Positions 1 through 64,000 of a stretch of DNA of 64,000 nucleotides are shown here, one piece after another; the stretch's first letter is position 1; the number at the start of each line of letters is the position of its first letter. This DNA is from Desulfolutivibrio sulfoxidireducens (lineage in GTDB: Bacteria > Desulfobacterota > Desulfovibrionia > Desulfovibrionales > Desulfovibrionaceae). The notes under the pieces were generated by a model, which saw only the letters and a list, made by a program, of their open reading frames with translations, made no database searches and was not told the origin of the DNA. The DNA lies in NCBI RefSeq assembly GCF_013376475.1, contig NZ_CP045508.1, forward strand, positions 3,942,001 to 4,006,000, in the 5' to 3' direction. Both the position numbers and the translations under genes were made by a program.

Positions 1-8
1 CCTGGTCC

Positions 9-1274
9 ATGACGGCCGCGTGGTCTGATCTGACGCGCCTGACCCGCCTGTCCTGGCGCATCCTGTCCATGGCCGTCACGGCCGTCCACGCCCAGAAACT
101 GCGCGGGGCCTTCGTGTCAAGCGCCGTGGCCCTGGGCATCGCGGCGCTTACGGTCATCGTGGCCTCGGTGGACGGGGCCAGGCAGAAGGCCCTGGAGATC
201 GTGGAGTGGTTCGGCCCCAACGCCGTCCTGGTCCTTGGCGGTGACATCGAAAACCGCCCCGTGGGCCAGCGGGTCCTGACCCTGACCTGGGACGACGCCC
301 GGACCATCGAGCGGTCCCTGCCCGGGGTCCAGGCCGTGGTCCCCATGCGCTCCAAGTCGTCGGTGATGCTCAAATACGAGGCCAAAAACGTGGTCCTCCC
401 GGTGGTGGTGGGGTCCACGCAAAACTATGCCCAAAGCTGGGACTGGCCCCTGGTGGAGGGCCGGGACCTGACCGAGGAGGATCTGGCCCGCTCGGCCAAG
501 GTCTGCCTGATCGGCGACGCCCCGGCCAAGGCCCTTTTCGGCGACGCCTCGCCCCTGGGAAAGACCATCCTGGTCCAGGACCTGCCGGTGCAGGTGGTGG
601 GCCGGCTGGCCTACCGGGGGTTCACCGGCGGCGGCAGCGACACCACGGTGGACGACCGGATCATCATGCCCATCACCACCCTGACCCAGCGCTTCAACAT
701 GGACTCCAAATATTTCCGGGGGCTTCGGGTCAAATTCCACGACCCCTCGCTCATGGACGACCACCTGGCCAACCTCAAATCGCTTTTGCGCCACCAGCAC
801 GGCATCGGCCCCGGCGACCCCGACGACTTCTCGCTTCTGTCCGCATCGGACATCCTGAAATTCCTATCCGCCGTGACCGGGGGCATGACCGTGTTTCTGG
901 GGGTGACCGCGGCGGTGGCCATCCTGGTGGGCGGGTTCGTTCTGGCCAACCTGATGTATCTGAGCGTGAGCGAGCGGCGCGAGGAGATCGGGCTGCGCAA
1001 GGCCCTTGGCGCGCCTGGATGGGCGGTGACGGTGCAGTTTCTGTGCGAGGCGTGTCTTTTGACGGCGCTTGGCGCGGTGATGGGCATCGGGCTGGGCATC
1101 GGGCTGGGGGAGATTCTCTCCAGCCTGGGGATGCTCAAGCTGGTCCTGACGCCCAAGATTCCCATCCTGTCGCTTGCGGCGGCCCTGGGCATCGCGCTGG
1201 TCTTCGGGCTCAAGCCAGCCCGCCGGGCCGCGTCCCTGGACCCCATCGAGGCCTTGCGGGGAGGGGGGGAATGA
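9..1274 (+). CDS. FtsX/MacB-type ABC transporter permease
   Basis: Inner-membrane permease subunit of an ABC exporter of the MacB/LolE type. The 421-residue protein has one N-terminal membrane segment (about residues 35-55), a MacB-like periplasmic domain (about 60-280, with the LIGDAPAKALFG block usual in this family) and three C-terminal membrane segments around 290-400. The conserved SERREEIGLRKALGA motif, which contacts the ATPase, follows the second membrane segment. The start ATG overlaps a TGA (bases 10-12) that could end an upstream gene, probably its ATP-binding partner; only the last three codons of that gene would lie in the window. The substrate cannot be told. The family call is firm. 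Confidence 0.88.
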   Translation: MTAAWSDLTRLTRLSWRILSMAVTAVHAQKLRGAFVSSAVALGIAALTVIVASVDGARQKALEIVEWFGPNAVLVLGGDIENRPVGQRVLTLTWDDARTIERSLPGVQAVVPMRSKSSVMLKYEAKNVVLPVVVGSTQNYAQSWDWPLVEGRDLTEEDLARSAKVCLIGDAPAKALFGDASPLGKTILVQDLPVQVVGRLAYRGFTGGGSDTTVDDRIIMPITTLTQRFNMDSKYFRGLRVKFHDPSLMDDHLANLKSLLRHQHGIGPGDPDDFSLLSASDILKFLSAVTGGMTVFLGVTAAVAILVGGFVLANLMYLSVSERREEIGLRKALGAPGWAVTVQFLCEACLLTALGAVMGIGLGIGLGEILSSLGMLKLVLTPKIPILSLAAALGIALVFGLKPARRAASLDPIEALRGGGE

Positions 1275-1283
1275 CGCCCCGCG

Positions 1284-3041
1284 TCACACCGGCAGCCGGA
1301 TGGTGAATCTGGTCCCCTTGCCCGGGGACGTGACGTAGCCGATCTCGCCCTTGTGGTCCTCGATGATGCGCTGGCACACGGCCAAGCCAAGCCCGGTGCC
1401 GCTCTCCTTGGTGGTACAGAAGGGCTCGAACATCCGCGAGGCCACATCCGGCGGGATGCCCGGGCCGTTGTCGGAGACCGTGACCAGGGCAAAGCCGTCC
1501 GCGAAGTCCGTGGACACCCGGACCTCGCCGCCCTCGGGCATGGCCTCGGCCGCGTTCTTCATCAGGTTGATCAGCACCTGGCGCAGCCGGCCGGCGTCGT
1601 GGGGCACCAGGGGGATGCCCCGGCCGGCCTCGAAGGTCACCCGCACCCCCCGGGTCTTGAGGCCCTCGGTCATCATCCGGACGGTCTCCTCCACTGTGAC
1701 GCCTATGTCTCCGAGCTCGATGCGCGGCGGCACAGGACGGCTGAAATCGCGCACCTCGTTGAGCATGGCCTCCAGGCGCCGGGCCTCCTCCTCGACGATC
1801 CTCAGCTTTTCCGCATTCTTGTCGTCGTCGGCCAGGGTCCTGCGCACCTGCCGGGCGAACCCGCTCATGAGCATGAGCGGATTTTTGATCTCGTGGGACA
1901 GGTGGGCCGCCGCCTGCCCGATGGCCGCAAAGCGTTCGGAACGGATCAACTTTTCCTGGGCCTTGACCAGCTCGGCCTTCTTGCGCTCGACCTCCGCGCC
2001 GAGCATTCGGGAAAAACGCAGGGAAAACCACATGGCCACCACGAACCCGAAAAACACCACGGCCTCGAAAAGCACCACCACGAGCCATTCCCGGATCACC
2101 AGTCGTCCGATGAGCCCCTGGACCTCGGACTCCGGCGCGGCCAGGCACACCCCCCAGACGTTGCCCTGGTCGTCGTCCCCGGAGGGAAAGGCCGGACAGA
2201 AGGCCGCCAGCTTGCGCATCTCGGAGATGACCCCCCGGTGCCACCCGGACACATACCAGTCCGTGCCCTTCTGGCCCGTGAGGATGCGCTCCCGCAAAAG
2301 CCATTCGATGCGCGACCAGTCAAGCTCGGGATTGCGTTCCCGCCGGGTCTCGATGGAATGCTGGCCCAAGAACTGCTCCTCGTAGTGGTCCAGAAAATAC
2401 CCCTGGTCGTCCACCACCCAGGCGTAACCGCTCTCGCCCGAGCGCACCCCATGGGCGTATTCCCTGGCCACGGCCATGGCGTCCAGGACCAGAAGGATCA
2501 CCCCGGTCATCGTGTGGGTGTCGGTTTTGGAGGAGACGCCGGCGGCCATGAGCACCAGACGCCGGCCCGCGAACGGCCCCACCCGCGGCGCCACGACCCG
2601 GCCGACGTACACCGCGCCGGCCCGGGCCGGATCGAGGGCGAAGGCCAGGGCCGCTTTCGTGTCGAGTCCGGCGTCTCCGGGGAGTTCCCCGCTTGCGTCG
2701 AACCACTCGGGAGGACCGTCCATGCCGCGCGCAAAGCCCATGGCCAGGACCTTCCAGTGCTTGAGCATCTGGAAAAATGGGGAGATGGCGTCAACTGGGG
2801 ACCCGGAGTCGGCGGGCATGCCGCGCCACACCTCGGACAGGCTGCGCAGGCTGGTCTTGAGAAACTCGAAATGCTCGTCGATGTCGGCGGCGATCTTTTC
2901 CGCCAGAAGAAGCTGCTGGCCGTTGAACTGGTCCGTGACGACCAGTTCGATCTCGTTTTTGGCCCGCCAGCCCATGAATGCGACCACCGCCATCAGGACG
3001 GCGAACAGCACCACGGCGGCGGCCAGAAATTTTCGGGTCAT
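1284..3041 (-). CDS. membrane sensor histidine kinase with periplasmic sensor domain
   Basis: Two-component sensor kinase of 585 residues. It has an N-terminal membrane anchor (residues 5-25), a periplasmic region of about 290 residues resembling a double-Cache sensor, a second membrane segment near 318-340, then HisKA (phosphoacceptor in SHEIKNP, about residue 383) and HATPase domains with INLMKNAAEAM (N box), DNGPGIP (G1) and GTGLGLAV (G2). The start MTRKF was chosen because GGGGGATC precedes it; an in-frame ATG 12 codons upstream has no better site. It converges on the permease gene with a 9-bp gap. No response regulator is adjacent, so its partner lies elsewhere. The ligand is unknown. 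Confidence 0.88.
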   Translation of the reverse strand: MTRKFLAAAVVLFAVLMAVVAFMGWRAKNEIELVVTDQFNGQQLLLAEKIAADIDEHFEFLKTSLRSLSEVWRGMPADSGSPVDAISPFFQMLKHWKVLAMGFARGMDGPPEWFDASGELPGDAGLDTKAALAFALDPARAGAVYVGRVVAPRVGPFAGRRLVLMAAGVSSKTDTHTMTGVILLVLDAMAVAREYAHGVRSGESGYAWVVDDQGYFLDHYEEQFLGQHSIETRRERNPELDWSRIEWLLRERILTGQKGTDWYVSGWHRGVISEMRKLAAFCPAFPSGDDDQGNVWGVCLAAPESEVQGLIGRLVIREWLVVVLFEAVVFFGFVVAMWFSLRFSRMLGAEVERKKAELVKAQEKLIRSERFAAIGQAAAHLSHEIKNPLMLMSGFARQVRRTLADDDKNAEKLRIVEEEARRLEAMLNEVRDFSRPVPPRIELGDIGVTVEETVRMMTEGLKTRGVRVTFEAGRGIPLVPHDAGRLRQVLINLMKNAAEAMPEGGEVRVSTDFADGFALVTVSDNGPGIPPDVASRMFEPFCTTKESGTGLGLAVCQRIIEDHKGEIGYVTSPGKGTRFTIRLPV

Positions 3042-3228
3042 GATCCCCCATCCGGTCTTGGGCCAGAATATCCCCAACTATCCGGAATTCCCTACGGATG
3101 CAACCCGAAGTCTTCCCGCGCGCCAGGTGTTCCCGCCGCGCCCAAAGGCCCGGACATGGCGCGGGGCCGCGCTTTCCCTTGCCAAGCCCGCCCCGCCCGG
3201 GTACCCCCCTTTTCGGGAGACGCCACGC

Positions 3229-4581
3229 ATGCACATGGAAAAAGGTTCAATCCTCGACATCGAGGTGGCCAAGCTGGCCTTCGGCGGCCGGGGACTGGCC
3301 CGGGTGGACGGTTTCGTGATCTTCTGCGATCGCGCCCTGCCGGGACAGACGGTCCGGGCCGAGCTGACCAAGGTTCACAAGGGTTTTGCCGAGGCTAGGC
3401 TTGTGGAGGTCCTTTCGGCCTCGCCGGATCAGATCGATCCCTTCTGTCCGCATTTCGGCCAATGCGGCGGCTGCGTCTGGCAGGATCTGGCCTACCCGGC
3501 CCAACTCTTCTGGAAACGGGAACAGTTGGCCGAAAGCCTGCGCCACCTGCCCGGGATCGAGGACGTCCGGGTGGCCGACACCGTCGCCTCGCCCGAGACC
3601 CGGCGGTTCCGCAACAAAATGGAATTCGCCTTCGCCGGGTCCCTGCACCTGGGCCTTTACGCGCGCACCGCGCCGGGAAGGATCTGCGACGTGACCGACT
3701 GCGGCATTGCCGGCCCGCGAACCATGGCCATGCTGGGCGCGGCCAGGGAATTTTGCCGGGGTTTCGGGCAGACGGCCTTCGACCCCAAAACCGGCAAGGG
3801 CCTGTGGCGACATCTGGTCATCCGCGAGTCCAGGGCCACGGGCCAGACCATGGTCCAGCTCATCACCGCCCCCCGGGGCGACGCGCAAAAGGCCGCCAAG
3901 GCCCTCTGTGAACATCTCACGGCCGCCTTTCCGGACATGACCACCTTCGTGCATTCCACACGCCAGACCAAGGCCGCCGTGGCCGCCGGGGAACGCCTGG
4001 AATCGGTCACGGGGCCGGGATTCATCGAGGACCGAGTGGGGAACACGGCCTTTCGCATCTCCCCGGACTCCTTCTTCCAGACCAACACCGCCGGAGCTCA
4101 GCGCCTCTACGACACGGTCATGGCCGCCGCCGCCCTCACCGGCTCACAGACCGTCTGGGACCTCTACTGCGGCTCCGGGGGCATCGCCCTATACGCCTCG
4201 GCCAAGGCCAAACAGGTCATCGGCGTGGATTCCTCGGCCATGAGCATCCGCGACGCCAAGACCTCGGCCGGGGAAAACGGCATCGTCAACTGCGAATTCG
4301 TGAAAGGCGACGTGCGCCAGACCGTGGAATCCCTGCGCACCAAAAAACCCGACGTGGTCTTCCTGGACCCGCCCCGGGCCGGGACCCACCCGGAGGTGCT
4401 GGCCTCCCTGCGCCTTCTCACCCCCTCGCGCATCGTCTACGTCTCGTGCAACCCGGCCACCCTGGCCCGGGACGCGGCGGCGCTCCTCGGAGACTACCAG
4501 GTGGACAGCGTCACCCCCGTGGACATGTTCCCCCACGGCCCACACATCGAATGCGTCCTTGGGCTTGCCCGCAGGAAATAA
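3229..4581 (+). CDS. rlmD: 23S rRNA (uracil-5-)-methyltransferase, RlmD/TrmA family
   Basis: SAM-dependent RNA m5U methyltransferase of 450 residues, acting on rRNA in the cytoplasm. A TRAM domain (residues 1-60) is followed by a 4Fe-4S cluster site (CPHFGQCGGC, residues 73-82, with a further Cys in DVTDCGIA) and a Rossmann methyltransferase domain with DLYCGSGG, FLDPPRAG and YVSCNPATLARD, whose Cys is the catalytic nucleophile. The start at 3229 follows GGGAGA by 8 bases; a second ATG lies two codons in. RlmD, RlmC and TrmA cannot be separated with certainty by eye; the TRAM domain plus Fe-S cysteines favours RlmD-like. Three strong hairpins follow it. Confidence 0.85.
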   Translation: MHMEKGSILDIEVAKLAFGGRGLARVDGFVIFCDRALPGQTVRAELTKVHKGFAEARLVEVLSASPDQIDPFCPHFGQCGGCVWQDLAYPAQLFWKREQLAESLRHLPGIEDVRVADTVASPETRRFRNKMEFAFAGSLHLGLYARTAPGRICDVTDCGIAGPRTMAMLGAAREFCRGFGQTAFDPKTGKGLWRHLVIRESRATGQTMVQLITAPRGDAQKAAKALCEHLTAAFPDMTTFVHSTRQTKAAVAAGERLESVTGPGFIEDRVGNTAFRISPDSFFQTNTAGAQRLYDTVMAAAALTGSQTVWDLYCGSGGIALYASAKAKQVIGVDSSAMSIRDAKTSAGENGIVNCEFVKGDVRQTVESLRTKKPDVVFLDPPRAGTHPEVLASLRLLTPSRIVYVSCNPATLARDAAALLGDYQVDSVTPVDMFPHGPHIECVLGLARRK

Positions 4582-4584
4582 CCT

Positions 4585-4611
4585 CGGGGAGAGGGCTTCG
4601 CCCCCTCCCCG
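4585..4611 (+). terminator. hairpin just after rlmD
   Basis: An 11-bp stem with one mismatch (4585-4595 with 4601-4611) and a CTTCG loop begins 4 bases after the rlmD stop. It has no T-tract, so it is a terminator-like or mRNA-end-stabilising hairpin rather than a canonical intrinsic terminator. Confidence 0.4.
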
Positions 4612-4650
4612 AACCCCTTCCCCGCCCGGGGGAAATCATTCCCCCCGGAC

Positions 4651-4717
4651 CCCCCGTTTCCGCCGCGCGTTTTCCATTGCGCAAGGCGCAACGGAAAACG
4701 CGCGGCGGAAACGGGGG
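4651..4717. repeat. very long near-perfect inverted repeat
   Basis: Arms 4651-4675 and 4693-4717 are perfect 25-bp inverse complements. The pairing continues after one mismatch (4676/4692) with six more pairs (TTGCGC/GCGCAA) around an AAG centre. The result is a 31-bp hairpin lying between convergent genes. It may be a REP-like or transcription-blocking element. Confidence 0.7.
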
Positions 4718-4791
4718 GATTCGGCAGGGATGGTACCACCGGCGTGGGAAAGGGCTTTCGCGGAGCGTATCGAACGTTTTTGAAGAGGGGT

Positions 4792-4829
4792 CCAGGGGGG
4801 AAACTTTTTGAAAAAAGTTTCCCCCCTGG
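4792..4829. terminator. bidirectional terminator-like hairpin
   Basis: A perfect 18-bp stem (4792-4809 with 4812-4829). The inner part is A/T-rich (AAACTTTTT / AAAAAGTTT) and the outer part is G/C-rich (CCAGGGGGG / CCCCCCTGG). It sits between the converging rlmD and PPOX-fold genes and reads as hairpin plus T-run in both directions, so it plausibly ends both transcripts. Confidence 0.55.
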
Positions 4830-4844
4830 CCGCCGGTGGCCTGC

Positions 4845-5321
4845 CTACTCCGCGCGTTTTTCGGGAGCGGGCAGGGATTTGCCGGTCATGGATTCGATGT
4901 CGATGCGGATCACGGCGGCAGCCGAAAGGGCCTCTGGCGCGAAGCCCTGTTCGGGGCCGCCGTGGGCGCGCATGATCACCCGCAGGCCGTAAAGTTTTTC
5001 CTCGGGGTCGGTCAAAAACACGGCCCGGCCGAAACCGATCACCGAGCGATAGTGGGTGGTGAACCGGCAGGGCAGATCCCCGGGGACGATGGCCACGTCC
5101 GCGTCCACCTCGAAGCAGATCTCGGGGTTATTGGCCAGGGCCTCGATTTTTTTGCCCTTGCGGGAGGAATGGAGATAGAGGGCGCCGGGTTCGTAGCCGA
5201 AATTGACCGGCACAACGTAGGCCCGGCCCTCCGAGATCATGCCCAGGCGACAGACGCGCTGGGAGTGAAGAATGGCCTCGATGTCCCGCGTATTCGTGAT
5301 TTCCCTGTCGGCCTTGCGCAT
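4845..5321 (-). CDS. pyridoxamine 5'-phosphate oxidase-fold (NimA-like) flavoprotein
   Basis: Small cytoplasmic FMN-binding split-barrel protein (158 residues). The order of motifs matches the nitroimidazole-resistance (Nim) branch of the PPOX-like superfamily: CRLGMISEGRAYVVPVNFGY near the N-terminus, LYLHSSRKGKK in the middle and YRSVIGFGRAV further on. Members usually bind FMN or a related flavin and reduce small molecules, but the substrate is not readable from sequence. It lies directly downstream of the glutamine amidotransferase gene on the same strand (9-bp gap), so the two are likely co-transcribed. A strong terminator-like hairpin lies just beyond its stop. Confidence 0.78.
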   Translation of the reverse strand: MRKADREITNTRDIEAILHSQRVCRLGMISEGRAYVVPVNFGYEPGALYLHSSRKGKKIEALANNPEICFEVDADVAIVPGDLPCRFTTHYRSVIGFGRAVFLTDPEEKLYGLRVIMRAHGGPEQGFAPEALSAAAVIRIDIESMTGKSLPAPEKRAE

Positions 5322-5330
5322 ATTCCCGCC

Positions 5331-6032
5331 TTACGAGCCGATCACGGCTTCCATGGAATCCAGGAAGCGGGACATGAGGTCCCGAAGGGGCGCGAACGAC
5401 GCCCGGCCGTTGTGCATGGCCTTCGGAGTCTGAACGAAGTTGCCGGGCACGATCTCCGACCCGCAGTGCTTGATGAGCGACACCAGGTTGGCCGGGGCCG
5501 TTTCCAGGTGGAACTGCAGGCCGGCCACCCGGTCGCCCAGGACAAAGGCCTGGTTGGCGCAACCCGGGCTCGACGCGGCATGGATCGCGCCGGTCGGGAT
5601 GGAAAAGGTGTCGCCGTGCCAGTGAAAGGCGGTGAAGGTCTCGGGGAAGCCGGCGAACAGGGGATGCGCCGCGCCCTGGGGGGTGAGCGTCACCGGCTGC
5701 CAGCCGATTTCGGGATGTTCTCCCTTGGTCACCTGGCCGCCCAGGACGTCGCACACAAGCTGCGCCCCGAGACAGATGCCGAGAACCCCCTTGCCGGCAT
5801 CCACGGCCGCCCGGATGGCCGTTTTTTCGGCCGCGAGCCAGGGATGGGCCTCTTCCTCGTAAATGTTCATGGGGCCGCCCAGGACCACCAGGAAGTCGAA
5901 GACGTCCGGGGCGGCCGGGGTCTCGTCGGCGTCCAGGCGGGTCGTGGCCAGGTGATGGCCCTTGGCCTCGGCCCACAGCCGGATGGTGCCGAGGTCCTCG
6001 AAGGCGACGTGCTGGAAGGCGTGGATACGCAT
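5331..6032 (-). CDS. class I glutamine amidotransferase-like protein
   Basis: A 233-residue class I glutamine amidotransferase domain. The nucleophile Cys is in GICLGAQL (residue 87), the oxyanion-strand LGGPMNIYE is near 51, and the His/Glu of the triad are in QFHLE (residues 175 and 177). It resembles stand-alone GMP synthase-type GATase proteins (COG0518) rather than GuaA, since no synthetase domain is present. The ATG at 6032 follows AAGGACGGTCCC; a longer reading frame upstream has no site. It is divergent from metY, with a 22-bp dyad between them. The acceptor of the released ammonia is unknown; some relatives cleave gamma-glutamyl compounds. Confidence 0.8.
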   Translation of the reverse strand: MRIHAFQHVAFEDLGTIRLWAEAKGHHLATTRLDADETPAAPDVFDFLVVLGGPMNIYEEEAHPWLAAEKTAIRAAVDAGKGVLGICLGAQLVCDVLGGQVTKGEHPEIGWQPVTLTPQGAAHPLFAGFPETFTAFHWHGDTFSIPTGAIHAASSPGCANQAFVLGDRVAGLQFHLETAPANLVSLIKHCGSEIVPGNFVQTPKAMHNGRASFAPLRDLMSRFLDSMEAVIGS

Positions 6033-6090
6033 GGGACCGTCCTTTTCGCAGGGGTTCGGGATGCCGGTCGGGGCCGGGGGGCGGCCCTCG

Positions 6091-6112
6091 TCGAATATCA
6101 ATTGATTTTCGA
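6091..6112. promoter_or_regulatory. 22-bp dyad, candidate operator
   Basis: Ten of the eleven base pairs of this 22-bp sequence are self-complementary (only 6096/6107 fails), with ATCAATTGAT as its core. It lies in the divergent space between the amidotransferase and metY genes, upstream of the proposed metY promoter. It is a good shape for a dimeric regulator site; the regulator is unknown. Confidence 0.4.
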
Positions 6113-6142
6113 TCCCGGCCGGGACGTTGTCAAGCCCGCGCG

Positions 6143-6171
6143 GTGACAGCCGCATCCGTTCCGGCTAGGAT
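6143..6171 (+). promoter_or_regulatory. candidate sigma-70 promoter of metY
   Basis: GTGACA (6143-6148, 5/6 to TTGACA), a 17-bp spacer and TAGGAT (6166-6171, 4/6 to TATAAT). This would give a leader of about 55 bases before the metY start. Pattern match only. Confidence 0.4.
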
Positions 6172-6231
6172 GTCAGAAGCGGCCATGATCCCCGACATGG
6201 GGCAACTCCCCGGCCCCCCAAGGAGCGCGCC

Positions 6232-7545
6232 ATGAAACATCCCGCACAACATCCCGAAACCCTGGCCCTGCACGCCGGGCACACCCCGGATTCCGACACC
6301 CTGTCCCGGGCCGTGCCCATACACCAGACCACGAGCTATCTTTTCCGGGACGCGGCCCACGCCGCCGATCTGTTTGCCCTGAAAACCCCGGGCTACATCT
6401 ACACCCGGATCATGAACCCGACCACGGACGTACTGGAGAAGCGGCTGGCGGCGCTGCACGGGGCCTCGGCGGCCCTGTGCACGGCCTCGGGCATGGCGGC
6501 CATCTTCTACGTGGCCGCGACCCTGGCCCGGGCCGGGCAGAACTTCGTGTCCGGCTCGAATCTCTACGGCGGTACACACACCCTTTTCGAGCATACCCTC
6601 AAACGCTTCGGCATCGAGGTCCGGCTCGTGGATTCCTCGGATCCGGCCAATTTCGAGCGGGCCGCCGACGCGAACACCCGTTTTCTCTATTCGGAGTCCA
6701 TCGGCAATCCGCGCTGCAACGTGGACGATCTGGAGGGCATCGCGGCCGTGGCCAGGCGTCTTCGGGTGCCGTTTGTCCTGGACAACACCGTGGCCCCGCC
6801 CCCGGTGTTCAACCCCTTTGACGTCGGCTGCGACATCGCGGTCTATTCCCTGACCAAGATGATCGCCGGCCACGGCACATGCATCGGCGGGGCCGTGGTC
6901 GAGGGCGGCGGGTTCGACTGGAAGGCCGCCGGCAAATATCCGGAGATCACCGAGCCCGACCCCACCTACCACGGGACCAATTTCTGGGATGCCCTGTGCG
7001 CGCTCGAAGGCACGCCGTGCACCGCCTTTTGCACCAAGCTGCGCACGGGTCTGGCCCGGGACATCGGGGCCTCGCCCGCGCCCATAAACAGCTTCCTGAT
7101 CCTCCAGGGCCTGGAGACCCTGCCCCTGCGGGCCCGGGCCCACTGCGCCAACGCCGGCCGCGTGGCGGCCTTTCTGGCCGGGCATCCGGCCGTGTCCTGG
7201 GTCAACTACGCCGGCCTGCCCGACCACAGGGACCATGCCCGGGCCAGAAAATATTTCCCCCTGGGACCCGGGGCGGTCTTCGGTTTCGGGGTCAAAGGCG
7301 GCCTGTCCGCCGGCCGGAGGTTCATCGAGTCCGTGAGGCTGTGCTCGCACCTAGCCAACATCCTGGACGCCAAGACCCTGGTCATCCACCCGGCCAGCAC
7401 CACTCATTCCCAGTTGACGCTCGAAGAACAACTGGAGGCGGGCGTGCCGCCGGATCTGGTGCGCATCTCCGTGGGCATCGAGCACGTTGACGACATCATC
7501 GCCGACCTGGATCAGGCCCTGACGGCCTCGCAGGGGGAGGAGTAA
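6232..7545 (+). CDS. metY: O-acetylhomoserine sulfhydrylase (Cys/Met metabolism PLP enzyme)
   Basis: Pyridoxal-phosphate enzyme of 437 residues that would combine O-acetylhomoserine with sulfide to give homocysteine in the cytoplasm, a direct sulfhydrylation route suited to a sulfide-producing anaerobe. The Cys/Met-metabolism fold is clear: YTRIMNPTTD near the N-terminus, SGSNLYGGTH, the cofactor lysine in SLTKMIAGHG (K209) and HPASTTHSQL near the C-terminus with RISVGIEHVDD. AAGGAG lies 6 bases before the ATG. The length fits MetY (about 430) better than cystathionine gamma-synthase (about 380-400). Methionine gamma-lyase is the main alternative. Confidence 0.87.
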   Translation: MKHPAQHPETLALHAGHTPDSDTLSRAVPIHQTTSYLFRDAAHAADLFALKTPGYIYTRIMNPTTDVLEKRLAALHGASAALCTASGMAAIFYVAATLARAGQNFVSGSNLYGGTHTLFEHTLKRFGIEVRLVDSSDPANFERAADANTRFLYSESIGNPRCNVDDLEGIAAVARRLRVPFVLDNTVAPPPVFNPFDVGCDIAVYSLTKMIAGHGTCIGGAVVEGGGFDWKAAGKYPEITEPDPTYHGTNFWDALCALEGTPCTAFCTKLRTGLARDIGASPAPINSFLILQGLETLPLRARAHCANAGRVAAFLAGHPAVSWVNYAGLPDHRDHARARKYFPLGPGAVFGFGVKGGLSAGRRFIESVRLCSHLANILDAKTLVIHPASTTHSQLTLEEQLEAGVPPDLVRISVGIEHVDDIIADLDQALTASQGEE

Positions 7546-7570
7546 GGGAAGGGTGAAAAGAAATCCTCCG

Positions 7571-7602
7571 GATTCCAAAGGGGGCTGGCCCCCTTTGGAA
7601 TC
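7571..7602. terminator. 14-bp perfect hairpin after metY
   Basis: Arms 7571-7584 and 7589-7602 are perfect complements with a CTGG loop, 26 bases after the metY stop. There is no T-run on the plus side; on the minus strand T-rich sequence follows. It probably marks transcript ends of metY and perhaps of the opposing TPR gene. Confidence 0.45.
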
Positions 7603-7886
7603 CCCGCAAAGGGTGACGGCAAGACGGATGGAAACGGTTCCCCGGGTCTTTCCCGGATAGCCGCGAAACGACCAGACCGATCCGGCCGGACGAGGGAAGC
7701 GGCACGGTGGCGGGATGGGGTCTTTCCGGTCTTTCGCGGATCGTCGGGGAGGAATCGCGCCGCTCAGGCCGGGCGAGGGGTCGCCGGAAAAAGACGGCGG
7801 GGGCATCCGCGAAGCGGAATTTGCCGCCGCCGGCTTTTTTCGCCGATCCCAAGCCCGGCGGCCCCCATCCCGCCGAGCCCGCCCCC
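7603..7886. other. non-coding gap between converging genes
   Basis: With the hairpin just before it, this completes a 341-bp gene-free stretch. A small TCCGC-GAA-GCGGA stem (7806-7818) and a GCCGGC followed by six T (near 7830-7840) are visible. No supportable gene was seen on either strand. Confidence 0.4.
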
Positions 7887-8756
7887 TTAAAACTTGGGAA
7901 AATCAAGGACGATAGGCTTTCCCGACCGGCGAGCCTTCCCTCCGTCCATGCCCACCCGGGGCAGAATCTCTTCCAAAAGCCCCGCCGCCTCCGGATGCTC
8001 CGGCTCCAGGGACACAAGGGATTGCACGGCGTCGTGGGCCTTGTCCCATTTGCGCCCGGCCACGTACATCCGGGCCATGGCCAGATACGCCGTGGGCGTG
8101 CCGCCGATCTGCTTGATGGCCGATTTGAGGTATTTTTCCGCCCGCACCGGTTCCCCGGCATCCCGGCAGGCATCGGCCGCCGCGATGTAGGCCCGGCCGT
8201 CCCGGGGACTCACCTCCATGGCCTTTTCGAAAAACGTCAGGGCGTCCAGGGGGAATCCGGCCTGGGCGAGCATGACGCCAGCCTCGTACTGCACGCCCGG
8301 ACGCTCCGGATGGCGCTCGCACACCGCGTTGAGCAGGCGTCTGGCCGCCGGATACTCCCCGGCGGCAACGGCCTGCCGGGCCTGGCGAAAAAGCTCCTCG
8401 GCCGCGTTTTGCGCGGCCAGGGTGGCCGCGTGTTCGGCCGCCTCGCGCGCGGCCTCGACCTTGGCCGCAATCGTGCCGAAGAACTGGGCCAGCTTTCGCT
8501 CCATGCCCTTTTTGTAGGCCAGACGCCCGGCCGGAGCCACGGCGGCCACCTCGGGCAGCACAGCCATGGCCTCCACCACCTCGCGCAACCTGAATTCGAG
8601 TTCGATCCGTTCCCGGCCGAACGCCACCTTGTCCGATCCCGCGCCATCCAAGGCCTCGACGGCGCACCGAAGCGCGCGGGCGCTCTCTCCCCGCCTGGCC
8701 AGGGCCAGGGCGCGGGCCGCGGCCTCCCTGATGGCCTTGACGCCCATGTGGAGCAT
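7887..8756 (-). CDS. tetratricopeptide-repeat protein
   Basis: A 289-residue, mostly helical protein. The N-terminal third is Ala/Arg-rich and probably a helical bundle; the C-terminal half carries about four TPR units (for example AGEYPAARRLLNAVCERHPE, then AGFPLDALTFFEKAMEVSP and GEPVRAEKYLKSAIKQIG). TPR proteins scaffold protein complexes; no partner is evident. The start at 8756 is fixed by AAGGAG 7 bases upstream; a longer frame starting near 8834 lacks a site. It is divergent from the PTS operon. There is no signal peptide, so it should be cytoplasmic. Specific function unknown. Confidence 0.7.
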   Translation of the reverse strand: MLHMGVKAIREAAARALALARRGESARALRCAVEALDGAGSDKVAFGRERIELEFRLREVVEAMAVLPEVAAVAPAGRLAYKKGMERKLAQFFGTIAAKVEAAREAAEHAATLAAQNAAEELFRQARQAVAAGEYPAARRLLNAVCERHPERPGVQYEAGVMLAQAGFPLDALTFFEKAMEVSPRDGRAYIAAADACRDAGEPVRAEKYLKSAIKQIGGTPTAYLAMARMYVAGRKWDKAHDAVQSLVSLEPEHPEAAGLLEEILPRVGMDGGKARRSGKPIVLDFPKF

Positions 8757-8878
8757 GCACAGTCTCCTTCCGGTTTCTTGACACCCATGCGTTTCCCGAA
8801 CCTGATACCTATCCGGCCGGCACATCCATGGCAAGTTCGTGACGAACGGCAGAGGGCTTCCCTGTCAAATGGCTTCCC

Positions 8879-8907
8879 TTGTCTTTTCGCGGGCCATTTG
8901 CGATACT
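8879..8907 (+). promoter_or_regulatory. candidate sigma-70 promoter of PTS operon
   Basis: TTGTCT (8879-8884), a 17-bp spacer and GATACT (8902-8907), each matching consensus at 4 of 6 positions. If used, translation of the IID gene must begin downstream of about 8914, which supports the short start chosen for it. Apart from this, 8757-9087 shows nothing identifiable. Confidence 0.35.
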
Positions 8908-9087
8908 CCGATTCATTCGACTGCCGCGCCCCCGCCAGACGCCGGCGCGGACGAAAAAAGGACGACACGGCCCCACAGCCGGACACAGGCGATGCCCTCT
9001 TCCCACGCACGCGGATCGGCCGGTCTTTCCGGCGGCGCAGGCAGCGCATATCCCGCCGGACAGGAAGGCCGGGGCGAGGAGGACGTT

Positions 9088-9891
9088 TTGCGTCCCGAGG
9101 CCACGCCGCCGGCGTCCAAGACCACCCGCCACCCGCGACGGTCGCTTCCGGGCGAACCGGATGTAACGACGCTTTGCCGCACATTTTTCCGGTCCTATCT
9201 GGTGGCTGCGGCCTTCAACACCCGAGGGTTGCAAAATATCGGGCTGGCCTACGCCATGGAACCGGGACTCCGGGTCATCCATCCCGATCCCGATGCCTTC
9301 GGGGCGGCCATGAAACGCCATCTGGAGGTCTACAACAGCCACCCCATGTGGGCGCCGCTTCTGGTCGGCATCTTCCTGTCGGTGGAGATCAAGATCGCCA
9401 AGGGCCTTGTCCCCGCCACCATGCTCGAGGACATCAAGACCACCATGGCCTATACCCTCTCGGCCGTGGGGGATTCCTTTTTCGGGGCCAGCCTGCTTGG
9501 GCTGTGGGGGCTCGGCGCGGCCTGTCTGGTGGCCTCCGGACATCCGATGGGGGTTGCCGTTTTGGCCGTGTGCATGCTTTTCGCTTTGAACGTGTTCAAG
9601 GCGGCCACCTTTTGGGCCGGATACCGGGAGGGCTTCCGGGTTTTAAAAAGACTCAAACGCTGGGATCTGATCAACTGGGGACGACGCGTCAAGGTCGTAA
9701 ACGCCGTCATGCTGACGTTTTTATGGATGCTCGCCGCGCCCGGGGCCGTGGGCGCGGTGGCCCTGAGGGACGTGGTCATCGTATCCGGGCTTGCGGCCTG
9801 GGCTCTGACCGAGCCCCGCTTCCCCCGGGAGATGGTTTTCGCGGCGTTGGTTGCAACCAGTTTGTGTTTGACGCTGTTTCGCGTATCATGA
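9088..9891 (+). CDS. PTS mannose/fructose/sorbose-family IID component
   Basis: Membrane component of a mannose-type phosphotransferase system. The family signature is clear: TFFRSYL, then AFNTRGLQNIGLAYAMEPGLR, YNSHPMWAPLLVGIFLSVEI, and GDSFFGASLLGLWG, followed by C-terminal membrane helices. The start is uncertain. The frame is open from a GTG at 8839, with an ATG at 8992, but neither has a ribosome site. A TTG at 9088 is preceded by GAGGAGG and leaves about 30 residues before TFFRSYL, as in ManZ-type proteins. It is followed closely by HPr and EI. No IIA, IIB or IIC gene is present here, so it may not transport sugar on its own. Confidence 0.8.
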   Translation: MRPEATPPASKTTRHPRRSLPGEPDVTTLCRTFFRSYLVAAAFNTRGLQNIGLAYAMEPGLRVIHPDPDAFGAAMKRHLEVYNSHPMWAPLLVGIFLSVEIKIAKGLVPATMLEDIKTTMAYTLSAVGDSFFGASLLGLWGLGAACLVASGHPMGVAVLAVCMLFALNVFKAATFWAGYREGFRVLKRLKRWDLINWGRRVKVVNAVMLTFLWMLAAPGAVGAVALRDVVIVSGLAAWALTEPRFPREMVFAALVATSLCLTLFRVS

Positions 9892-9960
9892 TTCCGTGGT
9901 TTGCCCCGCGGCGGACCATGGCCAGGGAAAGGAACGGATCAGTTGGAAGGCACCACAGTG

Positions 9961-10266
9961 ATGCCGGGACAATCCCCGGCCGAGGAACGGACCACGCGGC
10001 CCGGAAGGCAGGCCATGACCGTAAGCGTGCTCAACGAACAGGGACTGCACGCCCGGCCGGCGGCCGTCCTGGCCAAGGAAGCCCAACGTTTCCCCTGCGA
10101 CGTGCGCATCCTCCATAACGGCGACGAGGTGGACGCCAAAAGCATCCTGGACATCCTGACCCTGGCGGCCGGACACGGGACCAACCTGGACATCGTGGCC
10201 GACGGCCCCATGGCCGAGGAGGCGGTGACCCACATCGCCCAGCTTTTTCAAAAACGTTTCCGATAG
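9961..10266 (+). CDS. ptsH: HPr phosphocarrier protein
   Basis: Cytoplasmic phosphocarrier that takes phosphate from EI. It shows the active-site GLHARPAA motif (His30 in this reading) and the regulatory serine in DAKSILDIL (Ser61), the site that HPr kinase would modify. Two starts are plausible: ATG 9961 (GGAAGG upstream, 101 residues) and ATG 10015 (GGAAGG then AGGCC, 83 residues). The second matches the usual HPr length and begins directly at MTVSVLNEQ, so an 18-residue N-terminal extension would be unusual. It lies between the IID gene and ptsI, with 8 bp to ptsI. Confidence 0.88.
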   Translation: MPGQSPAEERTTRPGRQAMTVSVLNEQGLHARPAAVLAKEAQRFPCDVRILHNGDEVDAKSILDILTLAAGHGTNLDIVADGPMAEEAVTHIAQLFQKRFR

Positions 10267-10274
10267 GACCACGC

Positions 10275-12062
10275 GTGGCTTCCGTCATCCTCAAGGGCAT
10301 CCCCGTTTCGGCGGGCATCTCCATCGGCAAGGCCTTTTTCCTCAACAGGTCCGGCCATGGTCCCATCCCCCGCCAGACGCTGGCCCCGGAACTCTTCGAG
10401 CCGGAGTTGGCCCGGCTGGCCCGGGCCTTCGGCCAGTTCCGCGAGGAACTGGTCCAGGTGCGCGAACGCATCCCGACGGAACTGCGCGAACACGCCCACA
10501 TCATCGACTCGCACCTGATGATTCTGGACGATCCAAAGCTGCAGGGCGCGGCCGGGAACTACATCCGAACGCTTGGCATCAATGCCGAATGGGCCCTGGA
10601 AAAGGCCGTGGCCGATCTGCAACGGGCCTTCGAGGCCCTGGACAACCCCTATTTCCGGGACCGCATCCAGGACGTGCGCATGGTGTCCGACCGGGTCCAG
10701 GCCAGGCTGTCCGGCCAGACCGGGGACATCAAGGCCGTGCGGAACCGGGTGGTGCTCATGGCCGACGACCTTTCCCCGGCGGACACGGCGGCCATCGAGG
10801 TGGACAAGATCATGTCCGTGGTCACGGCCCAGGGCGGCAAGACCTCCCACACCGGCATCCTGGCCCGCACCCTGGGCATACCGGCGGTCATCGGGGTCAA
10901 CGACCTGGAGGAGCACGTCCGCGACGGGCGGCTGGTGGTGGTGGACGGCCTGCGCGGCTCGGTGCTGGTCGATCCCGACGAGGACGAACTGGCCAAGTTC
11001 ACCGACCTCAAATACCAGTTCGAGGCCTACCACGCCTCCATCATGCGCGGCTGCCACCTGCCCGGCGAGACCATCGACGGCTACCGGGTCAAGGTGAAGG
11101 CCAACATCGAGCTTCTCGAGGAGGTGGCGGCGGTCATCGACAACGGCGGCGAGGGCGTTGGCCTGTATCGCACGGAATATTCGTACATGAACCGCCGGAC
11201 CCTGCCCACCGAGGAGGAGCTCACCGAGGAATATTTCGAGCTGGCATCCATCATGTCCCCCAAAAAGGTGACCTTGCGCACCCTGGACGCCGGGGCGGAC
11301 AAGTTCATCGCCCTTTTGGGCAACCCCGATGAGCGCAACCCCGCCCTGGGGCTTCGGGCCATCCGCCTGTGCATGCACCACAAGGACCTGTTCAAGACCC
11401 AGCTTCGGGCCATCCTGCGGGCCTCGACGGTGGGCAACGTGTCGGTCATGTTCCCGATGATCTCCGGGCTGCGGGAGATTCGCCAGGCCATGAGCCTTTT
11501 GCGCACGGCCCAGTCGGAGCTCAGATACCAGGGGATGTCCTACGATCCGGAGATGCCTGTGGGCATCATGATGGAGTTGCCCTCGGCGGTGATGATTGCC
11601 GAGGTGCTGGCCCGCGAGGTGGATTTTTTCAGCATCGGCACCAACGATCTCATTCAATATTCCCTGGGCATCGACCGTACCAACCGGTACGTGTCGCACA
11701 TGTATCAGCCCCTGCATCCGGCCGTGGTGCGCAGCATCAAGCACATTGTGGACGCGGCCCATCAAGCCGGCATCGAGGTCAGTCTGTGCGGCGAGATGGC
11801 CTCGGACCCCTTTTGCGTGCCCATCCTCATGGGCATGCAGATCGACGCCATAAGCCTCAATCCCCAGGCCATCCCGGGAATCAAGCGCATCATCCGCCAG
11901 GCGACCATGGACGATTGCAAGAAGCTGCTCAAGGAGGTCCTTGAGAGCACCACCGTGGCTCGCACCAACCGTCTGGTTCGGGACACCATCTTCCAGAAGT
12001 TTCCCGATGAGCTCATGTTTTTCTCCTCGCTTTTGGACCAGGAGGAGGGCATGACGGGCTGA
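10275..12062 (+). CDS. ptsI: phosphoenolpyruvate-protein phosphotransferase (Enzyme I)
   Basis: Transfers phosphate from PEP to HPr. The protein is 595 residues, a typical EI length. The phosphohistidine is in [13 protein letters not shown] (His192); [28 protein letters not shown]-like [20 protein letters not shown] and the catalytic LCGEMASDP near the C-terminus complete the family pattern. It begins with GTG (GTGGCTTCC) eight bases after the HPr stop, so translation is probably coupled. With no sugar permease at hand, EI and HPr here more likely serve regulation or a partial EII encoded elsewhere. Confidence 0.94.
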
Positions 12063-12106
12063 CGCCCGCAGGGTCCGCCCGGCCTGTCCTTTCGATTGGG
12101 ACAATG

Positions 12107-12114
12107 CTATACCC
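12107..12114 (+). promoter_or_regulatory. possible extended -10 element before smpB
   Basis: TGCTATACC-type extended -10 (TG at 12107, TATACC at 12109-12114), about 50 bases before smpB. The -35 position is poor. Weak candidate. Confidence 0.2.
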
Positions 12115-12165
12115 TTTCCCGACGCCGCCACGCCTTTCCGGTTTGCGGCAAAGCCCCATGACGCC

Positions 12166-12633
12166 ATGAGCAAGACATCCCAGGGCGGCGAGAAGCTCAT
12201 CGCCCCCAACAAGAACGCCCGCCGGCTCTACGAACTTTTGGAGAGCCTAGAGGCCGGGCTGTGCCTGACCGGTTCCGAGGTGAAATCCCTTCGGGCCGGC
12301 AAGGTCAGTTTCAAGGACGGCTACGTCAAATTTACAAACGGCGAGGCCTGGCTCGTGGGCGTGCACATCGCGGAATACGAGAACGCGGGCTATTCCGGGC
12401 ACGAGCCGGAGCGGCCGCGCAAGCTCCTTTTGCACGCGGCGGAGATCCGGCATCTGCGCACCAAGGTGGAGCAGAAAGGCCTGACCGTGATCCCGGTGCG
12501 CATGTATTTCAAGAACGGCCGGATAAAGATCGAGATCGCCCTGGCCCGGGGCAAGAAGGTCCACGACCGCCGCGACGATTTGAAGGCCCGGGACATCGAC
12601 CGGGAAACGGCCCGGGAACTGGCTCGTTCCTGA
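12166..12633 (+). CDS. smpB: SsrA-binding protein SmpB
   Basis: Partner of tmRNA in rescue of stalled ribosomes. At 155 residues it has the family length and its motifs: [58 protein letters not shown], and the basic tail with [23 protein letters not shown], which enters the ribosome. No strong Shine-Dalgarno precedes the ATG, but the alignment leaves little room for another start. The glycolate-oxidase-like gene starts 2 bases after its stop, so translational coupling is likely although the functions are unrelated. The ssrA RNA gene was not seen in this window. Confidence 0.95.
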
Positions 12634-12635
12634 CC

Positions 12636-14030
12636 ATGGACGGTTCCCGGCAAAATCCGCTTCCCCCGGCCGCCCGCCGCTTCCTCTCCGACCTCTTTCC
12701 CGGCGAGGCCGCCGTGTTCGCCCCCGAGGAGACCTGCGTCTTCGGCACCGACGCCTCCCGCCGCCAGGCCATCCCCGCCGCCGTGGTCCGGCCGGAAACC
12801 GAAGAGCAGGTTCGCGAGCTTTTGCGCTTCGCCCACGCCGAACGCATCCCCATCCTCTCCCGGGGCCGGGGCACCAACACCGTTGGCGACTGCGTGCCCA
12901 CCGCCCCGGGCATCGTGGTCTCCACAGCCCGGTTCGCGGACATCCTGGAGATTTCCGAGGACGACTTCGTGGCCGTGTGCCGCCCCGGTCTGGTCACCGC
13001 CGACCTGCAAAAGGCCTTGGCAAAAAAACGCCTCTTCTATCCCCCGGACCCGGCCAGCGTGCGCTTCTCCAGCCTGGGCGGCAACGCGGCCACCTGCGCC
13101 GGGGGCATGCGCGCCCTGAAATACGGCGTCACCCGCGACTTCATCCTGGGCATCCGGGCCGTTTTGCCCGGCGGCGAGGTCATCGTCACCGGCGGCCGGA
13201 CCCACAAAAACGTGGCCGGCCTGGACCTGACCCGACTTCTGGTCGGCTCCGAGGGCACCCTGGCCTTTTTTACCGAAATCACGGCCAAGCTCCTGCCCCT
13301 GCCCGAGGCCACGGCCACGGCGCTTTGCGCCCACGCCGACCCCGACGCGGCCCTGACCGCGGCCGGCGACGTGTTCCGGGCCGGGATGCTGCCGGCGGCC
13401 ATGGAATTCGTGGACAGGACCTGCCTCGACGCCGTGGCCGCCATAACCCCCCTGCCCTGGAGCGGTCCGGCCGGGGCGGCCCTGCTGGTGCGCCTGGACG
13501 GCTCCGCCGACGCCGTGGCCGCCGACCTGGAGAAACTCGGCCGGGTCCTGGCCGAACGCTCCCCCCTGTTCGTGCACACGGCCCTGGACCAGGCCGGTCA
13601 GGACGCCCTGTGGGCGGTGCGCACCATGCTCAACCAGGCCTCGTTCCGGGTGGCCCCGGACAAGATAAGCGACGACGTCACCGTGCCCCGGGGGGCGCTA
13701 CGCCGGGTCGCCGCCGGAATCCGGGCCATCGCCGCCCGTGCCGGTCTGCCCGTCCTGGTCTTCGGGCATGTGGGCGACGGCAACCTGCACGTCAACATCA
13801 TGCACCGCGCCGATGACCCGGCCGAGCGCCACACGGCCCTGGCCGCCCGCGAGGAGATTCTCGACCTGGCCCTGTCGCTTCGCGGCACGCTTTCCGGCGA
13901 GCACGGCGTGGGCCTGTCCAAGCTGCCCTTCCTGGACCGCCAGATCGGCCCAACCGAGCGCGGACTTATGCGCCGGATCAAGGCCGTCTTCGACCCCCAC
14001 GGGATCATGAATCCCGGCAAGGCCTACTAG
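12636..14030 (+). CDS. glcD: FAD-linked oxidase, glycolate/D-lactate dehydrogenase GlcD-type subunit
   Basis: FAD-binding 2-hydroxyacid oxidase subunit (464 residues) of the GlcD/D-lactate dehydrogenase family. N-terminal FAD_binding_4: RPETEEQVRELLRFA, the flavin loop GRGTNTVGDCVPTAPG, and SLGGNAATCAGG. C-terminal cap: FGHVGDGNLHVNIMH, GTLSGEHGVGLSKLPFL and the final RRIKAVFDPHGIMNPGKAY. The electron partner would be the Fe-S protein at 16982, from which it is now separated by a 2.8-kb insert. The last 73 bases recur in diverged form at 16854-16926. Whether the substrate is glycolate or D-lactate is not decidable; D-lactate is plausible in a Desulfovibrio-like cell. Confidence 0.85.
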   Translation: MDGSRQNPLPPAARRFLSDLFPGEAAVFAPEETCVFGTDASRRQAIPAAVVRPETEEQVRELLRFAHAERIPILSRGRGTNTVGDCVPTAPGIVVSTARFADILEISEDDFVAVCRPGLVTADLQKALAKKRLFYPPDPASVRFSSLGGNAATCAGGMRALKYGVTRDFILGIRAVLPGGEVIVTGGRTHKNVAGLDLTRLLVGSEGTLAFFTEITAKLLPLPEATATALCAHADPDAALTAAGDVFRAGMLPAAMEFVDRTCLDAVAAITPLPWSGPAGAALLVRLDGSADAVAADLEKLGRVLAERSPLFVHTALDQAGQDALWAVRTMLNQASFRVAPDKISDDVTVPRGALRRVAAGIRAIAARAGLPVLVFGHVGDGNLHVNIMHRADDPAERHTALAAREEILDLALSLRGTLSGEHGVGLSKLPFLDRQIGPTERGLMRRIKAVFDPHGIMNPGKAY

Positions 14031-14083
14031 CCCCTCCCACGAAAGGCCCCTCTCGAGGCCCGCATGGGAGTCGCGAGCCACTC

Positions 14084-14605
14084 CTATCGGCTGTGCGTCT
14101 CCCGAGGCTCCATGTCGCCCCAAAGTCCCTTGGTCATGAGGCCGACGCTCACCGGTTCGAAGGAATCAAAGCAAATGTCGCGGACATGGGTCATTTCCCC
14201 CCAGAGCAGATCATAACCCTTGAGCCAGCGGAAGACCTTGATCCTTTCCCGCCAGCGGCGCTCTTCCTCCTCGGTTGCCGGCCGTTGCTCCCCGGCCCGG
14301 CCCATCAGGCGCACCCCGGGAGCCGTGTCGAACCGGCCCCGAAAAAGCGACGCCATGGAGCACCAGAACCCACCGTGGACGGCCAGGACGCAAATCCGCT
14401 GATCCTGGTCGAGGTTGCGCCGCATCTTTTTCGGGAATTTTTCGAAATAATAGGCCTTGCCCGGAGAGTGGAGGAACAGGGAGCCGATGGGGGTGACATG
14501 GGGCGATCCGTCCGGGTTCACCGTGGCCATGGCGCAGAAGCCCTTGGTTTTCAAGGCTCTCTCGACAACATCGCAAATGGTGTTCCAGTGCGGCGGGACA
14601 TCCAT
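14084..14605 (-). CDS. PPOX-fold flavin-binding protein
   Basis: A 173-residue split-barrel protein of the pyridoxamine-phosphate oxidase-like superfamily. Its N-terminal half carries GFCAMATVNPDGSPHVTPIGSLF and YYFEKFPKKMRRNL, the strands and loop that bind flavin phosphate. The C-terminal part is rich in Trp and charged residues and has no recognised motif. AAGGAG lies 6 bases before the ATG at 14605. It is one of three minus-strand genes in the lower-GC insert between glcD and glcF. It is not closely similar to the other PPOX-fold gene at 4845. Substrate unknown. Confidence 0.72.
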   Translation of the reverse strand: MDVPPHWNTICDVVERALKTKGFCAMATVNPDGSPHVTPIGSLFLHSPGKAYYFEKFPKKMRRNLDQDQRICVLAVHGGFWCSMASLFRGRFDTAPGVRLMGRAGEQRPATEEEERRWRERIKVFRWLKGYDLLWGEMTHVRDICFDSFEPVSVGLMTKGLWGDMEPRETHSR

Positions 14606-14686
14606 GGTTTTCTCCTTTGATCGCACCAGATGGCGCTGTTCTAAGCCGGCGTTGGAATCGCCGGCCCGATCTGATATTTTTCCGGG

Positions 14687-15985
14687 CTACTCCAGGCATT
14701 CATACGGGTTGCGAAAACTGACCCGGGCGCCCATGCGTTCAAAGAGTCGCAGGAGCCCATAGCGGGTCCGATGGAGGAAAATGAAATGAGGGTTGAGGTC
14801 CATGTGCGTTCGCATCTTCAACGCCACACACATGCGATGTTTTCCGGCCGGGATGAAATCTGGATTATCCCGAAAATCGAAGTACTTCTCCCGGTATAAC
14901 TGGGAAATCCACTGGCCTGTCGCCCGCAGTTCCTCGAAGATGCGCTCTGCGACTTCCCCGGAGACCGGGGCGGCGTTGCGCTGAAAGCCGGCAAACAGGG
15001 ACAGGTACTCGTTTTTGCCGCCGTTCATGGAGATGGCGGGCAGCTTGCTGTAGAGCGCGACGAAGAGCGGATCAAAATGCTTCACGCAGCCGAAATCCAC
15101 CAGCCCGACGGTCAGGTCGGGATGCACGAGGAAGTTGCCGGGGTTGGGATCGGCATGGATGGCATGCAACCGGTAGAGTTCGGATACAAAAAGGTCCTGG
15201 ATGGTTTGGGCCACCCGGTCCCGTTGCTCCTGGCCGGGGCCTGTTTCGAGCCAGTCGATCAGGGGCGTGCCGCTCAGGTATTCGGCGGTAAGCACCGTGT
15301 CGGAACTCAGGTCCTCGCGGCATTTCGGAATCAGGACCGGGTCCTGGCACAAGCCCGCCCGGAAAAAGGCCATGTTTTCCCGTTCGCGGCGGTAGTCGAC
15401 CTCCTCCAAAAGACGGGCCTCTATCTCCTCCAATACCGGCGCCAGGAGCCGATGGTCTGGCAACGCCCGTATTGCCGTTCGCAGCAGTTGGATGTCGGTT
15501 TCGATGGTCTCCCGGATACCGGGATATTGGAGCTTCACCGCCAATTCCTGGCCGTCCCGGGCAACGGCCCGGTGGACCTGCCCCAGGCTGGCGGCGGCGA
15601 AGGCCTGTCCATCGAAGTCCTTGAACAGTTCCTCGGGCGGTTTTCCCAGGGCGTTGCCCACAATCTTGCGGGCCAGGGCCCGATTGATGGGAGGCGCCTG
15701 GTGGCAGGACTTCTGGAGTTCTTCCGTGATTTCGGGCGGCAAGACATCGGCCTCCAAACTCAAGAGTTGGGCCGCCTTCAGAGCCGTTCCCCGCAAGAGG
15801 CCCAACCCCTGGAAAAGCAAGGCGGCGGACTCCCTGTTCAGGGCCTTTCTGGCTTCGATCCGCTTCCTGGGCGTCTGGAATGGCTTTCGAGAAAGGTAGG
15901 CCAGGGTCTTGCCACCCAGTTTGGTCGCTGTCTTGCCCACGCACAGCCCTCTTTCCCACTTACTTCTGGGAATGCCGTCGGCCAT
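14687..15985 (-). CDS. ABC1/UbiB-family atypical kinase
   Basis: A 432-residue member of the ABC1/AarF/ADCK family of atypical kinases or ATPases, usually linked to lipid or quinone metabolism. Seen: a KxGQ-like helix (GTALKAAQLLSLEADVLPPEI), the Ala-rich loop AFAAASLGQVHRA in place of a glycine loop, the nucleotide-binding Lys in AVKLQYPG, the catalytic HADPNPGNFLV and the metal-binding VDFGCVKHF. KAAQ in place of KxGQ is a departure worth noting. GGGAG precedes the ATG, which lies inside the end of the TetR gene (26-bp overlap), so the pair is one operon. UbiB itself is longer, about 540 residues. Confidence 0.85.
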   Translation of the reverse strand: MADGIPRSKWERGLCVGKTATKLGGKTLAYLSRKPFQTPRKRIEARKALNRESAALLFQGLGLLRGTALKAAQLLSLEADVLPPEITEELQKSCHQAPPINRALARKIVGNALGKPPEELFKDFDGQAFAAASLGQVHRAVARDGQELAVKLQYPGIRETIETDIQLLRTAIRALPDHRLLAPVLEEIEARLLEEVDYRRERENMAFFRAGLCQDPVLIPKCREDLSSDTVLTAEYLSGTPLIDWLETGPGQEQRDRVAQTIQDLFVSELYRLHAIHADPNPGNFLVHPDLTVGLVDFGCVKHFDPLFVALYSKLPAISMNGGKNEYLSLFAGFQRNAAPVSGEVAERIFEELRATGQWISQLYREKYFDFRDNPDFIPAGKHRMCVALKMRTHMDLNPHFIFLHRTRYGLLRLFERMGARVSFRNPYECLE

Positions 15986-16715
15986 TTTTTTCTCCCGTGG
16001 AGGGACGTTTCCCCTGCTGCATGATATCCATCCGATCTCGGAGCATATCCAGCCGGGCTATGACATGATGCCGGAAAAGGAAGGAGGCCATCTCCATGGC
16101 CTTGTTGAGAAGGTCCGCCCGGATGAAGCCGATGGCCAAATCCAGGCTTTTATCGATGAGGATCGTGGTGTTCTGGAATTGTTCCGAACGGTCTCGTATC
16201 CAGTAGTGCACAAGGCCGATGAAATAATCCCAGAAACACTGACACGTCAGTTCCAGAAAGACCTGTTCCGGTATTTCGCCGGCCTTGACGGCCGTCTCGA
16301 ACATGTCGGTGACAACATGAAAGAAGCGTGAGCGCAGAGGCCGCAAATACTGATAGTCCGAGGTCAGTGAGAAGGTCGCCGCCCCGAAGGTACCCACGAT
16401 GAATTCGCGGTCCGGCAGAAACCGCTCCAGCAAGGTTTCGAAAAAAGTCTGGAGTTGTTCCCGCAACTCGTAGGTATGAAGGTCCGGAATTGCCCGCAAC
16501 CGTTCGAGGCCCTCTTCCAACCGGTCCTCGTAATAGGCGTAGACGATGGCCTCCTTGGTGGGGAAATAGTTGTAGATGGTGGCGTCGCCGAGACCCGCCC
16601 CCCTGGCGATCTCCCGCATCGTCGCCCCCTTGAACCCTTTTTCGATCATGGCGTCGACGGCCGACCGGATTATCTGGTCCCGGTTCTCCCGTTTTCGATC
16701 TTCGCTGATCTTCAT
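15960..16715 (-). CDS. TetR-family transcriptional regulator
   Basis: A 251-residue TetR-type regulator. The N-terminal helix-turn-helix is typical (IIRSAVDAMIEKGFKGATMREIARGAGLGDATIYNYFPTKEAI in sense, residues about 15-58); the remaining helical ligand-binding domain is of unknown specificity. It overlaps the ABC1 kinase gene by 26 bp and so probably controls that operon and itself. Base composition is visibly poorer in G and C than flanking genes, and the upstream 100 bases are strikingly A/T-rich, in line with acquired DNA. No perfect palindromic operator was found by eye in that A/T-rich region. Confidence 0.85.
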   Translation of the reverse strand: MKISEDRKRENRDQIIRSAVDAMIEKGFKGATMREIARGAGLGDATIYNYFPTKEAIVYAYYEDRLEEGLERLRAIPDLHTYELREQLQTFFETLLERFLPDREFIVGTFGAATFSLTSDYQYLRPLRSRFFHVVTDMFETAVKAGEIPEQVFLELTCQCFWDYFIGLVHYWIRDRSEQFQNTTILIDKSLDLAIGFIRADLLNKAMEMASFLFRHHVIARLDMLRDRMDIMQQGKRPSTGEKNGRRHSQK

Positions 16716-16853
16716 GAACCACCCCTTAACGATAACTGCTATTAATTTAGATCAAATTTTATGGGTTTTATATGTAGCAATTTTTTTAAAATGGCAAGCT
16801 TTTTCTTGGTCAATTCGGATAGAAAAACAATCATGGTGGACTGGAGAAGCCGG

Positions 16854-16926
16854 GCGCGGGCTCATGCGCCGCATCAAGGCCGTTTTCGATCCCCACGGAG
16901 CCATGAACCCCGGCAAGGCCTACTGA
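16854..16926 (+). pseudogene. orphan 3' end of a second glcD
   Basis: These 73 bases align without gaps to 13958-14030, the 3' end of glcD: 62 of 73 identical. Counted as protein, 23 of the last 24 residues match (MNPGKAY end; Ile to Ala is the only change). Most differences are synonymous. Homology stops abruptly at 16854, and no glcD body precedes it. It ends 55 bases before the glcF-like gene, where a native glcD end would be expected, so it is probably the original gene end left behind when the 14.1-16.85 kb segment was inserted. Confidence 0.8.
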
Positions 16927-16981
16927 GGCGGGACGGGCCATCCCCGCGGCTTGACCCGGCGCGAAACGGCCCCATGTTGTC

Positions 16982-18202
16982 ATGAGCATGCCCACATCGC
17001 CACACCTCAACCCCGCGCCCCTCCCCGCGCCCCACGACTGCGTCCTGTGCGGCCGCTGCCTGGAGGTGTGCCCCCTTTTCGCCGCCACCGGCCGGGAGGA
17101 ACTCTCCCCACGGGCGAAATTCCACCTGCTCGCCCGTATGGCCCGAAACGACCCGGCCCTGCGCGAAAAGCCCGCCTCGGACCTGGCCGGGCTGTGCCTG
17201 TCCTGCGGCCGCTGCCAGAAGGCCTGCCCTCTCGGGCTGTGCGCCCCGGACGCGGTCGGCGCCCTGCGCGCCGCCCACCCCGGCTGGCCCGCCTTCCTGT
17301 GGGAGCAGTGGATCACCCGGGCCGGCCTCGTCTGGCCCCTGGCCGTCTCCCTGGGTCGCCTGGCCGGACACCCCACGTCCGCTTCCACTGGCCCGCTTGG
17401 CCGGGCCAGGGCCGCCCTGGCCGCCCTGGACCCAGGCCACGCCTCGCCATCCTGGCTCGTTCCCACCCGCTTCGACACCACATGCGCCGGACGCCGCGTG
17501 GCCCTTTTTCGCGGCTGCGTGGCCAGCCACGCCCGCACCGACTGGAGCCGGGCGGCTGTCTCCCTCCTTCGCGGCGTCGGCGTCACGCTCCTTGACGATC
17601 CGGGATTCGCCTGCTGCGGCGCGCCCCTGGGCCATGCCGGACTCCCCGACGCCCAAAACGCCGCCCGACAAAAAAACATCCAGGCCTGGCGGGAGACCGG
17701 ACGCCCGGCCCTGGCCGTGTTCTGCGCCTCCTGCCACCACGGCCTGTCGGCCTATCCGCCCGCCCTCTTCGCCCCCGGCGAGGCCGATGTCTGGCAAAAA
17801 TCCATCCTCCCCCTGGCCGCGCTCCTTGGCCAAACCACCTTCGAAAAAACCCCGGAGGCCCCAACGGCCATCCTGTACCATGCGCCCTGCCACGCGCCCC
17901 CGGGCGACCCCGATGCCGCCCTGCTCTCCCGCGCCCTGGACCAACCCCTCGCCCAAGGCCCCACCCCCTGCTGCGGCTTCGGCGGCCTCATGCAGCTCAC
18001 CGCCCCGACACTCGCGACCCGGACCGCCGCCGCATGCTGGCGGACACATAACCCGCCCCCCCAGGCCCACGTCCTGACCGCCTGCTCCGGCTGCGCCACC
18101 CAACTGGCGGCCACCAGCCCCCCCACCGTCACCGCCGGCCACTGGCTCGCCGTGGTGCGGTGCGAGGAAGCCCGGGGAGATGGGGAGGAGGCGCCCCCGT
18201 GA
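16982..18202 (+). CDS. glcF: (Fe-S)-binding oxidoreductase subunit, GlcF-like
   Basis: Iron-sulfur partner of the GlcD-type dehydrogenase (406 residues). Two 4Fe-4S motifs at the N-terminus (CVLCGRCLEVCP and CLSCGRCQKACP) pass electrons towards the quinone or another carrier. Two cysteine-rich CCG domains follow (GFACCGAPLGHAG with CASCHH, and CCGFGGLMQL with ACSGCATQL). The call as glycolate oxidase Fe-S subunit rests on family and on nearness to glcD. No good Shine-Dalgarno lies before ATG 16982; expression may have relied on coupling to the former glcD end now left as a fragment. A second ATG lies two codons downstream. Confidence 0.82.
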   Translation: MSMPTSPHLNPAPLPAPHDCVLCGRCLEVCPLFAATGREELSPRAKFHLLARMARNDPALREKPASDLAGLCLSCGRCQKACPLGLCAPDAVGALRAAHPGWPAFLWEQWITRAGLVWPLAVSLGRLAGHPTSASTGPLGRARAALAALDPGHASPSWLVPTRFDTTCAGRRVALFRGCVASHARTDWSRAAVSLLRGVGVTLLDDPGFACCGAPLGHAGLPDAQNAARQKNIQAWRETGRPALAVFCASCHHGLSAYPPALFAPGEADVWQKSILPLAALLGQTTFEKTPEAPTAILYHAPCHAPPGDPDAALLSRALDQPLAQGPTPCCGFGGLMQLTAPTLATRTAAACWRTHNPPPQAHVLTACSGCATQLAATSPPTVTAGHWLAVVRCEEARGDGEEAPP

Positions 18203-18278
18203 TCTCCCTGGCCGCTTCGGAAAGGGGATTGTGAGGGAGACGCAAAAAGCATACATGAAAGAAAAGGATTTTCAGACG

Positions 18279-18953
18279 ATGAAAGAACCGTTCATCCTGT
18301 CCCCATCCCTTTTGTCCGCCGATTTCGGCCGCCTCGCCGAGGAGCTTGACGCCCTGGAAGATGCGGGCCTGACCTGGGTGCACCTCGACGTCATGGACGG
18401 CCTGTTCGTGCCCAACATCACCTTCGGCCCGCCCATCATCAAGCGGCTGCGCCAGAAAAGCCGCCTGTTTTTCGACACCCACCTGATGATCGAGCGGCCC
18501 GAACGCTACCTGGCCGAGTTCCGCGACGCCGGGGCCGACCTCATCTGCGTCCACGCCGAGGCCACGGCGCATCTGGAACGGGCCTGCGCCGAAATCGCCC
18601 GGCTCGGGGCCAGACCCGCCGTGGCCCTCAACCCGGCCACCCCGCTTTCGGCCGTGGAATACCTCCTGCCGCAACTGGACATGGTGCTGGTGATGAGCGT
18701 CAATCCCGGCTTCGGCGGCCAGTCCTTCATCCCCTTTTGCATGGACAAGATCCGCGACCTGCGGGCCATGATCCGGAAACGCGGACTCGTAACGCACATC
18801 CAGGTGGACGGCGGGGTCACCCCGGACAACACTCCCGCGCTTCTGGCCGCCGGAGCCGACATCCTGGTCTCCGGGTCGGCCTTTTTCGGCCATCCTCCCT
18901 ATGGGGAGCGGTTAAGGACCTTTTATGCGGCGGCTCGAGCAGAATCGACCTGA
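18279..18953 (+). CDS. rpe: ribulose-phosphate 3-epimerase
   Basis: Interconverts ribulose 5-phosphate and xylulose 5-phosphate in the pentose phosphate pathway. A 224-residue TIM barrel with the family motifs ILSPSLLSADFGRL, HLDVMDGLFVPNITFGP (catalytic Asp and metal ligands), DTHLMIERPE, MSVNPGFGGQSFIP and the second catalytic Asp in QVDGGVTPDN. AAGGA lies before ATG 18279; an in-frame ATG at 18255 would add 8 residues but has no site at the right distance. Its last 29 bases overlap the start of the hybrid kinase gene. Confidence 0.94.
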   Translation: MKEPFILSPSLLSADFGRLAEELDALEDAGLTWVHLDVMDGLFVPNITFGPPIIKRLRQKSRLFFDTHLMIERPERYLAEFRDAGADLICVHAEATAHLERACAEIARLGARPAVALNPATPLSAVEYLLPQLDMVLVMSVNPGFGGQSFIPFCMDKIRDLRAMIRKRGLVTHIQVDGGVTPDNTPALLAAGADILVSGSAFFGHPPYGERLRTFYAAARAEST

Positions 18954-20919
18954 AGGGGACGGACCGGACTCCCGGCCCCCGCCTGATCCGGACCGCGTGG
19001 ACGAACGTCTCGTGCGGCTGACCTCCATGATGGAGGCCCTGGACGAGCACATCGCCTATGTGGACGCCGGGGGCGTGGTGCGGGAGATCAACCGCCGATT
19101 TCTCGATTTCCTCGGCCGGCCCCGGGAAGCGGTCATGGGCAGGGAACTGGCGGTCCTTGGCCTGGACACCGAAAACTGCCAGACCAGCGCCTTTTTCGAG
19201 CTGTTTCGCAAGGGTGCGCTCACCTCCCCGGTCGCGGTCAACCAGCGCCTGGGCGAAGCCGACGTGGCCATCCGCATCCAGCCCGTGCTCAGGCCCGGCC
19301 AGGGCGAGGATACCTTCGAGGGCATCATCCTCTCGGTCATCGACGTCACCCCGCTGGTCGAGGCCAAACGCTCGGTGGAACGGGAGAAGGCCTTTCTGGA
19401 GCAGGTCCTGGACATCGCCGGGGCGGCCATCTGCATCGTCAACCTCGACGGGCTGATCACCACGGTCAATGGCGAATTCACGGCCATCACCGGCTATACC
19501 CGGGAGATGGCCCTGGGCCGGCCGCGCGACGAACTGCTTCGCGGCGAGGAGACCTCCCCCGGGCGTCCGGACGCCTCCGGCCCGGAACCCTCCAAACACG
19601 AATGCCGGATCAGGACCGCCGCCGGGAAGGAGATCACCATCCTGCGCAACGCCGCGCCGCTGCGCGACGTCCACGGCGATCCCGTGGGCAGCATCGAATC
19701 TTTCGTGGACATCTCCGAGATCGTGCGCGCCAGGACCGACGCCGAACAGGCCAGCCGCATGAAGAGCATGTTCCTGGCCAACATGAGCCACGAGATTCGC
19801 ACGCCCTTAAATGCCCTCATCGGCATCCCCCAGCTTCTGGCCCGCACCGAGATCACCCCCGAACAGCACGAATACGTGGAAACCATGCGCGCCACGGGAA
19901 GCGCCCTGCTGAACATCGTCAACGACATCCTGGACATCTCCAAGATCGAGGCCGGCCGCATGGAGATCGTCGCCGGACCCGTGGACCTGGGCCGGCTTCT
20001 GGCCGAGGCCGTTCACCTCATGTCCGCCCCGGCGACGGAGAAGGGTCTGGCCCTGACCTGGAGCATGGACCCGGATCTGCCCCTGATCCTGGAGACGGAC
20101 CCCTTCCGGTTGCGCCAGATTCTGCTGAACCTGTTGTCCAACGCGGTCAAATTCACCGATTCCGGGAAGGTGGGCCTGTCCGCGACGCTCTCGCCGGACG
20201 AGACCAGCGTCAGATTCCAGGTGACCGATACCGGCCCGGGCATTGCCCGGGATGACACGGAGCATGTTTTCGAGCCGTTTTACCAGGCCGACGGTTCCGT
20301 CACCCGCCGTCACGGCGGGACGGGACTTGGGCTGTCCATCTCCCGGAGACTGGCCATCCTGCTCGGCGCGCCGGATCTGTTTTTGCGTAGCGAGCCCGGC
20401 CGGGGCTGCGCCTTTTTTTTCGACCTGCCCCTGCGCTCCACCGCCCCGGACCCCGGGAACGAGCCCCTGGACGCGCCGGACGACGAGCCCTCCGCCGACG
20501 AGGCCGCACGCGCCGATCTCTCCGCGCTGCGGGTCCTGGTGGCCGAGGACAACGACTTCAACCGGTTCTTGCTGGGCAAGATACTCGACAAACTGGGGGT
20601 CTGCGAAACCGCGTTCGCGGCGGACGGAGAGGGGGCCGTGGAGATGGTCCTGGAGCGGGCCGCGGCGGGCCAACCCTTCGACGTCCTGTTCATCGACCTG
20701 CGCATGCCGGGACTGGATGGCGCCTCGGCCGCCAGGCGGCTTCGCCGGGCCGGAATCGTCACGCCCGTGGTGGCCCTGACCGCCCAGGCCATGGCCCGGG
20801 ACGCCGCGCTGTGCCGCGAGGCCGGCATGGACTATTTTTTCTCCAAACCGTATCGCATCCGAGATATTGAAAAGGTGCTGACCACCGTGGCCGCCAGCAG
20901 GCAAGGAGCTTGGCCATGA
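18925..20919 (+). CDS. hybrid sensor histidine kinase (PAS-PAS-HisKA-HATPase-REC)
   Basis: Cytoplasmic hybrid kinase of 664 residues with no membrane segment. Two PAS-like sensor domains (about 30-145 and 160-265) precede HisKA (His289 in [15 protein letters not shown]), HATPase (LLNLLSNAVKF, DTGPGIARD, GGTGLGLSIS) and a C-terminal receiver with the phospho-Asp in FIDLRMPGLDG (about residue 590). AAGGA lies 8 bases before the ATG, inside rpe. A stand-alone Hpt gene follows with an ATGA overlap, so the likely phosphorelay is kinase His, receiver Asp, Hpt His, then an unlinked regulator. Confidence 0.9.
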   Translation: MRRLEQNRPEGDGPDSRPPPDPDRVDERLVRLTSMMEALDEHIAYVDAGGVVREINRRFLDFLGRPREAVMGRELAVLGLDTENCQTSAFFELFRKGALTSPVAVNQRLGEADVAIRIQPVLRPGQGEDTFEGIILSVIDVTPLVEAKRSVEREKAFLEQVLDIAGAAICIVNLDGLITTVNGEFTAITGYTREMALGRPRDELLRGEETSPGRPDASGPEPSKHECRIRTAAGKEITILRNAAPLRDVHGDPVGSIESFVDISEIVRARTDAEQASRMKSMFLANMSHEIRTPLNALIGIPQLLARTEITPEQHEYVETMRATGSALLNIVNDILDISKIEAGRMEIVAGPVDLGRLLAEAVHLMSAPATEKGLALTWSMDPDLPLILETDPFRLRQILLNLLSNAVKFTDSGKVGLSATLSPDETSVRFQVTDTGPGIARDDTEHVFEPFYQADGSVTRRHGGTGLGLSISRRLAILLGAPDLFLRSEPGRGCAFFFDLPLRSTAPDPGNEPLDAPDDEPSADEAARADLSALRVLVAEDNDFNRFLLGKILDKLGVCETAFAADGEGAVEMVLERAAAGQPFDVLFIDLRMPGLDGASAARRLRRAGIVTPVVALTAQAMARDAALCREAGMDYFFSKPYRIRDIEKVLTTVAASRQGAWP

Positions 20920-21305
20920 AGGATCCCGCCGAGACGGCCAGGGCCTATTTGCTGACCGAACTGCGGTTTCCGGAGGAGGAACTCGACGAGATCCTGGCCC
21001 TGGGGCGTCAGGCCCTGTCCCGTGCCCTGGGGGGGCTCGTTTCGGCCGTCGCCGGGAAGGACGCCGGGCTCGTGTCCGAGCGGGCCCATATCGTCAAGGG
21101 GATATTGCGCAACATGGGGCTTGACGGCCCGGCCGCGATCGCCAGGCGCATGGAGACCCTGATCGAGGCCGGTTCCCTGGCCGACGTCCGGGCGGCCCTG
21201 GATGCGTTGTGCGCCGTCCTGGGGGATTTCGCCCGTCCGGCGCCGGCCGATCCCGGCGAGGATGGTTTCGGGATGATCGTGGACAACGCATCCATCAAGG
21301 CGTAA
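20916..21305 (+). CDS. histidine phosphotransfer (Hpt) domain protein
   Basis: A 129-residue four-helix Hpt protein. The phosphorylatable His is in ERAHIVKGILRNMGL, matching the HxxKG pattern of Hpt domains, with RRMETLIEAG as a following helix. AAGGAG lies 7 bases before the ATG, and ATGA overlaps the hybrid kinase stop, so the two are co-translated. The natural reading is that it relays phosphate from that kinase's receiver to a downstream response regulator. The final 25 residues are non-conserved and probably disordered. Confidence 0.82.
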   Translation: MKDPAETARAYLLTELRFPEEELDEILALGRQALSRALGGLVSAVAGKDAGLVSERAHIVKGILRNMGLDGPAAIARRMETLIEAGSLADVRAALDALCAVLGDFARPAPADPGEDGFGMIVDNASIKA

Positions 21306-21317
21306 AATAGATTTGTG

Positions 21318-22280
21318 ATGCGGATGTTATCGAAAAACGCCGTCCTTCGTGGGACAGTCTCCCTGGCGGCCGTCACGGCCGGGATAGTCGTGTGCGCCGC
21401 CTGCCTGTTTTTTTTGCCCGCGCGCCAGACGGCCTGCGCCGGGCAGCGGGACGTCTGGGGGCCCCTTTTGACCCGGCTGGAGGCGGACGGGATGGACCGC
21501 GCCGCGCTGGCCGCCTATTTTTCGTCCCCGGGCGTGACCTTCGACCCGGCCATCATGGCCAAGAAGGTCGACGCCATGGTGCGAAACCGCTTCGAGCCGG
21601 TCACGGTGACCCAGCGCACCTTGGAGAAAAGCGGCTACCGCAAGTTTCTCGACCCCTGGACCATAAGCAAGGCCGGCCGGTACATGTCCGAAAGGCGGGA
21701 TGTCTTTGTCGCCGCCGAGAGGACCTACGGGGTTCCGGCCGAGGTGTTGGCCGCCATACTCCTGGTCGAGACCAAGCTCGGGGATTATCTCGGGGACCGG
21801 GAGGCCTTCGGCGTCCTGGCCAGCATGGCCCTGTGCCAGGACTTCGAGCTTATCCGGGCCCGGCTCAAAACCCTCAAGGGTTCCCCCGAGAGAACGGCCT
21901 TCGCCGTACAGGCCGCCAAGGAAAAGGGGGACTGGGCCTATGCGGAACTCAAGGCCCTTCTGGCCTACGCCGCGGCGAAAAAGGCCTCGCCGCTGACCAT
22001 TCCCGGCTCCATCTACGGGGCCATCGGCATCTGTCAGTTCATGCCCACCAACGCGCTGAAATTCGGGGTGGACGCGGACAGCGACGGCACGGTGGATCTT
22101 TTCGCCGACAAGGACGCCATCCACAGCGTGGCCAATTATCTGCGCGGCCACGGCTGGCGCACGAACCAGAGCGAGGAAGAGCGCCGGGCGGCCATTTACA
22201 GCTACAACCACAGCACCCTCTACGTCATGGCCGTCCTGGCCGTGGCCGAAAAACTCAAGTCCTTCCGTCCCGCCTCCTGA
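21318..22280 (+). CDS. lytic murein transglycosylase, MltB family
   Basis: Peptidoglycan-cleaving enzyme of about 320 residues acting in the periplasm. A hydrophobic N-terminal segment (about residues 12-36) is a signal or anchor. The MltB/SLT_2 domain carries the catalytic Glu in AAILLVETKLGDYLG, followed by AFGVLASMA, IPGSIYGAIGICQFMPTNALKFGVDADSDGTVDLF and ANYLRGHGWR. A start at ATG 21318 is chosen; GTG 21315 and ATG 21324 are in frame, and none has a strong ribosome site. No clear lipobox is present, unlike classical MltB lipoproteins. Confidence 0.86.
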   Translation: MRMLSKNAVLRGTVSLAAVTAGIVVCAACLFFLPARQTACAGQRDVWGPLLTRLEADGMDRAALAAYFSSPGVTFDPAIMAKKVDAMVRNRFEPVTVTQRTLEKSGYRKFLDPWTISKAGRYMSERRDVFVAAERTYGVPAEVLAAILLVETKLGDYLGDREAFGVLASMALCQDFELIRARLKTLKGSPERTAFAVQAAKEKGDWAYAELKALLAYAAAKKASPLTIPGSIYGAIGICQFMPTNALKFGVDADSDGTVDLFADKDAIHSVANYLRGHGWRTNQSEEERRAAIYSYNHSTLYVMAVLAVAEKLKSFRPAS

Positions 22281-22421
22281 CGCCTTTCCGCGCCGCGTTT
22301 GCGGCCGCAAGCCCGCGCTACGGGCACTCCCCGCACGCCGTGTGCGTTTTACTTGCGTCGCGAACCGGTATTCCACGGATTCGGGGCGCGGTCGTCCGTC
22401 CCCGGATGCGGAGGGGACCGG

Positions 22422-22766
22422 TTAGTTGCTCGCCGGAATGGGGAAGAAAAGCGGATTGGGACGCGCCGAGGACGACAGGTAGGAACCGGTGGCATACCCC
22501 TGCTCGAATCCGTCGCGATATCCCCGGGCATAGGCCGCGCCGAAGCCGGGGGCGGACCGGGCGCCCGCGCCATAACTCGCGCAAGTGAGTCGGGCTCCGG
22601 CCAGCATGTTCCGACGCCGGGCCTCCAGGTTGCGAACTCCCTCGGTCACGGCCTGGAACCTGGCCTGGCCGGAAGGGACGGCCGCCGGGGCGTCGAGCCT
22701 TGCGGCCACCGCCAGGTAGATGAAGACGGCCACCACCAGGATGCCGGCCACGAGCAGGGAACGCAT
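22422..22766 (-). CDS. small single-span membrane protein of unknown function
   Basis: A 114-residue protein with an N-terminal membrane helix (residues 4-22) and a probably extracytoplasmic tail. The tail holds a Gly/Tyr/Ala-rich stretch (FGAAYARGYRDGFEQGYATGSY) with regularly spaced aromatic residues and one cysteine. I do not recognise the family. GGAGG lies 8 bases before the ATG, which supports it as a real gene. It stands between the transglycosylase and the sigma-54 regulator gene and could be the last gene read before or with that regulator's opposite end. Confidence 0.55.
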   Translation of the reverse strand: MRSLLVAGILVVAVFIYLAVAARLDAPAAVPSGQARFQAVTEGVRNLEARRRNMLAGARLTCASYGAGARSAPGFGAAYARGYRDGFEQGYATGSYLSSSARPNPLFFPIPASN

Positions 22767-22859
22767 GTCTCGGCCTCCGCCCGGCTCGAAGACGTCATTT
22801 TTTGGCCGGACACCTCTTCTCTATCGGTCCGGTGCGGGTCGTTCTTTAGCGCGGGGGGA

Positions 22860-24326
22860 TCAGAACCGCTCAGGGGACAGGCCGTGCTTTTTGAGAAGGG
22901 CGTAAAGGCGCGAGCGGGACAGGCCCGAGACGGACAACAGCTTGCGCATGTTGCCGGCATGGCGGGTCAGGAGGGTACGCAGATACCGCGCCTCGCCGAC
23001 GTCGCGAAAATCCTTGAGGGAGGGCATGGGCTCGCCGTTGTCCCCAGGTCCCGACCCCGGGAATTCCGACCCCGGCGGGCGGGACGTCGCGGACGCGGAC
23101 GGGGTTGAGCCGGCCTCGCCGTTTGCCGCCTGCCGCGAGGCCTCGCCGTCCCCCATCCTGAACCGGGCGGCATGGACCCGGATGTGCAGCGGCAGGTGGA
23201 TCGGATAGAGCACCTCGTCGTCCCTGGCCAAGGCCAGCACGCCCTCCATGGTATTGCACACCTCGCGGATGTTTCCCGGCCAGGGGTAGGCCGCGAGCGC
23301 GGCCACGAAATCGTCGGCCAGGGCCTTTCGGGGCATTCCCCGGCGCAGCCTGGACCGCTCCAGGAAATGTTCGGCGAAAAGCCGCACATCTTCGGCCAGT
23401 TCGCGCAGCGTGGGCAGATCGATGCCGATGCCCTGGAGCCGGAACAGGAGGTCCTGGCGGAAAAGCCCCTGGCGGACCATGGCCTCCAGGTCCTGGTTGG
23501 TGGCGGCCAGCAGCCTGAAGTCGCACGCCTTTTCCTCGCGGCCGCCCACAGGACGCAGCCGCCGCTCCTGAAGAACCCGTAAAAAGGCCTTTTGGGCCGA
23601 CAGGGGGAGTTCCCCCACCTCGTCCAGAAAAAGCGTCCCCCCGTGGGCCTGCAGGATAAGTCCGTCACGGCTGGTATCCGCCCCGGTGTAGGCCCCCTTC
23701 TCGTTGCCAAAAAGCACGCTCTCCACGATGGTCGGCGGCAGGGCCGCGCAGTCCACCACCACAAAGGGCCGCCCGGCCCTGGGGGAGTTGTCGTGGATGG
23801 CCCGGGCGAACAGTTCCTTGCCCGTGCCGGTCTGGCCGGTCAACAGCACGTTGACCTCGCCGGCGGCGGCCTTGGCCGCCAGTTCCAGGCAGGTGATGCG
23901 CCGGGTGTTCTTCCCGGTGATGCCGTCGAACCGGAACTCGGAGACCTGGGGGGCGCCTCCCCCCCGGCGATATTCCATGGCCCGCAGAAGCGGGGCGGTC
24001 ATGGTGCGTACCGAGGGCGGTTTTTCGATGTAGTCCCAGGCGCCCTGGCGCATGGCCCGTTCCGCGCCGTCGGCCTCTCCCCATCCGGTGATGACGATGA
24101 CCTCGGGGGCCGAGGCGGTCATCCTGATGTCCGCGATGGCGTCCAGGCCGTTGCCGTCGGGCATGCGCACGTCCAGAAAGACCACGTCCACATCCCCGGC
24201 CTCGGCCAGGCGCCGGCCCTCGTCCAGGGTGGCGGCGGTATTGGCCTGATGCCCCAGGCGTTTCACCACCCTGGTCAGGGCGTCGCGGATGTCGTGATCG
24301 TCGTCGATAATCAGAACGTTGCCCAA
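22860..24326 (-). CDS. sigma-54-dependent response regulator (NtrC family)
   Basis: Response regulator and enhancer-binding ATPase of 488 residues. The receiver starts at once (NVLIIDDDHDIRD; phospho-Asp in FLDVRMPDGNG). The AAA+ domain has Walker A GQTGTGKE, the sigma-54 contact loop as GAYTGA (usual form GAFTGA; Phe to Tyr is tolerated in some members), Walker B GGTLFLDEVGEL and AYPWPGNIREVCNTMEG. A Pro/Gly/Ser-rich linker of about 60 residues leads to a Fis-type helix-turn-helix (MRKLLSVSGLSRSRLYALLKKHGL). The frame stays open upstream, but a TTG at 24326 preceded by GGAGG places the start right before the receiver. No cognate kinase is adjacent. Confidence 0.88.
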   Translation of the reverse strand: MGNVLIIDDDHDIRDALTRVVKRLGHQANTAATLDEGRRLAEAGDVDVVFLDVRMPDGNGLDAIADIRMTASAPEVIVITGWGEADGAERAMRQGAWDYIEKPPSVRTMTAPLLRAMEYRRGGGAPQVSEFRFDGITGKNTRRITCLELAAKAAAGEVNVLLTGQTGTGKELFARAIHDNSPRAGRPFVVVDCAALPPTIVESVLFGNEKGAYTGADTSRDGLILQAHGGTLFLDEVGELPLSAQKAFLRVLQERRLRPVGGREEKACDFRLLAATNQDLEAMVRQGLFRQDLLFRLQGIGIDLPTLRELAEDVRLFAEHFLERSRLRRGMPRKALADDFVAALAAYPWPGNIREVCNTMEGVLALARDDEVLYPIHLPLHIRVHAARFRMGDGEASRQAANGEAGSTPSASATSRPPGSEFPGSGPGDNGEPMPSLKDFRDVGEARYLRTLLTRHAGNMRKLLSVSGLSRSRLYALLKKHGLSPERF

Positions 24327-24797
24327 AACGCCTCCGGATGAGGGCGCGTCGGCGGACGGCGCGCGGACAGAACATGGAGAAGGGGAGGCCAGCGGCCCCG
24401 GAACAGAGGGACTGGGGAACAAAAAAATACCAACCGGGTTGCCGCCCATTGGCATATTCAGGATCAGGATGAAAAAACTCCCTGCCCCTGTCAAGAGCTC
24501 CGCCCGGCTCCGAAGCGAGCCCCCCGGATCAACCGCGAAGGAAACCGTCGGGCAAAGGCCCCGCAGTTCGCATTGACATCCCTCCCCCAGATATTTATCT
24601 ACCATTTACAGCAACAGAAATCCCTTTGGCCTCGCCTTCTCTTCGCTACGTCTCTCCTGGCGAAAACGCGGCATCCAAAAAATGACGCTCGAACTGTCCC
24701 GTTTCAGGACCATACGTCTGGAGCATCAACACTTGTATGAACCTGCGACAGGGCAGGCTTCCACAAGGGCAATCCGTACTGTCTTCCCCCTCGCATA
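24327..24797. other. gene-free divergent region
   Basis: A 516-bp space between the sigma-54 regulator (minus) and the PilZ gene (plus). It becomes A/T-richer towards the PilZ gene. No ORF with a ribosome site, no RNA gene and no convincing -35/-10 pair was recognised. It must contain both promoters. Confidence 0.4.
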
Positions 24798-24809
24798 CAT
24801 TTATAAATG
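24798..24809. promoter_or_regulatory. 12-bp perfect palindrome before PilZ gene
   Basis: CATTTATAAATG is a perfect 12-bp palindrome, flanked by a further CGCA/TGCG match, 33 bases before the PilZ start. It contains TTATAA, which could be a -10 region or an operator overlapping it. Confidence 0.25.
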
Positions 24810-24842
24810 CGAATCGGAAAAACAACAACTCAGGAGAACTCC

Positions 24843-25529
24843 ATGATCGATGAAGGTCACGTGTCCGCTCCTGTGAAACGTTCATCAGGTGTTAATGTAG
24901 AATTACATCAAGGCATGAACGTAGTACTTCAGTTTTCTCGTGACGGAAAGAGATATTCCAGTAAAATCGTCGGAGTGGATCCCTACAATTTCATCATTAC
25001 CAAGATGCCCCTGGCTCCAGGGATCAGCAAGATGCTTTTCCCTGGCGAGGGGATCACTCTGAAATACGAATGCGACGGAATCATCTACGGATTCGATACC
25101 GAGATCGTCAATTTCGTGCTGAAGCCAATCCCCCTCCTGATTTTGGCCTACCCCGTGAGCACGGAAAAGATCGAGCTTCGCCGCTACAAACGGTTGCCCT
25201 GCCTGATCCCGGTGCACATGGAAAACGAGTACGAACGCAACCTGGCCTTCATGGTGGACATCAGCCAGGGCGGCTGCCGCCTGGTGCTGGACAAGAACAA
25301 CTCCGAGGGTGTGCTCAACGTCATGACCGGGGACACGTTGACGATCCACCCTGTCGTGGAACTGTTCGGGGCGGACACCGTGAACGCGATCGTCGCCAAC
25401 GCGGCGCAAAAGGATCGCAACATCATTTTCGGAACCGCCTTTCAAATCGAGGACCCGGAGTTGTCAAAGCGGATCGTCGAGTTCGTCGAACGGATAGCCG
25501 GTATTCTCAAGGGGCAGAAGACCGCGTAG
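24843..25529 (+). CDS. PilZ-domain (YcgR-like) c-di-GMP-binding protein
   Basis: A 228-residue protein with a YcgR-like N-terminal beta domain (about 15-110) and a C-terminal PilZ domain. The c-di-GMP site is visible as RRYKRLPC (an RxxxR motif, about residues 118-125) and DISQGGCRL (DxSxxG, about 145-153). Proteins of this layout bind c-di-GMP and act on flagella, exopolysaccharide or other effectors. AGGAGA precedes ATG 24843; an in-frame ATG upstream is not used. It is a single-gene unit. Two more c-di-GMP-related or degenerate domains occur at 61489, but no active cyclase was seen. Confidence 0.85.
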   Translation: MIDEGHVSAPVKRSSGVNVELHQGMNVVLQFSRDGKRYSSKIVGVDPYNFIITKMPLAPGISKMLFPGEGITLKYECDGIIYGFDTEIVNFVLKPIPLLILAYPVSTEKIELRRYKRLPCLIPVHMENEYERNLAFMVDISQGGCRLVLDKNNSEGVLNVMTGDTLTIHPVVELFGADTVNAIVANAAQKDRNIIFGTAFQIEDPELSKRIVEFVERIAGILKGQKTA

Positions 25530-25644
25530 CATGCCCCATGCTGGCTGTCTTTTCGGAGCACGTCCCCCGGCTGTGTTTTCCGGCAGCGTACGCCCGCGAC
25601 GCCACGCCGGCGGATGAACAAAGACGCCGGGGGCCATGTCCGGG

Positions 25645-26820
25645 TCATCCCCGGCGAACGACCTCCCGCACCCGGCCCCCGGGGCCGACCTTGTAGGCGA
25701 TGTCCCGCCAGACCATGATGGTGGTGAAAAGGGTGCGGATGAAACACCAGCCCACCATGAGAAAGGTGGCCAGATAGCCCGCCATCCATTCCCGTAGCGG
25801 GACGCGGCGCGGGGAAAGCCCCCGAAACGCCAGTCCCAGGCCGAAAAGTCCGACCAAAAAGGCGGCCGCGCCAAGGCTGGCGGCCGGGGAGAACGCCCCG
25901 GCCAGTCCCCCGGCCAGGATCACGGCGGCCGCGACCGGGGCCAGGCAAAGAAACAGCGCCGCCGGAATGGCCGCGATCCAGGTGCCGGGGAAGCAGAATT
26001 TCAGGTACAGGAGTTGCCTGGTCAACCAGTCGCCAAAGCGCCTCAGGCCCATCCCGGCCAGGGGGGTATCCAGGGTGGCGGCGGCCACGGGCCGGCAGAC
26101 CACGCCCTTTTTGCGCAAAAGCGCGGCCATGGAACAGTCGTCCACGATGTTTTCGGCCCACAGGTCCGCCACCCGGTAGCGCTCGAAGCATTCCCGGGTC
26201 ATGGCCATGGCCCCGCCCCAGGGCTGGGTCAGGGCCCGGATCGACTGCATCATGCGCAGGCCCAGGCAGGCGACCAGCATGGCCAGGGTGCCCAGGGCGA
26301 AGTCCAGAGGGATTACCCGGTGGAATCCGCTGGTGAGGACGGCCTGGCCCCGGGCCAGGGGCGCGGCCAGGGTGGCCGCGAAATCCGGCCGGGCCAGGTG
26401 GGTGCTGTCGCAAAACAGATAGATGTCCGGCGGATTCGGCCGGCCGCGAAGGAACTCCACAGCCCCCAGCAGGTTGCGGTTTTTCTGACCGCAACGCTCG
26501 GCCAGCCCGGCCGTGACCCGAAAGACCCGGCCCTCGCCCTCCCGGACGCGTTCCTCCGCCAGGGGCACGGCCGGGTCGTCGTCCGTGGCTGTGGCGAAAA
26601 CAATCACGAGGCCCGGATAGTCCTGGCGCGCAAGGGAACCTATCGCCTCGCGCACGCCCGGGGCGTCGCCGGTCACGGGCACGATCATGGCCGCCCGGGG
26701 AAGGCTGGCCGGGATCGGCCCGGGGCCGGGAATGCCGCGCGCATGATCGCGGCCCAGCAGATAGAGCGCGAGAAGGCCCGCGAGTTCCAGGCCCATGGCC
26801 AAAAAAAGCAGGATCGACAC
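25645..26820 (-). CDS. family 2 glycosyltransferase (ceramide-glucosyltransferase/HpnI-like)
   Basis: Membrane glycosyltransferase of 391 residues. An N-terminal membrane helix, a GT-A catalytic domain with IVPVTGDAPGVREAI, ERCGQKNRNL, the metal-binding LFCDSTH, QPWGGAMAM and the acidic ENIVDDCSMA, then two or three C-terminal membrane helices. This arrangement matches GT21-type enzymes that add a sugar to a membrane lipid; HpnI of hopanoid synthesis is one possibility, but no hopanoid genes are near. It ends an operon begun by the radical SAM gene at 29681, seven bases after the small secreted-protein gene. Confidence 0.78.
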   Translation of the reverse strand: MSILLFLAMGLELAGLLALYLLGRDHARGIPGPGPIPASLPRAAMIVPVTGDAPGVREAIGSLARQDYPGLVIVFATATDDDPAVPLAEERVREGEGRVFRVTAGLAERCGQKNRNLLGAVEFLRGRPNPPDIYLFCDSTHLARPDFAATLAAPLARGQAVLTSGFHRVIPLDFALGTLAMLVACLGLRMMQSIRALTQPWGGAMAMTRECFERYRVADLWAENIVDDCSMAALLRKKGVVCRPVAAATLDTPLAGMGLRRFGDWLTRQLLYLKFCFPGTWIAAIPAALFLCLAPVAAAVILAGGLAGAFSPAASLGAAAFLVGLFGLGLAFRGLSPRRVPLREWMAGYLATFLMVGWCFIRTLFTTIMVWRDIAYKVGPGGRVREVVRRG

Positions 26821-26827
26821 GGCTGGG

Positions 26828-27265
26828 CTATCCGTTGGGAGGCGCGGCCGGGGCGTGTTCGGGAACGGTTTCCGGAACGGCCGGGGCGGCGGGGTCCGAT
26901 GCGGGCGGGGCGGCCAGACGTTCGGCCCGCAGGACGATCCGCTTGCCGCCGGCGGTGGTGAGCACGCCGCTCATCTCCCGGTCCCCCGCGATCTCGCCCT
27001 CGAAGACATGGCCGGCGCCGTGCAGAACGTAGATCTTTTCTCCGAAAATGGCCCCGGCCACATGGTAGATGTCTTTTTGGCCACCCATCCCGGTGACCGT
27101 GACCACGCCGGAGAGCATCTGTCCGTCCTGCTCCATCTTAGCCACCACGCTCGACCCATACAGGCTTCCCTTCCACCATCCGGAAACGCTGGCGTCCTGG
27201 GCCGCGGCCGACACGGCCGACGCGAACGCGAGCAGCATGAAAAAAATCAGGGCCGGGATTCTCAT
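26828..27265 (-). CDS. small secreted protein of unknown family (paralog of 60167-60517)
   Basis: A 145-residue exported protein with a clear signal peptide (residues 1-22, cut near VSAAAQ). The mature part is a compact beta-rich domain with SGWWKGSLYG, QDGQMLSGVVTV, YHVAGAIFGEKIYVLHGAGHVFEGE and a final GVLTTAGGKRIVLR; the tail is Pro/Ala-rich. A second copy of the domain is encoded at 60167-60517. I do not recognise the family; the design suggests ligand or polymer binding in the periplasm. The start overlaps the upstream glycosyltransferase stop by ATGA, which ties it to the glycan operon. Confidence 0.65.
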   Translation of the reverse strand: MRIPALIFFMLLAFASAVSAAAQDASVSGWWKGSLYGSSVVAKMEQDGQMLSGVVTVTGMGGQKDIYHVAGAIFGEKIYVLHGAGHVFEGEIAGDREMSGVLTTAGGKRIVLRAERLAAPPASDPAAPAVPETVPEHAPAAPPNG

Positions 27266-28467
27266 CCATCCTCGCTCGGCCGCCCCATGCGGGCGTCCCG
27301 TCGGAGCAGATCGAACAGGTCCTGGTAGGCCCGGACCATGGCCGCCAGGGAATATTCCGCGCCGGCCCGGGCTCGGCCGGCCCGTCCCAGGCGTTCCCGC
27401 AAGGCATCGTCCCGGAGAAGCCGCAGCACAATCCGGGCCAGTGCCGCCGGGTCCGAGGGAGGAGCGACCAGACCGCTTTGCCCGTCCCGAAGGTCGTCCT
27501 CCCCTGGCGGGACAGCCGGCTCGGCCGGGCCGGGCCGGCCCAAAAGGACCTCGGGGACGCCGCCCACGGCCGTGGCGGCCACGGGCACGGCCATGGACAT
27601 AGCCTCCAGGATGACGTTGGGCAAGCCCTCGCGCACGGAACTCAGGACCAGGATTTTGGCCTGCTGGTAGAAGGGCCTGGGGTCGGCCGCGCCGGGATAG
27701 GCCCGGATGCGGTCCCGGAAGGGATGTCTGGCCACCAGCCGGGCCACCCCGGCGGCCTCGGGGCCGTCGCCGACCAGCCACAATTCGGCCCGGCCGTGCT
27801 CCCGGGCCACGATCTCGAAGGCCCGCAGAAGCGTCTCGTGATCCTTGTCCGCGGCCATGCGGGCCAGGCACAGGATCACATCGCGCACGGGCGCGAGTTC
27901 GGGCGGGGGCGGGGTGAAATGGTCCGTATCCACGCCGTTGGGGATAAACGCGACCCGGTTTTCCGGATGCCCCAGGCCGTGGACCAGGGCGTCGCGAAGC
28001 TGGCGGGAGTTGCACACGTGGTGGTGGGCCAGGCGGCGCAGGAGGCGTTCGTGCTGGCGGCCGACGGCCCCGCCGCCCCGGCAGGTGCCCAGGATGGCCG
28101 GGACGCGGCGCAGGCGACCGAAAATCCGCCCCCAGACGTTGGGCACGGCGGTCAGCGGCACGAAAATGTCCGGGGTTTCCCGGCCAAGCTCGCGCCACAG
28201 GGCGCGCAGGGCGTCAAGTCCGACCACCGGGGACGGCGAGAGCCACGTCAGGGGGATGCCCAAGGCCTCGGCCGCCGGGGCGCAGTCCCGGCCCGCCGCG
28301 AGCATCCACATCTCCGCCCGATACCGGTCCGGATCAAGGCCCCGGGCCAGTTCCAGGGCCTGGCGCTGGGTGCCGCCGAAATACAGGTCCTGGAGCAAAA
28401 GGACCACCCGGGCCGGGCCGTTTTTTGCGGCCGGCCCGGGCGTGTCCGCCGTGGCGCGCTCGGCCAT
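27262..28467 (-). CDS. family 4 glycosyltransferase
   Basis: Cytoplasmic GT-B glycosyltransferase of 401 residues. The N-terminal acceptor domain begins with VVLLLQDLYFGGTQRQALELARGL. The C-terminal donor domain shows FIPNGVDTDHF, ILCLARMAADKDHETLLRAF, LWLVGDGPE and the EGLPNVILEAMSMAVPV block with the E-x7-E pair that contacts the sugar nucleotide. The ATG overlaps the radical SAM stop (TGATG), and its own stop overlaps the next start (ATGA), so rSAM, GT4, secreted protein and GT2 form one tightly packed operon, presumably for an envelope glycan. Confidence 0.87.
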   Translation of the reverse strand: MAERATADTPGPAAKNGPARVVLLLQDLYFGGTQRQALELARGLDPDRYRAEMWMLAAGRDCAPAAEALGIPLTWLSPSPVVGLDALRALWRELGRETPDIFVPLTAVPNVWGRIFGRLRRVPAILGTCRGGGAVGRQHERLLRRLAHHHVCNSRQLRDALVHGLGHPENRVAFIPNGVDTDHFTPPPPELAPVRDVILCLARMAADKDHETLLRAFEIVAREHGRAELWLVGDGPEAAGVARLVARHPFRDRIRAYPGAADPRPFYQQAKILVLSSVREGLPNVILEAMSMAVPVAATAVGGVPEVLLGRPGPAEPAVPPGEDDLRDGQSGLVAPPSDPAALARIVLRLLRDDALRERLGRAGRARAGAEYSLAAMVRAYQDLFDLLRRDARMGRPSEDG

Positions 28468-29681
28468 CAATATCCCATAAGCCCGCAGCACCGGGTGCAG
28501 CCGGGCATGAGGCCCTCGGAGAACAGGCTTCCCCGGAAGCGGCGGTAGGACTCGCAGTTCCACAGATCGGTGATAGTGCGCTCCTTGACGTTGCCCACGA
28601 TGTAGTCGTGAAAATCGCGGCAGGGGGACATATCGCCATTGGAGTCGAGTTCCACGGCCTGGAAGATGGAGATGCACTGGTCGTAGCCGAAGGTGGCGGC
28701 GTGGTCGTTGTAGTATTCCCGCAGGTTCGCCAGGCCGGTGATCTTGGGGATGATGTTCACCGGGGGCATGTTCAGGGGCCGCGAGCGGCGCTGCACCTCG
28801 GTGAGCTGCCTATCCAGGGTTTCGTGGTCCTTGATGGTCCAGTCGCCCACCCAGCCCCAGTGCAGCTTGGGGGTGAACCCGAAGCGCCGGGCGAAGTCCT
28901 CGTCGTGGGCCTTGGCGCTTTTTTCGTCGATCCACCAGGACAGGTAATAGACAAACAGGTCCACGCGGTCCTTGTAGGCCTCGTAGATGTCCACCAGATG
29001 ATGGACGTTGGCGCTGGATATGGTGGTCAGGGCGGCCACCAGGGGCAGGCCGGCGCCCCGGGACTTTTTGGCCTCGTTCACGGCGGCCAGGGCGTCCTGG
29101 ATGGACTGGAAGTTGTTGCCGCCCCCGGCCGAGGGCCGGGCCGCGTTGTGGGTCTCGGCGCAGTGGCCGTCGATGGACACCTGAAGCAGGAACATGGGCG
29201 CGGCCACCAGCCGGTCCACGGCCTTCTCCACGCCTGTGGAGTTGGTGGCGATGGAGGTGGGCATGCGCAGTTCGGTGGCCCGCTCGATGATGTCCAGCCA
29301 GCCGTTGTACAGGGTGGGCTCGCCGCCCCACAGGTAGACCGAGGGCCGGTGGCCGTGGGCGGCCAGGTCGTCCAGGAGTTGGAGATAGCGCTCCTTGCTC
29401 ACCTCGGATTTCTTCAAATCCTTGAGATTTTGCCCGTGCAAAAAGCCCTGGTCGCCCCATTGCCCGCAGGTATGGCAGCGCAGGTTGCACACGTCGGTGA
29501 TGCGGATGGAGAGCTGGCGGATGCTTCTGGCCACCCCGGTCTCGGCCTTGGGGTTGAGCGCCCCGAAAAGGAATTTCTCCTTTTCCAGGGCCGCCAGCCG
29601 TCCGGCGATCCAGGGGTGTCTGGCGATCTTGACGGATTGTTTGAGAATGGTGCCGAGGGCCACGCTGCTTCGTTTGGACAT
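28467..29681 (-). CDS. radical SAM protein with SPASM-like C-terminus
   Basis: Radical SAM enzyme of 404 residues. The 4Fe-4S motif is CNLRCHTC (Cys65, 69 and 72), followed by the GGEPTLY strand and the TIM-barrel core with SIDGH and a long variable part rich in Trp. The C-terminus has a SPASM-like cysteine set (DQCISIF, MSPCRDFHDYIVGNV, CTRCCGLMGY). GGAGG lies 5 bases before the ATG. Its glycosyltransferase neighbours suggest it modifies a sugar or a lipid-linked precursor, but peptide modification cannot be excluded; no precursor peptide was found next to it. Confidence 0.82.
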   Translation of the reverse strand: MSKRSSVALGTILKQSVKIARHPWIAGRLAALEKEKFLFGALNPKAETGVARSIRQLSIRITDVCNLRCHTCGQWGDQGFLHGQNLKDLKKSEVSKERYLQLLDDLAAHGHRPSVYLWGGEPTLYNGWLDIIERATELRMPTSIATNSTGVEKAVDRLVAAPMFLLQVSIDGHCAETHNAARPSAGGGNNFQSIQDALAAVNEAKKSRGAGLPLVAALTTISSANVHHLVDIYEAYKDRVDLFVYYLSWWIDEKSAKAHDEDFARRFGFTPKLHWGWVGDWTIKDHETLDRQLTEVQRRSRPLNMPPVNIIPKITGLANLREYYNDHAATFGYDQCISIFQAVELDSNGDMSPCRDFHDYIVGNVKERTITDLWNCESYRRFRGSLFSEGLMPGCTRCCGLMGY

Positions 29682-30068
29682 AGGGCCTCCGCGTCCCGCG
29701 TCCGGGCGGCTTGTGATCGGGATCGCCCGTCCCGGCGCGGTGGGGTTTTCTTTTCGGAAAAGCGACCGGAATGCGCCGCTGGGGATGCTGCCGCGCCGCC
29801 TGCATACCCCCGGGCGGTGGAGGCGTCAACTCGACGGCGTGAGTCCGTCCTCCCCCTCCTCCAGGAAAAACCCCGGGCCGGGAAAAACCCGCAAAAGCCC
29901 TTTTTGTGTTTTTTCTACTTCAAACCGGGAGAATTTTTTGATAAAGGCCACGAGGCCAGGAGGCCAGGACGGTCTCCGCCTGAGACAACACCACGATCAT
30001 CATGGTGTCCCGAAAGGTTTCGACGTGTTCGCGCCACCCAACGAGCCAACCGTGAGGAGGAAGCTTTT
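29682..30068. other. divergent intergenic region upstream of liv operon
   Basis: A 387-bp region between the radical SAM operon (minus) and livK (plus). It holds a CCCGGGCCGGG-type self-complementary stretch and an A/T-rich segment around 29905-29945 where a promoter might lie. No consensus -35/-10 pair with correct spacing was found. Confidence 0.35.
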
Positions 30069-31256
30069 ATGAGGAGATGGATCGCCCTTGCCGCCGCACT
30101 CTGTGTGTCCGTCATGGCCGCAACGGCCTTCGCCCAGGACACGATCACCCTCACCGTGCCGCTGCCGCTCACCGGCGGCCAGGCCAAATTCGGTGAGATC
30201 ATCAAGAAATCCTACGACATCGCCCTTGAAGAAATCAACGCCAAGGGCGGCGTGAACGGCAAAAAGCTGGTCCTGGCCTTTGAGGATTCCCAGGGCAAGC
30301 CCGAGGTCGCCCGGTCCATCGCCGAAAAGATCATCGATGTGCAGAAGCAGCCGGTGCTCTTCGCCGAGTACACCTCGGCCTGCGCCAAGGCCGTGGCCGC
30401 CGTGGCCGAGGAGCGCAAGACCCCGTATCTGGTCATCGCCTCCGCCGCCGACGAGATCACCCAGCAGAACTACAAGTACGTCTTTCGCTTGAACCCCACC
30501 AACGCCTATTACGCCGAGGGCCTGATGGGCTTTCTGACCGACGTGGTCAAGCCCCAGTCCGCGGCCATCCTGTACGAGTCCTCGGACTTCGGCACCTCCG
30601 GCGCGGAGGAGATGGCCAAGTCCTGCGAGGCCAAGGGCATCAAGGTGCTCATGAAGGAGAAGTACGAAAAGGGCGCGGTGGACTTCAAGCCCATCCTGTC
30701 CCAGGTCAAGGCCGCCAACCCCGACGTCATCTACATGGTGTCCTACGTCATGGACGCGGCCCTGCTCATGCGCCAGATCAAGGAACTGCGCATCGACGCC
30801 AAACTGTTCGCCGGCGGCGCGGCCGGGTTCGCCATTCCCGAATTCATCGACAACGCCAAGGACGCCGCGGAATACGTGGTCACGGCCACCCTGTGGTCGC
30901 CCCAGGTGCCCTTCCCCGGGGCCAAGGAGTTCGCCGAGAAGTACAAGGCCGCCCACGGCAACTATCCGTCCTACCACGGCGCCCTGGCCTATTCCTCGCT
31001 GTTCGTGATCGCCGACGCCCTGTCCCGGGCCAAGGCCATGACCTCCGACGACATCCGCGACGCCCTGGCGGCCACGGACATGGACACCGCCTTCGGCCAC
31101 GCCAAGTTCGAGAACAAAAACGGCTACCAGAACCAGAACTTCGCCGAGACCCTGGCCCTGCAGGTCATAAACGGAAAGCACGAGACCATCTGGCCCGAGA
31201 AGTTCGCCAGCGCCAAGTACGTCTACCCCCTCCCGAAATGGCGCGAGCGGAAGTAG
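30069..31256 (+). CDS. livK: branched-chain amino-acid ABC transporter, substrate-binding protein
   Basis: Periplasmic binding protein of 395 residues. The signal peptide (residues 1-22, ending AFA-QD) precedes a two-lobe type I fold: TVPLPLTGGQAKFGEIIKKS, GGVNGKKLVLAFEDSQGKPEVA, YTSACAKAVAAVAEERKTPY, SSDFGTSGAEEMAK. AGGAGG lies before the ATG. It heads a complete liv operon with two permeases and two ATPases. The family covers Leu/Ile/Val but also amides, urea and aromatic compounds, so the ligand is assigned only to the class. Confidence 0.9.
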   Translation: MRRWIALAAALCVSVMAATAFAQDTITLTVPLPLTGGQAKFGEIIKKSYDIALEEINAKGGVNGKKLVLAFEDSQGKPEVARSIAEKIIDVQKQPVLFAEYTSACAKAVAAVAEERKTPYLVIASAADEITQQNYKYVFRLNPTNAYYAEGLMGFLTDVVKPQSAAILYESSDFGTSGAEEMAKSCEAKGIKVLMKEKYEKGAVDFKPILSQVKAANPDVIYMVSYVMDAALLMRQIKELRIDAKLFAGGAAGFAIPEFIDNAKDAAEYVVTATLWSPQVPFPGAKEFAEKYKAAHGNYPSYHGALAYSSLFVIADALSRAKAMTSDDIRDALAATDMDTAFGHAKFENKNGYQNQNFAETLALQVINGKHETIWPEKFASAKYVYPLPKWRERK

Positions 31257-31300
31257 CTTTCTTCTCAACCTGTAGAATGTCTTGAAAAGGGGACGGGTCG

Positions 31301-32227
31301 ATGTGGGTTCAAGTTGAAGTGTTCATGCAAACGCTGGTCGCCGGGATCCTTCTCGGCGGCCTGTACGCGCTTATCGGCATCGGCATGACGCTCATATTGG
31401 GCGTCATGAAGATCATCAACCTGACGCACGGCCAGCTCATGATGGTGGCCATGTATATCGCCTTCTGGATGTTCGAGCTCTTTCACATCGACCCGTACCT
31501 CTCGCTGTTCATCGCCCCGCCGCTTCTGTTCGGGCTGGGCATGCTCCTGCAGAAATTTTTGGTCAATCCGGTGCTCAAGGTGGAGTCCATCCTGCCGCAC
31601 AACCAAGTCATTCTCACGGTGGGCATCGGGTTGGTGCTGCAAAACCTGGCCACCATCTTCTTCACCTCGGACTACCGGTCCACCCCGGTGTCCTACGCCT
31701 CCAGCGCCTGGTACCTCAGCGACCTGTGGAAGGGCACGCCGGTGGAGATCTCCCTGTCCCTGCCCTGGACGGTCTCCTTCTGTCTCTCGGTGTTGATCAC
31801 CCTGCTTTTGTGGTTCTTTCTGGCCAAAACGGACACGGGCAAGTCCATCCGGGCCACGGCCCAGGACAAGGACGCGGCCATGCTCATGGGGGTCAACGTG
31901 AGCATGATGCAGGTCATCACCTTCGGGCTGGGGGCGGCACTGGTGGCCTGCGCCGGATGCCTGTTTTTGCCCATCTACTACCTGTTCCCGGCGCTTGGGT
32001 CCCAGTTCACGCTCATCGCCTTCGTGATCACCATTCTGGGCGGGCTTGGCTCCACCATCGGCGCGATCCTCGGCGGCCTTATCCTGGGCGTCTTCGAGTC
32101 CATGACCGCCACCTACGTGGGCATGGGCTGGGCGCCGGTCGGGCGCTTCGCCATCTTCGTCGCGGCCCTGGTCTTTTTGCCCGGCGGCGTGGCGTCACTC
32201 CTTAAAAGCAAGAAGTTGACCAAATGA
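31301..32227 (+). CDS. livH: branched-chain amino-acid ABC transporter permease LivH
   Basis: Integral membrane permease of 308 residues with about eight hydrophobic helices. LivH features: GLYALIGIGMTLILGVMKIINLTHGQLMM near the N-terminus, the EAA-like cytoplasmic loop with GKSIRATAQDKDAAMLMGVN, and ILGGLGSTIGAILGGLILGVFES near the end. Its last codons overlap the start of livM by 4 bases, so the two permeases are translationally coupled. It forms a heterodimeric channel with LivM. Confidence 0.93.
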   Translation: MWVQVEVFMQTLVAGILLGGLYALIGIGMTLILGVMKIINLTHGQLMMVAMYIAFWMFELFHIDPYLSLFIAPPLLFGLGMLLQKFLVNPVLKVESILPHNQVILTVGIGLVLQNLATIFFTSDYRSTPVSYASSAWYLSDLWKGTPVEISLSLPWTVSFCLSVLITLLLWFFLAKTDTGKSIRATAQDKDAAMLMGVNVSMMQVITFGLGAALVACAGCLFLPIYYLFPALGSQFTLIAFVITILGGLGSTIGAILGGLILGVFESMTATYVGMGWAPVGRFAIFVAALVFLPGGVASLLKSKKLTK

Positions 32228-33156
32228 AGAAGCTCCTCCCATTCCTCATCCTGGGAGCCCTCGCCGTGCTCCCTCTGGTCGGGCTCAATACGTATATCAT
32301 GCACATCATCATCCTGGCCGTCATGTGGGCCGTGGCCGGGATCGCCTGGAACCTGCTGGGCGGCTATTGCGGGCAGGTCTCCTTCGGCCACGCGGCCTTT
32401 TTCGGCGTGGGCGCCTACAGCGCCGGGCTTTTGACCCATCACTTCGGCGTTTCCGCCTGGTGGGGCTTTCTGGTCTGCGTGCCCATCGTGGCCCTGATCG
32501 GGCTGATCATGGGGCTGATCGTGCTTCGGCTGCGCGGCCCCTACTTCGTGCTGGCCACCCTGGCCATCGGCGAGGTCATGCGCATCACCGTCGAGAACCT
32601 GACCAGCCTGACCAACGGCACCCTGGGCATCATGATCACCCGCACCTGGGTGGAAAAAACCCCCTACTACTACATCATCCTGGCCCTGGCCGCCCTGTCC
32701 TTCGCGGCCTCGAAGATCATCATCTCCTCGCGCTGGGGTTACTATTTCGTGGCCGTTCGCGAGGACCAGGACGCGGCAGAGTCGCTCGGGATCAACACCA
32801 CCCTGTACAAGACCATCGCCCTGACCGTCAGCGCCGTGATCACCGGCCTGGCCGGGGCCTTCTACACCACCTATATGGGATACATCGACCCGCAGGTGGT
32901 GTTCAGCCTGGGCGAGATATCCATCCTGATCATCATGGTGGTCATGGTGGGCGGGGTGGCCACCCAATGGGGACCGGCCGTGGGCGCGGTGATCATGGTC
33001 CTTCTGGCGGAGATGATCCGCTCCATCCCCAGGCTCGGCACGGCCTATCAGACCCTCTTCGGCATCCTTTTGATCGTCATCATCATCTATCTGCCAAACG
33101 GTCTGGTTGGCGACTTTCACAAGATCCGGCGAATCTTCAGGAAAGGAGCGGCATAA
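32224..33156 (+). CDS. livM: branched-chain amino-acid ABC transporter permease LivM
   Basis: Second permease subunit, 310 residues and about nine membrane helices. Family motifs: GGYCGQVSFGHAAFFGVGAYSAGLLTHHFG, LRLRGPYFVLATLAIGEVMRI, the ATPase-contact loop REDQDAAESLGIN, and VGGVATQWGPAVGAVIMVLLAE. The start overlaps livH by ATGA. The ATP-binding gene livG begins 3 bases after its stop. Confidence 0.93.
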   Translation: MKKLLPFLILGALAVLPLVGLNTYIMHIIILAVMWAVAGIAWNLLGGYCGQVSFGHAAFFGVGAYSAGLLTHHFGVSAWWGFLVCVPIVALIGLIMGLIVLRLRGPYFVLATLAIGEVMRITVENLTSLTNGTLGIMITRTWVEKTPYYYIILALAALSFAASKIIISSRWGYYFVAVREDQDAAESLGINTTLYKTIALTVSAVITGLAGAFYTTYMGYIDPQVVFSLGEISILIIMVVMVGGVATQWGPAVGAVIMVLLAEMIRSIPRLGTAYQTLFGILLIVIIIYLPNGLVGDFHKIRRIFRKGAA

Positions 33157-33159
33157 CCC

Positions 33160-33882
33160 ATGGCCATGCTTGAAGTGAAAAAGGTGTCCATGTTCTTTGG
33201 TGGCCTGGCCGCGCTGTCCAACGTCAGCTTCACGGTCCAAAAAGGCGACATCCTGGCCCTTATCGGCCCCAACGGCGCGGGCAAGACGACCTTGTTCAAC
33301 TGCGTCAACGGCTTCTACAAGCCCTCCATCGGCGAGGTGCTCTTCAAGGGCCAGCGCATCTCGGGCTTAAAGCCCCATCAGATCTGCCGCCAGGGCGTGG
33401 CCCGGACCTTCCAGGTGGTCAAACCCCTGTCGCGCATGGACGTCTTCGACAACGTCCTGGCCTCGGCGTTTTTGCGCAATCCCACCCGGGGCGCCGCGGA
33501 GAAGGTGGTGGACGAGGTCCTGGACTTCACGGGACTTGAGGAAGACCGCCATGTCATCTCCAAGGGCCTGCCGCTTGGCAAGCGCAAACGGCTGGAGATC
33601 GCCCGGGCCTTGGCCACCCAGCCGGAAATGATCCTTCTGGACGAATCCTTCGCGGGCCTAAACCCCACGGAGCTCGACGTGTCCATCGAGATCATCAAGG
33701 GCATCAAGAAAAAAGGCATCACCATCATGATCATCGAGCACCACATGAAGGTCATCATGTCCATTTCCGACCGCATCGTGGTGCTCAACTACGGCCAGCA
33801 GATCGCCGAGGGCGAGCCTTTGGAGATCGGAAAAAATCCGCTGGTCGTCGAAGCCTATCTCGGGGAGGCCTCCGGTGCTTGA
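33160..33882 (+). CDS. livG: branched-chain amino-acid ABC transporter ATP-binding protein LivG
   Basis: ATPase subunit of 240 residues. Walker A is GPNGAGKTT; the LivG-specific insert around GLKPHQICRQGVARTFQ follows. The signature region reads GLPLGKRKRLEIARALAT rather than LSGGQ, a shift common in LivG proteins, and Walker B is MILLDESFAGLNPTE (D-E-S in place of D-E-P). AGGAG precedes the start; a second ATG lies two codons in. Its end overlaps livF by 8 bases. Confidence 0.92.
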   Translation: MAMLEVKKVSMFFGGLAALSNVSFTVQKGDILALIGPNGAGKTTLFNCVNGFYKPSIGEVLFKGQRISGLKPHQICRQGVARTFQVVKPLSRMDVFDNVLASAFLRNPTRGAAEKVVDEVLDFTGLEEDRHVISKGLPLGKRKRLEIARALATQPEMILLDESFAGLNPTELDVSIEIIKGIKKKGITIMIIEHHMKVIMSISDRIVVLNYGQQIAEGEPLEIGKNPLVVEAYLGEASGA

Positions 33883-34579
33883 GATCAAAGGTATCGACGT
33901 GTTTTACGGCGACGTCCAGGTCATCTGGGACGTGTCCTTCCGGGTGGGCGAGGGTGAGATCGTGGCCATGATCGGGGCCAACGGCGCCGGAAAATCCACC
34001 ACCATGCGCACCATCTCCGGCATCCTGTCCCCGCGCCGGGGAGAGATCATCTTTGACGGCGTGGCCATCCACAAGGTGGAGCCGTATCGGCTCATCGAGA
34101 TGGGTCTGGCCCACGTTCCCGAGGCCCGGCGGCTTTTCGTGGAAATGAGCGTGGAGGAGAACCTGGAGATGGGGTCGCTTCGCGGCGAGGCCAGAAAGAA
34201 GCGCGAGGACAACAAGGAATTCGTCTTCTCGCTGTTTCCGCGCCTGAAGGAACGCCGCCGCCAGCAGTCGGGAACCCTGTCCGGCGGCGAGCAGCAGATG
34301 CTGGCCATCGGGCGGGGGCTCATGGCCATGCCCAAGCTCATCATGTTCGACGAGCCGTCCCTGGGTCTGGCCCCCATCCTGGTGCGCGACATCTTCAACA
34401 TCATCAAGTCCATTCGCGAGCGCGGCAAGACCGTGTTCATCGTGGAGCAGAACGTACGCCAGACCCTGGCCGTGGCCGACCGGGCCTATGTCCTGGAAAA
34501 CGGCAGGATATCCATGGAAGGCACGGGCCAGGGACTTTTGCACGACGAGCACGTCAGGCACGCCTATCTCGGGGTGTAA
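33875..34579 (+). CDS. livF: branched-chain amino-acid ABC transporter ATP-binding protein LivF
   Basis: Second ATPase subunit, 234 residues. Walker A GANGAGKST, Q-loop region HVPEARRLFVEMSVEENL, signature LSGGEQQMLAIGRGLM, Walker B LIMFDEPSLGLAPIL and switch VEQNVRQTL are all present. It begins with GTG inside the end of livG, with CGGGGAGG upstream as ribosome site. It completes the five-gene transporter; the CBS-ACT gene follows after about 110 bases. Confidence 0.92.
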   Translation: MLEIKGIDVFYGDVQVIWDVSFRVGEGEIVAMIGANGAGKSTTMRTISGILSPRRGEIIFDGVAIHKVEPYRLIEMGLAHVPEARRLFVEMSVEENLEMGSLRGEARKKREDNKEFVFSLFPRLKERRRQQSGTLSGGEQQMLAIGRGLMAMPKLIMFDEPSLGLAPILVRDIFNIIKSIRERGKTVFIVEQNVRQTLAVADRAYVLENGRISMEGTGQGLLHDEHVRHAYLGV

Positions 34580-34690
34580 CCGGGGAAATTGCCTTTGCGG
34601 GCAAGACCGGATAGCGTTTGATCTCAACCGCGCGTCCCGGCCCAATCTGGCCGCCCGGACTCGGCGATGACGCAGCAACGGAGGAAAGCC

Positions 34691-35338
34691 ATGCTGGTTC
34701 GCGACTACATGACCATTCACGTCCATACCGTATCCCCCGACGACTCCATATCCGACGCGCTGTGCCTCATGCGTCAGAAAAAAATCAAACACCTGCCGGT
34801 GATCACGTCCGATCGTCATGTGGCCGGCATCCTCTCCGATCGGGACATCAAGGAATACATTCCCTCCAAGGGGACCTCCCTGGACATCTACGAGCTCAAC
34901 TACATCCTGGCCCGGACCAACGTGGACGCCATCATGAAGGCCCCGGTCCTGACCGCCGACCTGGACATGACCATTGAAGACGCGGCCATGATCATGCACG
35001 ACAGGGACATCGGCTGCCTGCCCGTGGTGGAAGACCACAAGCTCATGGGCATCATCTCGGACACGGACATCTTCCGGGTGCTCATCGAGATCACCGGGGT
35101 GCGCGGCGGCGGGCACCGCATCGCGGCCGTCATCGACGACACCTCCGGTTCCATCAAGGTCCTGGCCGACGAAATCCGCGACCACGGCTTCCGGCTGCAA
35201 TCCATCATGTCCTCCAGCGAAAAGGCCCCTCCGGGAAAACGCTACGTGGTCATCCGCACCCGGGGCGAGGGCGACTTCCCGGCCCTGACCGCGGCCCTGG
35301 AGGCCAAGCCCGGTCTGGGCGTGGTGCATAAGATCTAG
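34691..35338 (+). CDS. CBS-pair and ACT domain protein
   Basis: Cytoplasmic sensor protein of 215 residues. Two CBS repeats (about 1-60 and 75-135; MLVRDYM, LPVITSDRHVAGILSDRDI, then AIMKAPV and CLPVVEDHKLMGIISDTDI) form a Bateman module for adenine nucleotides or SAM. A C-terminal ACT domain (about 143-215, HRIAAVIDDTSGSIKVLADEI) typically binds amino acids. GGAGGA precedes ATG 34691. Its place directly behind a branched-chain amino-acid transporter, before a shared terminator, suggests it reports amino-acid status, but this is inference. Confidence 0.85.
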   Translation: MLVRDYMTIHVHTVSPDDSISDALCLMRQKKIKHLPVITSDRHVAGILSDRDIKEYIPSKGTSLDIYELNYILARTNVDAIMKAPVLTADLDMTIEDAAMIMHDRDIGCLPVVEDHKLMGIISDTDIFRVLIEITGVRGGGHRIAAVIDDTSGSIKVLADEIRDHGFRLQSIMSSSEKAPPGKRYVVIRTRGEGDFPALTAALEAKPGLGVVHKI

Positions 35339-35361
35339 CCCCCCCGCAACCGCATCTTCTG

Positions 35362-35392
35362 GACGCCCGCGCCTGCGCGGGCGTCTTTTTTT
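35362..35392 (+). terminator. intrinsic terminator of liv-CBS operon
   Basis: An 11-bp perfect stem (35362-35372 with 35375-35385), G/C-rich, two-base centre, followed at once by seven T (to 35392). It starts 24 bases after the CBS-ACT stop. Textbook Rho-independent structure. Confidence 0.9.
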
Positions 35393-35496
35393 GCGTCCGA
35401 TTTCCGGATGAATCCCGGAGCCGGGCCCTGGCGACGCGTTATTTTTTTATGCCTCGTGTCCTTCGGCCGTAACCATCCTCCCGATTCTTCCGCGCT

Positions 35497-35525
35497 TTGA
35501 CAAAAAAACGCCCATGTCGTAAATG
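35497..35525 (+). promoter_or_regulatory. candidate promoter of metal-uptake operon
   Basis: Perfect TTGACA (35497-35502), a 17-bp spacer and TAAATG (35520-35525; 3/6). The A-rich spacer start and nearness to the operator-like dyad at 35541 support it. Confidence 0.4.
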
Positions 35526-35540
35526 TGCCGTGTTACCTCT

Positions 35541-35561
35541 TTGATGATCGTACATCATGAA
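35541..35561. promoter_or_regulatory. imperfect dyad, candidate operator
   Basis: TTGATGATCGTACATCATGAA: the outer TT-ATGAT / ATCAT-AA parts are inverse complements, with a TGATG(6)CATCA core. It lies about 16 bases after the proposed -10 and 28 bases before the gene, where a repressor would block transcription. The regulator is unknown. Confidence 0.3.
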
Positions 35562-35588
35562 CAAAGACACTTTTCCGAGGTTTGCCCC

Positions 35589-36698
35589 ATGAAATCCACC
35601 GCCTTGCGCACGGCCCTGGCCCTGGTCTGCCTTTTTGGCCTCACCCCCGGCCTGTCCCGAGCCGCCGAAACGCGGTCGGTCACCGATGCGGCGGGAAACG
35701 CCGTCGAGGTCCCGGCCAAGGTGGAACGGGTCATCTGCTCCGGCCCCGGCTGCCTGCGGCTTCTGACCTACCTTCAGGCCCTGGACGTGGTGGTGGCCGT
35801 GGACGACATCGAGACCAAACGCACGGCCTTTGACGCCAGGCCCTACGCCCTGGCCCATCCCGAACTGAAGAAGTTGCCCCTTTTCGGGGAGTTTCGGGGC
35901 CACGACAACCCCGAACTCATCGCGGCCTTACAGCCCGCGCCCCAGGTCATTTTCAAGACCTATTCCACCATGGGCCTTGACCCCAAGACCCTGCGGGAAA
36001 AGACCGGCCTGCCGGTGGTGGTCCTGGACTACGGGGATCTGGGCAGGAACAGGCCGGCCCTGTACGCGGCCCTGCGGCTTGTGGGCGAGGTCGTGGGCAA
36101 AAAGGACCGGGCCGAGGCGGTCATCGCCTTCTTCGACGCCACCATTGCCGACCTCGAGGGCCGGGTGAAGGACCTACCCAAGGAGCGGCGCAAGACCTGC
36201 TACGTGGGCGGCATCGCCAAGAAGGGTCCCCACGGCCTCTTGTCCACCGAGCCCAATTATGCGCCCTTCGAGCTGGCCGGCTGCGTGAACGTGGCCCGGG
36301 AGGCCGGCGAGGACCTGGATCACGCCGCCGTGGCCAAGGAAAAACTTTTGGTGTGGGACCCGGCCTATCTCTTTATCGATCTGGCCACGGCCCAGATGGG
36401 CGACGCGGCCGGCGGGCTGTATGAGATTCGCACCGACCCGGTGTTCGCCGGGCTTTCGGCCAAGGCCTCGGGGCAGGTGTACGGCCTTTTGCCCTACAAC
36501 TGGTACACCACCAACTTCGGCTCGCTTCTGGCCGACGCCTACTTCATCGGCAAGACCGTCAATCCGGAAAGGTTCGCGGACGTGGACCCGGCGGCCAAGG
36601 CCGACGCAATCTACGCCTTCCTGGTAGGCCAGCCGGTCTTCGCCCAGATGACCGGGGCCTTCGGCGGGCTGGCCTTCAAACCCCTGCCCCTTAGGTAG
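35589..36698 (+). CDS. FecCD-type ABC transporter, substrate-binding protein
   Basis: Periplasmic binding protein of the iron-chelate/cobalamin class (COG0614), 369 residues. Signal peptide 1-25 (ending LSRAAE). The mature protein shows the two-lobe, helix-linked fold: VEVPAKVERVICSGPGCLRLLTYLQALD, LFGEFRGHDNPELIAALQPAPQVIF, then a long backbone helix and LLPYNWYTTNFGSLLADAYFIGK. GAGG precedes the ATG. Permease, ATPase and a FmdE-family gene follow. Ferric chelates are the family default, but the FmdE neighbour points to a molybdenum- or tungsten-related or other metal cargo (inference). Confidence 0.85.
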   Translation: MKSTALRTALALVCLFGLTPGLSRAAETRSVTDAAGNAVEVPAKVERVICSGPGCLRLLTYLQALDVVVAVDDIETKRTAFDARPYALAHPELKKLPLFGEFRGHDNPELIAALQPAPQVIFKTYSTMGLDPKTLREKTGLPVVVLDYGDLGRNRPALYAALRLVGEVVGKKDRAEAVIAFFDATIADLEGRVKDLPKERRKTCYVGGIAKKGPHGLLSTEPNYAPFELAGCVNVAREAGEDLDHAAVAKEKLLVWDPAYLFIDLATAQMGDAAGGLYEIRTDPVFAGLSAKASGQVYGLLPYNWYTTNFGSLLADAYFIGKTVNPERFADVDPAAKADAIYAFLVGQPVFAQMTGAFGGLAFKPLPLR

Positions 36699-36709
36699 CG
36701 GGGGAGGCC

Positions 36710-37780
36710 ATGCATTTCGGCGACGGCCGGCTGCCCGCGGCCTATCTGGCCCACATCGGCCGCAAGAAACTGTACATGATCCTGGCCCTGGCGGCCCTGG
36801 CCGTGCTGTTCGTGGCCTCGGTGTCCCTTGGCCCGGTTCGGGTGCCGCCCCTGGAGGTCCTGGCCGCCTTTTTCGGCCAGGCCGTAAGCCCCCGCAATCA
36901 GATCATCGTCATGTCCATCCGCCTGCCCCAGTCCCTGGCCGCGGCCGTGGCCGGCATGGCCCTGTCGGCGGCCGGGGCGGCCATGCAGTCCATCCTGCGC
37001 AACCCCTTGGGCTCCCCCTTCACCCTGGGCATCTCCCAGGCGGCGGCCTTTGGCGCGGCCTTTTCGGTGATCATCCTGGGCAGCGGGATCATGACCAGCA
37101 CCCAGGAGGGCGCGATCACCATCATAAACCCCTACCTGACCACGGGCCTGGCCTTCGCCTTCTGTCTCCTGGCCGCCCTGGTGGTGGTGGCCGTGTCCCG
37201 CCTGCGCGGGGCCACCCCGGAGGTCATGGTCCTGACCGGGGTGGCCATGGGCGCGCTTTTTACCGCCGGGACCATGTTTCTGCAGTATTTCGCCGACGAC
37301 AGGCAGCTTGCGGCCATGGTGTTTTGGACCTTCGGGGACGTGGCCCGGGCCAAGTGGGACACCCTGTCGTTCATGGCCGTGGTCTCCGTGCCGGTGATCG
37401 CCTATTTCTACCTCAATCGCCTCAATCTGAACGCCATCGACGCCGGGGACGAGACCGCCAAGGGCCTGGGGGTCCGGGTGGAGCGGCTGAGGCTTTTCGG
37501 CATGCTTCTGGCCTCGCTTCTGACGGCCACGGTGGTGGCCTTTCTGGGGGTCATCGGCTTCGTGGGGCTGGTGTGTCCGCACCTGGCCAGATGGATGGCC
37601 GGTGACGACCACCGCTTCCTTCTGCCCCTGTCCTGTCTTCTGGGGGCGCTGTTGCTCGTGGCCTCGGATACGGCGGCCAGGCTGGTCATCGCCCCGAGCG
37701 TCTTGCCGGTGTCGGTGCTGACGGCCTTTCTGGGCGCACCCACGTTCATCGCCCTGCTCCTGGGGAGGCGGAAACGATGA
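36710..37780 (+). CDS. FecCD-family ABC transporter permease
   Basis: Permease of 356 residues with about ten membrane helices. Family motifs: IRLPQSLAAAVAGMALSAAGAAMQSILRNPLGSPFTLGISQAAAFGAA, FWTFGDVARAKWD, GLGVRVERLRLFGMLLAS and FLGVIGFVGLVCPHLARWMAGDDHRFLLPLSCLLGALLLV (each shown in part in the usual order). GGGGGAGG lies just before the ATG. Its stop overlaps the ATPase gene by ATGA. It would form a homodimer channel with the next gene's product. Confidence 0.9.
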   Translation: MHFGDGRLPAAYLAHIGRKKLYMILALAALAVLFVASVSLGPVRVPPLEVLAAFFGQAVSPRNQIIVMSIRLPQSLAAAVAGMALSAAGAAMQSILRNPLGSPFTLGISQAAAFGAAFSVIILGSGIMTSTQEGAITIINPYLTTGLAFAFCLLAALVVVAVSRLRGATPEVMVLTGVAMGALFTAGTMFLQYFADDRQLAAMVFWTFGDVARAKWDTLSFMAVVSVPVIAYFYLNRLNLNAIDAGDETAKGLGVRVERLRLFGMLLASLLTATVVAFLGVIGFVGLVCPHLARWMAGDDHRFLLPLSCLLGALLLVASDTAARLVIAPSVLPVSVLTAFLGAPTFIALLLGRRKR

Positions 37781-38532
37781 AACTTCGCGCTAGGCAGCTC
37801 GATGTCGGCTACCGGGACCGCCCGGTGCTCATGGACGTGGACTTCGAGGTCGCCCCCGGGGAGATACTGGCCGTGCTCGGACGCAACGGCGTGGGCAAGA
37901 CCACGCTTCTGCGGACCTTAAACGCCATGCTCCCGGCCCGGGGCGGGGCGGTGCTGGTGGAGGACGCGGACATTCTGGGCCTCACCTCCCGGGAGATCGC
38001 CAGGACCATGGGCTATGTGCCCCAGCGCTCCGAGGCCGGCAAGCTCACGGCCTTTGACGCCATCCTGCTCGGCCGCGTGCCGCACCTGCGCTTTTCCGTG
38101 CGGCCCGAGGACCTGTGCGTGGTGGAGGCGGCCATCCGCCGCCTGGGGCTGGAGGAGTTGGCCCTGCGCAACCTGGACCGCATGAGCGGCGGCGAGCTTC
38201 AGAAGGTGTGCATCGCCCGGGCCCTGGTCCAGGAACCCTCGGTCCTGCTTCTGGACGAACCCACCAGCAGCCTGGACCTCAAGAACCAGATGGAGATCCT
38301 GTCGCTGGTGCGCGAGGTGGCCATGGGCCACGGGGTCGGGGTGGTCATGACCATGCACGACCTCTCGACGGCGCTACGGTTCGCGGACCGCTTCCTGTTT
38401 TTGCAAAAAGGCCGGGTGCTGGCCGTCTGCGATCGCGCCGGCCTCTCCTCGGAGGTCATCGGCGAGGCGTACGGGGTGCCCGTTTCCATCGAATGGATCA
38501 GGGGATGTCCGGTGGTCATCCCGGAAAACTGA
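37777..38532 (+). CDS. FecE-type ABC transporter ATP-binding protein
   Basis: ATPase of 251 residues. Walker A GRNGVGKTT, GYVPQRSE (Q loop), signature MSGGELQKVCIARAL, Walker B VLLLDEPTSSLDL and switch-His in TMHDLSTAL. The protein is of FecE/BtuD length. It is coupled to the permease by a 4-base overlap. The FmdE-family gene starts 25 bases downstream after AAGGAG, so it is likely in the same transcript. Confidence 0.91.
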   Translation: MKLRARQLDVGYRDRPVLMDVDFEVAPGEILAVLGRNGVGKTTLLRTLNAMLPARGGAVLVEDADILGLTSREIARTMGYVPQRSEAGKLTAFDAILLGRVPHLRFSVRPEDLCVVEAAIRRLGLEELALRNLDRMSGGELQKVCIARALVQEPSVLLLDEPTSSLDLKNQMEILSLVREVAMGHGVGVVMTMHDLSTALRFADRFLFLQKGRVLAVCDRAGLSSEVIGEAYGVPVSIEWIRGCPVVIPEN

Positions 38533-38557
38533 CGCGTCACGGCGAAGGAGTCGACTC

Positions 38558-39166
38558 ATGGGATGCGCGCTGACCAAGGAGCAACTGGACCGGGCCGTGG
38601 CCTTCCACGGCCATGAATGCCCGGGGCTGACCATCGGCCTGCGGGCCGCGGAACTGTGCCTGCGCGAACTCGGGCACAACGAGGAAAACCGCCTCGTGGC
38701 CGTGGTGGAGACGGACATGTGCGGGGTGGACGCCATCCAGGTCCTGACCGGCTGCACCTACGGCAAGGGCAACCTCATCCACCGCGACCTGGGCAAGATG
38801 GCCTTCTCGTTCTACCGGCGCAAGGACGGCGCCTGCTTTCGGGCCGTGCTGCGTCCCGAATCCCACGGGGCGGCGGGCGTCGAGGCCCGGGCGCTCATGA
38901 GGAAGGTCTTTTCCGGGAAGGCCACGCGGCAGGAGGAAGAACGTTGCGACGAAATGCGCGAGCGGTACCGCGAGCACCTGTTGTCCCTGGACCTTTCGGG
39001 CGTTTTCAGCCTGAGTGAGCCGCCGCCGCTTCCCCGGGACGCGGCGATCCTGGACAGCCTGACCTGCGAGTGCTGCGGCGAATCGACCATGGAGTCGCGC
39101 ACCCGCCGTTTTGACGGCAAGATATTGTGCATCCCCTGCTTCGAGGCTGTGGAGCAAAAACGGTAG
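38558..39166 (+). CDS. FmdE-family protein with C-terminal zinc ribbon
   Basis: A 202-residue protein of the FmdE family, named after formylmethanofuran dehydrogenase subunit E. The N-terminal core has FHGHECPGLTIGLRAAELCLRELG and VETDMCGVDAIQVLTGCTYGKGNL, the conserved metal-binding Cys/His set. The C-terminus has a treble-clef or ribbon motif CECCGE...CIPCF. Such proteins occur in bacteria without methanofuran and are often beside molybdenum or tungsten enzymes or metal transporters; their function is not settled. AAGGAG precedes the ATG. Being last in a FecCD-type transporter operon suggests a role in handling the imported metal or its cofactor. Confidence 0.83.
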   Translation: MGCALTKEQLDRAVAFHGHECPGLTIGLRAAELCLRELGHNEENRLVAVVETDMCGVDAIQVLTGCTYGKGNLIHRDLGKMAFSFYRRKDGACFRAVLRPESHGAAGVEARALMRKVFSGKATRQEEERCDEMRERYREHLLSLDLSGVFSLSEPPPLPRDAAILDSLTCECCGESTMESRTRRFDGKILCIPCFEAVEQKR

Positions 39167-39320
39167 ACACGCGCCGATTCGTGGCCACGCCCCTGGAGCC
39201 TGTGGCATTGGGGGCGTTTTGCCGTCCTGTTACCAACGAGGGCCGGGATGGTTCGGAGGCCGGGGCCCCTTGCCCTGGATTCCCGGCATCCGGAGGCACG
39301 AAGGCGAAAGGGGACGTCAA

Positions 39321-39349
39321 TTGACAGACAACCGGGTCATGGCTAACAA
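39321..39349 (+). promoter_or_regulatory. candidate promoter of TylF-like methyltransferase
   Basis: Perfect TTGACA (39321-39326), a 17-bp spacer and TAACAA (39344-39349; 3/6). It leaves a leader of about 118 bases. The rest of the 307-bp gap 39167-39473 shows nothing identifiable. Confidence 0.35.
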
Positions 39350-39473
39350 GAAACAGCGATGATGATGGCCCATTGCGGAGCAATCTGTTGCCTCTTGATC
39401 CAAAGAAGAGTGCACTCCCCTGTTTTCGCGCCTCTTCCGGCTACTCGTCTGCATAAAAGACTGGAGAAAGCCT

Positions 39474-40193
39474 TTGAAAACGGATTTAGGGAAATATCTG
39501 GTGCAGCTCTCCGCATTGGCAGAGCGCAACGATCCACAATTCTTCACGTCGTACTTGCACTTGTGCCACGCCTTGAAGATTTCGCAAACCAAGCCCAAAA
39601 GCCTTTGGGAACCTCTTAAACGGCGAGCGGTGATACAAGGCCTTCTGGAAACCGAAACCGTCCCGGGCGATGTGGCCGAGCTTGGTGTGTTCATGGGCGG
39701 CGGAACGTTTCTTCTCGCGGAAACGCTGATCAATATGCACTCTGACCGTGTCGTCTTTGCAGTGGATTCCTTCAAAGGGCTACCCGCCCCTCAGGAGCAG
39801 GACTGCATTCCGTCAAGAAACAACCAGACCCATTACGTAGAAGGCATGTTCAAAGAGGCCTCCTATGAATATCTTTCCCTTGTGCTCAAAATATGGGGTC
39901 TTGATAACCGGGTGAAAGTTTTTAAGGGTTTTTTTGAAGAAGTACTTCCAAAGGTCATAGCTTCTGATCATCAGTTCTCTTTGGTCATTATCGATGCGGA
40001 TCAGTATCAAGGCACGAAATTTTGCCTCAATTTCTTTTACGACATGGTTTCTTCCGGAGGAAGGATCTATGTCGATGACTACAAGGGGAGCTTCGCCGAG
40101 GGCGTCAACAGGGCCGTCGATGAATTCCTTGCCGAGAAAAACCAGGACATTGAGCAAGGCGGCGGCACAATGTGGTTTCTGCGGAAATCCTGA
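39474..40193 (+). CDS. TylF/macrocin-O-methyltransferase-like protein
   Basis: SAM-dependent methyltransferase of 239 residues. VAELGVFMGGGTFLLAETL is the SAM-binding glycine loop, VFAVDSFKGLPAP the acidic strand 2 and FSLVIIDADQYQGTKFCLNFFYDMVSSGGRIYVDDY the metal/catalytic region typical of the TylF group, which O-methylates sugars and related compounds. A TTG start preceded by GGAGA 7 bases upstream is used; no ATG fits. The gene is clearly lower in G+C than its neighbours and monocistronic, which suggests acquisition. The sugar substrate may be a surface glycan made by the clusters downstream (inference). Confidence 0.8.
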   Translation: MKTDLGKYLVQLSALAERNDPQFFTSYLHLCHALKISQTKPKSLWEPLKRRAVIQGLLETETVPGDVAELGVFMGGGTFLLAETLINMHSDRVVFAVDSFKGLPAPQEQDCIPSRNNQTHYVEGMFKEASYEYLSLVLKIWGLDNRVKVFKGFFEEVLPKVIASDHQFSLVIIDADQYQGTKFCLNFFYDMVSSGGRIYVDDYKGSFAEGVNRAVDEFLAEKNQDIEQGGGTMWFLRKS

Positions 40194-40407
40194 TTCAGAG
40201 TTCCACGTTGAGCGCATCCCCCGAGCCCAGAAGGAGCGGTTCCCTGTTCGGGCAGTTCTCGCGGCATCGAAGCGCCGGGCAAACGCGCCTCGCCTTCTTT
40301 GCTTCAGGCCGGCTTTCCCGTATTTTTCCTCTTCGCCTTGCTCCCAAGGCTGAAAACAGTTATGTTTTGTCGGGGATGCCCGGCATGCGTCCCGGAAGGT
40401 GTTTCCC

Positions 40408-40884
40408 ATGGCCGATTCTTTGGAAAAAAAGCAGTATCTGACGTTTTGCCTCGGCGAGGAGCTCTTCGCCCTGGAGTCGTCCCTGGTGCTCGAGGTGCTG
40501 GAGGTCCCGGCCATCACCCGCATCCCCCGGGTTCCGGAATTCCTTGTGGGCGTGATCAATCTGCGCGGCAACGCGGCCACCGTCGTGGACCTGCGCCGCA
40601 AGTTCGGGATGGCCTCCACCCGACACACCCGGGACACCTGCGTCATCGTGGTGGAACGCGAATTCGAGGGAGAATGCCTGGCTGTGGGACTTTTAGCCGA
40701 CTCGGTGCGCGAGGTCCTGGAGATCGCGCCGAACGACGTGGTTGGCCCGCCGGAGATGGGATTGTCCGTGGACGCCGCCTACGTAAGCGGCGTGGCCAGG
40801 CACGGAGACGGCTTTCTCATGCTGCTTGACGCCAGCCGCCTGTTGTCGATCGAGGAACTGGCCGCCCGAGCGGACCGGGGCTGA
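40408..40884 (+). CDS. CheW-like chemotaxis coupling protein
   Basis: A 158-residue single CheW domain: QYLTFCLGEELFALESSLVLEVLEVPAITRIPRVPEFLVGVINLRGNAATVVDLRRKFG is the diagnostic N-terminal half, with LLADSVREVLEI and GVARHGDGFLMLLDASRLL following. CheW bridges chemoreceptors and the CheA kinase at the inner membrane. GGAAGG precedes ATG 40408; GTG 40399 is in frame but inside that site. No CheA or receptor gene is near, so it may serve a distant array. Confidence 0.88.
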   Translation: MADSLEKKQYLTFCLGEELFALESSLVLEVLEVPAITRIPRVPEFLVGVINLRGNAATVVDLRRKFGMASTRHTRDTCVIVVEREFEGECLAVGLLADSVREVLEIAPNDVVGPPEMGLSVDAAYVSGVARHGDGFLMLLDASRLLSIEELAARADRG

Positions 40885-40942
40885 CCGCCAGCACCCCGCT
40901 GTTCCTCGGGATTTTTCCTCCACGCGACTTTTTTTTTAAATT

Positions 40943-40961
40943 GTGCAAATTTGTATTGCAC
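40943..40961. promoter_or_regulatory. small inverted repeat in csp leader region
   Basis: GTGCAA (40943-40948) and TTGCAC (40956-40961) are perfect complements around an A/T-rich 7-base loop, about 90 bases before the cold-shock gene. It could be an operator or part of a thermo-responsive leader. Confidence 0.25.
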
Positions 40962-41049
40962 TTTTCCGCAAACCTCGTAGGTTCCACCCGTCACACGTCT
41001 GGCCGGGCCACGCCCGCCGGGCAACACATTTATGGAGGAAGTATTTTTT

Positions 41050-41253
41050 ATGTCCCAGGAAGGCACCGTCAAGTGGTTCAACGAGAAGAAGGGGTTCGGC
41101 TTTATCGAGCAAAACGGCGGGGATGACGTGTTTGTTCATTTCTCGGCCATATCCGGCAACGGATTCAAAACCCTGCATGAAGGGGATCGGGTCAGCTTCG
41201 AGATTGTTTCCGGCGACAAGGGAGTCAAGGCGGCCAACGTCATGGTTCTGTAG
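41050..41253 (+). CDS. cold-shock protein (CspA family)
   Basis: A 67-residue OB-fold nucleic-acid chaperone. [17 protein letters not shown] holds RNP1 (KGFGFIE) and DVFVHFSAI is RNP2, followed by the conserved GDRVSFEI and AANVMVL ending. GGAGGA lies about 10 bases before ATG 41050; an in-frame ATG at 41032 overlaps that site and is not likely used. A leader of over 100 bases and its own terminator fit a single-gene unit regulated through mRNA structure, as is common for csp genes. Confidence 0.95.
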
Positions 41254-41277
41254 CCGTCTCAATACATCCGTTTCCCC

Positions 41278-41305
41278 AAGCCCCCGCATGACGGGGGCTT
41301 TTTTT
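41278..41305 (+). terminator. intrinsic terminator of csp gene
   Basis: A 9-bp stem (41278-41286 with 41292-41300), five-base loop, followed by a run of seven T counting the stem end. It begins 25 bases after the csp stop. Confidence 0.9.
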
Positions 41306-41399
41306 GTCGCCGGTCCCCTACGCCCCATTGCGGCGGGTGAGCCTGTTTCCGCTTTGCCTGGCCGTGGCCAGGAACTGTTCACGGCCTGTCCGGAGTGGT

Positions 41400-41705
41400 T
41401 CAGTCGCGCCGGATCACCTGGTGGTGGGTGACGAACATATCCGGGTCCAGGTCGAAAAGGGCGTCGTCGCCGTGCAGCCAGGCCCGGTCGAGGTCCTGCC
41501 CGGCAAAGGCCTGGATGGCCGTGAAATCCTCCCAGTAGGAGATCATGACGAAATGGGCCACCCCGCCGGCCTCCCGGCGCAGGATCGTGGCCCCCAGGTT
41601 CCCGGGCGTCTTTTTCACCTCGGCCACGCCCGTGGCCAGCAGGTGCGCCTCGAAGGCGTCGGCTTTGGAAAGCGGCGTGCGGCAGGTCCACAGTCTGGCG
41701 ATCAT
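41400..41705 (-). CDS. ABM-fold (antibiotic biosynthesis monooxygenase-like) protein
   Basis: A 101-residue dimeric ferredoxin-like alpha+beta barrel protein. The pattern MIARLWTCRTPLSKADAFEAHLL, then GNLGATILRREAGGVAHFVMISYWEDFTAIQAFAG and the C-terminal DMFVTHHQVI fits ABM/YgiN-type proteins. Members range from monooxygenases to enzymes without a known reaction. AAGGA precedes ATG 41705. It starts 49 bases after the radical SAM stop on the same strand and may be the last gene of that operon or an independent unit. Function unassigned. Confidence 0.7.
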   Translation of the reverse strand: MIARLWTCRTPLSKADAFEAHLLATGVAEVKKTPGNLGATILRREAGGVAHFVMISYWEDFTAIQAFAGQDLDRAWLHGDDALFDLDPDMFVTHHQVIRRD

Positions 41706-41754
41706 GGCGAGTCCTTTGCGTTTTGCGTCCCGGACGCCGCTGTCGGCATGCGGA

Positions 41755-43206
41755 TCAGTCCCCACGGAAACAGAAGTCGAAAAGCTTGGTGGCCGCGATG
41801 CTCACCCGGCGCAGGTCGTTAGGCGAGCGCAGCCTGGCCACCCAGCCCAGGATATACCCCGGCCTGGCGTAGAACCGGCGATAGGCCCGCCTGACGGCCC
41901 GGCCCAGCTCCTCTGGCCGAAGCGTGGTGTAGAACTGGTTGTAGAACCCGTCCAGGTGCAAGGTCTCCAGGTTCACGGACGTGCCGTCCCCGATCTCGGG
42001 GTGCACGGCCCGGACCTCCTCGAAAAGCGGCGCGCCCGGATACGGGGTGCAGATGCCGAAGGTGGCCGTGGTCGGCCGCAACGTGTTCACCACATAGTCG
42101 ATGGTCCGTTCCATGGTCTCGGCGGTCTCCCCGGGCATGCCCAGCATCACGTGGGCGTGGGTGTCCACCCCGATCCGCCTGGCCGCCGCGAAGGTGGCCA
42201 CGGCCCGCTCGACCTTGTAGCCCTTGCGGCTGCGATCCAGGATCTCCTGCACCCCGGATTCGATGCCGAACTTGATCAGGTGGCAGCCGGCGGTTTTGGC
42301 GCTTTCAAGCATGGACTCGCTGATCATGCCCACCCGGGCGTTGGCGATCCAGGCCAGGTCCAGGCCGCGTTCCCTCATGCCCTTGAAGATAGCCAGTTCC
42401 CGCTTGGTGTTCACGAAGAAGGTGTCGTCGCGGAAGTAGACCTCCTTGAAACCCTTCTCCTGGTAGAAGGCCAGTTCCCGGACCACGTAGTCGGCGGTCT
42501 TGAAGCGCACCTTGGGGCCGTCAAAGGCCGGGGCGGTGCAAAACGCGCACTTTCCGGGGCAGCCCCAGGACGTGGTGGTGGTGATGTAGGGCAGGCGTTT
42601 GACGATGGGATTGAAGTAGCCGACGCCCTTGGGCAAAAGGTCCACGTCCGGGACGGGCAGCCGGTCCAGGTCGGTCTCGAAGACCTCGGGGGTGGACACC
42701 ACGCCTCCGCCTTCGGCCCGGCGGCTCAGGTTGGGCACGGCCTCAAGCGGCAGGTCCCCGGCCATGGCCCGGGCCAGGTCCACGGCCGCGAAATACGGCT
42801 CGTGGCGGATGGCGAAGTCCACCTCCGGGAAGGCCAGCACGGCCTCGGGCAGAAAGGTCGGCTGGGACCCGAACACCGCCGCCCTGGCCCCGGGCGCGAG
42901 CCGTTTGACCTCCCGGATGTACTCCACGTCGTCGGTGAAGCTCATGGTCGAGGTGGACAGGATCACCAGATCGACCCCGGCAAGCGCGTCCGCGTAATCG
43001 GCCACGGCCCGCTGCTCGGCCTGGGCGTCCACGAAGACGACCTCGAATCCGGCGGTTTTGAGGCAGGAGGCGATCTGCAACAGGACAAACGGCGGCACCG
43101 TGGCCCCGCCGATGCGCTTGCCCTTGCACCAGCAGCCGTAGACCACGTCGCGCACCACGTTTTTCGTGCGTGTGGTCATGGGGTTGACCACCAATATCTT
43201 GTTCAT
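41755..43206 (-). CDS. radical SAM enzyme with N-terminal B12-binding-like domain
   Basis: Radical SAM protein of 483 residues. The N-terminal Rossmann-like domain (1-150, ILVVNPM ... GFEVVFVDAQAEQ ... VFGSQPTFLPE) belongs to the B12-binding fold, but the DxHxxG cobalamin ligand motif is not evident (DAQAEQ stands there). The catalytic cluster is CPGKCAFC (Cys216, 220 and 223), followed by FRDDTFFVN, GIESGVQEIL and VMLGMPGETAETM. Such enzymes methylate or rearrange lipids, sugars or cofactors. Its start overlaps the 64-residue microprotein by 4 bases, and AsnB and a GT2 lie upstream in the operon. Confidence 0.85.
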   Translation of the reverse strand: MNKILVVNPMTTRTKNVVRDVVYGCWCKGKRIGGATVPPFVLLQIASCLKTAGFEVVFVDAQAEQRAVADYADALAGVDLVILSTSTMSFTDDVEYIREVKRLAPGARAAVFGSQPTFLPEAVLAFPEVDFAIRHEPYFAAVDLARAMAGDLPLEAVPNLSRRAEGGGVVSTPEVFETDLDRLPVPDVDLLPKGVGYFNPIVKRLPYITTTTSWGCPGKCAFCTAPAFDGPKVRFKTADYVVRELAFYQEKGFKEVYFRDDTFFVNTKRELAIFKGMRERGLDLAWIANARVGMISESMLESAKTAGCHLIKFGIESGVQEILDRSRKGYKVERAVATFAAARRIGVDTHAHVMLGMPGETAETMERTIDYVVNTLRPTTATFGICTPYPGAPLFEEVRAVHPEIGDGTSVNLETLHLDGFYNQFYTTLRPEELGRAVRRAYRRFYARPGYILGWVARLRSPNDLRRVSIAATKLFDFCFRGD

Positions 43207-43397
43207 GGGGCGTTTTTTCCTTTGTCGCGGTCAAGCTCGGACCAGTCGAAAAACCCGCCCGAGGCCGCGTAGTCGTCCCGGCCGCCGCCCTTGACCACCA
43301 GCCGCACCAGGATGCGGCGCAAAAGCCTCGCGCCGAAGGCGAAGCGGCCCAGGGTCAGGCAGTACAGGCGCAGGCAGATAAGCTCGATGGTGCGCAT
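43203..43397 (-). CDS. 64-residue microprotein between toroid-like and radical SAM genes
   Basis: A very small protein: a hydrophobic and Arg-rich N-terminal helix (RTIELICLRLYCLTLGRFAFGARLL in part), a basic turn (VVKGGGRDD), then YAASGGFFDWSELDR and a charged tail. GAGGA lies 9 bases before ATG 43397, and its stop overlaps the radical SAM start (ATGA), so it is translated with it. I know no family for it. It might anchor the enzyme to the membrane or be a substrate peptide; neither is shown. Confidence 0.6.
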   Translation of the reverse strand: MRTIELICLRLYCLTLGRFAFGARLLRRILVRLVVKGGGRDDYAASGGFFDWSELDRDKGKNAP

Positions 43398-43463
43398 CAC
43401 TCGTGTCCTCAAACTCCGGGGAGGGAAACTGTGCGGCCAATACGCCTCACGACGTGTTTTTCC

Positions 43464-44474
43464 TCATGAACCGTCGCATCCTCCAAGGGACGCAACCTCG
43501 TCCTCCCGGCCCGGAACCCGGGCGGACAGGGCCTCGAAGCACAGCAGATAGTCGGTCAGAAGGGGTATCATGTATCGGTCGTCCTGCCAAAGCGGGGTCA
43601 GGGCCACGCCCGCGACGGCCCCAGCGGCGATGCGCCGGACCAGGTCGCGCCGGCCGGCCAGGGCCACGGCCAGGGGATAGACGAACTGGGTTCCCCGGCT
43701 CCAGTTCCCGGGCCGGATGCGGCCGGCCTCGTCCAGATGCCGCTCAAAGGCCGCAAGGCCTCGGTCCACAAGGGCCGCCGCCTCAGGCCAGTCCGGACGC
43801 CGAGCGCGAAGCTGGGCCGCCAGGGACATGCTTATGGTGTGGTAGCCCATGTCCTCGCCGCCGTATTCCATGAAGCACCCGCCCGGGCCGAAGGCCGACG
43901 CAAGCCCGGCCAGGGCCCGGCGCGCGGCCTCGGCGTAGGCCGGCCGGCCGGAGAGCTCGGCAAAGGTGGACAGGGCCAGGGCCGCGGCCAGACGCTGGTT
44001 GGGGTTGGCCTGGTAGCCGGCCCGGGCCAGCCAGTCGGCCGTGGTCAGCGCGGCCGGATCGTACAGGGCGGGGTCGCGGCGCATGACCTCGCTGGCCGCG
44101 TAGGCCGAAAAGGCCGTGGCGCAGCCGCTCCGCTCAAAGGGATAGACCTCGTCCAGGCTGCCGTCGGCGTGCCGCCTGGCAAGCCAGAAACGAAGGGCCG
44201 CCCGGACCAGGCGGGTCAGAAGCGGGGCCTTGAAAAACGGGTTCTCGGGCATGTCCAGGTCGCGCACAAGGGCCAGGGTGAGCATGGCCTCCTGGAACCG
44301 GGCGTTGGGCAGGTCGTGCAGCCGGTAGCGCCAGAAATACCGGTCCGCGCAGCCGTATGTCGGCGAGGCCGGATCGCGGTCGATCTGCCCAAAAAGCCGG
44401 GGCCCGAGCAGGCAGGGGATGACCCAGAAGACATGTTCCGGGGCCTGGTCGAGCCTACGCAAAAAATTGATCAT
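43464..44474 (-). CDS. putative alpha/alpha-toroid protein of glycan cluster
   Basis: A 336-residue, soluble, strongly helical protein with repeated helix pairs rich in Ala/Leu/Arg and conserved aromatic and Asp residues (DRYFWRYRLHDLPNARFQEAML, EYGGEDMGYHTISMSLAAQL, PGNWSRGTQFVYPLAVALAG). The layout suggests an (alpha/alpha)6 toroid as in polysaccharide lyases or hydrolases of the heparinase type, without a motif that proves activity. It starts inside the end of asnB (20-base overlap). No signal peptide, so it should work in the cytoplasm, perhaps on a precursor. Confidence 0.55.
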   Translation of the reverse strand: MINFLRRLDQAPEHVFWVIPCLLGPRLFGQIDRDPASPTYGCADRYFWRYRLHDLPNARFQEAMLTLALVRDLDMPENPFFKAPLLTRLVRAALRFWLARRHADGSLDEVYPFERSGCATAFSAYAASEVMRRDPALYDPAALTTADWLARAGYQANPNQRLAAALALSTFAELSGRPAYAEAARRALAGLASAFGPGGCFMEYGGEDMGYHTISMSLAAQLRARRPDWPEAAALVDRGLAAFERHLDEAGRIRPGNWSRGTQFVYPLAVALAGRRDLVRRIAAGAVAGVALTPLWQDDRYMIPLLTDYLLCFEALSARVPGREDEVASLGGCDGS

Positions 44475-46341
44475 GCCACTCCAGGAAACACACCAGGCTC
44501 AGGAGTTGTTTTTCGCCCAGAAGGCTCGGCCGCCGCTGCCGCATCTTGAGGTCGCGCACGAACTCCCAGCGCAAAAGGCCCGTGCGCTCCACCCGCTCCC
44601 TGGTGAGCACCCCGTCCAGCCAGGTCGCGTAGACCTCCGGGAACATGGCCGCCACGGAAAAGTAGAAGGCCTTTTTGCCCCGGTCCAGAAGCCCGGGCAG
44701 CAGGGCCTCGGCCGCCTGGCGCAGGACGAACTTGTTCACGCCGCCGCGAAGCTTCATGGCCCGGGGCAGGCTCAGGGCGAAGTCGGCCAGATCGTTGTCC
44801 AGGTACGGGAAACGCCCCTCCAGGCCGCAGGCCATGCAGATCTTGTCGATCTTGAAAAGGATGTTGTCCGCAAGCCAGGTGGTCAGTTCGGCCAGGATCA
44901 GGCGCTGGAAGGGGTCCAGGTCCCGGCGCGAAAGGATGGCCGCCGTGCGCTCCCGGTCCCGGGAACGCCGGGCCGCCTCGGCCATGGCCGGGGCGTACAG
45001 CCGGTCCTTCTCCGCCGGGGAAAAAAGGCTCACGAAGGTGAAATAGCGCTCCACATCCCCCCGCGCGGCCAGAAGGTCCGCCAGCCTGCGCCGGCCCTCA
45101 AGGCCCATGGAGGCCGGATATTCGAAGAGCCGGTCCAGCCAGGACACGGGCAAAAGCGACACGGCCCGGGCCACAAGCCCCATCCACGGCCCGCTGGCCA
45201 AGGGGGTGGCGGACAGGCGCCACAGGGCCTTCTGGTGGATGTAGCCGCCCAGGGTCTCGTCCGCGCCCTCGCCGGTCAGGGCCACCGTGACCTTGCGCCG
45301 CGCCTCCCGGGCCAGGACGAAGGTGGGCAGGATGATGACGTCGCCAAAGGGGTTGTCCAGATGCCACTGCAGCCGGGGCAAAAGGTCCAGATCGGCCCGG
45401 TGCAGGGTGAAGGCGTGGTGGTCGGTATGAAAATGCGCGGCGATACGGCCGGCCTGGTCCCGCTCGTCCACCTGGTTTTCAAATCCCACAGTGAAGGTTT
45501 CAGGACGCTTGCCCTGGGCGGCCATGGCCGCGCACACGGTCCCGGAGTCCAGCCCGCCGGACAGAAACATGCCCAGAGGCACATCGGACATCAGTTGCCG
45601 GTCCACGGCCAAAAGCAGCAGCCGGCGGTACTCCTCCACGGCCTGGCCCGGGTCCATGGCCGGGGCCGGGGCCTGGGCCAGGGGGTCCCAGAAGACCCCC
45701 TCGGCCATCCGGCCGTCCTCCCAGCGCACATAGCGCCCGGGCGGCACGCAGGCGATGTCCGCGAAGGCCGTTTCCGGGCCCTTGACGAAGCGGTGGGTGA
45801 AAAAGGAGTCCAGGGCCACGGGATCGGGCCGGGGCGCGCGGCCCATGGCCGCGATCAGGGCCTTGCACTCCGAGGCCAGGACCAGGCCGTCCCCCACCCG
45901 GGCCATATACAGGGGTTTGACCCCGAAACGGTCCCGGGCGGCCAGGAGCACCCGCTTTTTCGCGTCCCACAGGGCAAAGGCGAACATGCCGTTAAGGCGC
46001 GGCAAAAAGGCCTCGCCCTCGTCCTCGTAGAGATGGACCAGGACCTCGGTGTCGCTGGCCGTGGCGAAGCGGTGCCCCCGGGCCACCAGATCGGCGCGCA
46101 GTTCCTTGAAATTGTAGATCTCGCCGTTGAAGGTCACCCACACCCCGCCGTCCTCGTTGGCCAGGGGCTGGCGGCCGCCGGCCACGTCGATGACGGCCAG
46201 CCGGGTATGCAGCAGGATGACCCCCGGTTCCTCGTGGATGCCATGTCCATCCGGGCCCCGGTGGGCCAGGGAGCGCAGGACGGGATCGACGACGTTCCCG
46301 GGCGGCCCCTCGGGGTCGGCCCAGGCGAAGATGCCGCACAT
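44455..46341 (-). CDS. asnB: asparagine synthase (glutamine-hydrolysing) family amidotransferase
   Basis: A 628-residue AsnB-type enzyme. The N-terminal glutaminase domain begins with the catalytic Cys (MCGIFAW) and has RHRGPDG-like AHRGPDGHG and NGEIYNFKELR. The synthetase domain has the PP-loop LSGGLDSG (about residue 255), TGEGADETLGGY and KIDKICMACGLEGRFPYLD. Within surface-polysaccharide clusters such enzymes often amidate uronic acids or other carboxylates rather than make asparagine. It starts one base after the GT2 stop and overlaps the next gene, so it is embedded in the cassette. Confidence 0.88.
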   Translation of the reverse strand: MCGIFAWADPEGPPGNVVDPVLRSLAHRGPDGHGIHEEPGVILLHTRLAVIDVAGGRQPLANEDGGVWVTFNGEIYNFKELRADLVARGHRFATASDTEVLVHLYEDEGEAFLPRLNGMFAFALWDAKKRVLLAARDRFGVKPLYMARVGDGLVLASECKALIAAMGRAPRPDPVALDSFFTHRFVKGPETAFADIACVPPGRYVRWEDGRMAEGVFWDPLAQAPAPAMDPGQAVEEYRRLLLLAVDRQLMSDVPLGMFLSGGLDSGTVCAAMAAQGKRPETFTVGFENQVDERDQAGRIAAHFHTDHHAFTLHRADLDLLPRLQWHLDNPFGDVIILPTFVLAREARRKVTVALTGEGADETLGGYIHQKALWRLSATPLASGPWMGLVARAVSLLPVSWLDRLFEYPASMGLEGRRRLADLLAARGDVERYFTFVSLFSPAEKDRLYAPAMAEAARRSRDRERTAAILSRRDLDPFQRLILAELTTWLADNILFKIDKICMACGLEGRFPYLDNDLADFALSLPRAMKLRGGVNKFVLRQAAEALLPGLLDRGKKAFYFSVAAMFPEVYATWLDGVLTRERVERTGLLRWEFVRDLKMRQRRPSLLGEKQLLSLVCFLEWHDQFFA

Positions 46342-46342
46342 C

Positions 46343-47239
46343 TCAGGCGTCGTCCCCGGAGGCGTCCTTGCGCCGGCCCCAGGAGCGGTGGGAGATGCGC
46401 AGCATGCTGATCTGCTCGGAGATCAGGGCCACCAGGAAGGTGATCACCCCGGTCTGGAGCAGAAAAAGCGAGAGGTTGTGGATGCCTCCGGTGAAATACA
46501 GTTGCAAAAGGGCGGAGACCACCCCCAACCCGAAAATGGTCGAGGCCAGGGGCAGAAAGATCCGGGCCGGGTGGAAGAGCATGACGATGCGCACGATGAT
46601 CTTGAGAAACCGCAGGCCGTCGCGCAGGGGATGGATGTTGCTCTCCCCGGCCTTGCGGCTGGTGATCTCCGGCGCGGCCTCGAACCTCACGAACCGCCCC
46701 GAGCACAGCATGGCCATGGTGATGGTGGTGGGATAGGAATAGCGCAGGGGGAAAAGATGGGCGAACTCGAAAAAGCACTCCCGCCGGACCACCCGAAAGC
46801 CGCTGGTCAGGTCCGGGATGTCCCAGCCCGACAGCCGCGAGGCCACCATCCGGAGCATGGCGTTGCCGAAGTTGCGAAACCTCCGCGTCGTGGACTCCCG
46901 GGTCCGCGAGGCCACCAGCATGTCGTAGCCGCGCATGGATTCGAGCAGCCGGGGGATGATCTCCGGCGGATGCTGGCCATCGGCGTCCATGAACACCAGG
47001 GTGTCGCGGCTGGCGGCGGCGGCCCCGGTGCGCACCGCGGCCCCGTTGCCCAGGTTGTAGGTGTGCCGGACCACCGTGGCCCCGCAGCGCGTGGCCACCT
47101 CTGCGGAACGGTCCGTGGAGGCGTCGTCGGCCACGATGATCTCCCAGTCCGGGTTGACCGCCCGGATGCGGCCGATCAGCGATTCGAGGCAGTCCTCCTC
47201 GTTGAACGTGGGGAGGATGATGGAGACGTTGTGATCCAT
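46343..47239 (-). CDS. family 2 glycosyltransferase with C-terminal membrane helices
   Basis: A 298-residue DPM1/GtrB-like enzyme that probably charges a polyprenyl phosphate with a sugar. GT-A motifs: IILPTFNEEDCLESLI, IIVADDASTDRSAEVA, YNLGNGAAVRTG and the DxD motif FMDADGQHP; SGFRVVRRECF follows. Two hydrophobic helices near residues 215-275 anchor it. It is the first gene of the six-gene minus-strand cassette and divergent from the GT-C-like gene, separated by a 290-bp gap in which no clear promoter was found. Confidence 0.87.
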   Translation of the reverse strand: MDHNVSIILPTFNEEDCLESLIGRIRAVNPDWEIIVADDASTDRSAEVATRCGATVVRHTYNLGNGAAVRTGAAAASRDTLVFMDADGQHPPEIIPRLLESMRGYDMLVASRTRESTTRRFRNFGNAMLRMVASRLSGWDIPDLTSGFRVVRRECFFEFAHLFPLRYSYPTTITMAMLCSGRFVRFEAAPEITSRKAGESNIHPLRDGLRFLKIIVRIVMLFHPARIFLPLASTIFGLGVVSALLQLYFTGGIHNLSLFLLQTGVITFLVALISEQISMLRISHRSWGRRKDASGDDA

Positions 47240-47529
47240 GGTCTCGCCGGGGAAAAGGTTGGGCAGGCGCCCGGGGGACGGCCGGACGGCCGCTCTCCGA
47301 GCGAAAACGTTCTCCTGCGGGATGTGCTGGGATTTTTTGAAGGCTATCCCAAGTCACGGGGGATGTCCATGACCGGGCCGGCGCCTGGATCGACGCGGGG
47401 ACGCGCTACGGACTCCGGTGGTGACACGGGCGGGCCTGTGCGGCTATATGGGGCCACCCCATCCGGATTGACAGGGCCGGGCGGGTTGCCGGAGTCGGAT
47501 CCGATCCGGCCTCTTTTTCTGGAGGGCGC

Positions 47530-49824
47530 ATGGCCTCATTGATCCCGGCCCGGCTCGCCGCCACGCCGGCCCGACCGCTTTGTGCGGCCGCACTCTGTTT
47601 CGCCGCCCTTTTTCTGGCCGGGGCCTTTGCCGTGGACCCGGTGTCCTTCCTGATGTGGGCCAACTACGGCCTCAGACAGGCATGGCTGCTCATTCTGGGT
47701 TTTTTCGCCGGCCGGCTGATCCCCGACTGCCGTCCCTTTCGGCCCGTCCGCCTGCCGACGGCCGTGGCCCAGGCTCTGGCCCTGCTTGTCGCCGCGGTCA
47801 TGGTCCGGCACACCAGCGCGCCTTTTTTCTACCTGACCATCTATCCCGACGCCCACCGGATCACCTCCCTGGCCGCCTTCCTGGCCGGGGCCGCGGCCGG
47901 GGCGGCCGTCTTTTTGGCCCGGTCCCGAGGCCCTGCCCCCCGGCTTCTCGAGCGGATCGCGCGGGTGGACATCCCCTTGCCCGCGCTGGTGTTCGGTTCG
48001 TCCCTTCTTTTTTTGCCCGAGGTCTGGGCCTTTGTCGCGGACAACTGGAACTGCTCGGGGTTCATGGACTCCCAGGTCTACGACCACATCTCCCACGACA
48101 TCGCCACAGGCCTTCGGCCCTTCGGCTCGTCCTACTACATGCCCCTGTACCAGTACGGACTGGCCGCGCTGTATTACGCCTTCGGCCACTTCTTCTGGCT
48201 CGCCCAGGTATCCAACGGCCTGGCCGCCTCGGCCACCCTGGCCTGCGTCGGGCTGTGCGCCTGGAACATCTTCAAGGACAGGCGGGCCGTGCTTCTGGCC
48301 CTGATCCTGGCCGCGACCACCCCGACCCTGCGCTACACCCCGATCCTGCCCCAGATCGAAAACTGGTACATCCCGCTTTTCGCCCTCACGGTCCTGTTGT
48401 TCACCGTCATCTGGAACAGGCCGACCATGGCCAACGCCGTGGCCTTCGGCCTGAGCCTGGGGCTTTTGCTCAACACCCGCAACCAGGGCGCGTTCTACGT
48501 CCTGGCCGCCTCCCTGGCCCCGCTTCTGGCCGCGCCCAGGGGGGGCCGCAAAAAGGCCGTGCTCCTGGTGCTGACCGTCTGGCTGACCGTGGGCGCGACG
48601 CTCGTGCCCTGGACCCTGCGCAACGCCCATGTGGAGGGCCGGCTGTCCCCGGGCTCGGAGCAGGGCCCGCTGCAGATGGCGATCATGAACGACAAGCGCA
48701 TCGGATTCTACGGCCTGCGCTTCGACATCAACTACTTCGACATCCTCGAGGAATACCGGAGGCGCTTCCCCGACACGGCCGAACGGATCCGGGAATGCTC
48801 GCGCGAGGCCCGGGAGAAGCTCCTGGAGGACCCGGCCTGGACCCTGCGGGCCGTGTTCTGGCGCGGCCTGGCCTTCTACGGCCTGGCCCCGGCGGCGGTG
48901 TGGAGCTGGTCCCCGGCCGATTCCCCGGAACCGGTCATCGACTGGCCCAAAGAGGCGCGCTCCCTTTTTTCCCTCTCCTCCCACCGCTACATCGCCCTGT
49001 TCTATCTCGTCGGCAGCCTGGCCGGGCTGGCCATGCGTCCCCGGCGCATCAACCTCGCCCTGGCCCTCCTGGCCCTGGGCAATTTCCTGGTCGTCGTGTT
49101 CGTGGGGTTCAACGAGGAACGCATTCATTATCCGAACCTCGTCGTGCATCTGCTTCTGGCCTTAAGCATCTTTTTCAGCCCCCGACTCGGGAGTCAATCC
49201 GGCCCCACGCACCCTGAGTTCACGAAACGCTCCCTGCTCCTCCTGCCGGCCGTGGTCCTTCTCGGCGCGGCCTTCCTGATCCTGGCGCACCAGGCCGTGG
49301 GAAAACGCTTCGCCTCCGCCCCCCTGGCCGAACCGGTCAGCATCGACCCCGCAGCCCGTCCCGACCCGGGTCTTCCGGTCTTTTCAGAACTCGTGGCGAA
49401 TCTCCCGCCGAACGCCGCCCCTTCCCTGCGCCCCGGGCAGCGCGTCCTGCTGACCCTGCGGCTCTCCAACGACGCCGCCCCCCCGGCCTTCGCCGCCTTT
49501 CCCGGCTCCCCCCTGAAATTCATTCCCGGGTTCGCCAACGACCCTCTCCGGGAACGCTTCCTGTACGCCTCCCTGGTCCCCTCCTCCGGCTTCTACCCCC
49601 TGGTCTCGGCCTTCTACTATGGCGAAACCGTCTCCACCGCCGGGGTTTCCTTTTTCGGGGCGCGATCCGACGCGCCGCTACGGGAGGGTGACCTCGTTTT
49701 GGCTGAGGCCGAGGCCCTCCTCGTGCCGCCTCTGGCCCCGGGCCCCCCGGACCAGTCGCAAATCATCAATCCCTGGTTCCGGATCGTGGCCATGCGGCGG
49801 CTTGGGCCGGACACGGACCGCTGA
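47530..49824 (+). CDS. large polytopic membrane protein, GT-C glycosyltransferase-like
   Basis: A 764-residue protein with about eleven membrane helices in its first 560 residues and a C-terminal soluble beta-rich region (about 590-764). An acidic loop after an early helix (NCSGFMDSQVYDHISHDI) sits where GT-C enzymes carry catalytic Asp residues, and YMPLYQYGLAALYYAFGHFFW and NWYIPLFAL fit the ArnT/PMT-like pattern. It probably moves a sugar from polyprenyl phosphate to an envelope acceptor, the sugar being supplied by the divergent GT2. GGAGG precedes the ATG. Family-level identity is moderate. Confidence 0.6.
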   Translation: MASLIPARLAATPARPLCAAALCFAALFLAGAFAVDPVSFLMWANYGLRQAWLLILGFFAGRLIPDCRPFRPVRLPTAVAQALALLVAAVMVRHTSAPFFYLTIYPDAHRITSLAAFLAGAAAGAAVFLARSRGPAPRLLERIARVDIPLPALVFGSSLLFLPEVWAFVADNWNCSGFMDSQVYDHISHDIATGLRPFGSSYYMPLYQYGLAALYYAFGHFFWLAQVSNGLAASATLACVGLCAWNIFKDRRAVLLALILAATTPTLRYTPILPQIENWYIPLFALTVLLFTVIWNRPTMANAVAFGLSLGLLLNTRNQGAFYVLAASLAPLLAAPRGGRKKAVLLVLTVWLTVGATLVPWTLRNAHVEGRLSPGSEQGPLQMAIMNDKRIGFYGLRFDINYFDILEEYRRRFPDTAERIRECSREAREKLLEDPAWTLRAVFWRGLAFYGLAPAAVWSWSPADSPEPVIDWPKEARSLFSLSSHRYIALFYLVGSLAGLAMRPRRINLALALLALGNFLVVVFVGFNEERIHYPNLVVHLLLALSIFFSPRLGSQSGPTHPEFTKRSLLLLPAVVLLGAAFLILAHQAVGKRFASAPLAEPVSIDPAARPDPGLPVFSELVANLPPNAAPSLRPGQRVLLTLRLSNDAAPPAFAAFPGSPLKFIPGFANDPLRERFLYASLVPSSGFYPLVSAFYYGETVSTAGVSFFGARSDAPLREGDLVLAEAEALLVPPLAPGPPDQSQIINPWFRIVAMRRLGPDTDR

Positions 49825-49993
49825 CGGGACGCGCCGCCCTCGGAGAAAGGCCCGCGACCACGCCGCCGCGACCCATTGTCCCCAAGCCTGTTCGGCGCTA
49901 CAAAGGCGCTCCGGCCGTTTCCGACTCCGGCATCCCCGGCCAAAACCCCGGCGACCGGCCACAGACCGCTCGCCACCGACCACCAGGGACCCC

Positions 49994-50944
49994 ATGCACA
50001 GCCTTCTTCAGACCTTTTGCGACACCATCCGCATCGAGGCCCAGGCCGTCGAGGCCCTGCTCGGCCACGACTTCGCGGGGATCACCGCCGTCGTCGAACG
50101 CATCGTGCAAAGCGACGCCAAACTCATCGTCACCGGCCTGGGGAAATCCGGCATCATCGCCCGCAAGATCTCCGCCACCCTGTCCAGTACCGGCACCCCC
50201 AGCGTGTTTTTGCACGCCAGCGAGGCCTGCCACGGCGACCTGGGCATGATCCGGCCCCCGGACATCGTGCTCGCCGTGTCCAATTCCGGGGAGACCGAGG
50301 AACTGCTGCGGCTTATCCCCTACCTCAAGCACAACGGCATCCATTTCATCGCCATGACCGGCAACCCCCAGTCCACCCTGGCTAGGCACGCGGATTTCCA
50401 CCTGGACGCCCGCGTCCCCGGGGAGGCCTGCCCCTTAAGGCTGGCGCCCACCTCCTCCACCACCGCCGCCCTGGTCCTGGGCGACGCCCTGGCCATGACC
50501 CTGATCCAGGCCCGGGGCTTCCAGGCCAGGGACTTCGCCGAGTGCCACCCGGGGGGCAGGCTCGGCCGGATGCTTCTGACCACCGTGGAGATGGTCATGA
50601 AGACCGACCGGCTGCCGTTCGCCCGCGAGGGCACGCCCCTGTCCGAACTGCCCCTGATCATGAGCGAGGGACGCTGCGGCCTGGCCATCATCACCGACGA
50701 CCAGGGCCGGGCCACAGGGATCATCACCGACGGCGACCTGCGCCGGGCCTTCGAGCGCCACGAACTGGCCACCATGCGGGACCTGCTGGCCAGGGACATC
50801 ATGACCCCGAACCCCAAGCGCGTCGCCCATACGACGCTTCTGGCCGATGCGGAAAAGCTCATGCAGCGCCAGAAGATCGCCTCGCTCCTGGTGACCCGCG
50901 ACGACGAGATCATCGGCATCGTCCAACTCTACGACCTGCAATAG
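49994..50944 (+). CDS. kdsD: D-arabinose-5-phosphate isomerase (KdsD/KpsF)
   Basis: Converts ribulose 5-phosphate to arabinose 5-phosphate, the first step to KDO. The 316-residue protein has an SIS sugar-isomerase domain (VTGLGKSGIIARKISATLSSTGTPSVFLHASEACHGDLGMI in the usual order; SNSGETEELL) and a pair of CBS domains (about 205-316; MKTDRLP, LAIITDDQGRATGIITDGDLRRAFE). The catalytic HxxE-type region ECHPGGRLGRML is conserved. It lies next to kdsB and kdsA on the other strand, so all three KDO-branch enzymes are local. Confidence 0.93.
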   Translation: MHSLLQTFCDTIRIEAQAVEALLGHDFAGITAVVERIVQSDAKLIVTGLGKSGIIARKISATLSSTGTPSVFLHASEACHGDLGMIRPPDIVLAVSNSGETEELLRLIPYLKHNGIHFIAMTGNPQSTLARHADFHLDARVPGEACPLRLAPTSSTTAALVLGDALAMTLIQARGFQARDFAECHPGGRLGRMLLTTVEMVMKTDRLPFAREGTPLSELPLIMSEGRCGLAIITDDQGRATGIITDGDLRRAFERHELATMRDLLARDIMTPNPKRVAHTTLLADAEKLMQRQKIASLLVTRDDEIIGIVQLYDLQ

Positions 50945-51105
50945 CGTCGCGCCCCAGAATCCGGATGCGGGACGTGTGGCCGCGACAGGTCACGATGCGT
51001 CTGTTTTCTTGAACGGATGCCGGCGTCGTCGCGTGCGAAACGCGTCACGGCCGGCCGCATCCGGGGCGGGACGCCCCAGGGGGGAGAGGCGGCGGGGGCC
51101 GGGGA

Positions 51106-51855
51106 TCACCCGGCGGGGAGGCGCGTTGCGAGCACGGCCCGGACGGCCTCCAGGTCGGCCGCCGTGTCCACGGAAGGACCCGGCATGGGATCGGTGAGGC
51201 CCATGGCGATGGGGATGCCGGCCTGGAGAAAGCGCAACTGTTCGAGCTGTTCGCATTCGGCCAGGGGGGACGGCGGCAGGGACGGGAAGTCGTCGAAGAA
51301 GGATCGGCGGTAGGCGTAAAGCCCCATGTGCTTCAAGTGCGTGGCCCCGGGGCGGCGCGGGTACGGGATGCCGGCCCGGCTGAAATACAGGGCGTCGCCG
51401 TTGTGGGCCAAAACGACCTTGACCGCGCTGGGGTTGTCCAGATCATCCGGGCGCATGACGTGGCACAGGCTGGCCACCCGCCGGTCGGGCCGCGATTCGA
51501 GTATCGCCACCAGCCGGTCCACGTCGGCGGGGCGCACCAGGGGTTCGTCGCCCTGGACGTTGACGTAGATCCGGGCCGCCAATCGCCCCGCCACCTCGGC
51601 CACGCGTTCCGTGCCGGACTCGTGATGCGCGCCGGTCATCATGGCCCGGCCGCCAAAGGACACCACGGCGTCGAAGATCCGCTGATCGTCGGTGGCCACC
51701 ACGATGCCGTCGATCAGCCGGGCCTTGGCCGCATTCTCGTACACATGCCGGACCATGGGCCTGCCGTGGATATCCGCCAGGGCCTTGGCCGCCAGACGCG
51801 TGGAACCGTAGCGGGCGGGGATGACGCACAGGGCCCGCGCCTGCGGACTATCCAT
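51106..51855 (-). CDS. kdsB: CMP-KDO synthetase (3-deoxy-manno-octulosonate cytidylyltransferase)
   Basis: Activates KDO with CTP for lipid A assembly. 249 residues with [17 protein letters not shown] (nucleotide-binding loop; SRLPGKPL in most relatives), [28 protein letters not shown] and GIPYPR. The start ATG overlaps the end of kdsA by 8 bases. The substitution AAKAL for PGKPL in the signature loop is unusual but leaves the key Arg and Lys. Small self-complementary stretches follow the stop, but no terminator with a T-tract is evident. Confidence 0.93.
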
Positions 51856-52705
51856 TCTTCACCACCTCGTCGATGCGCTTGAGTTGGCGCAAAAGCCCCG
51901 GCAACTGGGAAAAGGGGATCATGTTCGGCCCGTCGCAGGGCGCCCTGTCCGGATCGGGATGGGTTTCGAGGAAAAGGGCGGCGATCCCCGCGGCCGTGGC
52001 CGCCCGGGCCAAGGTGGGCACGTGTTCGCGCTGGCCGCCGCTTCGCTGTCCCAGGCCTCCGGGAAGCTGCACGCTGTGCGTGGCGTCGAAGACCACCGGG
52101 AATCCGGTCCCGGCCATGACGGTCAGGGAGCGCATGTCGGCCACGAGATTGCCGTACCCGAACATGGCCCCCCGCTCGCACAGGGTCAGCCGGGCGTTGC
52201 CGGTCTCCAGGGCCTTGTCCAGCACGTTGGCCATGTCCCACGGGGCCAGGAACTGGCCCTTTTTCAGGTTGACGGGCTTCCCCGCCCCGGCCACGGCCTG
52301 TATGAAATCCGTCTGGCGGCACAGGAAGGCCGGGGTCTGGAGCATGTCCGCGACCCGGGCCACCGGCCCGGCCTGCTCCGGGGTGTGCACGTCGGTCAGG
52401 ACCGGAACCCCGACCGTTTCCCGTATCCTGCCCAGAATCGTCAGGCCCTGGGCCAGCCCCACGCCCCGGTAGGACCCGCCCGAGGTCCGGTTGGCCTTGT
52501 CGAAGGACGATTTGTAGACAAACGCGATCCCGGCCTCGGCAAAGATCCCGCGCAAGGCCTCGGCGGTCCGCAACCCGAATTCCAGGCCCTCCATGGCGCA
52601 CGGCCCGGCGATGACCACCAGGGGCAGGGCGTTGCCGAAAACCACGTCCCAGGGCGGATCAAGGGCCACTGTCCGGGCCGTGGCGGCGCCGCGCTCAGTC
52701 GTCAC
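51848..52705 (-). CDS. kdsA: KDO-8-phosphate synthase
   Basis: Condenses arabinose 5-phosphate with PEP to KDO 8-phosphate. 285 residues of TIM barrel: [52 protein letters not shown] and VFDATHSVQ. The Cys in AGPCAMEG marks the metal-dependent class (the E. coli metal-free enzyme has Asn there). A GTG start at 52705 with GGAGG 6 bases upstream is chosen; the frame remains open upstream through another gene. It overlaps the DUF2142-like gene by 11 bases and kdsB by 8. Confidence 0.93.
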
Positions 52706-54272
52706 GGCCAGCCTCCGGCCACGGCCGCGCCCCGGCCAAGTCCGGCGCGCGCAACGGTCCAGCCTGCACAGCCGGAACGGCCAACGGCCCGGCGGCCAGG
52801 TCCTTTCCGGAAACGGACGCGTCCTCGTCCAAGAAAAACGGGATCCCCGGCGGGGCATCGGCCAGATAATACCGTTTGACGAGCAGCCACGAGGTATGAA
52901 CGACCGTGTACAGGCCCAGAAGAAGCAGGACCACGAGGGCGATCCTGCGCAACAGGCCCGCATCGAGTTTGCCCCCGCCGGAAATGGCATAGGAGATGAA
53001 GATCATGGGCACCAGGAAGTAGCGGCCCTGGACGCCCTCGATCATGCGGGCGGGATGGGGGGTCCAGGTGACAAGGAGGGCAAAGAACATGAGCAGGATC
53101 GACAGGACGGCGCACGAAAAAACGACCAGACGCGCGGTGCGCTCCGGTCTGGAGCGGGCGGGGGAGATGGAAAGAAGGCCGACGAGAATCAGGGGATAGA
53201 TGAAAACGGGATAGATTTCATAGCTGAACAGCGTATCCACCCAGCCGAGGATGCCGAAAAACGAATGAATGTAAAATTGAATGCGATCACCACTTAGAAT
53301 GGTATCAAAGAGGACCCGAAAGAACATGAACGGATTCTTCAGATAATAAACAAAGATGGTCGATGGTGTCGCTCCCAACAAAATACGGGTATCGACCGTA
53401 TTCAATACCGCAACGACGATCCATAGGGCAACAAAGAAAAGGAGAAGCGCCCAGATGATAAAATTCCTTGGCTTCCTTCTATAGTAACATACGTAAAAAA
53501 CAAGCAGCAAGAGCGAAAGCAGATGAATACGGCTGGTGGCGAGAAGGGCAACCGACAGGGCAAGGGCATAGTACTGCCAGGTGTCGAACAGCTCCTTGTC
53601 CGTGGCCATCCGCAAAAAGACGGAGACGGAAAAAATGGCCAGGGCCGTGGAAATTCCGTCGATGCTCGCGGACGACATCTGGAAAAGACTCATGGGCATG
53701 ACGAGCAAGGCGATGGTCAAAGGACTCACGTTGTAGATGGAAAACGAAACGGCAAGCAGCACCGCGATGGCGAGAATGGCCAGGATCCGCGCCAAATGGT
53801 ATGAGGCGTCCACGGAAAGGCCCAGGTGTTCCCCCAGAACCAGGGCGATGGTCTGGGGCAGATAGATCAGGGGGAAATAATATCCGGTGCCGGGGGCCGC
53901 CCGGAAGACCTTGTGCCCGGTCCAGCCAATGGCGCCCGCCGTGGCGACTTCACATGCCGATACCTTCCTTTCCGGATGGAACGGAAGCGCCTCGTAGACC
54001 TTCATGTACTCGGCAAGCCCGGAGTCGATCATGCCTCCGGAGGCGGAGCCGGAGGGCGTTTCCAGAATGATCGAGCCTTTCCCGAGAAGGTAGGCGCGAG
54101 CGATATGGTCAAATTCATCAGGGGATTGAAAAGGCGGGATGATGGCCGAAAAACAGGCGATGGCGACAAAAATCATGAGCAGCACCCATGAGCTTGTCTT
54201 TCCGGACGCGCTCAAAAAGGATGCTATCCCATGCAAAATGGCATCAAGCCGAACCCATATCGATGAGGTCAC
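52695..54272 (-). CDS. DUF2142-type polytopic membrane protein
   Basis: A 525-residue membrane protein with about eleven helices. The first periplasmic loop carries [18 protein letters not shown], the mark of DUF2142 proteins, a GT-C-like family found in surface-polysaccharide loci; the Asp/Glu pair there is the likely catalytic site. The C-terminal 60 residues are soluble and Pro/Ala-rich. GTG 54272 preceded by GAGAGG is chosen; in-frame ATGs upstream lack a site. The middle of the gene is poorer in G+C than kdsA. It is co-transcribed with kdsA and kdsB and probably adds a sugar to LPS or another envelope glycan. Confidence 0.72.
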
Positions 54273-54711
54273 CGGACCTCTCCCCCGCGTTGGCTGCCTG
54301 CCCTGGCCAGGACGTCCCTCGCCACGACTGTGCCGCATCAAGACGCCGCAAACAGAGAACGCCCGATCAAGGAATCTTGCGGCCTTGTCATTCCCGCGAC
54401 GGCCGACACACCACAACAACTCAGCCACTCTGCGGCGTTTTGGATATTCCTTATCCTTTGCAACGGCAACAAGCTGTCTTTTCGCTCACGCCACGCGCCC
54501 CGGAAAACCACTGTGGCGACGAACCGGAAACGCCACCGCAGGGTGAACACACCGCATATTGGAACACTCCCGCGCCACCACAATGGCGTCACCCTTTTCG
54601 TGCAAGGGCAAAGCGATTTCCCGCATACCGGAGCAAAGAGAAATGGTCAAGGAATTTAAAACGTTGCCGACAGGGGCAACCGGAGGCCCCGAAGTGGCGC
54701 GCAAAACGAAT
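54273..54711. other. gene-free gap with weak terminator-like hairpin
   Basis: 439 bp between two minus-strand genes. GTTGCC (54663-54668) pairs with GGCAAC (54675-54680); read on the minus strand the stem is followed by GTTTTAAA, a weak intrinsic terminator for the GT2 gene at 54712. No gene or clear promoter was recognised in the remainder. Confidence 0.35.
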
Positions 54712-55722
54712 TCAACGGCTGTCTTTCTGAATGTACTTGAATTTTATGCTATTCAGCCTCTTCCTCCGCAAGTGGATCGGGTTTTTGGGTATGGAGGAAA
54801 TGTCATGCCCGATAAACGCCAGTATGAATTGCGTTCCAATGATCACCGGCAAGGCGGAAAACATGACCGTTCCGGGCGGAGTCAGGATGCCTGTCCGCAG
54901 GGAGTTCATCCAATGCACCAAACCGAAGATGGCCCCTGCCAAAAACATGAGGATGCCGATGGGGAGTTCAATCGAGGCCAGGGACATATCCCTGAGGTAG
55001 TAATTGTAGAAGATGCGTTTCGCAAAATTCCGCATGTGTTTGGCCATGAACTCGCCAATGATGTTGGGGACCTTGAGATTGCTCACCTCGTCACCATACT
55101 TCGCGTCCATGGGAACATCGACCACCACGGCGCGCAATCTGTTCAAGTGGAAAAGCATATCCGTCTCAAAAAAATAGCGCCGGCTGATCTTCTCGAAGGG
55201 CAGGTGCCTGGCCACATCGACGTGGATGGCCGTAAAACCGTTTGTCGGATCGAACAAATCCCAATACCCCGAGGAAATCTTGGTCATGAACGACAACAGG
55301 GCGTTCCCAAGCAGGCGGGTTTTGGGCATGACATGGATCTGCTCCAGATCGAAAAACCGGTTTCCCTTGGTGTAGTCGGCCTCCCCGGCCGCGATCGGGG
55401 CCACAAAATCCGGAATCAGGGTCGGGTCCATCTGCCCGTCGCCATCCACCTTCACGATGATGTCCAGCCCCTCGGCAATGGCCGCCTTGTAGCCGGCCAT
55501 CACCGCGCCGCCCACACCCTGGTTCACGGAATTCCCGATGACCCTGACCCGGGCATCCGGGCACGCGTGCTCCACGAAGACGCCCGTGCCCTCGGGACAA
55601 CAGTCGTCAACGACAAAGATACGACTGACCTCCGGGCCGATCTTGCCGATCACATCGAGGATGCGTTCGCGGACCTTGTAACATGGTATGACGACGCATA
55701 TCTTGAGCCGCATGTCGTCCAT
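54712..55722 (-). CDS. polyprenyl-phosphate family 2 glycosyltransferase
   Basis: A 336-residue DPM1-like enzyme. VVIPCYKVRERILDVI, IFVVDDCCPEGTG, NQGVGGAVMAGYKAAI, the DxD-containing VKVDGDGQMDP and DPTNGFTAIHVDVAR define the GT-A core; two membrane helices lie near 250-315. GGGAGA lies before ATG 55722 (a second ATG three codons in). It stands alone between a DUF2142-like gene and a signalling operon and likely supplies a lipid-linked sugar for the DUF2142-like transferase. G+C is lower than for most genes here. Confidence 0.86.
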   Translation of the reverse strand: MDDMRLKICVVIPCYKVRERILDVIGKIGPEVSRIFVVDDCCPEGTGVFVEHACPDARVRVIGNSVNQGVGGAVMAGYKAAIAEGLDIIVKVDGDGQMDPTLIPDFVAPIAAGEADYTKGNRFFDLEQIHVMPKTRLLGNALLSFMTKISSGYWDLFDPTNGFTAIHVDVARHLPFEKISRRYFFETDMLFHLNRLRAVVVDVPMDAKYGDEVSNLKVPNIIGEFMAKHMRNFAKRIFYNYYLRDMSLASIELPIGILMFLAGAIFGLVHWMNSLRTGILTPPGTVMFSALPVIIGTQFILAFIGHDISSIPKNPIHLRRKRLNSIKFKYIQKDSR

Positions 55723-55997
55723 ATGTTCTCCCGTCTCTCTCGCAAAATCGGTCGATGGTCACTGCGGCGCAACCGGGCATGGGGCATGACGGAGAAAACA
55801 CGCTCATTCACGCCTGCCCCACCTTTCGGACGGCCCGCCGCCACCGAATACCGCATGGCGGGAACGCACGTCGCGGGCATGCGAGACAACGGCCCGTCTT
55901 TACACCACTCCACACAAAAATCCTTGTCTGTTCCATCTGCTCGATGGTGACGGATTCGGGCACATGAATCATGAGGACACGATCCTCGGGTCGCGTT
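55723..55997. other. intergenic sequence upstream of GT2 gene
   Basis: Non-coding on both strands as far as can be judged. It should contain the minus-strand promoter of the 54712-55722 gene, but no consensus pair was found. Confidence 0.3.
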
Positions 55998-56037
55998 CAA
56001 AAAATACACAACATGCTTTTCAAAGAAAAGCATGTTG
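55998..56037 (-). terminator. intrinsic terminator of kinase-regulator-cheC operon
   Basis: A perfect 13-bp stem (56009-56021 with 56025-56037) with a three-base loop. On the minus strand it is followed by TGTATTTTTTG (55998-56008). It lies 52 bases after the cheC stop. Confidence 0.85.
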
Positions 56038-56089
56038 CCGCAAGGCTTTCTCTGTCATTCAACACCCTTGTCCCGTGTCGCACGCCATA

Positions 56090-56698
56090 CTAGCCCGCAA
56101 CCAGGCCGTCGATGGCGTCAAGCAGGGTGTCGAAGGATGCCAGGCTGAAAAGGATAAGCACCTCGCCCTCGATAAGATGGTCCTTGATGGTGAACTGGGT
56201 CCTGGCCATAAGCACCATGGCCTCGCTGGCCGTGTCCTCGCCAAAGAGCACCAGCTTCTCGAAACGCTCCTCCACGTAATCTGGAGAAGAAAACACGATG
56301 GTCTCCTTGAGGATGTTCCCGATGGAGCCCATGACGCCATTGAGCACGATGTTGCCCACCTCCTGCAGGGTTTCCACGCGCATGGCGTCGACTTCCTCGG
56401 GCGCGATCACGGAATTCCCCAGGATGATGCTCACCAGTCGGGACGCGCTGTCCGGAGGAAAGATCAAGGCGCTTAACCCGGAAAAATGCCCTGAAAACGT
56501 CAGTTGCACGGCCGAAAAAAACTCCTTGCGCCGTGCGTCGTAGCGGTTGATGAGGTCTTGCGCGGAAAGCACCAGAAGCTCGGGCACCTGCAACTGAATG
56601 TGGGTGTTGACCATGCGGTTGAGCATGCCCGCGGCCCGGCCCACGCCGATGTTGATAAGCTCCTGGAGAATGTCCAGTTGCATGGGGGAGAGTTCCAT
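56090..56698 (-). CDS. cheC: CheC-family phosphatase
   Basis: A 202-residue CheC protein, which removes phosphate from CheY-type regulators. Both active-site helices are present: ELINIGVGRAAGMLNRM (residues about 13-29) and EVGNIVLNGVMGSIGN (about 108-123), each with the conserved Glu/Asn pair. AAAGGA lies 8 bases before ATG 56698. It is the last gene of an operon with a CheY-like regulator and an XRE-fused hybrid kinase, so its target is probably that regulator, not necessarily flagellar CheY. Confidence 0.87.
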   Translation of the reverse strand: MELSPMQLDILQELINIGVGRAAGMLNRMVNTHIQLQVPELLVLSAQDLINRYDARRKEFFSAVQLTFSGHFSGLSALIFPPDSASRLVSIILGNSVIAPEEVDAMRVETLQEVGNIVLNGVMGSIGNILKETIVFSSPDYVEERFEKLVLFGEDTASEAMVLMARTQFTIKDHLIEGEVLILFSLASFDTLLDAIDGLVAG

Positions 56699-56769
56699 GG
56701 CGAAATCCTTTCTTCTGCCGACCGCACAGGGCATGGCGGGGGACGGGCCGGACGCCTCCCGCCGTCCGG

Positions 56770-57138
56770 TCATCCCAGGCGAGTGCCGGCCTCGGCCAGG
56801 CATCGCTCGAGGACGGCCTGGTCAACGGGTTTATTGATGCAGTCGCGCGCGCCCAGTTCCAGACACCGCTTGCGGGTGGTGTCCTGGATATCGGCGGTGA
56901 TCACGAACACCCATGGGGGCATGGCCCCGGCCGCGCCAAGACGCTCAAGGACGGCCAAGCCATCGAGGACGGGCATGTTCAGGTCAAGAAGCAGCACCTC
57001 GGGCCTTTTTTCCAGAACCACACGCAGGCACTCCTCGCCGTCTTTGGCCTCGAGGACCTCGTAACCGAATTGCGCGGCCATCTTTGCGGTCTGGAAACGC
57101 TGGAACATGGAATCGTCGGCGATCAGGATGGTGGGCAT
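56770..57138 (-). CDS. single-domain CheY-like response regulator
   Basis: A 122-residue stand-alone receiver. ILIADDSMFQRF holds the acidic pair, LLLDLNMPVLDG the phospho-Asp (about residue 52), VITAD the conserved Thr/Ser position and INKPVD the Lys. With no output domain it must act by protein contact, as CheY does. It lies between the hybrid kinase (11-bp gap) and cheC (71-bp gap), which suggests a kinase, receiver and phosphatase set. Confidence 0.9.
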   Translation of the reverse strand: MPTILIADDSMFQRFQTAKMAAQFGYEVLEAKDGEECLRVVLEKRPEVLLLDLNMPVLDGLAVLERLGAAGAMPPWVFVITADIQDTTRKRCLELGARDCINKPVDQAVLERCLAEAGTRLG

Positions 57139-57149
57139 GGGGCTCGACT

Positions 57150-59942
57150 CTATACGGCGGGCGATGCCGGGTTGGGGGTTATGGTCCCGGATTGCGCGGC
57201 CTGTATCCGGCGGTTGACCTCGTCCATCTCCCGCTCGAGGACCTCAAGGAAAAACGCCGCCTCTTCCCGACTTCCGGCGTCGGCGGCATGTTCCAGACGC
57301 CGGGCGCTCCCGGCGCTTTTCTCCGCGCCGATAATGGACATGGTGGACTTGAGGGTATGGGCGTGCAGGGCCAGATCGGCCATATTCCCGTCGCGCAGGG
57401 CCGCTTGGCACAGGCTCCTGCGCTTCTCGATCTCCCGGAGGGAAACGGCCAGGATGGGGGCGTACCCATTTTCGTCGATGCCCAGCCGGGTCATGGCCGC
57501 CTTGGTGTCCAGAACCGTTTCACAGGCGTCTGCCCCGGCGGGCGTCTTGCCGGGGGCGAGTCTGTCCAGGCCGCGGGCGCCCCCCCCGCCGCGCAGCATC
57601 CGACGGATGACCGCGGCCAGTTCGTCGAAGTTGATCGGCTTGGCCATGTAGTCGTCCATACCCGCCTCCAGGCAACGACGGCGCACCTCGGGCGAGGCGT
57701 GGGCGGTCACGGCCACGATGGGCACCCCGGGATCGAGGACCGGATGCGCGGCCGGGCCTCCGGCCCGGATGATCTCGGCGGCGGACACGCCGTCGAGTCC
57801 GGGCATCTCCACATCCATGAGCACCAGGTCGAATCGCTCCCGGGCCAGGGTCTCCAGGGCCTGAATGCCGCTTTCGGCGACGCTTAGGCGGTAGCCGAGC
57901 TTTTGCAGGTGGGCCCCGGCCAGCTTGACGTTGACCGGGTTGTCCTCGGCCAAAAGGATATGCACGGCGGCGGGATCGACATCCGGGGTCGGGGCGGCGG
58001 GCTTTGCGCCCGCCCCGGGCTCCCGGGAGAGGTCCGCGGGCGGCGCGCCGGGCTCGAAAAGTGCGGTGAAGGTAAAGACGCTGCCCTTCCCGGGCGAGGA
58101 GGCCACGTCGATGCGCCCGCCCATGAGTTCCACGAGTTGCCGGCTGATGGCCAGCCCCAGCCCCGTGCCGCCGTATTTCCGGGCCGTGGACGTCTCGGCC
58201 TGGCGAAACATGTCGAAAACCGCCTCGGACTCCCTGGGGGTCAGGCCGATGCCGGTGTCCGCGACCCGGAAGGAGAGCGCGACCCGCTTCGGCGTGGCCG
58301 GCTCGGCGTGGGCCACGCCGATGGTCACCCCTCCGGTCTCGGTGAATTTCAGGGCGTTGCCCACCAGGTTGATGACGATCTGGCGCAGCCTGTTCGGATC
58401 GCCCTTGAGAAACCGGGGAACGCTCGGGAGGATGTCCAGATTGAGCCACAGCCCCTTTGTGGCGGCCAGGGCCCCGAAGGTCTTGACGGTGGAGCGCAAG
58501 ACGTCCTTGAGGTCGAAATCGATGTGCTCCAGTTCGAGCCGTCTGGCCTCGATCTTGGACAGATCCAGGATGTCGCCGACCACGGTCAAGAGGTGGCGGG
58601 CCGAATCCTTGATGGTCTCCAGATAGTCGCGCTGTTCGCGCTCGAGCCGGGAGCCGAGCAGCAGGTCGGACAGGCCCATCACGGCGTTCAAAGGTGTTCT
58701 GATCTCGTGGCTCATGCCCGCCAAAAAGTCGCTTTTGGCCCGGTTGGCCCGGTCGGCCTCCTCCTTGGCGGCCCGCAGGTCGGCCATGGTGCGCCGGCGG
58801 TCCACGCCGTAGGCCAGTTGTTCGGCCACCGAGAGCATGAGATCCATGTCCTTTTTGGTGTAGCGCGTCTGGCTGTCGAACTTCATGACCGCCATGACCC
58901 CGAGCACCTCCTGGCGCACGCGGATGGGCACGCCCAGCCAGACCTCGGGGACGGCCCCGGGACAGGACATGCCGGTCATGCGCATGACCGCCCGGGTGAC
59001 GCACAGGGGATGGGCGGTGCGGATGACCTCGGCCAGCAGACTGGTGCTGGCGTAATCCCCGAAATTCTCCTTGGACAAGGGCGGCGTGAGCCGGCTTATC
59101 TGTTCCATGGGGGGGAAGGCCTGGTCTTTTTCGCTTTTCACATAGACGAAGTCCAGACGGTCGCGCCGACGGTCCACCAAGGCCACATAGAAATTCTCGG
59201 CGGGCATGACCTCGCCCAGGATGCGCCGGATGATGGGATAGATCCCCTCGGTCTCCCCCGAGCCGGCGATCACGTTGGAGACGCGAAACAGAAGCGAGGT
59301 GGTCTTTTCGCTCTCCTTAAGGTCCTCGACCATGCGTTGCTGCCCGGTCTGCTCCCGGATGGCGAGGATGACGTGGGCGTCCCTGGTGACCGGATCGGCC
59401 CAGGGACGGAGGCGGGCCACGCAAAAAACCGGCCTGTGGCTTCGCGGATGCGTAAACCAGCCTTCCCAGTCGATCTTCTCCCCCGCCAGACAACGCAACA
59501 GGCGGGGCCTGGTCTGGGTCTCGAACAGCTCGGGCATGACGAACAGCCCCGCCCTGGCCCCGAGGATCTTTTCCCGGGGAATCCCCAGGTGCCGGGGGTA
59601 GGCGTCGTTGACCATGACGTAGCGCAAGTCCCGGTCCAGGACGGCGAGAAGATCGGGGGTGCAGGACCAGGCCTTTTCAAGGCGGCGCAGCTTGGCCTCG
59701 ATCCGGGCGTCCGCGCGCCGGTCGGAGCCGCTTGGGCCCATAATCTCCGCCGGGGTTTTCCCCAAGGCCCGGGCCAGGGCCGCGATGTCGGAAAGCGCCG
59801 GGTCGGCTCGCCCCTGCTCGATCTCCGCCACGCGATCCGGTTCCAGACCGGCCTGGCGGGCGAGATCATCCAGGGAGGCCGCGGCCTGGCGACGCAGACG
59901 CCGCACCGTTCGGCCGAAGGACTGTGCGATGCTCGTATTCAT
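57150..59942 (-). CDS. XRE-HTH / PAS / GAF hybrid histidine kinase with REC and Hpt
   Basis: A 930-residue multidomain kinase. An N-terminal XRE-type helix-turn-helix (about 5-65: [35 protein letters not shown]) is fused to PAS (about 85-200), GAF (about 220-380), HisKA (His near 411 in [15 protein letters not shown]), HATPase ([30 protein letters not shown]), a receiver ([12 protein letters not shown]) and an Hpt domain ([11 protein letters not shown], His near 861). It is cytoplasmic. ATG 59942 is chosen just before the HTH; GTG 60005 and ATG 59966 are also in frame. The HTH fusion could bind DNA or serve as a sensor scaffold. Confidence 0.88.
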
Positions 59943-60001
59943 GGGTGTCCGCGCCGGTTCAGGCATATCGATGAACCGCGCCTGTCGATCCGTGGTACTG
60001 A

Positions 60002-60019
60002 ACACGGCGCATGCCGTGT
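60002..60019. promoter_or_regulatory. dyad upstream of XRE-kinase gene
   Basis: ACACGGC (60002-60008) and GCCGTGT (60013-60019) are perfect complements around GCAT. A minus-strand TTGACA (60024-60019) abuts it; the -10 at the expected place is poor. Such a site overlapping the promoter would suit autoregulation by an XRE-type HTH. Confidence 0.35.
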
Positions 60020-60140
60020 GTCAAGGCACGGTTTTCCAGGGGATGCGCGGGCCGCGATCCCGGTTCCGGACGGCCCCGGCGGCGAAAGGCGACAGACGTC
60101 CCGACCGTCCCTGACCCGCGACGAGGGACGGGCCGGGACG

Positions 60141-60159
60141 GCCCGGAGGGCCTCCGGGC
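60141..60159. terminator. G/C-rich hairpin after secreted-protein gene
   Basis: A 9-bp perfect stem (60141-60149 with 60151-60159) just beyond the stop of the minus-strand gene at 60167. No T-tract follows, so termination is uncertain. Confidence 0.3.
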
Positions 60160-60166
60160 AACGGCC

Positions 60167-60517
60167 TTAGCGTACCCGGCGCAGATGGATGGGAAGGGGC
60201 TGGGCATCTTTGAGGGTGAACTCGCCGTCGGCCTCGTTCGGGCCGAGCATTGTGCCCCGCAGCATGTGGCCGCTGCCATGGACGGCCGCGAAAAACCCGT
60301 CCACAATGGTGCCGGAGAGGTGGTAGGTGTTGCTTTGCCCCGTGATGTCCCGCAGGACGAGCACCCCGGACAGCAGCTTCCCTTTTTGGGTGAATTCGGC
60401 CGTGACCGGAAACCCCATGACCTGGGCCTCCCATTTCCCGGTCAGGTCAAGGGCGGCGGCATGGGCGGCAACGGTCAGCCACAACACGGACAAAAACACA
60501 AACCCTGTTTTACGCAT
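60167..60517 (-). CDS. small secreted protein of unknown family (paralog of 26828-27265)
   Basis: A 116-residue exported protein: signal peptide 1-20 (VAAHAAA), then LTGKWEAQVMG, QKGKLLSGVLVL, NTYHLSGTIVDGFFAAVHGSGHMLRGT and a short tail. The order and spacing of G-x-W, LSGV, YHxxG, HGxGHxxxG match the 26828-27265 protein, so both belong to one family that I do not recognise. It lacks the Pro/Ala tail of the other copy. AAGG precedes the ATG. It is monocistronic and not in a glycan cluster. Confidence 0.65.
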   Translation of the reverse strand: MRKTGFVFLSVLWLTVAAHAAALDLTGKWEAQVMGFPVTAEFTQKGKLLSGVLVLRDITGQSNTYHLSGTIVDGFFAAVHGSGHMLRGTMLGPNEADGEFTLKDAQPLPIHLRRVR

Positions 60518-60584
60518 GGCGCCTTGTAGCCAAAAAACACGCGGCCGTCACCCTCATCGCCCCATCCCGCCCTGCCATCGTGAC

Positions 60585-60624
60585 GAAAGCCGTCTCCGTC
60601 CAGGGAGAGACGGAAACGGCTTTC
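60585..60624. repeat. 16-bp inverted repeat in divergent gap
   Basis: Arms 60585-60600 and 60609-60624 pair with one mismatch around an 8-base loop. It lies upstream of the minus-strand secreted-protein gene, within the gene-free stretch 60518-60940, and has no T-tract. Role unknown. Confidence 0.45.
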
Positions 60625-60807
60625 GCCATGGGGGGCTGCGTGGCCTATGGGGGAGGAGGCTGGGGGTTGGCCACGGCAGCCGATGGAGACCGTCCATGTC
60701 ACGCGTGGTTGGGGGGACCGGCGTGAACGCTTCGTTTTCTTAGCAGGAAACGGGCCAGGGACCGCGCGACAACCTAGCCAGAAATTTTATTCGAAATATC
60801 GGTATGT

Positions 60808-60822
60808 TGGCACGGCAAACGC
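60808..60822 (+). promoter_or_regulatory. possible sigma-54 (-24/-12) promoter
   Basis: TGGCACG followed by GCAA and ACGC keeps the GG-N10-GC spacing of sigma-54 promoters; the -12 part is weak (ACGC for TTGC). It lies about 120 bases before the TPR/EAL-HDOD operon. Confidence 0.22.
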
Positions 60823-60940
60823 GGTGTTGCCCGCAATCCGCTTCATTTCTTCATTTGTCCAATCAAGAGAACGGGTTTATTTTCTAAAAAATGTATACAC
60901 TGGTTTGTACGATGCCCGAAGCGGGCTCAAGGATATAGCC

Positions 60941-61492
60941 ATGCCCAAGGACAGCGAAGCCGGGGTCTCCCGTCGTGGCCTGTTCCGCCTGATCGCCGGC
61001 CGTGATCCCGATCCCGGGCCGGCGCAAAGCGAGGCCTCCGCGTGGCGCGAAAAGGGCCGGGAGGCCTTTGGGCTGCGTGATTTCCAGACGGCGGCGGACC
61101 ATTTCCGGGCCTGGCTGCGCCACTGCCCCGACGACGACGACGCCCGCCTGCTTCTTGGCCGCGCCCTGTACGCCATGGGCCGCCATGTCCAGGCCCTGGT
61201 GGAATTCGATCGCGTGTCCAGGCGCCACGAGGCCCACACGGCCGGATTTTTCCTGTGCCTGTGCCGGCTTCGCCTTGGCAAGGCGGACAAGGCCCTGGAT
61301 GCGTTTCAGGCCGGGGCCGGGTTGGATCCGGATATGGCGGAGGCCCTGGCCGCCCGGATCGAGGCGGCCCGGGGCGACCCGGCCAGGGCCGCCGAGGCCG
61401 CCGACGCCTTGGAAATCGCCCTTTCGCGGACCATGCAGGCCCGGCCGGAGACGGTCCCCGCCATGCCGCGGCCCGGAGGGGGCCTCACATGA
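60941..61492 (+). CDS. TPR-containing protein
   Basis: A 183-residue soluble protein with about three TPR units in the middle (AFGLRDFQTAADHFRAWLRHCP, LGRALYAMGRHVQALVEFDRVS and LCRLRLGKADKALDAFQAGAGLDP). A short basic N-terminus precedes them. AAGGA lies 7 bases before ATG 60941; the frame is open further upstream but with no site. Its stop overlaps the start of the EAL/HDOD gene (ATGA), so the two proteins are made together and may bind each other. Function unknown. Confidence 0.72.
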   Translation: MPKDSEAGVSRRGLFRLIAGRDPDPGPAQSEASAWREKGREAFGLRDFQTAADHFRAWLRHCPDDDDARLLLGRALYAMGRHVQALVEFDRVSRRHEAHTAGFFLCLCRLRLGKADKALDAFQAGAGLDPDMAEALAARIEAARGDPARAAEAADALEIALSRTMQARPETVPAMPRPGGGLT

Positions 61493-62742
61493 AGCCGCAC
61501 GACAAGGACCCGGGACAGCGTTTTTTCGAACCCGTCTTTGTGGCCAGACAGCCCATTTTGGACCGTGATGCCCGGGTGTTCGGCTTCGAGTTGCTGTTTC
61601 GCCTGGGGGCCTGCGCAACCACGGCCCAGATGACCGACGCGGACACGGCCACCTCCAAGGTCATTGCCGACGGCCTTCCCCTGGCCCTGGAAACCATGCT
61701 GGAGCCCAAACGGCTCTTCATCAATTTCCCCCAGGGCCTTTTGCTCAAACACGCCCCCCTGGCCCTGCCCCGGGAGATATGCGTCGTGGAGATCCTGGAG
61801 GACGTGGCCCCGGACCCGGAGGTCATTGCCGCCTGCCGGGTCATCAAGGACGCGGGCTACCTGATCGCGGTGGACGATTTCACGGGGCAGCCGGAGCTTG
61901 CCCCCTTCGTGGATTTGGCCGACATTGTGAAGGTGGACGTGCTTGGACAGTCTCCGGCGCGGATCGCGGCCCTGGCCACCCCGCTTTTGGCCCGGGGCGT
62001 GTCCCTTCTGGCCGAAAAGGTGGAGGACAGGGCGACCCACGACGTGGCCAAGGCGGTCGGATTCCGCTACTTCCAGGGCTTTTATTACAGCCGGCCGGAG
62101 GTGGTGAGCGGCCGCAAGCCGCCGGTGGGCGTGGTCTCCAAGGTGCGGCTTCTGCGGGAACTGGCCCATTCGGACAATGGCGGGGATCACCTGGCCTCCA
62201 TCCTGTCGTCGGACCCGGGCCTGTCGTTTCGGCTGCTCAAGTATCTCAATTCCGCCGCGTTTTTCAGACTGGACAAGATCACCTCCCTGCAACACGCCAT
62301 GATGGTCATGGGTCAAAATCCGCTACGCAAATGGCTCATGGCCGTTGTGCTCTCGGACATGGCCCACACCCCCATGGGCCGCGAGGTCTCCTTCCAGTCC
62401 CTGAGCCGGGCCAGGTTCCTGGAACTCTTGGGCAGTCGCCCATGCAAACCTCCCTACGGCGCGGACTCCTTGTTCATGCTGGGACTTTTCTCACGCATGG
62501 ACGCCCTGCTCGGACAGTCCATGGCCGAGGTGGCGGCCCAGCTTCCCCTGGAGAAGGACATCCTGGACGCGCTTCAGGGGCAACCAAGCCTGGCCGGAAA
62601 GATGCTCCGGATGGTCCAGGACCTGGAGAACGGACGATGGACCTCGGCGTTTGCGGCCTTCGACGCCACCGGCATCAATAACGTGGAGGCGGCCAGGATT
62701 TTTGCCGAGGCCACGGTCTGGGCCAAGGATCTTCTGGGGTAA
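61489..62742 (+). CDS. degenerate EAL plus HDOD signalling protein (YuxH type)
   Basis: A 417-residue protein with an EAL-like N-terminus (about 10-200) and an HDOD domain (about 205-400). The EAL motif is replaced by ELLFR in VFGFELLFRLG, although VAVDDF-like IAVDDFTGQPE and KVDVLG remain, so c-di-GMP hydrolysis is unlikely; this degeneration is normal in the YuxH/CdgJ group. The HDOD part has KVRLLRELAH, ILSSDPGLSFRLLKYLNSAAF and LQHAMMVMGQNPLRKWL. Such proteins affect motility or signalling through partners. It is coupled to the TPR gene by 4 bases; a PAS protein follows. Confidence 0.85.
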   Translation: MKPHDKDPGQRFFEPVFVARQPILDRDARVFGFELLFRLGACATTAQMTDADTATSKVIADGLPLALETMLEPKRLFINFPQGLLLKHAPLALPREICVVEILEDVAPDPEVIAACRVIKDAGYLIAVDDFTGQPELAPFVDLADIVKVDVLGQSPARIAALATPLLARGVSLLAEKVEDRATHDVAKAVGFRYFQGFYYSRPEVVSGRKPPVGVVSKVRLLRELAHSDNGGDHLASILSSDPGLSFRLLKYLNSAAFFRLDKITSLQHAMMVMGQNPLRKWLMAVVLSDMAHTPMGREVSFQSLSRARFLELLGSRPCKPPYGADSLFMLGLFSRMDALLGQSMAEVAAQLPLEKDILDALQGQPSLAGKMLRMVQDLENGRWTSAFAAFDATGINNVEAARIFAEATVWAKDLLG

Positions 62743-62800
62743 ATCGCGCGGCGCGGTCCGGGCCTTGTTCTCGTTTCCCGTTTCCGTTATAGGTAACGAT

Positions 62801-63778
62801 ATGGGAAAATCCAGGCTTGGCACGCATCCGCGCCAGAAACGCCCGCGTCTTCTGGCTGGCGACAAACGCTCTTCCCCGCGTCGAACCCAGGGCGCATTGG
62901 AGGGCCGGGTGGCCGAGCGCACCCGGAAGTTGGCCGAGGCCAATAGGCTTTTGGCCGGCCGGCTGGCCGAGGTGCGGAAGATGGAAAAGGCCCTGGCGGA
63001 AAGCGAGCGGACCTACCGGGGACTGGTCTCCAACCTGGAGGTCGGCATCCTGACCGCCTCGGGCGATGGCGTCGTGGATCTGGTCAACCGCAAGGGGCTT
63101 GCGATTCTCGGCCTCACCGAGAAGGAGGTCCTCGGCCTGGAAACCAGCCGTCTGCCCCTGGCCTTTTTCCGGGAGGACGGATCGCCCGTGCGGCCCGAGG
63201 ACGGCCCCCTGGCCCGGGTCATCCTGACCGGCGAGCCCCTGCGGGACGAGCCGGCCGGGCTGCGGCGGCCAGGGGAGGAGGCAATTGCCTGGATATCCTT
63301 CAGCGTGTTTCCGGAGCACGACGCCCGAGGCAACCTGGTGCGTGTGGCGGCGGTCTTTTCGGACATCGGCGAGCGGCGGCGCTTGGAGGAGGAACTGCGG
63401 GAGAGCCGGGAACGCTTCCAGTTCCTGTTCCGGCATTTCCCCCAGCCCACCTGCGTGTTCCGCCTCGAAAAGGGGGATCTGGTCCTGGTCGAGGCCAACC
63501 GGGCCGCCTTCGCGGCCGGCAGGGGCCATCTGGAGGGACTTCTCGGACGCCGCGCCGGAGAGATTTTCGTCAACCTGCCGGAGGTCTACCTGTCCTTGTG
63601 GACGGCCTTCGAGGGCCGGCGGTCCCTGAAGCGGCGTATCGACATCCGGGTGCCGGAGTCGTCGCCGTCCCCCTACGCCGTGAGCTTCGTCTTCGTTCCC
63701 CCGGACATGGTCCTGCTGCACGCCGTGAAACTGGACGGCGACGACGCGGAGACGGCCACAGAGCGGGAAACGCCCTGA
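62801..63778 (+). CDS. PAS-domain protein with coiled coil, no kinase domain
   Basis: A 325-residue soluble protein. A basic N-terminus and a coiled coil (about 35-75, LEGRVAERTRKLAEANRLLAG) lead into a PAS domain (about 75-200, LVSNLEVGILTASGDGVVDLVNRKGLAILGLTEKEVLG), then a second PAS-like region (about 210-320, FQFLFRHFPQPTCVFRLEKG). It ends there, without a HisKA, GGDEF or methyl-accepting domain, so it is either a pure sensor or adaptor or a shortened kinase. AGGTAACG precedes ATG 62801. It lies 58 bases after the EAL/HDOD gene and is likely in the same unit. Confidence 0.72.
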   Translation: MGKSRLGTHPRQKRPRLLAGDKRSSPRRTQGALEGRVAERTRKLAEANRLLAGRLAEVRKMEKALAESERTYRGLVSNLEVGILTASGDGVVDLVNRKGLAILGLTEKEVLGLETSRLPLAFFREDGSPVRPEDGPLARVILTGEPLRDEPAGLRRPGEEAIAWISFSVFPEHDARGNLVRVAAVFSDIGERRRLEEELRESRERFQFLFRHFPQPTCVFRLEKGDLVLVEANRAAFAAGRGHLEGLLGRRAGEIFVNLPEVYLSLWTAFEGRRSLKRRIDIRVPESSPSPYAVSFVFVPPDMVLLHAVKLDGDDAETATERETP

Positions 63779-63808
63779 CGCGTTTTTTTTAACCCGGGCC
63801 GCCCGGGC

Positions 63809-64000
63809 TCAGGCCTTTTTCCGCCAGCCCTTTTCCTGGCCGGCCGCGAGCCGCCCGATGTTCTCCCGGTGCCGCCAGGCCACCCAGGCCGCCACGACCA
63901 GGGCCACGGGCGCATAGCGGACGTTTCCCGTGAGCACGAGCGTCAGGGGCATGGCCCCGACCAGGGTCAGGGACCCGGCCGAGACGTATCCCGTACGCCA
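63809..64000 (-). CDS. plsY: acyl-phosphate glycerol-3-phosphate acyltransferase PlsY (C-terminal part)
   Basis: The last 63 codons and stop of a minus-strand gene that runs off the window end. The readable part is two membrane helices ([20 protein letters not shown], then [10 protein letters not shown]) followed by [19 protein letters not shown], the conserved cytoplasmic motif and tail of PlsY. PlsY transfers the acyl group from acyl phosphate to glycerol 3-phosphate, the first step of phospholipid synthesis. The 5' part, including the first two conserved motifs, is outside the window. Confidence 0.85.

Follow-up and report, generated by a model that had tools for sequence, protein, structure and literature searches.

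Results

A repeated glcD tail brackets three genes. The window, by which we mean the whole 64,000-nucleotide stretch of Desulfolutivibrio sulfoxidireducens DNA that was analysed, comes from a genome (here G000) that consists of one contig of 4,155,851 bases and is 99.96% complete by tool estimate. The interval, searched against this genome, returned a single genomic place. There, glcD is followed by three genes on the opposite strand, by a second copy of its own 3' end, and then by glcF (Table 1).

Table 1. Features of the glcD-glcF interval, in window coordinates
Feature	Position	Strand	Evidence
glcD, FAD-linked oxidase, intact	12636..14030	+	Pfam FAD-oxidase_C, FAD_binding_4
Working glcD tail, first copy of the repeat, stop TAG	13954..14030	+	Repeat search, alignment
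PPOX-fold protein, cassette gene	14084..14626	-	Pfam PNPOx_N
ABC1-type kinase, cassette gene	14687..15985	-	Pfam ABC1
TetR-type regulator, cassette gene	15960..16715	-	Pfam TetR_N, TetR_C_23
A/T-rich border upstream of tetR	16716..16849	.	G002 alignment to about 16827, 69% over 111 bases
Orphan glcD tail (displaced, probably dead), stop TGA	16850..16926	+	Repeat search, alignment
glcF, Fe-S subunit, ancestral neighbour downstream of glcD	16982..18202	+	Pfam CCG, Fer4-type; gene order in relatives

One direct repeat stood out in a repeat search of positions 12000-19000 (13954-14028 and 16850-16924, 75 nt, 87% identity); the remaining repeats there were at most 34 nt long and at most 86% identical. 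The initial annotation had reported that the last 73 bases of glcD (13958-14030) recur at 16854-16926 with 62/73 identity and mostly synonymous changes, and our alignment agrees on both counts. Of the 11 mismatches, seven fall at third codon positions, two make up a single Ile-to-Ala codon, and two more distinguish the stop codons, TAG and TGA. The wider tail block is identical at 65 of 77 positions, with a longest exact run of 16 bases, and the codon just left of the 73-base block differs between the copies (GAG versus GGG). The orphan tail retains the frame RGLMRRIKAVFDPHGAMNPGKAY and closes on TGA. It ends at 16926, and glcF starts at 16982, leaving the 55 bases between them that had been described. 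The reading frame of glcD is open into a tail that is conserved with relatives, such that the target gene is regenerated in frame, while the displaced 3' fragment sits at the far end of the insert in the same orientation as the glcD tail.

Cassette genes and composition. Pfam matches agree with the earlier assignment of the three minus-strand genes between the tails to a PPOX-fold protein, an ABC1 kinase, and a TetR regulator. The G+C fraction of positions 14031-16853 is 0.583, versus 0.651 for the whole window, and values as low or lower occur in 4% of 612 overlapping window stretches of the same length. By gene, the values are 0.61 (PPOX), 0.606 (ABC1), and 0.556 (TetR), and the A/T-rich border (16716-16853) has a G+C fraction of 0.348. 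The drop in G+C that had been noted, border included, is real and mild.

TetR and ABC1 genes were neighbors, with order and strand conserved, at all eight loci examined in relatives (seven in family genomes, the eighth in a MAG titled Desulfobacterium). ABC1 matches at 1e-60 occur in 9 of 199 family genomes, two of them within the window's genus and seven outside it. Within the 12-13 kb read at each of the eight loci there was no glcD match, nor a PPOX match at 1e-3. At six of the eight, inspection by eye shows a similar small protein, about 163-183 residues long, next in line instead of PPOX. Because the two genes are adjacent at every locus examined, we regard the cassette core as a chromosomal gene pair that occurs at several locations in the family, and not as a phage or transposon gene set.

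Outside the genus, glcF mostly follows glcD. A GlcD search matched 57 of 59 genomes, G000 counted, and the 3' side of glcD was read in 33 of the 56 others, leaving out 23 with weaker best matches. In 23 outgroup genomes glcF lies within about 160 bases of glcD; in three it is further away (0.9, 3.1, and 5.6 kb in G023, G030, and G004), and in five (G029, G007, G048, G035, and G040) it is absent from the stretch fetched behind glcD; the other two of the 33 are the congeners described below. In genus g26, which the glcD tree places as sister to the window's genus, glcF is directly behind glcD in 12 further genomes, and one more record ended inside glcD. An uninterrupted glcD-glcF pair, which the initial annotation had proposed as the empty site to look for, is therefore present in 35 outgroup genomes (23 plus 12 from g26). 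This comparison of gene order identifies the cassette as a real insertion.

Two patterns that had been named as speaking against insertion were not seen. A full second glcD before glcF has no room in the 35 outgroup genomes. An orphan tail kept in distant relatives is absent from the eight outgroup stretches in which glcF is separated or unseen: a motif scan of the 2 to 8 kb behind glcD at these loci found no second glcD tail, and the same scan did detect the decayed tail in the congener G002, described below.

We therefore favor insertion with displacement of the native tail, to which we assign a probability of about 75%, a figure that excludes the route of entry. Under this reading, a tetR-ABC1-PPOX cassette would have entered the space between glcD and glcF in an ancestor of the genus, precisely where glcD ends. 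The glcD frame would have stayed intact or been restored, and an extra copy of the final 73-77 bases of the gene would have remained next to glcF, to drift as noncoding DNA.

One congener shares the cassette and the other lacks it. Two congeners, G001 and G002, were compared with G000. In G002, PPOX, ABC1, and TetR genes lie behind glcD in the same order and on the same strand and are followed by a remnant of the glcD tail. The G000 and G002 cassettes are 82.6% identical over 2,672 aligned bases, slightly more diverged than the left flank (86.5%), and glcD is 85.4% identical; differences at fourfold sites amount to 0.38 (PPOX), 0.33 (ABC1), 0.23 (TetR), and 0.22 (glcD). At these levels of identity, the sequences give no sign of a recent cassette transfer between the two species. 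The left edge of the repeat falls at about the same base in both genomes, so a single event would have made both orphan tails. Behind the orphan, G002 has a gene for a 270-residue protein and a transporter gene, with glcF about 30 kb further on. From their reading frames, we take the genes beyond the orphan to be transporter, secF-, corA-, recA-, and alaS-like genes together with phage-like genes.

In G001, the transporter gene is directly behind glcD, with neither cassette nor orphan tail between them, and the genome has no ABC1 match at 1e-60. Its glcF is on a different contig from glcD, behind the same phage-like genes as in G002; in both congeners, glcF directly follows what we take to be phage tail-like genes. 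G001 and G002 are sisters: their GlcD proteins are 93% identical, versus 84-85% with G000, and the tree agrees. The 5' side of glcD has also changed in G001, where GlcD has a different sequence over roughly its first 13 residues (L033 reverse complement, about 44-1465), and the usual place of smpB is taken by a gene that we presume to encode an HD-domain-like protein.

The insertion reading of the initial annotation, with the native tail left beside glcF, thus stands, and to it can be added that the insertion is old, because G002 carries the same cassette and an orphan with the same left edge. Most simply, the insertion would predate the split between G000 and G002, and one loss must then be assumed, since G001 has neither element. 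We infer a single insertion before the species split and a later loss in G001. The simplest history would begin with the insertion, before the three congeners separated; a rearrangement in the G001/G002 line would next have taken glcF away from glcD, and G001 would last have lost the cassette and orphan. Recombination between the two tails was considered as the means of this loss and rejected; G001 has a working-type tail that ends in TAG.

The DNA to the left of the orphan differs between the two carriers, with a spacer of about 200 bases (207) in G002 versus fewer than 30 in G000. It bears on an alternative hypothesis, in which glcF was formerly preceded by a complete second glcD that was deleted except for its last 73-77 bases. 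Such a deletion would account for the resemblance of both tails to functional glcD ends, and the G002 spacer does align weakly and collinearly with the part of glcD that precedes the tail (score 40, equaled in 6 of 300 shuffles; against the whole glcD gene, 34 of 300 shuffles were as good). However, tandem glcD copies were seen in no relative, and a stretch of glcD as old as the orphan would be expected to retain close to 88% identity (the G002 orphan matches at 61/69), which the spacer does not. We consider deletion improbable. No integrase match was found in nine translated stretches of at least 35 residues around the spacer.

The orphan tail decays unlike the working tail. Over 23 codons compared between G000 and G002, the orphan shows 4, 4, and 3 differences at first, second, and third positions, respectively, and the working tail shows 0, 0, and 4 (p 0.026 by Fisher's test, on small numbers); set against the whole glcD gene, the excess at first and second positions reaches only p 0.063. 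Orphan divergence (11/69) is near the fourfold-site divergence of glcD (58/262). Because the orphan's differences are spread evenly over codon positions and those of the working tail fall only at third positions, the orphan is best read, from these comparisons, as a dead fragment that has drifted since the species split. Selection on the orphan in G000 was considered and rejected; its differences, few as they are, have no codon-position bias. Its position beside glcF argues that the orphan is the native glcD tail.

Three codons separate the two kinds of tail: they read GGA, GAC, and TAG in each of the three working tails but GGG, GAT, and TGA in the two orphans. At the first of these, 5 of 13 tails from g26 have GGG and none has GGA, and GGA therefore looks derived. 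At GGC, ATC, and AAT, the G002 orphan agrees with the G002 working tail, which is unexpected under a simple two-lineage history and may reflect gene conversion or chance. Tail-to-tail matches (58-63/72) span much the same range as those with the best g26 outgroup tail (57-64/72), and over 72 bases this comparison does not tell whether the working tail came in with the insert.

The bases behind the orphan are no more similar to those behind the working tails than shuffled sequences are. A further explanation, that about 75 bp were copied locally at a broken end during repair and the cassette was captured between the copies, would produce a duplication at the insertion point and the one clean left edge common to the two species. 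It would make the end of the copy right at the stop codon a coincidence, though decay past the stop may mask a longer copy, and we judge it quite unlikely.

Rates and trees of glcF. Pairwise divergence of glcF relative to glcD is 2.1-3.8x in three within-genus pairs versus 0.45-1.12x in 78 g26 pairs. The corresponding branch-length ratio flips between genera (0.53 in g26, 2.19 in g37, and 2.49 in the window's genus). We rejected the split from glcD as the cause of a faster glcF: in g37 the ratio is 2.19 despite glcF lying within about 160 bases of glcD (five genomes), so a high ratio does not require a split. A foreign origin of glcF was set aside as well. FastTree set glcF apart from g26, but a mixture-model quick tree joins it to g26 (support 90, not starred), and the same method places glcD with g26 (support 95, starred). 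The glcD and glcF trees covered 36 genomes; L036, L039, and L088, in which both genes are present, were filtered out.

Route of entry. The initial annotation saw no integrase, and our wider searches bear this out: Pfam found no integrase gene inside the element, and the nearest PF00589 match in G000, one of 11 in the genome, is about 125 kb off. In G002 the nearest is about 157 kb away, and the single PF00239 match in G000 lies about 0.5 Mb from the locus. The window contains no tRNA genes, positions 12000-19000 have no Rfam matches, and promoter and terminator scans of 13900-17100 returned no more than expected by chance.

No bare glcD tail was found in the phage or viral records examined. 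The stricter of two viral-contig patterns gave no matches, and the looser gave two, both within longer glcD-type reading frames and one of them in a provirus record. The IMG/VR provirus record (L098) opens with the greater part of a glcD-like gene, behind which lie what we take to be phage-type genes, and it contains no second tail. A phage search gave seven weak matches; the five inspected all lie in long glcD-like frames, and the other two are annotated as glcD. In a plasmid search, every ABC1 and TetR match was below 60% identity. No report of glcD as an integration site was found in the limited literature collection searched.

The anatomy of the locus resembles the regenerated gene end and displaced fragment that integrases leave. 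We tentatively postulate, at somewhat less than even odds, that the incoming DNA may have brought the working tail with it by gene-end integration, as in the icd/e14 case, and that the integrase has since been lost. Against this count the distance to the nearest integrase match, the lack of a second tail in the eight outgroup stretches and of a bare tail in the phage and viral records examined, and the occurrence of the TetR-ABC1 cargo at other chromosomal places in relatives. Alternatively, homologous recombination could have introduced a relative's cassette together with its glcD tail, through a single crossover in the tail or through end repair, with no integrase involved. The lack of an integrase near the insert in both G000 and G002 is consistent with this route, and the tails are alike enough (58-63/72) to be compatible with a donor in or close to the genus. 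The homology of 73-77 bp is short for such an entry, however, and no donor was found; the seven ABC1-bearing family genomes outside the genus have no glcD in the 12-kb stretches read. We regard this route as rather unlikely.

Discussion

The locus is a true, old insertion with a displaced gene tail, and insertion with a displaced gene fragment is an already known kind of event. What it offers is a neat, if unremarkable, relic of DNA insertion whose position on a tree can be fixed: the insertion broke a widely kept gene pair, and the decay of the displaced fragment can be compared in two species. We also speculate, with considerable doubt, that the 3' end of glcD could be the attachment site of an integrating element in the family for which we found no description, and of which the cassette, splitting glcD from glcF, would be a fixed survivor without its integrase. 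If the site is real, it adds a protein-gene target and would aid in finding the element. Otherwise, the change is a routine one of gene order.

The cassette shares two genes, their order, and their strand with the TetR-ABC1 pair of relatives, but there the pair stands without glcD and without PPOX nearby. Among islands in tRNA and tmRNA genes, as outlined for Islander (PMC4383910), a regenerated target and a displaced fragment mark the two ends, as they do here. Unlike those islands, the present insert has a protein gene as its target, lacks an integrase, and shows no attachment core. Since an integrase was looked for and not found, we liken the locus to an integrase-mediated insertion rather than filing it as one.

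The closest protein-gene parallel is that of e14 in icd of E. coli K-12, where the tail left behind, icdC, spans 165 bp and carries 12 exchanges, with two conservative replacements (PMC11148124); the tail described here has 73 bp, 11 exchanges, and one replacement. In both, the 3' end of a protein gene is doubled, the changes are mostly silent, the frame is intact, and the insert lies between the copies. They differ in cargo: e14 is a prophage, whereas the glcD-glcF interval holds three ordinary genes and no integrase.
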